Source: Rickettsia typhi
GTDB lineage: Bacteria; Pseudomonadota; Alphaproteobacteria; Rickettsiales; JABSSG01
Direction of reading: 5' to 3'
Assembly: GCA_945877755.1 (NCBI GenBank)
Contig: CAMCSP010000005.1
Coordinates: 1-33,848, forward strand
DNA length: 33,848 nt
The position numbers and the translations under genes are program-made. Below, piece by piece: positions 1-33,848 of the stretch; the first letter of the stretch is position 1; each line of letters starts with the position of its first letter. The notes beneath the pieces were generated by a model that had not been told where the DNA came from, searched no databases, and saw only the letters and a program-made list of their open reading frames with translations.

Positions 1-93
1 AGGCCAACGTACCAGACTCAAATATTCTAAACACGACTCTTCAGTTGGAAACATATCCATTAATTCAATCAAATTTGACGGTTTAATATTCAT
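1..93 (-). CDS. IS1595/ISXO2-type transposase, N-terminal fragment (continues beyond window)
   Basis: Reverse complement of 1-93 is open from ATG: MNIKPSNLIELMDMFPTEESCLEYLSLVRWP, resembling the N-terminus of IS1595-family transposases (FPTEE.C..YL...RWP). Not in the ORF track because it is truncated by the window edge. Confidence 0.75.
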   Translation of the reverse strand, partial: MNIKPSNLIELMDMFPTEESCLEYLSLVRWP

Positions 94-204
94 AATAACC
101 AATACTACATGTAGTAGCTAGTGGAGTCAACTGCATAGCCAGGTAAAACATTATGGGATGCACAAATAGGAGGGTTCTTGCCCAATAATATTAATGAGTA
201 AGTT

Positions 205-1143
205 ATGAAGCATATTGAAGTTGTTCAGTATAATGATGATTGGCCAAAAATGTTTGAACAGGAAGCTGCTTCAATAAAACAAGCGCTTGGCAATAATTGT
301 ATAGAAATTCATCATGTTGGTTCTACGTCTATTCCCGGCTTATCTGCAAAACCTATTATTGATATAATTGCAGTTACTAAAGTTCCAGAAAACACCATAG
401 AACCTCTAAAATCGTTAGGATTTGAATATAAAGGAGAATATAATATTCCAATGCATTTTGGATTTAATAAGAAAGAAGATACACAGGTTAATCTTCATGT
501 TTATGAACAAGGCAATCCAGAAATTAAACTCAATATTTTGTTTAGAGATTACTTGCGTGCGCATCCTGAAGCATGTCAGGAATATGCTGAACTAAAAAAT
601 AATCTGCTTTCGCAAAAACCTTCATATGAAAAAAATAATCGTTTAGTTACCGGATATAATATGGGCAAAGATGCTTTTATTAGAAATATATTAGATAAAG
701 CAGGATTTAATGAAATTAGAATGGTGCGCTGTGCCCATTATCATGATTGGGAAGAATATCACCGGATTTGTGAAGAGCAAATATTTAGTCCAATCAATGT
801 GGTTTATAATCGTAATCATTCAAATTTTAATTCGGAAAATCATTATCATTATGTGCTATATAAAGGTACAAAAATTGTTTCTATTGCTCATATAGAATTT
901 CTGAATGCAAATGAGGTTGCTATTAGAGCTTTTGCAACTGATTATCCGTATAAGGACCATCATTACGGTTCGCATATGATGGAATTTCTAGAAAAATGGA
1001 TAAAGTATCATGGGCAGAATATTATTAGAGTCCATGCGCGCTTAAGTGCAGAGAAATTTTATCGAAAACTCGGATATGTTGAAATGGATTTTAACGACCT
1101 ATCTCTTTCAAAGAGTTTTATTAATTTAGGCAAGAATCTATAA
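205..1143 (+). CDS. GrpB family protein fused to C-terminal GNAT acetyltransferase domain
   Basis: N-terminal VVQYNDDWPKMFEQEAASIKQALGN..IHHVGSTSIPGLSAKPIIDI is GrpB-like (nucleotidyltransferase fold); C-terminal IRAFATDYPYKDHHYGSHMMEFLEKW..VHARLSAEKFYRKLGY is GNAT-like. Confidence 0.85.
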   Translation: MKHIEVVQYNDDWPKMFEQEAASIKQALGNNCIEIHHVGSTSIPGLSAKPIIDIIAVTKVPENTIEPLKSLGFEYKGEYNIPMHFGFNKKEDTQVNLHVYEQGNPEIKLNILFRDYLRAHPEACQEYAELKNNLLSQKPSYEKNNRLVTGYNMGKDAFIRNILDKAGFNEIRMVRCAHYHDWEEYHRICEEQIFSPINVVYNRNHSNFNSENHYHYVLYKGTKIVSIAHIEFLNANEVAIRAFATDYPYKDHHYGSHMMEFLEKWIKYHGQNIIRVHARLSAEKFYRKLGYVEMDFNDLSLSKSFINLGKNL

Positions 1144-1296
1144 GTATTTAACTTAGTTATTATAAAGTTGTAGTAGCAATAAAACTAGTTTATAAGCTTC
1201 CAAAGTAAGTTGAGAAAAATGCATAATGGTTTTGTTGAGTACGAAATTAGCCATGGCATTGATGTAAATTATAAATAATTTTTTAGAAGGTGTTTT

Positions 1297-1971
1297 ATGA
1301 AAATAGAAAGTTTTAATTTTCTAGATGAGTCTAGAGACAGGTTAATTCCAGTTGCTCTTTATTTTCATGAAGAAAGAAAGCATACTAAAAAAATTCCAGT
1401 AGTGCTTTTGAATCATGGGTCTGGATCATTTTATACTCGTTATTCATATCTTGCTGACTTTCTTGCTGATAAAGGTTATGCAGTAATTAGTATTCAACAC
1501 GATCTTATTGAGGATGAACCGATTACATTGCCAAAATTTAATGAAGGAATAGTAAAAGAAATTCGTAAACCTATATGGGAAATGTGGATTGCCAACATGT
1601 CATATGTGATAAAGGAGTTTAAAAAAATTATGCCAGATTTTGATCTAGATAGACTTACATTATTGGGTCATTCGACTGGCGGGGATGTTATTATGTATTT
1701 TGCTGAAAAATATCCTGATATGGTTGCTGATCTCATTTCATTAGATGGGCTCCGTTGTCCCTTTCCAAGGAATATTAAATCACGAGTTCTAATGTTTTTA
1801 GCAAATGACACGATAACAGATCAAGGAGTGATTCCCAATAATAATGAAAAGCATCAGTTGGATATACAAACCGTAAAGCTTAATGCAAAACATCGAGAAT
1901 ATTCAGATCGAGGGTCTGATAATATTAAGCAGGAGGTGATATCAATTGTTGGCAAATTCCTGCATCTTTAG
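1297..1971 (+). CDS. alpha/beta hydrolase
   Basis: VVLLNHGSGSFYTRYSYLADFLADKGYAVISIQHD and nucleophile elbow LLGHSTGGDV. Confidence 0.8.
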   Translation: MKIESFNFLDESRDRLIPVALYFHEERKHTKKIPVVLLNHGSGSFYTRYSYLADFLADKGYAVISIQHDLIEDEPITLPKFNEGIVKEIRKPIWEMWIANMSYVIKEFKKIMPDFDLDRLTLLGHSTGGDVIMYFAEKYPDMVADLISLDGLRCPFPRNIKSRVLMFLANDTITDQGVIPNNNEKHQLDIQTVKLNAKHREYSDRGSDNIKQEVISIVGKFLHL

Positions 1972-1974
1972 CTC

Positions 1975-2100
1975 ATACTGAGTCGTAATCTTTATATCAG
2001 GTTGTCGAACTTCGAGTTCTACGGTGCTCAGCTACTAAAGTGTAGGCTCCGCTTCTCGACTACTTGTTCTACTACTGCTATTTTGATTGCAGCTCAGTAT
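1975..2100. repeat. Dispersed intergenic repeat, copy 1 (94-nt core 1996-2089, flanking imperfect inverted repeats 1975-1990 / 2085-2100)
   Basis: Core aligns without gaps to 23357-23450 (82/94 identical by hand). atactgagtcgtaatc and gattgcagctcagtat are inverted repeats (13/16). Lies between convergent genes. Confidence 0.8.
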
Positions 2101-2122
2101 CAATTTCATCCAATCAAAGAGT

Positions 2123-2767
2123 TTATTTGATATCATCAAATATTGCTAAATTATATGCATCATTCCAGAAATGCCATTCCAAGCAGGTGCTTTTATAAAA
2201 AACATCTAGCATTTTTTCACGTATTTCATTAGTGGTGTTTTCACCTAGTTCATCAAAAATTTTAATTACTACGTCAACTGATCCACTGAAAGATTCACTT
2301 GAGTAATTTTTAATCCAATTGGTATAAGTATTATTGTTAACTGAATTTTTAGAGATTGATAACCCAACTTCTCGGTATGCCCAAAAGCAGGGCAATAATG
2401 CTGCAACTGCTAATTCTACTGGTTCAGTTGCACAAATACTTACTAAATAACTAGTGAAGCTTATTGTTGTCGGAGCAATTAATCCCGTTTTTATTACACC
2501 TGGATTTTTAGCAAAAATTCCTTTTCCGGCAGCAAAACAATTATTAGCATGTTGAAGAAATATAGGTGCATATTCTGATTTAATTTTTGCTGCAATAATG
2601 GAGTTGCACCTGCCAAAATCATGTAGCCAAAGACTATCTTGTTCAATGTAATAAGAAAATCTGTTATGAGCTAATGTCCCACGCGCCATTTCTTGATTGA
2701 ATGGATGCGAAGTAGCTGCATTAATAACGCTTACTGATTTTTGCCATGCTTGTTCAGATAATTTCAT
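2123..2767 (-). CDS. tenA: TenA family protein (thiaminase II / aminopyrimidine aminohydrolase, TenA_C type)
   Basis: TenA-like fold motifs; AALLPCFWAYREVG carries the TenA_C active-site Cys context; located in a TPP-riboswitch operon. Confidence 0.9.
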   Translation of the reverse strand: MKLSEQAWQKSVSVINAATSHPFNQEMARGTLAHNRFSYYIEQDSLWLHDFGRCNSIIAAKIKSEYAPIFLQHANNCFAAGKGIFAKNPGVIKTGLIAPTTISFTSYLVSICATEPVELAVAALLPCFWAYREVGLSISKNSVNNNTYTNWIKNYSSESFSGSVDVVIKIFDELGENTTNEIREKMLDVFYKSTCLEWHFWNDAYNLAIFDDIK

Positions 2768-3492
2768 AAAGACCTCGATTTATTATTAATTACATTGTCT
2801 AGTATTATTCCAACTTCACTTAGGTTAGTTACGGTAATATCTGGTTTTACTTCTGGTCTTGGGTTTCCTACTAAAATAGACGTGCAACCAGCAGCTTTTG
2901 CTGAAGTCACGTCTCCTGGAGTGTCTCCTAGATATAATATTGATCTGCTAGGAGCAATGCCGATAGAGTTTAGAGCTTCTATTAGCAAATCTGGACTAGG
3001 CTTAAGATGCTGATCATTTTTTGAACCAATAACAACCGAAAAATAATCACTAAGTCCAAGTATTTCAATCTCTTTTACAAGTAAGTTATGATCTAGATTA
3101 CTTACAACTCCTTGTGGTAATCTATAATCTTTTATTCTTTTGATTAGTTCCTCAGCACCTGGTATTAGATTACTTCTTGAGAGAGGGTGTGTAGAAAAAT
3201 GATGACGAAAGGCCTCAAGCGCCTCTTCTGTTTTTGTTTGGCATTGCATGGTTCGTGTAAAAGTATCACGAATGGATTTTGAGTCTGCTAGAGACTGCAT
3301 TTTTGGATGACCAAACATAAACAATACTTCGTTTATACTATTAAGAAATTGATTTCCTCGAAACTCCATCAAAGTTCCGTCCCAGTCGTAAAATACCCCA
3401 GTTATGCCATTTGACAAAGAACGAGTGGTGGTTACAGTTTGTAAGTACCTAGGAGTAAAATTCATTTGTAAGTGTCTGGGAGTAATTTTCAT
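2764..3492 (-). CDS. HAD superfamily phosphatase (candidate thiamine monophosphate phosphatase)
   Basis: DWDGTLMEF, VVSNLDH, KPSPDLL, LYLGDTPGDVTSAKAAG HAD motifs; ATGA overlap with tenA. Substrate assignment is inference from context. Confidence 0.85.
   Translation of the reverse strand: MKITPRHLQMNFTPRYLQTVTTTRSLSNGITGVFYDWDGTLMEFRGNQFLNSINEVLFMFGHPKMQSLADSKSIRDTFTRTMQCQTKTEEALEAFRHHFSTHPLSRSNLIPGAEELIKRIKDYRLPQGVVSNLDHNLLVKEIEILGLSDYFSVVIGSKNDQHLKPSPDLLIEALNSIGIAPSRSILYLGDTPGDVTSAKAAGCTSILVGNPRPEVKPDITVTNLSEVGIILDNVINNKSRSL
3439..3492 (-). repeat. 27-nt tandem direct duplication at the 5' end of the HAD gene
   Basis: ttgtaagtacctaggagtaaaattcat / ttgtaagtgtctgggagtaattttcat, 22/27 identical; both units encode M-x-x-TPR-x-LQ and both begin with an in-frame ATG. 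Confidence 0.8.
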
Positions 3493-4127
3493 AATGAGCC
3501 CATATCCTCAATGGTTTCGGTGTAGATCATCACCAATAATTTTCCTTCAAGAACTTCTATAGTAATATTTTCTGAAACAGTTCTGTTAAAGCAGGAATTA
3601 TTTCCTGGAAATTGTAATGTTTCATCATTTAATTCCCATTTTAAACCTAAAGTTCTAACTTTTGCCTTTGTCATAGCTAGTAGTGATATTTTAGTATTTG
3701 GCGTTAAAACCAAATTAGAGACAGTATGTCCTTTTAAGACATAGCCAATTAATGGCGGAGAATAGAAGGAGCATTCATTTTCGGCGATGATATTGATATT
3801 GTATAAAATATGATCGATAAACCCGCCACCAATACCAAATACAATAGTAGGTAATAATTGATTTTGAGCAAGATAGTGTAATGCTTTCTGGAAATCTGAC
3901 TGATCTTGATTAGGCAAATAAATTATTTTTCTGTCTGGGTGGTTATCACGTTCAATACTATCGAGATCGCCAATGATTATAGATGGTTCTATTCCGATCT
4001 TTAGCAATTTATCAGCAGCACCATCAGTCGCAACAATTACTTTATCTTCAGTAAAGAAGTGACTGGTTGGCAAGTCGCCGTTCAAGCATAAAATGGATTT
4101 GGCATTTTGATAACATTTAAGTGGCAT
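3489..4127 (-). CDS. thiamine pyrophosphokinase (TPK)
   Basis: VIVATDGAADKLLKIGIEPSIIIGDLDSI...DQSDFQKALHYL matches the TPK catalytic domain pattern. Confidence 0.9.
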   Translation of the reverse strand: MPLKCYQNAKSILCLNGDLPTSHFFTEDKVIVATDGAADKLLKIGIEPSIIIGDLDSIERDNHPDRKIIYLPNQDQSDFQKALHYLAQNQLLPTIVFGIGGGFIDHILYNINIIAENECSFYSPPLIGYVLKGHTVSNLVLTPNTKISLLAMTKAKVRTLGLKWELNDETLQFPGNNSCFNRTVSENITIEVLEGKLLVMIYTETIEDMGSL

Positions 4128-4377
4128 CGTAATATCTTTTTTGAAATATAGATATCAAGATAGTTATTAAGCCAACTACATTACTATAAATAACAAAATC
4201 GGCACCTGTATATAGACCATAAACAATCCATGATATGGAGCAGCCAAGAAAGTTGTATAGCATGACTTTTGATATATCATGTGCTGATTTTGTTTTGTAA
4301 GTTTTGTAGATTTGTGGAATAAATCCAACAAAAGAAGTAATGGTGGCTATAATACCAAATAGATCAACTATGTTCAC
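4117..4377 (-). CDS. SemiSWEET / PQ-loop (MtN3-like) small transporter, candidate thiamine-compound transporter
   Basis: DLFGIIATITSFVGFIPQIYKTYKTKSAHDISKVMLYNFLGCSISWIVYGLY is PQ-loop/SemiSWEET-like. The ORF track starts at 4395, but that ATG lies inside the riboswitch aptamer; the in-frame GTG at 4377 preceded by ggaggga is the more likely start. Confidence 0.82.
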   Translation of the reverse strand: MNIVDLFGIIATITSFVGFIPQIYKTYKTKSAHDISKVMLYNFLGCSISWIVYGLYTGADFVIYSNVVGLITILISIFQKRYYDAT

Positions 4378-4382
4378 ATCTC

Positions 4383-4462
4383 CCTCCGCTAGCATTAACT
4401 AGATCAAGTTGTAAGGGTATTTCTCAGCTGAAAAAGTAAATTCTAAATCAGCACCCCTGGTG
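4383..4462 (-). promoter_or_regulatory. TPP riboswitch (THI element)
   Basis: Reverse complement reads ccaggggtgctgatttagaatttactttttcagCTGAGAaatACCCttacaacTTGATCTaGTTAATgCtAGCGgAGGGA, containing the diagnostic THI-box elements (GGGGTGC, CTGAGA-ACCC, TGATCT, AGCGNAGGGA) directly upstream of a thiamine operon. Confidence 0.95.
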
Positions 4463-4603
4463 AATTATTTTCAAGCTGACTATACATTATGGCTGATTTT
4501 TGTCAAGAGCATTCTGTAGTTTAGATATTGTTATTAAAAATAATTGTGATTTTTGCTAAATGGTAGTACCAATAAATAAGATTTATTTTTATTTACTGAT
4601 TTC

Positions 4604-5794
4604 ATGAATAAGGTTTCGTTACCACCATTTTGGATTATCGCGTTTATTGCGGGGTTACCGTTATTTGCTGAAACGGCTTATACACCGTCATTGCCTGACA
4701 TTGCTTGCGCATTAAAAGTTTCAGAATCAATGGCTGAGTATACACTTACTGTATATATTTTTGGCATGGCTATTGGTATTCTTTTCTGGGGACATCTTTC
4801 TGATAGAATTGGACGAAAGCCTTGCATTTTAGGAGCCCTATGCTTTTTTATACTTGGTTGTGTAGGTTGTTATTTCTCTGAGTCAATTCACATTTTGATG
4901 TTCTTTAGACTTATTCAGGCATTCGGTGGGAGTGTAGGAAATGTACTCGCTCAATCTATTGCTAGAGATGCATTTCAAGGACCAGCTTTAGGAAAAGCAT
5001 ATTCTGTAGTTGCTAGTAGCGTAGCGCTTTTTCCGGCTATCGGTCCAGTTATTGGTGGCCATATAGCAGAGTATTTTGGGTGGTATGATATTTTTTTATT
5101 CCTTATAATTTTTGCACTAGTTTTGGGTTGGGCTGTAGTAAAAAAACTGCCTGAAACTCATGGAGTAAAAGATCAAAAGTCAATATCCTTTAAAGAAGTA
5201 TTGCCAATTATGCTAAAGGATAAAAAACTTATTGGCCTTGGATTATTGGTAGCTGCAAGTAATGGTTTGGGGTTTTGTTATTTTGCAGAAGCGCCATTTT
5301 ATTTAATGAATCTTCTTGGGTTGACCACTAGTGAATATGGTTTTACTTTTATCGCTATTGCTATTAGCGCTATGTTTGGTGGATTGTGTTCGGCAAAACT
5401 TCAAGATAATTATACGTCTAGGACTATTTTAGGATATGGGCTTTTATTGATATTGATTGCCGGCTTATCATTTAGCCTAATCATAATATATAATACAGAA
5501 ATTGAGCAAATGTCTAATCTTGCGCTAATTATTGTTGCGGTTACAGCGCAAATGATTTTTACTTTTAGTAGAGGCTTAGTTAATAGTAATGCTCTTGCAT
5601 TAGCCTTGGTCGATTACAAATGGTGCGTTGGCACGGCATCTAGCTTGTTTGGCTGTTTCTATTATTTCACTGTATCATTATTTACTTTGGGTATGGGGGC
5701 GTTACATAATGGAACATTGTTACCAATGCCACTATATTTCTTCGCAATTGGTTTGTTTATGATGTTGGTGAGGAGAATAACCATGCGTGGTTAA
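4604..5794 (+). CDS. MFS transporter, Bcr/CflA-type drug efflux family
   Basis: AETAYTPSLPDIACALKVSESMAEYTLTVYIFGMAIGILFWGHLSDRIGRKPCILG typical of Bcr/CflA. Confidence 0.88.
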   Translation: MNKVSLPPFWIIAFIAGLPLFAETAYTPSLPDIACALKVSESMAEYTLTVYIFGMAIGILFWGHLSDRIGRKPCILGALCFFILGCVGCYFSESIHILMFFRLIQAFGGSVGNVLAQSIARDAFQGPALGKAYSVVASSVALFPAIGPVIGGHIAEYFGWYDIFLFLIIFALVLGWAVVKKLPETHGVKDQKSISFKEVLPIMLKDKKLIGLGLLVAASNGLGFCYFAEAPFYLMNLLGLTTSEYGFTFIAIAISAMFGGLCSAKLQDNYTSRTILGYGLLLILIAGLSFSLIIIYNTEIEQMSNLALIIVAVTAQMIFTFSRGLVNSNALALALVDYKWCVGTASSLFGCFYYFTVSLFTLGMGALHNGTLLPMPLYFFAIGLFMMLVRRITMRG

Positions 5795-5803
5795 CTCTTC
5801 TTA

Positions 5804-6301
5804 TTATTTCAACTCGGCTGTTTGGTTATGTTTTGCATGCTTATTTTCCTTTGCGCAACCTACATATAGGAAGTAAGAATTATTTTCAAAAGGATATGAC
5901 TTGAAATCTATCTGTGTTAGACCAAGTTCTTTTCGAATCAAATTTCTAAATTGATTTAAAATGATTAGATGAGACTCTCCTGATTCAGGATCACTTTTTT
6001 TATGAGAAAAAAATTCAGCAAATTTTTTAGAGATTTCTGGGTTATCAGTACATATAAGAAGTTTAGAAAAAGTAGCTCTGACATCTTCTATTTCGACTTT
6101 TTGCAAAAGCGCACCTTGTTTCTTAAAATAGTAAGAAGTTTGAGCATCTAAAATATTCAAGGCTTCTAGGAAAGCATCTTTCTTGACTTGTAATCTTGTT
6201 TCAAAGTTTTTTTGGGGAAAAGCTAGCGCATATGCAATAAAAACCATAATCAATGGTAGTAATCCTTGCATTAGCTGGGCAAAAGTTTGTAAGTATTCCA
6301 T
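5804..6301 (-). CDS. hypothetical protein with N-terminal membrane anchor
   Basis: 165-aa ORF with hydrophobic segment LLPLIMVFIAYALAFP; no family recognised. Confidence 0.6.
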   Translation of the reverse strand: MEYLQTFAQLMQGLLPLIMVFIAYALAFPQKNFETRLQVKKDAFLEALNILDAQTSYYFKKQGALLQKVEIEDVRATFSKLLICTDNPEISKKFAEFFSHKKSDPESGESHLIILNQFRNLIRKELGLTQIDFKSYPFENNSYFLYVGCAKENKHAKHNQTAELK

Positions 6302-6409
6302 ATGCCACCTACTTTAATTAAAAAATAGACATTGGTATTACATTTAAAATGTATAGCAGATTTTTGGGATAGTGTCAAGGAAGTCAGTATATTGTACCAT
6401 GCTAAGCGC

Positions 6410-7018
6410 TTATTTCACGTGAGTTTTTTCTTTCAATTCCATGGCTTTTTTACGCATATTATGGTATTCTTCTATTGGAATATATTTATCGACAGGAATA
6501 TAATCAATAAATAATTTACCATGTACATGATCGGTTTCATGTTGAATAATGCGAGCTAAAAATCCTTCAGCAGTGCCTTCTAATAAATTGCCCTCAACGT
6601 CATAAGCTTTGTAATTGATTTTCTTGTAGCGTGTGACTAGGCCAGTAAGATCTTTCACTGAAAAACATCCTTCATAATCTTCATTTTTTCCTTGTTCTTC
6701 AATTCCTTCATAACTTGGATTAATCCAGATAGATTTAGGCATTGATTGAGTAAAATCTTGACGCCATTTTTTTAATCCTGGAGTTTCGTTAGCAGCAAAA
6801 ACTATTATTTTTTTGGCTATGCCGACTTGTGGTGCAGCAAGTCCGGCAATATTCGATTCTTCATCATATTTCGCTTCTAATATTGCAATGTCGTTCTTAT
6901 CCTCAACGCTTAAGGGAAAAGTTAAACTTTTGGCAGGAGTTGTTAAAATATGAGGCCTAAAGCCATTGACATCAGCAACTAAATATTGAGGTAGAGGATG
7001 TTTTTTAGTAGTGTTCAT
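6410..7018 (-). CDS. def: peptide deformylase-like protein (divergent)
   Basis: GLAAPQVG, EGCFSV and QHETDHVHG correspond to Def motifs 1-3 (canonical EGCLS and QHExDHLxG). Confidence 0.85.
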   Translation of the reverse strand: MNTTKKHPLPQYLVADVNGFRPHILTTPAKSLTFPLSVEDKNDIAILEAKYDEESNIAGLAAPQVGIAKKIIVFAANETPGLKKWRQDFTQSMPKSIWINPSYEGIEEQGKNEDYEGCFSVKDLTGLVTRYKKINYKAYDVEGNLLEGTAEGFLARIIQHETDHVHGKLFIDYIPVDKYIPIEEYHNMRKKAMELKEKTHVK

Positions 7019-7026
7019 GGTGTTTA

Positions 7027-7437
7027 TTATCTATATAACGAAAATTTTTTGGTTATCTGAGAGACAACATCCCATTTTCCAAAAATTACAGAAGCATAAT
7101 AAATATGTTCATTTTGAGTCTTTTTTGAAATAGACTCTATTTGCTCTAAATATGTTCCTCCAGTCATACTGTTGACAAATGCTAGTTGTGTGACCCCAGC
7201 CTCTTTTGCGCTTATTACCGCCTTCATGATCTCACTTGATTTGCCACGTAGCACTATGTAAGGCAGGCCTGAAATCTTCCACTCGTTAGCACTTGCATCG
7301 ATATTAGATTGCAGAAAGCAAATGTTTTCCCCAAGCAATGCTCCAATTGCCAAAGAAGCATGCGCTACTGCATTCATCGCAACACCAGCCTCTATATCTT
7401 TATTTACGATTATAACTAGTTTGTTTTCAAAGGTCAT
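7027..7437 (-). CDS. DUF2000 family protein
   Basis: [31 protein letters not shown] resembles the DUF2000 N-terminus. Confidence 0.75.
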
Positions 7438-7669
7438 TTTCCCTCTTTATATTAGTTAAAAAATGTTCTAGCCCAATGGTTCTTATAAGTTTGGTGAGCT
7501 AAGCCCCCATGCAAAAACTTACAAATAATAATTCGGATGGGTAAAACGCATTTGGCCTAAATATATACATTATTCTACTATATTGTTGTTATTTTTCTAG
7601 AGTAAATAATTGTTTTGCGATAATTATCAACCTTAAGCCCATCAAAGCAATACAGAATCAGATTAAGTA

Positions 7670-8731
7670 TCAACTCCCCCAATTTTTTTGTGTTGTATCA
7701 GTAGATTGGCTCTGGTTTGAAATAAAGTTATTTATGAGTTCATTAAGCCTTTCAGCATCTTTAACCATACCTTTACTTTGAGCAATGGCTAAAGCCTGAT
7801 TCAAGTATAGTAAGCCTTTTTCATTATCACCTTCTTTTAAGCATATCTTCCCCTTTATTTGCAATAAATGTACAAATGTTTTGCTACCCTCTTTCACTTG
7901 TAAGTTTTCAAAAAATTCCTTTGCTTCATTTAGTTTTCCTAGCTCCACTAAACAACGTATATATCTTATTGCTGTTCTACAATAATCGTCAGAGTATTCT
8001 TTATATATCTTCATAGCTTGCTTGTAATACTGTGAAGCTAGCTCTGATTGGTTAAATAAATCCTGATGTAATGCGCCAGCATTAAAGTATATTTTTGCTT
8101 TTACATATTCATTCATTTTTGGATTATTGGTTAGTTCTAAAGCTTTTTTTATCATTTTAAAAGCTAGCTCTTGTTGTTTAGTAGCTCTATATATTGCAGA
8201 TTGCAAATACAGGCTTCTTCCCAACAAATTAGGGTCATCCCCAGCCAGTTTAAAGCCTTCTAAAGCAGCTTTTCTTGCTTCTTCGTAATTACCTAAATAA
8301 AAATAACAGCTTGCTAATCTTGCATAAATTAATGATTTTTCTTCATTTGTTAGAGCATCATTATTGATAGTCCTAATTCCTTTAATTATAATCTCTTGCC
8401 AATTTTCTTGCTCCTTTAAAGTATGATAGGAACTTTCAAATTCATTTAATCTTGTATTAGCTATCGCAGTTTGTATTACATTTGTTGCAGAACAATCTTT
8501 CGCAACAATAACTACAGCTGCAATAATAGCCATTATGGCTAATATATGTGATATTTTGCTCTTAGGTTGGTTCTTAATTTTGTAATGGATAAAGAGACTA
8601 CTATAGGACTGATGCCATGAATAAGGTAATATGGCCCTGGCTTTAGTGCATATGCTTGTGAAAAATACATATAGACTTGTGCCAAATAAAGTTGATCGTA
8701 TATTAATACTCAAATGATGTTGTGTAATCAT
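7670..8731 (-). CDS. TPR repeat protein with N-terminal transmembrane segment
   Basis: Repeated TPR helices (ARLASCYFYLGNYEEARKAALEGFKLAGDDP; KAKIYFNAGALHQDLFNQSELASQYYKQAMKIY; KGLLYLNQALAIAQSKG). Start codon uncertain. Confidence 0.75.
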   Translation of the reverse strand: MITQHHLSINIRSTLFGTSLYVFFTSICTKARAILPYSWHQSYSSLFIHYKIKNQPKSKISHILAIMAIIAAVVIVAKDCSATNVIQTAIANTRLNEFESSYHTLKEQENWQEIIIKGIRTINNDALTNEEKSLIYARLASCYFYLGNYEEARKAALEGFKLAGDDPNLLGRSLYLQSAIYRATKQQELAFKMIKKALELTNNPKMNEYVKAKIYFNAGALHQDLFNQSELASQYYKQAMKIYKEYSDDYCRTAIRYIRCLVELGKLNEAKEFFENLQVKEGSKTFVHLLQIKGKICLKEGDNEKGLLYLNQALAIAQSKGMVKDAERLNELINNFISNQSQSTDTTQKNWGS

Positions 8732-8779
8732 ATAACAATTTGCATACTACCTTTCCGGTATGGACTGAAGGCAAATGGC

Positions 8780-8850
8780 TGGGACGGTAGGATTCGAACC
8801 TACGGATGACGGGATCAAAACCCGTTGCCTTACCACTTGGCGACGTCCCA
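8780..8850 (-). tRNA. tRNA-Gln (anticodon TTG)
   Basis: Reverse complement tgggacgtcgccaagtggtaaggcaacgggttTTGatcccgtcatccgtaggttcgaatcctaccgtccca folds as a cloverleaf: 7-bp acceptor, anticodon loop ttTTGat with acggg/cccgt stem, T-arm gtaggTTCGAATcctac. Confidence 0.95.
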
Positions 8851-9008
8851 ATGACAAAATAAGAGCTTTCTTTATAGATTTATTCTCAATCGATGTCAAA
8901 TATCTATTGTTTGAAAATATTTCATTGAGAAGCACTACTAATTAATAAATTCCTTTATATTCAATGCAATATCGGCTATTGTCTGGATTTATTTTATAAT
9001 AAATTCAG

Positions 9009-10103
9009 ATGAATAATAAAAGAAGACGTATATTAGTGGCGATGTCTGGCGGGGTAGATAGCTCAACGGTGGCTGCATTGTTGGTTGATCAGGGTCATGA
9101 GGTTATTGGTGTGACCATGCAGCTTTATGATATGGGTGAAACCTTGGCACGCAAGGGTGCTTGTTGTGCTGGTCAGGATATTTATGACGCAAAAATGGTA
9201 GCTGATAAACTAGGTATTCCTCATTATGTGTTGAATTATGAAAATCGATTTAAGGATGCGGTTATTGAAGAGTTTGCTGATTCCTATTTACGTGGTGAAA
9301 CGCCAATTCCATGCATTAAATGCAATCAAACCGTGAAGTTTACTGATTTGTATAAAATGGCAAAAGATCTTAATGCTGATGCATTAGCGACAGGGCATTA
9401 TGTGCAAAAAATAAATGGACCAAATGGGGTAGAATTACATAAAGGTGTGGATGAACGAAAGGATCAAAGCTATTTTCTATTTGCTACTACTAAGGAGCAA
9501 CTAGAGTTTGTAGAATTTCCTTTGGGTGGTATGACCAAAGATCAAACCAGACAATTGGCGTTAAAATATGAGCTTGAAGTAGCTGATAAACCAGATAGTC
9601 AGGATATTTGTTTTGTACCAAATGGTGATTATGCCTCGGTGATTGAAAGAATTAGACCTGGTGCATTAGACGAAGGTAATATTTTGGATATTGATGGTAA
9701 AGTAATTGGCAGACATAACGGTATTATCAACTATACCATAGGTCAACGTAGAGGCATAGGCATCGCGCATGCTGAACCCTTATATGTGATTAAGATTAAT
9801 CCTACTGATAACAGCGTGGTTGTTGGCACAGAAAATCATTTACAAAAGGCAAGCTTTAGCATAAAAGAGGTGAATTGGTTATTAGGTGATGAGTTTCCGA
9901 GTGAGGGTATCAGGTCGAAAATAAAAATTCGATCAGGTCACGAAGGATGTGAAGCGATGATTAAAAAATCTTCCACCGATAATGGCTGCTTCATAGTGAA
10001 GCTGCTTGAATATCAAAAATCAATAACTCCAGGGCAAGCATGTGTTTTGTATGATGGCACGAGAGTGCTTGGTGGCGGGTGGATTGCTAACATTAAAGAA
10101 TAA
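9009..10103 (+). CDS. mnmA: tRNA-specific 2-thiouridylase MnmA
   Basis: VAMSGGVDSSTVAALL PP-loop, NYTIGQRRGIGIA, CIKCNQTVKF, full length. Confidence 0.97.
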   Translation: MNNKRRRILVAMSGGVDSSTVAALLVDQGHEVIGVTMQLYDMGETLARKGACCAGQDIYDAKMVADKLGIPHYVLNYENRFKDAVIEEFADSYLRGETPIPCIKCNQTVKFTDLYKMAKDLNADALATGHYVQKINGPNGVELHKGVDERKDQSYFLFATTKEQLEFVEFPLGGMTKDQTRQLALKYELEVADKPDSQDICFVPNGDYASVIERIRPGALDEGNILDIDGKVIGRHNGIINYTIGQRRGIGIAHAEPLYVIKINPTDNSVVVGTENHLQKASFSIKEVNWLLGDEFPSEGIRSKIKIRSGHEGCEAMIKKSSTDNGCFIVKLLEYQKSITPGQACVLYDGTRVLGGGWIANIKE

Positions 10104-10114
10104 GGAATTTACTC

Positions 10115-11503
10115 ATGAGTATATTTAGGAAAAAGAGCATTAAAACTGTGCATGATGTAAGTGAACATAGCAAACTTGAAAGACGGCTTGGTGCAATGGA
10201 CTTATTGTTAATGGGTATTGGTGCTGTGGTTGGTACTGGTATTTTTGTATTAACTGGAGTTCAAGCGGCAACAGCTGCAGGGCCAGCAGTAATGGTTTCA
10301 TTTATGCTTGGTGGTCTTACCTGTATTTTTGTAGCATTAGTTTATACTGAAATTGCTTCAAGCGTTCCAAGCGCAGGTGGTGCTTATACGTTCTCTTATA
10401 TATCTTTAGGTGAAATAGTTGCGTGGCTTGTTGGTTGGATGTCGATTGTACAGCTATGCTTAGGTGCTACTACTGTGGCAGCTGGTTGGTCTGGTTATAT
10501 GATGGGAATTCTAGCTCAGGCAGATATATATTTACCACATGCTTTTGTTAATATTCCGAGTAAAGGTGGTATTATTGATTTGCCAGCATGCTTTATCTGT
10601 TTAGTTGTCACTGCAGTTTTGATCAGAGGAATTAAAGAAAGCGTTAAATTTAATGCTATTTTAGTTGTAGTAAAATTAGTTGCTATCTTTATTTTTCTTA
10701 TTGTTGCCGCCCCTCATTTTAAGTTAGAAAATTGGAGTAATTTTACACCATTTGGTATCGAAGGTGTTGCGGTTGCTGCTGGCGCAATCTTTATGGCATA
10801 TACAGGTTTTGATGCTGTAGCAAATGCTACAGAAGAAAGTAAAAATCCTGAAAAAGATGTAACTTTCGGATTGATCGGGTCTTTGTTAGTTTGCATAGTG
10901 CTTTATGTTTTAGTATCAGGAATGCTTACTGGAATAGTGCCTTATACTCAGTTAAATAATACAGAACCTCTTGCCTATGCGCTAAAAGCTAATGGTAGCC
11001 AGATTGGTGGTGCTTTGGTAGCGGCTGGTGGTATTGCTGGTATGACTACGGTTATCTTATTTCAAGTTTATGCACAGTCGAGAATTTTTATGGCTATGGC
11101 TCGTGATGGTTTATTACCAAAGTTTTTTAGTAAAATTCACTCTAAATATCATACGCCTTATATATGCACTATCATTATAGGTGTTAGCATGTCTATTGTT
11201 GCCGGGTTCTTACCAATTGCAATTATGGGAAATATGGCAAGTATGGGAACTTTAATTGTCTTTTTAGTTGTTTCAGTTTCTGCTCTTGTTTTAAGAAAAT
11301 CTAAGCCAGATATTAAAAGACCATTTAAATGTCCGGCCATCAATTTGGTTACTGCACTTGCGGTGTTATCATGTGGATATTTGATTTACAGCCTCTTAGA
11401 TTCTGTTGGGATATATATGTTGATATGGATTGTCCTTGGTTTGATAGTTTATTTTGTATATAGTAAAAATAACGTTACTAAATATAATTTTTATAAGACT
11501 TAA
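10115..11503 (+). CDS. APC family amino acid permease
   Basis: LLMGIGAVVGTGIFVLTGVQAATAAGPAVMVSF...YTGFDAVANATEESKNPEKDV, many TM segments. Confidence 0.92.
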   Translation: MSIFRKKSIKTVHDVSEHSKLERRLGAMDLLLMGIGAVVGTGIFVLTGVQAATAAGPAVMVSFMLGGLTCIFVALVYTEIASSVPSAGGAYTFSYISLGEIVAWLVGWMSIVQLCLGATTVAAGWSGYMMGILAQADIYLPHAFVNIPSKGGIIDLPACFICLVVTAVLIRGIKESVKFNAILVVVKLVAIFIFLIVAAPHFKLENWSNFTPFGIEGVAVAAGAIFMAYTGFDAVANATEESKNPEKDVTFGLIGSLLVCIVLYVLVSGMLTGIVPYTQLNNTEPLAYALKANGSQIGGALVAAGGIAGMTTVILFQVYAQSRIFMAMARDGLLPKFFSKIHSKYHTPYICTIIIGVSMSIVAGFLPIAIMGNMASMGTLIVFLVVSVSALVLRKSKPDIKRPFKCPAINLVTALAVLSCGYLIYSLLDSVGIYMLIWIVLGLIVYFVYSKNNVTKYNFYKT

Positions 11504-11511
11504 TTTCTAAA

Positions 11512-12762
11512 TTGAATGATATGCAACTACAACCAGTAAGAGGCACTAAGGATATTTTGCCTGATGATTACGCAGTATATTTAGAACTTCTTGCTAAGGC
11601 TAAGCAGGTAACTTTAAGTTATGGTTATCAAGAGCTTTCTATACCGATTTTCGAATTTTCTGAAGTATTCAAAAGAACTTTAGGAGATTATTCTGATGTT
11701 GTTACCAAAGAAATGTATAGTTTTGAAGATAGAGGCGGGCAGAGTATCACTCTTCGTCCTGAACATACAGCAGGTATTGCAAGATGTATAATTTCAAATG
11801 GCATGCAACATCTTTTGCCATTGAAGCTTTTTACCATAGGGCCAAATTTTCGTTATGAAAGACCACAAAAAGGAAGACAGCGTCAATTTCATCAGATGAC
11901 CGTTGAAGCTATTGGCTATAATAACCCGATAGTTGATGTGGAGGTTATAGCTTTGGCAGCTAATATACTAAAATCATTAAATATTTTAGATAAAACTAGA
12001 TTGGAAATAAATACACTTGGTGATAATGAAAGCCGGGCTACATATCTAAATGTGTTGACGGGATATTTATCTAAATATAAAAATGATTTATCTGACGATA
12101 GTAAGGTTAGACTAGAAAAAAATCCTTTAAGAGTTTTAGATTCTAAGGATCCCAATGATAAAAAAATTGTTGCGGATGCACCAGTAATTTATGATTCTTT
12201 GAATGTTACATCTAAAAAGTTTTTTGATCAGATTTTGGAGTCGTTAACTAAAATTGGATTGAAGTTTATTTTAAATAGCAAGATTGTTCGAGGATTGGAT
12301 TATTATTCGCACACAGCATTTGAATTTGTAACCGAAGAGTTAGGTTCTCAAGGTACAGTAATTGGCGGTGGCCGATATGATGATTTATATAAAATAATAG
12401 GCAATCATGATATTCCTGCTATTGGCTTTGCAATGGGAATAGAAAGAGCTTTTGAGTTATATAGTATTGCAAATCCACGGCCTGATATTAATAATGGAGT
12501 GTTTGTGGTTAGTTTAGGTGAGGAAAGCGATGTTCAGTCATTACAAATTGCCCAAATGTTGCGTGCACGAAATATCACAGTCTATTTTGAACAAGTTAAT
12601 AATGTAGCAAAAGCTATTAAAAAAGCTGTGGCTAAGAAGGCTAAATTTGTGCTCATTGTTGGTGAAGATGAAACTAGAGAAAATAAATTCAAACTAAAGA
12701 ACCTGGTTAATCGTGATGAGCAAATTTTAACAGTTGATGAATTAGGGCGTTATGAGTTTTAA
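11512..12762 (+). CDS. hisS: histidyl-tRNA synthetase
   Basis: [12 protein letters not shown], motif 2 [43 protein letters not shown]. Confidence 0.97.
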
Positions 12763-13831
12763 AGACAAGTTAGGAAAAATTTTAGAGAAGCATGTTCAGC
12801 TTCAGGATAAGTTATCTGACCCTGAGGTTATTAATAGCAAGGATTTCATAAAATTATCTAAAGAATTATCAGATCTTGAAAGTATTGTAGAGAACGTTAA
12901 CAGCTATAAAAAAATGGCTGATGAGTATGACAGCCTAAAATTATTGGTCGAAGATAATAGTACCGATAATGAATTGAAAGATATGGCAGAACAAGAACTG
13001 TATAATCTTAAAAAATTATTGCCAGAAGAAGAAAGAAAATTAAAGTTATCTTTGTTGCCTAAAGATGAGGCAGATTCAAAGAATGCTATACTTGAAGTTA
13101 GAGCTGGTACTGGTGGTGATGAGGCAGCACTATTTGCAGCCTCGTTATTTAATATGTATTTGCGCTATGCAGATTTACAGGGCTGGAAATGTGAAATTTT
13201 ATCCATTTCTGAAACTGGTATCGGCGGTTATAAGGAAGCTTCAGTAAGTATATCTGGTCATGATGTGTTCTCTAAATTGAAGTTTGAATCTGGAGTCCAC
13301 CGCGTACAAAGAGTTCCTGAAACAGAAACTAGCGGTCGTATCCATACTTCTGCAGCTACAGTAGCTGTGTTACCAGAAGCTGAGGAAGTTGATATAAAAA
13401 TTGAAGATAAAGATTTAAGAATTGATATTTTTAGATCAAGCGGTCCTGGTGGGCAGTCAGTTAATACTACTGATAGCGCAGTGCGAATTGTTCATATTCC
13501 AACTGGTATTATGGTTCAGCAGCAAGATGAAAAATCTCAGCATAAAAACAAAGCTAAGGCAATGAAGGTTCTTAGATCTCGATTATACGAAGCAGAAAGA
13601 AATAGAACTGACGCCGAAAGATCAGCTTCAAGAAAAAGTCAAGTTGGTAGCGGTGATAGATCTGAGCGTATCAGAACTTATAATTTTCCCCAAGGAAGAG
13701 TTACTGATCACAGAATTAATCTAACATTATATCAGATTAACGATGTAATAAATAATGGTGAGTTGGGTGAACTAATTAATGCTCTGATTGCTGAAGATGA
13801 AGCAAAGAGATTAGCTGATTCTGTAGAATAG
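12752..13831 (+). CDS. prfA: peptide chain release factor 1
   Basis: [15 protein letters not shown] and [22 protein letters not shown] (GGQ motif); RF1 length. Confidence 0.97.
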
Positions 13832-13928
13832 AAGTATATTAAGTTTGATAAAAATAATTTGTAATAAGATTTGTAATGTTATAGATTGAGTGTTGTTTTG
13901 TAACTGAAATACAATAAGAATAACAAAT

Positions 13929-14582
13929 ATGGTATCTTTAATAAATTTAGAAGCAATTAAAAAAAGCAAGCTTTTTAATAACCCTTACCCTTATCTAATG
14001 GCGAATAATGTTTTAGATAAAAAAACATCGACTAAGATAAATAATGATTTCCCTGTTATGAATAAAACAGGGTTTTTCCCTCTTGAGTTATTAAATATTC
14101 ATGGTGCATTTGCTGACCTTATTAAAGAATTGCAGAAACCTGAATTTTCTGCAACTTTAACTGAAAAGTTAGGGGTCGAATTGCGTGATAAACCTCAAAT
14201 GATTACGATTCGTGGTTGGTCAGCAAAAAAAGATGGACGTATCCATAATGATGGAGCAGCAAAAATTGTAACTGCATTATTATATCTGAGTGAGGATTGG
14301 TCTGATAAAGAAGATGGTGGAGGTTTTAGGGTATTAACTAGTGATAAAAGTTTTGATGACCATGTTGTTGAGGTAACTCCTGAATACGGAAATTTTGTGA
14401 CATTTGTTCGAACAGAAAATTCTTGGCATGGTCATAAGCCTTTTATTGGTAAAAGAAGGGTAGTTCAGATTACTTGGCTTCGTAGTTGGGAAGATTTGGA
14501 ACGAAAAAATAAACGTGGAGCATTTTCTTTTTTTCTAAAGAAATTTTTGCCAAGTTTTATTACTGGTATTCCTAAATATTAA
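13929..14582 (+). CDS. 2-oxoglutarate/Fe(II)-dependent oxygenase (prolyl-4-hydroxylase-like)
   Basis: HND dyad (GRIHNDGAAKIVTALLYLSEDW) plus distal SWHGHKPFIGKRRVVQITWL: Fe-binding HxD..H and 2OG-binding Arg. Confidence 0.8.
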   Translation: MVSLINLEAIKKSKLFNNPYPYLMANNVLDKKTSTKINNDFPVMNKTGFFPLELLNIHGAFADLIKELQKPEFSATLTEKLGVELRDKPQMITIRGWSAKKDGRIHNDGAAKIVTALLYLSEDWSDKEDGGGFRVLTSDKSFDDHVVEVTPEYGNFVTFVRTENSWHGHKPFIGKRRVVQITWLRSWEDLERKNKRGAFSFFLKKFLPSFITGIPKY

Positions 14583-14671
14583 AATTAATAAAATTAAAAG
14601 AATTTTTACTATAGAAAAATTACAGTTTATGCTAAGCTTGCTGTTATTATAGAAAAAATAGGTATTAATAT

Positions 14672-15082
14672 ATGCAAGATAAAGCATTAAAGAAACGGCC
14701 CCTTTCTCCCCACTTAACAATTTATAAACCGCAGATAACTTCTATACTCTCCATCATGCATCGTATTACTGGGGCTAGTATGTTTTTCGGGGTCATTTTT
14801 CTGTCTTGGTTAGTTATTGCTATTTTAATGCAAACTACCGGTTTAAGTTTTTTTGAAACAGACTTTGGCAGGATCTTAGATAATTTATTGTTTAGAATTA
14901 TGTTAATGGGATTGATTTATTGCTTGTATTATCATTCTTTAAATGGAGTTAGGCATCTTTTTTGGGATTTAGGTATAGGCATTAATAATAAAGCAGTTTC
15001 TGTTTCTGGAGTTGTAGTAGTTACTGTTGCTATTATACTTACTGCAGTAACTTTTTTTATTGCTTCTTATAACGCATTTTAA
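14672..15082 (+). CDS. sdhC: succinate dehydrogenase cytochrome b556 subunit
   Basis: RPLSPHLTIYKPQITSILSIMHRITG signature, HSLNGVRHLFWD, upstream of sdhDAB. Confidence 0.96.
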   Translation: MQDKALKKRPLSPHLTIYKPQITSILSIMHRITGASMFFGVIFLSWLVIAILMQTTGLSFFETDFGRILDNLLFRIMLMGLIYCLYYHSLNGVRHLFWDLGIGINNKAVSVSGVVVVTVAIILTAVTFFIASYNAF

Positions 15083-15085
15083 GGC

Positions 15086-15454
15086 ATGTTCATGAGCGAA
15101 AATAAAATAAGATCGTCAGCTAAGGGTAGCTGCCATTGGTGGATACAAAGAAAAACAGCGGTAATAATGATACCATTAGTGATTTGGTTTGCATTGGTGA
15201 TCAATTCATTTTTATTAGATCCAGAGTTAGTGATTAATACTTTATTATATTCACCATTGAGATTTTTCTGTTTTTTGATTCTGATTAATATTTCTATTTT
15301 TCATGGAATGCTTGGCATGAAAGAAATTTGTGAAGATTATATTCATAATAATGCTTATAAATTCATAACAATTTTTCTTATAACTTGTTTAAGTTGGGTG
15401 ACAATGCTAGCTGTGTCACTTGTTTTACTTTTTAATTTTTTTATCAATGTTTAA
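15086..15454 (+). CDS. sdhD: succinate dehydrogenase membrane anchor subunit
   Basis: Small 3-TM protein, IFHGMLGMKEICEDYIHNN, between sdhC and sdhA. Confidence 0.93.
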   Translation: MFMSENKIRSSAKGSCHWWIQRKTAVIMIPLVIWFALVINSFLLDPELVINTLLYSPLRFFCFLILINISIFHGMLGMKEICEDYIHNNAYKFITIFLITCLSWVTMLAVSLVLLFNFFINV

Positions 15455-15466
15455 ATAAAAGATTAT

Positions 15467-17257
15467 ATGGATAGTTACGAAATTATTGATCATAAATTTG
15501 ATGTTATTGTAGTGGGTGCTGGCGGTGCGGGGCTTCGTGCTACTTTTGGTATGGCTGAGGCCGGCTTATCTACTGCCTGTATAACTAAAGTTTTTCCTAC
15601 TCGTAGCCACACAGTTGCGGCGCAGGGCGGTATGAGTGCTGCTTTAGGTAACATGAGTGAGGATAATTGGCGGTGGCATGCTTACGATACAGTGAAAGGC
15701 TCTGATTGGCTTGGTGATCAAGATGCAATAGAGTATATGTGTAAAAATGCTATGCAGGCTGTGATTGAATTAGAGCATTATGGTGTGCCATTTTCTAGAA
15801 CTCAGGAAGGAAAAATTTATCAACGTCCTTTTGGTGGGATGACTACCAATTATGGTGAGGGCAAGCCAGCACAAAGAACATGTGCTGCAGCAGATAGAAC
15901 TGGTCATGCTATTTTGCATACTTTGTATCAACAGGCGCTAAAGTACAAAGCACAATTTTTCATTGAATATTTCGCAATAGATTTAATCATGAATGATCAA
16001 AATGAGTGTGTTGGTGTGATGGCCTGGAATCTTGATGATGGAACATTGCATCGTTTTCATGCTCACTATGTGGTAATAGCGACTGGCGGTTATGGACGAG
16101 CATATTTCTCAGCTACATCAGCCCACACATGCACGGGTGATGGTGGAGCAATGTGTTTAAGAGCCGGGTTACCATTGGAAGATATGGAATTTATTCAATT
16201 TCACCCAACAGGGATTTATGGAGCAGGTTGTTTAATTACTGAAGGTTGTAGAGGTGAGGGCGGTTATTTAGTTAATTCTGAAGGCGAAAGATTCATGGAA
16301 AGATATGCTCCTAATGTTAAGGATTTGGCTTCACGTGATGTAATAAGTAGAGCAATGACCATTGAGATAAGAGAAGGTAGAGGGGTTGGTCCAAAAAAAG
16401 ACCATATTTATCTGCATCTGGATCATTTAGACCACGAAGTACTTAATACTCGTTTGCCTGGTATTTCAGAAACAGCAAAAATTTTTGCTGGTGTTGAGGT
16501 CACTAAAGAACCAATACCTGTATTACCAACTGTGCATTATAATATGGGTGGTGTACCAACTAATGTTCATACTGAGGCCATTCGCTTAAATAAAGGCAAG
16601 GAAGAGGTTGTACCTGGTTTGATGGCAATTGGTGAGGCTGCTTGTGTTTCTGTGCATGGCGCTAATCGTCTTGGTTCTAATTCCTTATTGGATTTAGTGG
16701 TGTTTGGTCGGGCTGCAGCATTAAGATGTAAGGAAGTTTTGTCAAAAGGCAAAACTTTAAAACCATTGCCAGAAAATGCTGGTGAAGGTGCAATTGCTAG
16801 ATTTGACAAAGTGCGTTTCTCAAATGGTTCATTATCTGCTGCTCATATACGTGATGAGATGCAACATGTTATGCAAACTTATGCAGCAGTATTTAGAGAT
16901 CATGACAGCTTAAACGATGGCGTGAAATTAATTGACAAAGTATGGAAAAGCTACAAGGATTTGGGAATTACTGATCGTGGCATGGTTTGGAATAGCGATC
17001 TTGTTGAAGCATTGGAATTACAAAATCTTTTAGAACAATCAGTAGTGACAATGTATAGCGCGGAAAATAGGAAAGAAAGCAGGGGTGCTCATGCTCGCGA
17101 AGATTTTAAAGAGCGTGATGATAAAAATTGGTTAAAACATACTATGGTTTCACTTGATACAAATTCTGGTAAAGTTAAGATTGATTATAAATCAGTTCAT
17201 TTATATAGTTTAACTGATGAGATAGAGGTTTTTCCTCCAAAGAAAAGAGTTTATTAA
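15467..17257 (+). CDS. sdhA: succinate dehydrogenase flavoprotein subunit
   Basis: [60 protein letters not shown]. Confidence 0.98.
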
Positions 17258-17273
17258 GTAGAGAGTATAAAAA

Positions 17274-18065
17274 ATGGTTGAATTTAGACTTCCTCAGAAT
17301 TCTAGAGTTAAAGATGGTAAAAAACATCAATGTAAGAGCGATGTTGATAAGAAAGATATTAAGACGTTTAAGATTTATCGTTATGATCCTGAAGATGAAA
17401 ATAATCCAAGAATAGATACTTATGAAGTTGATATGACAACTTGTGGGCCAATGGTTTTGGATGCTTTAATCAAGATAAAGTCCGAAGTTGATTCTACTTT
17501 GACTTTCCGTCGTTCTTGTCGAGAAGGAATTTGCGGAAGCTGCGCAATGAATGTTGATGGCACTAATACCTTAGCTTGTATTAAGGCAATTGATGATATT
17601 AAAAATGATGTTAAAATTTATCCTTTACCTCATATGCCTGTGGTTAAAGATTTAGTCCCTGATATGAACAATTTCTATGCACAATACGCATCAATAGAGC
17701 CTTGGCTAAAATCTGATATGCCACCTCCATCTAATCAAGAGAGAATACAGTCGATTGATGATCGAGGTAAATTAGACGGTTTATACGAATGTATTTTATG
17801 TGCTTGTTGTTCTACTAGCTGCCCTAGCTATTGGTGGAATGATGATAAGTATCTTGGTCCAGCAGTATTACTACAATCTTATCGTTGGATTGTTGATAGT
17901 AGAGATGAGGCGACCGATGAGCGTTTAGCTGAACTCGATGATTCATTTAAATTATATCGTTGTCATACTATTATGAATTGCACTAAAACATGTCCTAAGG
18001 GCCTAAACCCAGCTAAAGCTATAGCTGAAACAAAGAAAATGATGTTAGAACGCAATGGTATTTAA
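17274..18065 (+). CDS. sdhB: succinate dehydrogenase iron-sulfur subunit
   Basis: [60 protein letters not shown]. Confidence 0.98.
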
Positions 18066-18282
18066 TACTATGTTTTATGAAGTCAACTTTCTTAATGTTA
18101 GAGCAGGCTTTTTATTTGGTAGTTGCTACCATGGTTGATACTTCAACTACTCCTTTACAATTTTAGAAAAGTTTGTAGGTAAGAAGTTAGTATAGTTTGT
18201 TTAATATATAAATTTTTATTGACATAGCTAATATCTTTCAATATTTTAACCTTTCGCAATTTGTTTTTTATCGGACAAAATC

Positions 18283-19458
18283 ATGGAAATATTTAATCTG
18301 CTGAAGGTAATAGACGCCTTTTATTGGTCATATATTGGTGTTACTTTTATTATCCTTTCGGGAGTTTATTTTACTATTAAAACTCGCGGTTTTCAATTTC
18401 GTGTTATTTATAACTTTAAAGATACTTTCCGCAGTATTCGCAATGAATCAAGAAACAAGGATCTTCCAGGCGTTCATCCAGTAAAATTATATTTTGCATC
18501 GATTGGTGGAATGATAGGTTTAGGCAATATTGTAGTGATTACTACTGCTGTTGTTTATGGAGGGCCTGGTGTTTTAGTGTGGCTGTGGTTGGCATCTTTT
18601 GCTGGAATGATGATCAAATATAGTGAAGTATATTTAGGAATTAAGTTTAGGCGGCTTAATAAGAAAAATAGTTTTGATGGTGGGTCGATTTATTATCTAC
18701 AAGAGGCATTCAAGCCAAAAATTTTCTCTAAAGCTTTATGCTTTCTCTTGTGTATTTATGGCATAGAAGTGTCCCAGTTTAAAATTATTACAGATACGGC
18801 TTCCAAAACTTTTGATATTAACCCAACAGTGATCATTTATGGCTTTCTAGTGTTGACAATGTATGCCTCAGCTGGTGGTATTAAAAGACTTGCAAATACA
18901 TGTACATGGCTTATGCCTCCCTTTATGATTTCTTATATATTTTTGTGCTCTTGGGTACTAATCGCTCATTATGATGTATTACCTGAGGTACTTATGTCTA
19001 TTATTACATCTGCATTTCAAGGGCATGCACCAATTGCTGGGTTTGCAGGTAGTACTTATTTGATGGTTGCCCAGACAGGTGTTGCTCGTGCTGTTTATTC
19101 TAGCGATATTGCAGTTGGTTATGATTCTATCATACAAAGTGAGGCTGCTACTACATTTCCATCTATACAGGCAAAAATGGCAGTTTTTGCACAGATGACA
19201 GATTCTGTTATATGTAGTTTAAGTATTTTGGTAGTTTTAGTTACTGGCGTTTGGCATAATCCCTTTTTATCTGATCCTTCTGAGTATATAATCGCTGCTT
19301 TTTCTATACATTTTCCTTATATAGAATATTTTATGGTGATTTTATTTTTCTTAGCAGGATTCACTACTATCATTACTTATTTTACAGTAGGCATAAAATG
19401 TGCAGACTTTTTAAGTATCAAATGGGGTAAAAAATATATATTATTTATGCTATTATAG
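18283..19458 (+). CDS. AGCS family sodium:alanine/glycine symporter, apparently frameshifted near the 3' end
   Basis: GMIGLGNIVVITTAVVYGGPGVLVWLWLASFAGMMIKYSEVYLGIKFR is AGCS-like. The missing C-terminus continues in the -1 frame to a stop at 19587-19589 (AFISTEYIDQTSLITIMSLSGGMLVLLNLSGILKLRKHLKFPI). Confidence 0.85.
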   Translation: MEIFNLLKVIDAFYWSYIGVTFIILSGVYFTIKTRGFQFRVIYNFKDTFRSIRNESRNKDLPGVHPVKLYFASIGGMIGLGNIVVITTAVVYGGPGVLVWLWLASFAGMMIKYSEVYLGIKFRRLNKKNSFDGGSIYYLQEAFKPKIFSKALCFLLCIYGIEVSQFKIITDTASKTFDINPTVIIYGFLVLTMYASAGGIKRLANTCTWLMPPFMISYIFLCSWVLIAHYDVLPEVLMSIITSAFQGHAPIAGFAGSTYLMVAQTGVARAVYSSDIAVGYDSIIQSEAATTFPSIQAKMAVFAQMTDSVICSLSILVVLVTGVWHNPFLSDPSEYIIAAFSIHFPYIEYFMVILFFLAGFTTIITYFTVGIKCADFLSIKWGKKYILFMLL

Positions 19459-19711
19459 CTTTTATTAGCACTGAGTATATAGACCAAACCAGCCTTATAA
19501 CTATCATGAGTCTTTCTGGCGGTATGCTAGTTCTTCTGAATCTTTCCGGTATTCTTAAACTTAGAAAACATCTGAAATTCCCAATCTAATTTGGTAGTAT
19601 TCTTAATATATAAATTCCTTTTTCTAATAAAGTTTGTTTGCAATGTATAAATAAGGCTTGTAAATTTAACATATAGTCTTTTGACATGTTAGAAACATTT
19701 ACAGTAATTTT

Positions 19712-22700
19712 TTGATAATGAGATATCAAGGTTATAAGAAATATTTATCAAGGGTGATTTGCCTTTTATTGCTTGGGCTTATTTCTGCTTGTACAGATGT
19801 GGTTTGTATAGAACCAGATGATTTTGGGTATGGTCACGCTAACATACCTTCAAATCCTGGTAATTCGATGATACATTCTCCTCAGATTCCTGGTAGTAAA
19901 TTTATTCCTGAATATGCAGATTGGACTGACACTGGCTATATAACTGATGGTAGTACCCCAATAGTATTGGTTGTAGATAATAACTGGAATAATGTTAGTA
20001 ATAGTGACAATCATCATAATCCAAATTTGGGCAGGTGTAATGGTGCCATACTTTCTTCTGATTATTCCTGGACTGCATGGTTTGGTCAATTTCAAAGCGG
20101 TGGTTTTATTTTTCCACAATGTACTGCCCAAAGCGACTGGTGTAAACTCTCTAGCCCTCCTAATAGTACTTCTATTTCAAATATACCATGTACTTTTACT
20201 CAGGGAGTAGGAGGATATGCATTATTAGTACCGGTTGATGCGAACGGAGCGAGCAACCCTAGTCCTAACGCTACTAATGGGCAAATTTCTCAAGCATGGA
20301 GTATTTATCATTTAGGTGCTACTGCTCCAGGTGGACAAGCCTCCATATGTGCAGGAAATGATAATTCTACTTTATATGATGCAAGTTGTCAGGCAGGGGG
20401 GCTATATTTACCTAATTCACCCCCTAACTGTGTTCCTTCCAGTGGTAATACTAATATAGTTGGTTGCAAGCTATATGTAAAAATGCTTGATCAACTTTAT
20501 GAGGATAATTATGGAAATTATGCATTGTCAGTTAAGTCTGGGTTTGAAACTAGTCCTGGTGTTTTGAGTGGTTTAGTAAGCTTAGTAACTAGTACTTTGA
20601 ACGACTCAACCGCTAAAATCTATCAAGCTCTTATACCATACTTAGGTTATATTAGAATTATTTTGATTTTATATATTGTATTTGTTGGCATAGGGTTTTT
20701 GATAGGTAATGTTGAAATTACCCAAAGAGATTTTATTGTACGTATATTAAAAGTAGGTTTAGTTATACAGATAGCTACAACTGATACAAGCTGGAGCTTT
20801 TTCAATGGCTATTTCTTTCAATTCTTTACTGAAGGTGTTGGAGAAATCACTGGTATGCTGTTTTCTGGTGGTAATGAAAGTGGTTTTGCTAAGTTAGATC
20901 GAATTGTCAATGAATTTCTTTCACCTCAAACCTTGCGTAAGGTTACTGCTTTATTATTTACAAGTATTTCTGGATTTTTATTCTTCTTTATGTTCTACTT
21001 TGTAGCAATGATAGCGATTTATGCTGCTATTAGGGCGGTAATAATGTATATCATCTGTTATACTATAATCTCCGTTTTAATTATTATTGCCCCGATTTTT
21101 ATACCATTTATACTATTTAAGCAGACAAAGCATTTCTTTGATGAATGGCTCAAATACTTAATAAGTTTTTTCATACAACCAATAGTAATTTTAGCTTTTG
21201 CGTTTTTTGTTTGTGAATTTGTTTTGAACCAAATGTATTATATATTAGGTATAAGAGTTTGTTGGACTTATATTACAACAATTTTTGCAGGATGGGATTT
21301 ATATTTATGGAAGCCTGCTCCAATTGCCAGTAATCCAGATGGAACAATTCCACTAAATTGTATCAGTGCACCTGGTAGAATTTGTGGAAACCCTTCAAAT
21401 ACCTCAAGTAATGGTTGTGGCGCTTCAAGCGATCCATCAACATCAAATATTTATAATTGTGACTCTCCTAATGATATGTGTGCTCCATATGAATGTAATG
21501 CCATGAGGAATTCAGATACTCCATATCTTGATCCAAATTATGCTAATGATCTTTCTAAGTGGCAAGAGCTTATAAGCGGTGTATATATTGATTTTACTGA
21601 TGTAGCAATTTTTGCTGTGCTTGGATGGCTAATGCTGAAGCTTATAGATGTGATCCCAGAAGTAGCTAAATCATTAGCAGGAACACCGAGGATGATGACC
21701 AACATTGCTGAGGCGGGCAGCGCAGTTATAGGTAATGCTTGGGTTGCTTCTAAGAATGTAGCAAATTATGGTGCCACCCAGCTTGCAAGAGCTGGCAATT
21801 TTGGTGTTGCAGCTTTTACTGCCAGACAAGGCGGGGCGATTGCTGCTTTGCGTAGCGGTGTTTCAGCAGCTTATGATACCAAAGAAGTTGATATAGCAAA
21901 GAGCGTTAACAAAAGGATGACTAGCTTTAAAGAAAGATTCCAGGATTCTATAGGTGATAAAATAGAGAAGGCTAGAGATCATCCAAAGGTAAAATTTGCA
22001 GCTGATTTAGTCAAGAGTGTTACTAAAGATGCTGGCCTTAATACGTTAAAGTTAGCTGCCCGCCTTGGGGTTCGTGCAGCTGTACAAGTTCCAAAGGTTG
22101 TAGGTTTCATTCCAAGAGCTTTGACTCTTAATCAGAATAAAAAAGCAAGAGATTTTAGCAAAGCAGCCGGGAATTTAAGTAAAAGAGCTGATGATGCCGC
22201 AACTTATTTTATGGGCAAGTGGACTCCTCTTCCTGGGGGAGGAAAGCCAGTTGGCTTCATAGATGATTTAAGAAATGCTGCGAGTAAGCGTAAGTTTAAG
22301 TGGGGTGCTCCTGTGTTATCAGGCTTGATGAATAGCTTAGCTGATACTCTAGATGGCCAGGAAAATGTAGATAACGAAAAAAGGCAAAATATTCTTGAAA
22401 ACTATCAAGATAAGATAGGCGGTTTATTAGATAACTTTTTTGAAAGTAAATTTGCTAAATATGGCCACGCTGTCCATAGCTTAACAGGCGGCGCGTTTGG
22501 TACTGATGCTAATGAACAGATAGAAGGTACTGGTAATATGTCTCGCGCGGATTATATTAGAGCACAACACGAAAAGAATTTAGACAATTGGCAAGGTGGC
22601 TTAATGGGTAATCCAAATAACTATCAGTGGGGTGCGACTCGGGCGCTTGCTAAAGCTGTAAATGCTCCTAGCAACTATCTTTTAGCCCAAGCAGATAATC

Positions 22701-22798
22701 AGTCACTTACTGAGGTGCCATTTTTGAATAGGGCCACTCAATCTCTTGGCCTTAACACAATGGATCAAGATCATCCAGTTAACAAAGGTCGAAATTAA
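19712..22798 (+). CDS. virB6: Type IV secretion system VirB6/TrbL-family protein with large N-terminal and C-terminal extensions
   Basis: Lipobox-like LLLGLISACTD; TM block with YIICYTIISVLIIIAPIFIPFILFKQTKHFFDEWLKYLISFFIQPIVILAF, the Rickettsiales VirB6 signature region; long polar C-terminal tail. Confidence 0.92.
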   Translation: MIMRYQGYKKYLSRVICLLLLGLISACTDVVCIEPDDFGYGHANIPSNPGNSMIHSPQIPGSKFIPEYADWTDTGYITDGSTPIVLVVDNNWNNVSNSDNHHNPNLGRCNGAILSSDYSWTAWFGQFQSGGFIFPQCTAQSDWCKLSSPPNSTSISNIPCTFTQGVGGYALLVPVDANGASNPSPNATNGQISQAWSIYHLGATAPGGQASICAGNDNSTLYDASCQAGGLYLPNSPPNCVPSSGNTNIVGCKLYVKMLDQLYEDNYGNYALSVKSGFETSPGVLSGLVSLVTSTLNDSTAKIYQALIPYLGYIRIILILYIVFVGIGFLIGNVEITQRDFIVRILKVGLVIQIATTDTSWSFFNGYFFQFFTEGVGEITGMLFSGGNESGFAKLDRIVNEFLSPQTLRKVTALLFTSISGFLFFFMFYFVAMIAIYAAIRAVIMYIICYTIISVLIIIAPIFIPFILFKQTKHFFDEWLKYLISFFIQPIVILAFAFFVCEFVLNQMYYILGIRVCWTYITTIFAGWDLYLWKPAPIASNPDGTIPLNCISAPGRICGNPSNTSSNGCGASSDPSTSNIYNCDSPNDMCAPYECNAMRNSDTPYLDPNYANDLSKWQELISGVYIDFTDVAIFAVLGWLMLKLIDVIPEVAKSLAGTPRMMTNIAEAGSAVIGNAWVASKNVANYGATQLARAGNFGVAAFTARQGGAIAALRSGVSAAYDTKEVDIAKSVNKRMTSFKERFQDSIGDKIEKARDHPKVKFAADLVKSVTKDAGLNTLKLAARLGVRAAVQVPKVVGFIPRALTLNQNKKARDFSKAAGNLSKRADDAATYFMGKWTPLPGGGKPVGFIDDLRNAASKRKFKWGAPVLSGLMNSLADTLDGQENVDNEKRQNILENYQDKIGGLLDNFFESKFAKYGHAVHSLTGGAFGTDANEQIEGTGNMSRADYIRAQHEKNLDNWQGGLMGNPNNYQWGATRALAKAVNAPSNYLLAQADNQSLTEVPFLNRATQSLGLNTMDQDHPVNKGRN

Positions 22799-22929
22799 CT
22801 CATAATTGCATTTATTTTCTTCTTTTTTAATTGAAAATTGTAATCATTTTGTTTTTATTACATTGAATAAATGATTAATATTTGATACGTATATCAGCTA
22901 TTTCATAATTTAGTAAAATAGGCGTAGTT

Positions 22930-23328
22930 ATGAAATTAGACGGCGACACTGCTACAAAGACAGTAAACTTATTAGTAATTGACGATGAAGAGCAATGTCT
23001 AATGAGTGTTATGATGATGTTTTATGAAACAGACGTTAATGTTATTGCTGAGTCTGATAGTAGGAGGGCTCTAGAATATATTAATAAAAATCGTAATATA
23101 GATATAATATTATTAGATCTAATGATGCCAGATTTAGATGGTGTTGAGTTTTTAGAGGGGTTGCAGGCTATTGGGCTTGAAAAAAATATTCCTGTGATTT
23201 TACAAACAGGATCAACCAACTTTGAATTTGTAGAAAGAGCTTTATCTAGAGGGGCTATCGGCTATATTTCTAAGCCGTTTATCAAGGAAGAGGCCATGGA
23301 CGCAATTAATCGCGTTTTTAATAGATAA
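22930..23328 (+). CDS. single-domain response regulator (CheY-like receiver, no output domain)
   Basis: LLVIDDEEQ, ILLDLMMPDLDG (phospho-Asp), QTGST, YISKPF (conserved Lys). Confidence 0.92.
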   Translation: MKLDGDTATKTVNLLVIDDEEQCLMSVMMMFYETDVNVIAESDSRRALEYINKNRNIDIILLDLMMPDLDGVEFLEGLQAIGLEKNIPVILQTGSTNFEFVERALSRGAIGYISKPFIKEEAMDAINRVFNR

Positions 23329-23330
23329 CT

Positions 23331-23462
23331 AATACTACATACTACGTTGCTCTTTTATCAGGTTGTCGAACTTCGAGTTCTGCGGTGACTACTTACTAAA
23401 GTGCAGGCTCTGCTCCTCGGCTACTCGTTCTCCTACTGCTATTTTGATTGTAATGTAATATT
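23331..23462. repeat. Dispersed intergenic repeat, copy 2 (94-nt core 23357-23450, imperfect terminal inverted repeat aatactacat/atgtaatatt)
   Basis: Core ungapped alignment to 1996-2089 (82/94). Includes gaactTCGagttc mini-hairpin conserved in both copies. Confidence 0.8.
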
Positions 23463-23569
23463 GAACTGAAATCTTTTGTTGCTAACAAAACTATTGCATA
23501 ATATGTGTTTAATAGTTTACTCTTTATAGTTATGAATTGTAATCGGTAACGTGACAGAGCTCTGAGTCT

Positions 23570-25618
23570 ATGAAAAGATTTTTCCGTACTATAATAATGT
23601 GTTTAATCTCAGTAGTTTCAGTGAGTTTGAATGCTTCTGCTGGATGTAATTGGCTTTGTGATTGTCCAGATGAGCCAGCTTTCTCAAATTCTTTTTCAAC
23701 CTCTGGATGTAGCAGTAATGATAACTGGTGTTGGCAGACTTATACATCTGGTGCTTTTAATAATGATCGATTAAATCCAACAGCAACTTTTGGTGTAGAT
23801 TGTTGTGGTTGGCATAGCGGAGGAGAAGGGAGTGGTAGTGTTCAGCTAGCAATAAATGAAATTGCAGCACCTATAAGTGTAAATACTTCATGGTGGCAGA
23901 CTGGTTGTGGTTCTGGTTATGATGCTCTGTTAGTGCTTGTAAATCAGGCAAATGTAGATCATTCGTCAGATTATACCAATAACCCAATTACTGTTAATGT
24001 TAATAATTATGGACAAGTTCAGTTGCAAGATACCCCATTAAGAAGGGCTTGTGCAAATGCTGCAGGAGAAGAAGAAAGTGAGTTTTATAATTATCTTTGT
24101 AACTTATCAGACTTACCAACTGCTTCTACTCCCTGTGTAGTTAGTGATACTAGGTTGGTATGTTCTTTGCCGATAGCTTGCGCTATTTTTCAATATACTA
24201 ATAATGGTGGTGGTATTTGGAATGATTGTTATTTTATCTTATTTCCGCCTTCTCCTCCACCATTTTGTTGTACGATATCAATGCCATCCCCGCCTCCAAC
24301 AACTGCAAATATTTGCCAAGAAAAAACCTCTCCTTCATCGAATAATATATGTGTAATGGCATCTCCTGATGCTGGTAGGGGTGTTGCCCCTGTTGTTAAC
24401 AACTTTTTTACGCCTTCTATTAGGGTAGCTTTTAACTCTCCATCTTCAGAATTTTTATCTGTTACTCCATGGTACTCTAATGGCTCTGGTAGTTCTAATT
24501 TTACACCACCTGCTGGTACTACTCCTACAGTTACACAATGTACTAGCACTGGTCAGCAAAATTGCATTATTGTGCCTCATCAATCATCTACTCAAACTAT
24601 ACCAACCAATATGGAGGTAATTTATTATTTACCAAGTACCACGCCTTTAGTTAGTAGATATTACTATCAAACAATAAACGGATCACCAGGATCTTTATAT
24701 GGAGTTAACCTTGGCAGTTATTGTGATTTAAATCATAACCTACTTACCGGAACTTCTTCATCATGTACAATAACTGACTCAAATGGTAGCTCAAGAGAGT
24801 TTATGACCTACCTAAAATGCGCTAGTTCTACAGATCCTAGGACATGCTCGAGTGTTTGTGTCCAGGATGTTAATTTTGGAGGGGACGCTGGTCCATGTTC
24901 TCCTGTTCCAGCAATGCCTTGGCCAGTATCTGTAGCTGAGTGTAATGGCCCAGGATCTAACACTCCAACTAATTTCTGCATGAATTTAACTTTTCAAGAT
25001 GGATATAGCGGTCAAATCCAAGCGGGCACTATCCCGAGCAATCCACCTAGTTCTATGTCAGGGATGGTTTATTACCCTGGCTCTATATCTGGACCTAGCC
25101 CAAAAATTCCTCTGCAAGCTATGGTTACAGACGATAATTACAGCCAGCCAGATATGACGGGAAATATATGTCTTAATAGTAAAGGTGCTGCAGTATCAAC
25201 ACCTTGTCCTGCATATAAAAGCGGTTATCAGCCTGGCGGATTATATTATGTAAATGGACAATATATGGGAGGAGGCACCCAATTATGTTATCTTCCTTAT
25301 TCAAGCCCTGTATCATGCCCATCTGGTTGTGTATCTGATTGTAATTGCGTTGAATCTAAATTAATTACAAATCCTGCTGCCAAGCAGCCATGTCAGGCAG
25401 GTCAGCAAGCTCCATGTATGATCACAAGTTCGCTTATTAGTGACCGTGTGAGCCCAGCTGGTCCACCAGCTTTTCCTCTTGATCGAAGTAGCCTTACTAC
25501 TATTTTTCCTTCGGCGGGTAATGGCGTAAGAGGGATGAATGCATTAGAGGCTGGGCTTTGTGTACCAATACCACTTCCACCGCCTTCTCCTCCGCTCAAG
25601 CCAATTTCTCCTAGCTAA
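23570..25618 (+). CDS. secreted Cys- and Pro-rich hypothetical protein, T4SS-neighbouring
   Basis: Signal peptide MKRFFRTIIMCLISVVSVSLNASA-G; many cysteines (CNWLCDC, DCCGW, CSSVCVQ, CPSGCVSDCNC); polyproline stretches and C-terminus PIPLPPPSPPLKPISPS. No recognised domain. Confidence 0.8.
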   Translation: MKRFFRTIIMCLISVVSVSLNASAGCNWLCDCPDEPAFSNSFSTSGCSSNDNWCWQTYTSGAFNNDRLNPTATFGVDCCGWHSGGEGSGSVQLAINEIAAPISVNTSWWQTGCGSGYDALLVLVNQANVDHSSDYTNNPITVNVNNYGQVQLQDTPLRRACANAAGEEESEFYNYLCNLSDLPTASTPCVVSDTRLVCSLPIACAIFQYTNNGGGIWNDCYFILFPPSPPPFCCTISMPSPPPTTANICQEKTSPSSNNICVMASPDAGRGVAPVVNNFFTPSIRVAFNSPSSEFLSVTPWYSNGSGSSNFTPPAGTTPTVTQCTSTGQQNCIIVPHQSSTQTIPTNMEVIYYLPSTTPLVSRYYYQTINGSPGSLYGVNLGSYCDLNHNLLTGTSSSCTITDSNGSSREFMTYLKCASSTDPRTCSSVCVQDVNFGGDAGPCSPVPAMPWPVSVAECNGPGSNTPTNFCMNLTFQDGYSGQIQAGTIPSNPPSSMSGMVYYPGSISGPSPKIPLQAMVTDDNYSQPDMTGNICLNSKGAAVSTPCPAYKSGYQPGGLYYVNGQYMGGGTQLCYLPYSSPVSCPSGCVSDCNCVESKLITNPAAKQPCQAGQQAPCMITSSLISDRVSPAGPPAFPLDRSSLTTIFPSAGNGVRGMNALEAGLCVPIPLPPPSPPLKPISPS

Positions 25619-25670
25619 AATTTATTTGTCTAATAAAGATCTTTTACTAATGAATAAATCATGTTACCAT

Positions 25671-25694
25671 CCCCTTCCTGAAAAAAGGGGTTTT
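25671..25694 (+). terminator. Hairpin + T-tract, possible intrinsic terminator or SD-masking hairpin upstream of the MFS gene
   Basis: ccccttcctgaaaaaaggggtttt: CCCCTT/AAGGGG stem followed by TTTT, immediately before the ATG at 25698. Confidence 0.5.
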
Positions 25695-25697
25695 AAT

Positions 25698-26972
25698 ATG
25701 CGGAAAGTTATTTTTACTGGTAGCATCGCTAATAGCTTGGAATGGTATGATTTTGCATTATATGCAAATTTTGCTGGTTTAATCGGACAAAAGTTTTTTC
25801 CAACATTTGATTCGAATGTTGCGATGATAGCTGCATTTGGCGTGTTTGCTGTCGGTTTTTTAATGCGACCAATAGGTGCTGTAATATTCGGTACTATCGG
25901 TGATCGTTTCGGTCGTAAACTTGCGCTTAGTCTATCGATTTTATCAATGTCTATACCGACTGCATTGGTTGGGTTGCTACCTACCTATGAAATAATAGGC
26001 GTATGGGCACCAATTTTATTAACACTAATGCGGTTGTTACAGGGTTTATCTATGGGAGGTGCACTCATGGGTTCAGCATCATATATTATTGAGCATGCAC
26101 ACCCAAAAAATAGGGGTGTTGCGGGAAGTGCTTCTATGTTCAGCCTTTGTCTTGGTTTTACGTTTGGTTCAGTTGTTGCCTGGGCGCTCTCAACATATAT
26201 GACGCATGATAATTTTATGAGTTATGGTTGGAGATTACCATTCCTATTTGGTATAGTAATTATGGCAGTGAGTTATTATATCAAGCATCATTCTACAGAA
26301 AGTCCTGAATTTGAAGAAGAAAAAACTTCTGGATGCCTTATTAAGCATCCTTTTAAAGAATTAATGAAATCATATAAGCAGGTTATATTTACTTCTATTT
26401 CAATTAATTCCCTAGGTTCAGTTGGTTTTTATGCATTAGCAGTTTTTGTTAGTGAGTATTTGCAAAGTGAGCGTAAGTTTAGTTTTGCTGAAGCAAATTC
26501 TATGGGCTCATGGTCTATGATGGTTATCATGTTTACTGTGGTTTTTGCTGGAGCAATGTCTGATTATATTGGACGTAAAAGATGGTTTATTCTAACTGCA
26601 CTTGCTACCATAATTTTTATTTGGCCATTTTGTTCAATGCTAATTACTGGTGGGTACTTAGAAGTTTGTATCGCACAATTAATATTTGCCTTTATTATTG
26701 GGTGTTACCTTGGTCCTGAGCCAGCATTGCAAATGGAAATGTATCCAACTAATGTACGTAATACTGGAGTGGCATTTTCTTATAATTTAGGTTGTTCTAT
26801 TTTTGGGGGCACTACGCCGCTTGTCTGTAAATTGTTGTTTGATAGTTTCCAAAATATTTACGTGCTAGCTTACTATGTTTCTGGAATTGCTGTGCTGAGT
26901 ATTGTTGCTGTGTCTTTTTATAAGAATAGGTGGGTTGTTAGAAGTAATGCCAAGTTGCATTCTTTATCTTAG
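25698..26972 (+). CDS. MFS transporter, metabolite:H+ symporter (ProP-like proline/betaine) family
   Basis: IANSLEWYDFALYANFAGLIGQKFFP, GDRFGRKLALSLSI, RLLQGLSMGGALMGSASYIIEHAHPKNRG. The track start (25560) overlaps the upstream gene by 59 nt; MRKVIFTGSIANSLEWYD at 25698 fits the family better. Confidence 0.88.
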   Translation: MRKVIFTGSIANSLEWYDFALYANFAGLIGQKFFPTFDSNVAMIAAFGVFAVGFLMRPIGAVIFGTIGDRFGRKLALSLSILSMSIPTALVGLLPTYEIIGVWAPILLTLMRLLQGLSMGGALMGSASYIIEHAHPKNRGVAGSASMFSLCLGFTFGSVVAWALSTYMTHDNFMSYGWRLPFLFGIVIMAVSYYIKHHSTESPEFEEEKTSGCLIKHPFKELMKSYKQVIFTSISINSLGSVGFYALAVFVSEYLQSERKFSFAEANSMGSWSMMVIMFTVVFAGAMSDYIGRKRWFILTALATIIFIWPFCSMLITGGYLEVCIAQLIFAFIIGCYLGPEPALQMEMYPTNVRNTGVAFSYNLGCSIFGGTTPLVCKLLFDSFQNIYVLAYYVSGIAVLSIVAVSFYKNRWVVRSNAKLHSLS

Positions 26973-27075
26973 AAATTAAACGTACAAAAGCAATTTTGCA
27001 TGGAATTAGCCTCTCACGTACTTCTAGTACGCTCCTGGGGCTCGCCATTTAAATTGCTTTTGTCCATTTTAATTT
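26973..27075. repeat. Palindromic intergenic element
   Basis: 13-nt perfect inverted repeat acaaaagcaattt (26984-26996) / aaattgcttttgt (27051-27063), outer aaattaaa/tttaattt, inner cgtacTTCTagtacg-type hairpin at 27017-27031. Confidence 0.75.
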
Positions 27076-27162
27076 GGGACTTGGTATTAGTTTATTGAAC
27101 TTCAGGATCCTCATGTCCGAATGTAATATTTGTACACTTATGGCCTTCAGATCTTCGTTCTT

Positions 27163-29100
27163 CTAGCATGCTTGTTCAGTAATTTTCTCTTTTGATAATG
27201 GTTTTGATTTCATCTCTAATATTTCTGAAATTGTGGAGAATATTTGCTTTGCATTTAATCCACATTCTTCATATTGCTCATCTTGAGTTGCTTGTTCTGT
27301 AAATAAATCAGGTATAAACAAATTACGTATTATAAGATGATTATTACCGAACATATCATTTTGCAATAAATAGTTATTTACATACGACCCAAAGCCGCCA
27401 ATGCTTCCTTCTTCTATTGTCACAAGTATTTGATGATTTTTGGCAAGGTTTCTGATTAATTTTTCATCAATAGGTTTGGCGAATCTAGCATCAGCAATAG
27501 TGCAGTTGATATTATGTTTCTTGAATAGTAACTCCGCAGCTTTTTGTACTTCTTGCAACCTTGTGCCTAATGAAATTATAGCTACAGCACTACCTTGTTG
27601 AATAATTCTTCCTATGCCAACAGCTATCATTTCTGGAATAAGGTTAGCATTAGTTCCGATGATTTCTCCACGAGGATAACGAAATGCTACTGGTACATCA
27701 TTTATTTGTGAAGCTGTTAGGATCATATTTGCTAGTTCTTGTTCATCACTTGCTGCCATAACTATAAAATTAGGCAAGGTCCCTAAATAGGTGATATCAA
27801 ATGAGCCTGCATGTGTTGATCCATCTGCTCCTACTAAACCAGCTCGGTCTATAGCAAATTTGACTGGCAATTTTTGTATAGCGACATCATGAACTATTTG
27901 ATCATATGCTCTTTGTAAAAATGTAGAATAAATTGCTACAAAAGGTTTATAACCTTCACAGGCAAGGCCAGCAGCAAATGTTACTGCATGTTGTTCAGCA
28001 ATACCAACGTCAAAAAATCTTTCCGGGTATTTTTGTTGAAAAGTATCTAAGCCAGTACCTGAGGTCATGGCTGCGGTAATTGCGACTATTTTTTCATCAC
28101 TCTCTGCTATTTCATTTAAGATTTTTGCAAAAATTTGGGTGTAAGTTGGTTTAGAAGCAGTATTTTTTTTTTGGATACGAGTTTCAAGGCAGAATTTGCC
28201 AACTGCATGAAATTTTTCTGCAGAAGCCTCTGGTGATTGGAATCCTCTTCCTTTTTCGGTTACTGCATGTATCAAAATAGGTTTTTTTATAGTGTTGGTG
28301 TCATCTCTTACATTTTCTAAAACTTTTACTAAGGTTTCTAAATCATGACCATCTAATGGCCCGATATAATAAAAACCTAGCTCTTCAAAAATGTTGCCAT
28401 TTTTAGTCACAGATTTAAGGTTTTTCTCAATTTTTTGTAAAGCTCTTATTATAAACTTGCTTCCTGGCAGATTTGTAACTGAGGTCTTGATAGTGTCGCG
28501 TATAGTTAAGTATGGCTTTGAAGAGATAAACCTTGATAAATAGCTGCTCATTGCACCTACGGCTGGCGATATTGACATATTGTTATCATTGAGGATTACG
28601 ATTAGCCTGTTACTCAATGAACCAGCATTATTTATTGCTTCATATGCCATGCCAGCGCTAATTGCACCATCGCCAATTACTGTGATCACTCTATTCGTGC
28701 TATTAGATAGCATTTTTGCTATCTCCATCCCTAGGCCTGCAGATATTGATGTAGAGCTATGACCAGTGCCAAAACAATCATACATATTTTCTGTACGTTT
28801 TGTAAACCCTGACAAACCATTTTTTTGTCTAAGTGTAGGCATTTTATCCCGACGTCCAGTTAGAATTTTATGTGGATAGCTTTGATGACCAACATCCCAA
28901 ATCAGTCTGTCTACCGGGGTATTGAATACGTAATGTAATGCTGTGGTTAGCTCAACAACTCCTAAACTTGCTCCTAAGTGACCACCAGTTTGTGACACAA
29001 TATTGATGATTTCACTGCGCAGCTCTTTACAAAGTTGTAAAAGTTGATCAGAATTGAAATACTTAATATCATTTGGGCTTTTTATTGTATCTAATAACAT
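27163..29100 (-). CDS. dxs: 1-deoxy-D-xylulose-5-phosphate synthase
   Basis: GGHLGASLGVVELTTALHYVFNTPVDRLIWDVGHQSYPHKILTGR, GDGAISAGMAYEAINNAG, DRAGLVGADGSTHAGSFDI. Confidence 0.98.
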   Translation of the reverse strand: MLLDTIKSPNDIKYFNSDQLLQLCKELRSEIINIVSQTGGHLGASLGVVELTTALHYVFNTPVDRLIWDVGHQSYPHKILTGRRDKMPTLRQKNGLSGFTKRTENMYDCFGTGHSSTSISAGLGMEIAKMLSNSTNRVITVIGDGAISAGMAYEAINNAGSLSNRLIVILNDNNMSISPAVGAMSSYLSRFISSKPYLTIRDTIKTSVTNLPGSKFIIRALQKIEKNLKSVTKNGNIFEELGFYYIGPLDGHDLETLVKVLENVRDDTNTIKKPILIHAVTEKGRGFQSPEASAEKFHAVGKFCLETRIQKKNTASKPTYTQIFAKILNEIAESDEKIVAITAAMTSGTGLDTFQQKYPERFFDVGIAEQHAVTFAAGLACEGYKPFVAIYSTFLQRAYDQIVHDVAIQKLPVKFAIDRAGLVGADGSTHAGSFDITYLGTLPNFIVMAASDEQELANMILTASQINDVPVAFRYPRGEIIGTNANLIPEMIAVGIGRIIQQGSAVAIISLGTRLQEVQKAAELLFKKHNINCTIADARFAKPIDEKLIRNLAKNHQILVTIEEGSIGGFGSYVNNYLLQNDMFGNNHLIIRNLFIPDLFTEQATQDEQYEECGLNAKQIFSTISEILEMKSKPLSKEKITEQAC

Positions 29101-29196
29101 GAGATATGCAAATGAGTTGTTGGTTAAGATGATGCATAGTAGTATTACTATAGATTGGCTTATTTGTAAATGATGAACTACTTTTAGAGGGTTAAT

Positions 29197-29496
29197 ATGG
29201 GTGAAAATAGCGGTAGCGTTGCAAACGATCCTTTGTTTGTGGGATTAACTCGCCCAACTATGTTTTTAGGTGTTAGTTTCTCTTTTGCTCTACTAAATGG
29301 TTTTATTAATATTATTGCTTATATTAATGCACCTAGCCTTAAAGTAATATTTATTGCAGTCTTAATTCATATGATTGGCTATATTATTTGTTTTAAGGAG
29401 CCTTTGTTTTTAGAGCTTTACTTAAAAAGGGGAGCTGTAGCCACCAGATGTAAGAATAAGAGGTTTCATGGGGCTAACTCTTACGACCTTTATTAA
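29197..29496 (+). CDS. virB3: Type IV secretion system protein VirB3
   Basis: DPLFVGLTRPTMFLGVSFSFALLNGFI, 2 TM, directly upstream of virB4. Confidence 0.93.
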   Translation: MGENSGSVANDPLFVGLTRPTMFLGVSFSFALLNGFINIIAYINAPSLKVIFIAVLIHMIGYIICFKEPLFLELYLKRGAVATRCKNKRFHGANSYDLY

Positions 29497-29511
29497 ACTA
29501 ATACTTGGATT

Positions 29512-31941
29512 GTGATGAAATTATTTAAGAATCGTTCTGCTAGAGACAAGTATGCTAAAGACGAATATTCGGCTTCAAATTTCATACCTTATTCTTGTCA
29601 TTGGAATAGACGTACTATTCTCACAAAAAATGAGGAATTACTACAGGTTATCAAGGTAGGCGGTTTCTCTTTTGAAACTGCTGATGATGAAGATTTAGAT
29701 ATAAAGAAGAACCTTAGAAATAATTTACTTAAAGGATTATCAACTGGTGGTATTTCATTATTTTTTCATACAGTGCGTAGAAGGCAAAGTGTTGTTGATA
29801 CAGAAAATGGGGGTATAGATTCTCATGAAAGAGATAGCATTAGTTTTACAGAATTTGTAAATCAAGAATGGCAGAAGAAACAATTAAGTCAGGAGGCGTT
29901 TGTCAATGAGCTATTCATAACTGTTGTTCGTGGGCCTGATAAAGGAGGTGCAGCAATTTTTGAATATTTATTGAAAAAGTTCCAGCAAAAGACCGATAAA
30001 AGCAGTTGGGAAAGTCAGATGCGAGATATGCACGAGGAACTTGAGGAGACTACTGGTAGGATTATGGCTACTTTATCTGACTATAGTCCAAAATTATTGT
30101 CTGTTGTTGAAACAGAAAATGGTCCTTCATCTGAGATATTAGAATTTCTTGGCAAGATAGTTAATTGCGGTTATTCAAGCCCTTATATTCCTCCATTAAA
30201 TAATATTGATCAATATCTGCCTACACATCGAATATATTTTGGGTATAAGTCTATTGAGGTTACAGGTCCTATGGGGCAAAGATATGCTGGTATCATTGCA
30301 GTTAAGGAGTATGGCCCAACAACCTCTGCTGGTATGATGGATGGTTTTCTTAGGATGCCTTTTGAGTTTATTATAAGCCAGTCCTTTGTTTTTACAAATC
30401 GTCAGGTAGCAATTGGTAAAATGCAACTTCAACAGAACCGCATGATTCAAGCTGAGGATAAAGCAGTTTCTCAAATAGTAGAAATTTCCAATGCGCTTGA
30501 TATGGCTATGAGCGGTCAAATAGGCTTTGGAGAGCATACTCTCACAATGTTATGTTTAGAAGACAGTCCTAAAAAATTAGAATTTGCTTTGAACCAAGCC
30601 ATAGTTGAGCTTAGTAATTGCGGTCTGCAGCCAGTTAGAGAAAAAGTTAACCTAGAACCAGCTTTCTGGGGGCAACTACCCTGTAATGAAAGCTATATGG
30701 TTAGGAAGGCAGTTATAAATACGCTAAATTTAGCAAGCTTTGCGTCTTTGCATAACTATCCTGTCGGTAAGGCAAAAGGAAATCATTGGGGTGATGCAGT
30801 AACAGTATTTAATACCACTTCTGGCACTCCTTATTTCTTTAATTTTCATTTGAGGGATGTTGGTCACACTACTATTATTGGTCCAACTGGTGCTGGTAAA
30901 ACTGTATTGATGAATTTTTTATGTGCTCAGGCACAGAAATTTCAATGCAGGATGTTCTTCTTTGATAAAGATCGTGGAGCGGAGATATTCATTCGTGCTA
31001 TTAACGGAGTTTATAATGTCATAGACCCTGGTAAAGCTTGCGGGTTTAATCCATTAAAACTTCCTGAAAATAGTGAGAATAAAAGTTTCTTGCTTGATTG
31101 GCTAAAGCTTTTGGTGACAGTGAATGGGGAGGAAATAACTGCAGAAAACATTAAGCTTCTGAGTATAGCAATAGAAGGTAATTATAAATTAAATTACGAA
31201 GATAGAATCTTGCGCAACATTGTACCATTTCTTGGAATGAACAGTGAGGCTAGCTTAGCAAGTAGAATTGATATGTGGCACTCTAATGGCTCTCATGCCA
31301 AGGTATTTGATAATGAAGTTGATATAGTAGATTTCTCTAAATCTGATACATTTGGGTTTGAAATGGCAGAGTTGTTAAAAGATACCATGGCATTAGGACC
31401 GGTATTATTATATGTGTTTCACCGAATTAACATCTCCTTAGATGGATCACCGACTATGGTTGTGCTTGATGAGGCATGGGCTCTCATCGATAATGCTGTA
31501 TTTGCTCCTAGAATTAAAGATTGGCTAAAAGTTTTACGCAAACTGAATGCTTTCGTAATTTTTGCAACTCAAAGCGTTGAAGATGCGAGTAAAAGCGCTA
31601 TTAGTGATACTCTTATTCAGCAAACAGCAACTCAGATTTTCTTGCCTAATCTTAAGGCTACCGATGTATATAGAACTTCTTTTATGTTAACTAAACGAGA
31701 ATATATTCTTATAAAAAGCACTGATCCAGGAAGTAGGTTTTTTCTTGTAAAACAAGGTACGGATGCAGTTATTGCAAGGCTTGATCTTTATGGAATGGAA
31801 GATATTATTAATGTTTTATCAGGACGCAGTGAAACTGTATTATTATTATATGAAATAATGGACGAATATGGCCAAGACCCTAAAGATTGGTTGCCAATTT
31901 TTTATAAAAAATGCAGAGAGCTGAGCAATGTAAAGAAATGA
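29512..31941 (+). CDS. virB4: Type IV secretion system ATPase VirB4
   Basis: Walker A IIGPTGAGKTVLMNFLCAQ, Walker B MVVLDEAWALI, FATQSVEDA; full-length VirB4. Confidence 0.97.
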   Translation: MMKLFKNRSARDKYAKDEYSASNFIPYSCHWNRRTILTKNEELLQVIKVGGFSFETADDEDLDIKKNLRNNLLKGLSTGGISLFFHTVRRRQSVVDTENGGIDSHERDSISFTEFVNQEWQKKQLSQEAFVNELFITVVRGPDKGGAAIFEYLLKKFQQKTDKSSWESQMRDMHEELEETTGRIMATLSDYSPKLLSVVETENGPSSEILEFLGKIVNCGYSSPYIPPLNNIDQYLPTHRIYFGYKSIEVTGPMGQRYAGIIAVKEYGPTTSAGMMDGFLRMPFEFIISQSFVFTNRQVAIGKMQLQQNRMIQAEDKAVSQIVEISNALDMAMSGQIGFGEHTLTMLCLEDSPKKLEFALNQAIVELSNCGLQPVREKVNLEPAFWGQLPCNESYMVRKAVINTLNLASFASLHNYPVGKAKGNHWGDAVTVFNTTSGTPYFFNFHLRDVGHTTIIGPTGAGKTVLMNFLCAQAQKFQCRMFFFDKDRGAEIFIRAINGVYNVIDPGKACGFNPLKLPENSENKSFLLDWLKLLVTVNGEEITAENIKLLSIAIEGNYKLNYEDRILRNIVPFLGMNSEASLASRIDMWHSNGSHAKVFDNEVDIVDFSKSDTFGFEMAELLKDTMALGPVLLYVFHRINISLDGSPTMVVLDEAWALIDNAVFAPRIKDWLKVLRKLNAFVIFATQSVEDASKSAISDTLIQQTATQIFLPNLKATDVYRTSFMLTKREYILIKSTDPGSRFFLVKQGTDAVIARLDLYGMEDIINVLSGRSETVLLLYEIMDEYGQDPKDWLPIFYKKCRELSNVKK

Positions 31942-33848
31942 ATAAAATTAAGAAAAACATTAGAATATTTTTATATTTAGTTTCAGCGATTGTTGTTGCT
32001 GCGTGTAATTGTAATGCAGAAGGCCTAGATAATAATCTGGCTCAAACTCCATTAGGAGCTAATTGTGTTGCTACTATTAACTTTATTGTTCCTTCTACAA
32101 CTAACGTTGACCCTATAACATCACATTTTGCTAATTTAATAAAGAGTGTTGAAATTGGTGCGCTTGGTAATATAAATCAAGAGGGGAGTTATATAATTTG
32201 TAATAGCACGAACGATGCATTGCAATCGTGCCTTTATGGAAGTAGTGCCGGAAACAATACGTTTACATTAACTTCAGATTATACTGCCGCTACCCCTAAC
32301 CCAAAAGTACCAGCGCTCGATAGTGCGGGAAAACCTATCATTGATGCTAATAACAATCCAGTATATTGTCCTTTAACAAGGTCTGATGTGGATACTGAAG
32401 ATATTATGGCTGTTTTTACTTATAATGGTACAGAATATCCTATTAAACCAAATATAAATGGCCCTGTGGTTGAGGTGATTCCTGGTAATTTTGGAATTGG
32501 AGGGTTTCGAGCAATTAAGGTTGGCACCCCTTTAACTGGAGTATCTGTTTGTTTGGCGATGCAGGGAACCCAGGGATATATATATATTGGGTGTAAAAGT
32601 CCTCCAATTCCTAACACTCCTTCGGGAAATACTGCTTGTACTGCTGGTGCTAGTAGCCACTCTAAAGCATTTTTCTCGGTAAGTGGCAGAGTAATAGAGT
32701 GTGTGCAGGACTTATTTGCAACAGTGTTTAGCACGAGTAGTATGTCTGGTTGTACTAACCCACCATGTACTACTATTTTTCAGAAATTTCAAACTGGCAT
32801 GCAGAATATTGTCCAAGCGGCGCTTGTTCTTTACGTAATAATTTTTGGTATTAATGTATCTCTTAGCACAGAGGTACCGAAGAAAAGTGAAATATTAATT
32901 GCTTTATTTAAGATTATTTTAGTGATGTATTTTTCTGTAGGGCTAACGGTTGATGGCACTAGTTCGAGTGGGATTGTAGATTATGTTTATCCACTTCTAA
33001 AAGCTGCAATGAATTCTTTTGCACAATATGTTCTTGCGGCGGTTCCAGGGTTTTGTGAATATGTTCCTGCTTCGTATCCAACAGAGAATGGTGTAAATTA
33101 TTCTTATCTGGCGTTGTGGGATGCTCTTGATTGTAGAGTTGGTTATTATCTTGGTTTTTATAGTATTTTTACTCCTAATCTTAATGGATTTTTTGGAATA
33201 TTATCACTTATATTTCCACTGCTTTTTGCTATGAAGTTTTTGTTTATAGCATTTATGTTGTGTCTTGGAGTATTCATCTTGTCCATAGTAGTGTATTTTG
33301 TACATGTGTATATTTTAGCATTACTTGGGGTAACTATGATGGCGTATTTAGCTCCGATCTTTGTACCATGTGTTTTATTTGAAAAAACAAAAGATCATTT
33401 TGACTCATGGAAGAGTCTATTGATATCCTATACTTTACAACCAACTATTTTGACAGCATTTTTAGCAGTTATGCTTGTTGTATTTGATCAAATAATTTTT
33501 GGTACATGCACATTTGAGCCACAGTCCCTTGGAAGTTATACTTATTGGGTTATTTCCTCTAGTTCTGATCCAGCATGCTCCAATTCTTTTGGTTATCAGC
33601 TTGGTAGGGCTGATCCTGATACTATAAATTTATTGTTTTTTAGCGTTTCTATTTTTGATCCTGATATCGCAGGTCCTTTATTTAGCGGATTAGTTAAGGC
33701 AATGATTTTTGCTTTTATATTTTACTTCTTTTCTGAGTCTTTAGGAGAGTTTGCTGGGGAACTTACTGGTGGTAATAATTTGAGTAATATTGCTATAAGT
33801 CCAAGCGAGATAATGAAGCAAGCTGCTGGAAAAATGTATAAAAAAGTA
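31938..33848 (+). CDS. virB6: Type IV secretion system VirB6 family protein, partial (open at right edge)
   Basis: ATG at 31938 overlapping the virB4 stop (atga); open for 637 codons to the edge: MNKIKKNIRIFLYLVSAIVVAACNCNAEG..., with KKSEILIALFKIILVMYFSVGLT and YLAPIFVPCVLFEKTKDHFDSWKSLLISYTLQPTILTAFLAVM, the VirB6 core. Missed by the ORF track because no stop lies in the window. Confidence 0.93.
   Translation, partial: MNKIKKNIRIFLYLVSAIVVAACNCNAEGLDNNLAQTPLGANCVATINFIVPSTTNVDPITSHFANLIKSVEIGALGNINQEGSYIICNSTNDALQSCLYGSSAGNNTFTLTSDYTAATPNPKVPALDSAGKPIIDANNNPVYCPLTRSDVDTEDIMAVFTYNGTEYPIKPNINGPVVEVIPGNFGIGGFRAIKVGTPLTGVSVCLAMQGTQGYIYIGCKSPPIPNTPSGNTACTAGASSHSKAFFSVSGRVIECVQDLFATVFSTSSMSGCTNPPCTTIFQKFQTGMQNIVQAALVLYVIIFGINVSLSTEVPKKSEILIALFKIILVMYFSVGLTVDGTSSSGIVDYVYPLLKAAMNSFAQYVLAAVPGFCEYVPASYPTENGVNYSYLALWDALDCRVGYYLGFYSIFTPNLNGFFGILSLIFPLLFAMKFLFIAFMLCLGVFILSIVVYFVHVYILALLGVTMMAYLAPIFVPCVLFEKTKDHFDSWKSLLISYTLQPTILTAFLAVMLVVFDQIIFGTCTFEPQSLGSYTYWVISSSSDPACSNSFGYQLGRADPDTINLLFFSVSIFDPDIAGPLFSGLVKAMIFAFIFYFFSESLGEFAGELTGGNNLSNIAISPSEIMKQAAGKMYKKV

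Follow-up and report, generated by a model that had tools for sequence, protein, structure and literature searches.

Background

SemiSWEETs are three-helix membrane proteins known as sugar transporters, and a SemiSWEET facilitator may transport in either direction. Among described systems, the pnuT-tnr3 genes of Bacteroidetes (PnuT-Tnr3) are controlled by a TPP riboswitch, and PnuT was shown to carry thiamine (PMC5613172). A thiamine pyrophosphokinase (TPK) gene beside a SemiSWEET gene was reported in Legionella cherrii by Jia et al. in 2018, together with the suggestion that SemiSWEETs move secondary metabolites; this was a single case, reported without a riboswitch, an explicit thiamine-transport claim or an alphaproteobacterial group (PMC5972207). 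For Rickettsia, metabolic reconstruction recovered no vitamin transporters of the usual ECF type (PMC5615194). Our literature searches found no report joining a SemiSWEET with a riboswitch, and nothing relevant on TPP riboswitches with PQ-loop proteins, or on SemiSWEETs with Wolbachia, beyond the Legionella study.

The stretch of DNA analysed here (33,848 nucleotides, hereafter the window) belongs to a small-genome, Rickettsiales-related alphaproteobacterium. Its SemiSWEET gene is clustered with a TPK gene as in L. cherrii, and its operon shares with PnuT-Tnr3 the succession of a TPP riboswitch, a small transporter gene of SWEET-like fold and TPK. The transporters themselves differ, since PnuT is a full-length PnuC-family protein (PF04973) whereas the window encodes a three-helix SemiSWEET (PF04193/PF03083). 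PnuT-Tnr3 can be regarded as a functional precedent, by analogy of riboswitch, transporter and TPK, for the SemiSWEET-TPK operon. The riboswitch-transporter-TPK design and one SemiSWEET-TPK neighbourhood were thus already known; what is new is a riboswitch-controlled SemiSWEET, which appears well supported by its genomic context.

Operon structure and translation start

A THI-box aptamer upstream of overlapping minus-strand genes had been predicted from the sequence, and the prediction held on both counts. Rfam model RF00059 matched above its gathering threshold across the whole aptamer, which runs straight into the SemiSWEET gene, and Pfam and TIGR matches confirmed the order SemiSWEET, TPK, HAD phosphatase and TenA, with overlaps of 4-11 bases between the genes (Table 1). 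The second gene product matched the TPK equivalog model with both its catalytic and B1-binding domains, and the last one reached the equivalog level for TenA while also matching TENA_THI-4 at 99.9 bits. None of the equivalog models scored above cut-off with the HAD protein.

Table 1. Features of the SemiSWEET operon region, in window positions.
Feature	Position	Strand	Match or remark
Promoter-like TTGACA-16-TATAGT	4479..4506	-	Immediately upstream of aptamer; probable
TPP riboswitch aptamer (THI box)	4364..4468	-	RF00059, 67.1 bits (gathering 54.3), E 2.7e-11, full model 1-105 on 4468-4364; RBS and start codon of first gene inside
SemiSWEET/PQ-loop three-helix transporter, 86 aa	4117..4377	-	GTG start; putative thiamine importer
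Thiamine pyrophosphokinase (TPK)	3489..4127	-	TIGR01378, 119.8 bits (cut-off 76.4); Pfam PF04263 and PF04265
HAD-IA family phosphatase	2764..3492	-	Pfam HAD_2, 86.3 bits; candidate thiamine monophosphate phosphatase
TenA (aminopyrimidine aminohydrolase / thiaminase II)	2123..2767	-	TIGR04306, 133.8 bits (cut-off 130)

The promoter-like site agrees with the consensus at 11 of 12 positions and was the top site of the region scanned, in which chance sites are frequent (20 found versus 12.1 expected). The same region yielded no site resembling an intrinsic terminator. A divergent gene of the Bcr/CflA-type MFS family (4604-5794; TIGR00710 above cut-off) adjoins the riboswitch operon and, elsewhere in the window, a GrpB (UPF0157) domain is fused to a GNAT acetyltransferase domain (205-1143).

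Two starts were considered for the SemiSWEET gene. GTG 4377 is the more likely one because it lies immediately 3' of GGAGGGAGAT, because the alternative ATG 4395 falls within the aptamer and because relatives start at the equivalent position. The Shine-Dalgarno sequence GGAGG is part of the aptamer 3' side (P4) and the start codon lies in or beside the P1 3' strand, a placement conserved across the leader alignment. Upon folding, the start codon was mostly paired in all seven SemiSWEET leaders; in those of G025 and L046 it was partly or wholly paired to a downstream hairpin and not to P1, and in that of G077 two of its three bases were paired. Since both translation signals are located inside the aptamer, TPP should block translation directly, and sequence and folding together suggest that this most likely occurs without a separate expression platform.

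The SemiSWEET protein

The first gene product matched Pfam families PQ-loop (51.6 bits) and MtN3_slv (38.6 bits), both above cut-off, and these were its only matches, PF04973 (NMN_transporter, PnuC/PnuT) being absent. Its AlphaFold2 model (pLDDT 91) displays helices at residues 3-29, 37-57 and 60-85, that is the single three-helix bundle with PQ motif of the SemiSWEET/MtN3-like clan; in the alignment with its relatives, P21 and Q22 are invariant. The protein belongs to the superfamily and falls outside every curated NCBIfam subfamily (NF037967-NF037969), the best score being 55.4 for NF037968 versus a cut-off of 80. SemiSWEET structures 4rng, 4qnc and 4x5m were its best PDB matches in sequence and fold; SemiSWEETs also ranked top in Foldseek, although with weak E-values (best 0.045). 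Like these sugar SemiSWEETs, it has three helices, the PQ motif, Trp50 and Asn66; it departs from them in its scores below the NCBIfam cut-offs, in N42-C46-S47 of helix 2 and in its thiamine operon setting.

Comparison of 28 members of the thiamine-linked group with 75 other SemiSWEET sequences revealed a series of group-specific residues (T14, G18, N42, C46, S47 and Q79), each present in at least 89% of the group and in at most 7% of the others. PQ, W50 and N66 were retained on both sides. The helix-2 residues N42-C46-S47 correspond to hydrophobic-Gly-hydrophobic in the other SemiSWEETs. As N42, C46 and W50 are spaced four residues apart on helix 2, they lie on one helix face, which fits an altered pocket if that face lines it as predicted. 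On a tree with too few alignment columns to establish a single clade, support was 16 for the grouping of all 28 thiamine-linked SemiSWEETs and 80 for that of the closest 26; the thiamine-link label required one change, versus about 25 in shuffles.

Distribution and gene neighbourhoods

A survey of 130 genomes of the order identified some SemiSWEET in 55 of them and a window-like one (E-value 2e-16 or better) in nine. In a scan of GTDB genomes with a single peptide pattern, which may miss more distant members, the near relatives (41-69% identity) all came from Alphaproteobacteria or unplaced proteobacteria. They originated from Rickettsia endosymbionts of Bradysia and Culicoides, from Holosporales, Holosporaceae and rumen bins, from a Peranema endosymbiont, from Candidatus Arcanobacter and from two Wolbachia records, one of which, wOc, consists of a low-coverage 14 kb contig and may be contamination.

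Linkage to thiamine genes extended across genera. At 19 of 25 loci (relatives with at least 41% identity), a SemiSWEET of the group adjoined TPK or thiE-thiM-thiD, and TPK was directly downstream in 17 of the 25. The locus of G025 displayed the order SemiSWEET-TPK-thiE-thiM-thiD with two tenA genes. At one locus (L045, JAIRKP010000030.1), SemiSWEET and TPK are in one open frame, the junction containing neither a stop nor an in-frame ATG, GTG or TTG ahead of the TPK core; this is a metagenome assembly whose upstream end has no standard start, so that an assembly error is possible. A TPP riboswitch preceded the SemiSWEET gene at eight distinct loci (window, G025, G057, G071, G077, G120, L043 and L046). 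Six loci were devoid of thiamine neighbours (L053, L057, L059, L061, L062 and L063). The SemiSWEET frame of G120 is broken, the TPK frame of G127 is split and N66 is lost in the latter, which looks like decay. At L053, a gene for a DXS-like, TPP-dependent enzyme directly follows the SemiSWEET gene (3394-5426) and an rpsA-like gene precedes it; an rpsA-like gene was also found upstream of the SemiSWEET gene at L045, L057 and L059.

A general tendency of SemiSWEETs to adjoin TPK could be ruled out: 73 loci of SemiSWEETs outside the group, drawn from the order, the wider phylum and more distant taxa, were all without a TPK neighbour. RF00059 gave no match at the 39 of these 73 loci that were scanned. 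A plasmid search with TPK returned a single distant match only.

Thiamine genes across genomes

Among 115 genomes of the order, the SemiSWEET group was present in seven and TPK in eight; both occurred in five, always side by side. TPK was thus found in 5 of 7 genomes with the group versus 8 of 115 overall (hypergeometric p about 7e-6, ignoring shared ancestry), and a TPP riboswitch, anywhere in the genome, in 6 of 7 versus 18 of 115 (p 4e-5, again ignoring shared ancestry). The original prediction of a new thiamine-compound transporter therefore stands on two points, the RF00059 match and the many further genomes in which relatives accompany THI boxes and thiamine genes; transport by the protein is a candidate function.

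TPK and ThiL were nearly exclusive in the genome set, both being above cut-off only in G105. Genomes that have TPK without a member of the SemiSWEET group include G033, with a TPP-controlled SSS-type symporter (L090 42-1439), and G017, with a TPP-controlled membrane protein without NCBIfam match (L104 1591-2913), which looks like the replacement of one transporter by another. TPP riboswitches were also observed ahead of MFS transporters at L102, L105 and L107, with thiE next at the last two and a metabolite/H+ symporter type at L107. In G001, a TPP riboswitch is followed by an SsuA/NMT1-type substrate-binding protein and a Thi4 thiazole synthase-like FAD protein (L093 1696-3102). PnuT could be dismissed as the real transporter, PnuC/PnuT (PF04973) being found in none of 13 genomes. 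De novo thiazole synthesis was likewise rejected: ThiG matches were weak (19-30 bits), covered about 100 of 247 positions and lay within longer frames; they probably represent other proteins.

The window genome (1.26 Mb, 94% complete, 109 contigs) yielded no thiM, full thiD or thiL. It had been noted that the operon contains no thiM, thiD or thiE, which is correct for the operon; thiE, however, is located on another contig (C83, L002 78-912), where a second TPP riboswitch controls it, and runs to the contig end, so that thiM, thiD or other genes may be lost to the break. The accompanying view that uptake plus TPK is the main salvage route was only half right: main-route status is not established, because genes downstream of the TPP-controlled thiE would be lost at that contig end.

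ThiE would produce thiamine monophosphate (TMP) and ThiL was not found, which makes the window HAD protein a good candidate for a TMP phosphatase supplying TPK. Bacterial and plant HAD enzymes were described as TMP phosphatases by Hasnain et al. in 2016 (cited in PMC4921024). As that work is cited, these enzymes are, like the window HAD, linked to thiamine genes, and a TMP phosphatase with TPK replaces ThiL; the window HAD differs from those so described in having a gene of its own, placed between those for TPK and TenA.

Substrate and proposed mechanism

We regard the operon, with good confidence, as a TPP-repressed system for thiamine uptake and activation, in which the SemiSWEET probably serves as a minimal importer of vitamin B1. 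Of the substrates originally proposed, thiamine is the best guess. Genomes G071, G120 and G127 have SemiSWEET and TPK, and no thiE or thiM was found in them, nor thiD or thiL above cut-off; TPK would thus have no evident supply there other than imported thiamine.

An alternative cargo would be a precursor or degradation product of thiamine, namely hydroxymethylpyrimidine (also in its amino or formylamino form) or hydroxyethylthiazole, to be rebuilt to thiamine phosphate by TenA, ThiD, ThiM and ThiE. The window operon includes TenA, and G057, from the same genus as the window, kept the riboswitch-SemiSWEET pair followed by thiE-thiM-thiD-tenA (L041); thiL is present and TPK was not found in this genome, whose SemiSWEET could therefore transport a precursor. 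The TenA-ThiD-ThiM-ThiE route could however serve either to cut and rebuild thiamine or to use an imported precursor, and the window TenA could equally cleave imported thiamine. SemiSWEET-TPK alone is moreover the commonest arrangement, and a precursor would be useless in the three genomes above. We consider this reading unlikely. The protein might also be an ordinary sugar SemiSWEET whose presence among thiamine genes has an indirect cause, for example that TPP enzymes limit sugar use. Sugar SemiSWEETs indeed share its fold and the PQ, W50 and N66 of its pocket, but the repeated linkage to TPK, unmatched at the 73 other loci, the open-frame fusion, the TPP riboswitch and the separate residue signature make this explanation quite improbable. 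Transport of thiamine phosphates (TMP or TPP), for which classical Rickettsia lacking any thiamine kinase and considered TPP importers (PMC5615194) offer a parallel, or thiamine export, which facilitators running both ways would permit, is highly improbable, as recurrent pairing with TPK is sensible only with unphosphorylated thiamine and an exporter repressed by TPP would be backwards.

Under the thiamine uptake reading, a SemiSWEET dimer would pass thiamine across the inner membrane and TPK would convert it to TPP, thereby trapping it and driving net uptake. The HAD protein would recycle TMP, and TenA damaged pyrimidine. Once abundant, TPP would bind the aptamer, whose 3' strands hold the translation signals of the SemiSWEET gene, the Shine-Dalgarno sequence in P4 and the start codon in P1; translation of this gene would stop and that of the overlapping genes would probably drop too.

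On balance, we favour somewhat the view of a dedicated SemiSWEET group, found so far in host-associated alphaproteobacteria, that would have exchanged sugar for vitamin B1 as its substrate and would represent the smallest known vitamin B1 transporter, read in one lineage as a single open frame with its trapping kinase. The TPK-linked SemiSWEET represents a concrete, 86-residue thiamine transporter candidate in several symbiont lineages, namely some Rickettsia endosymbionts, Holosporales-type bacteria and possibly Wolbachia. If true, this would be the first SemiSWEET group in the literature searched with a regulatory and operon case for a vitamin substrate, and it would provide a natural experiment on specificity change in a minimal transporter.
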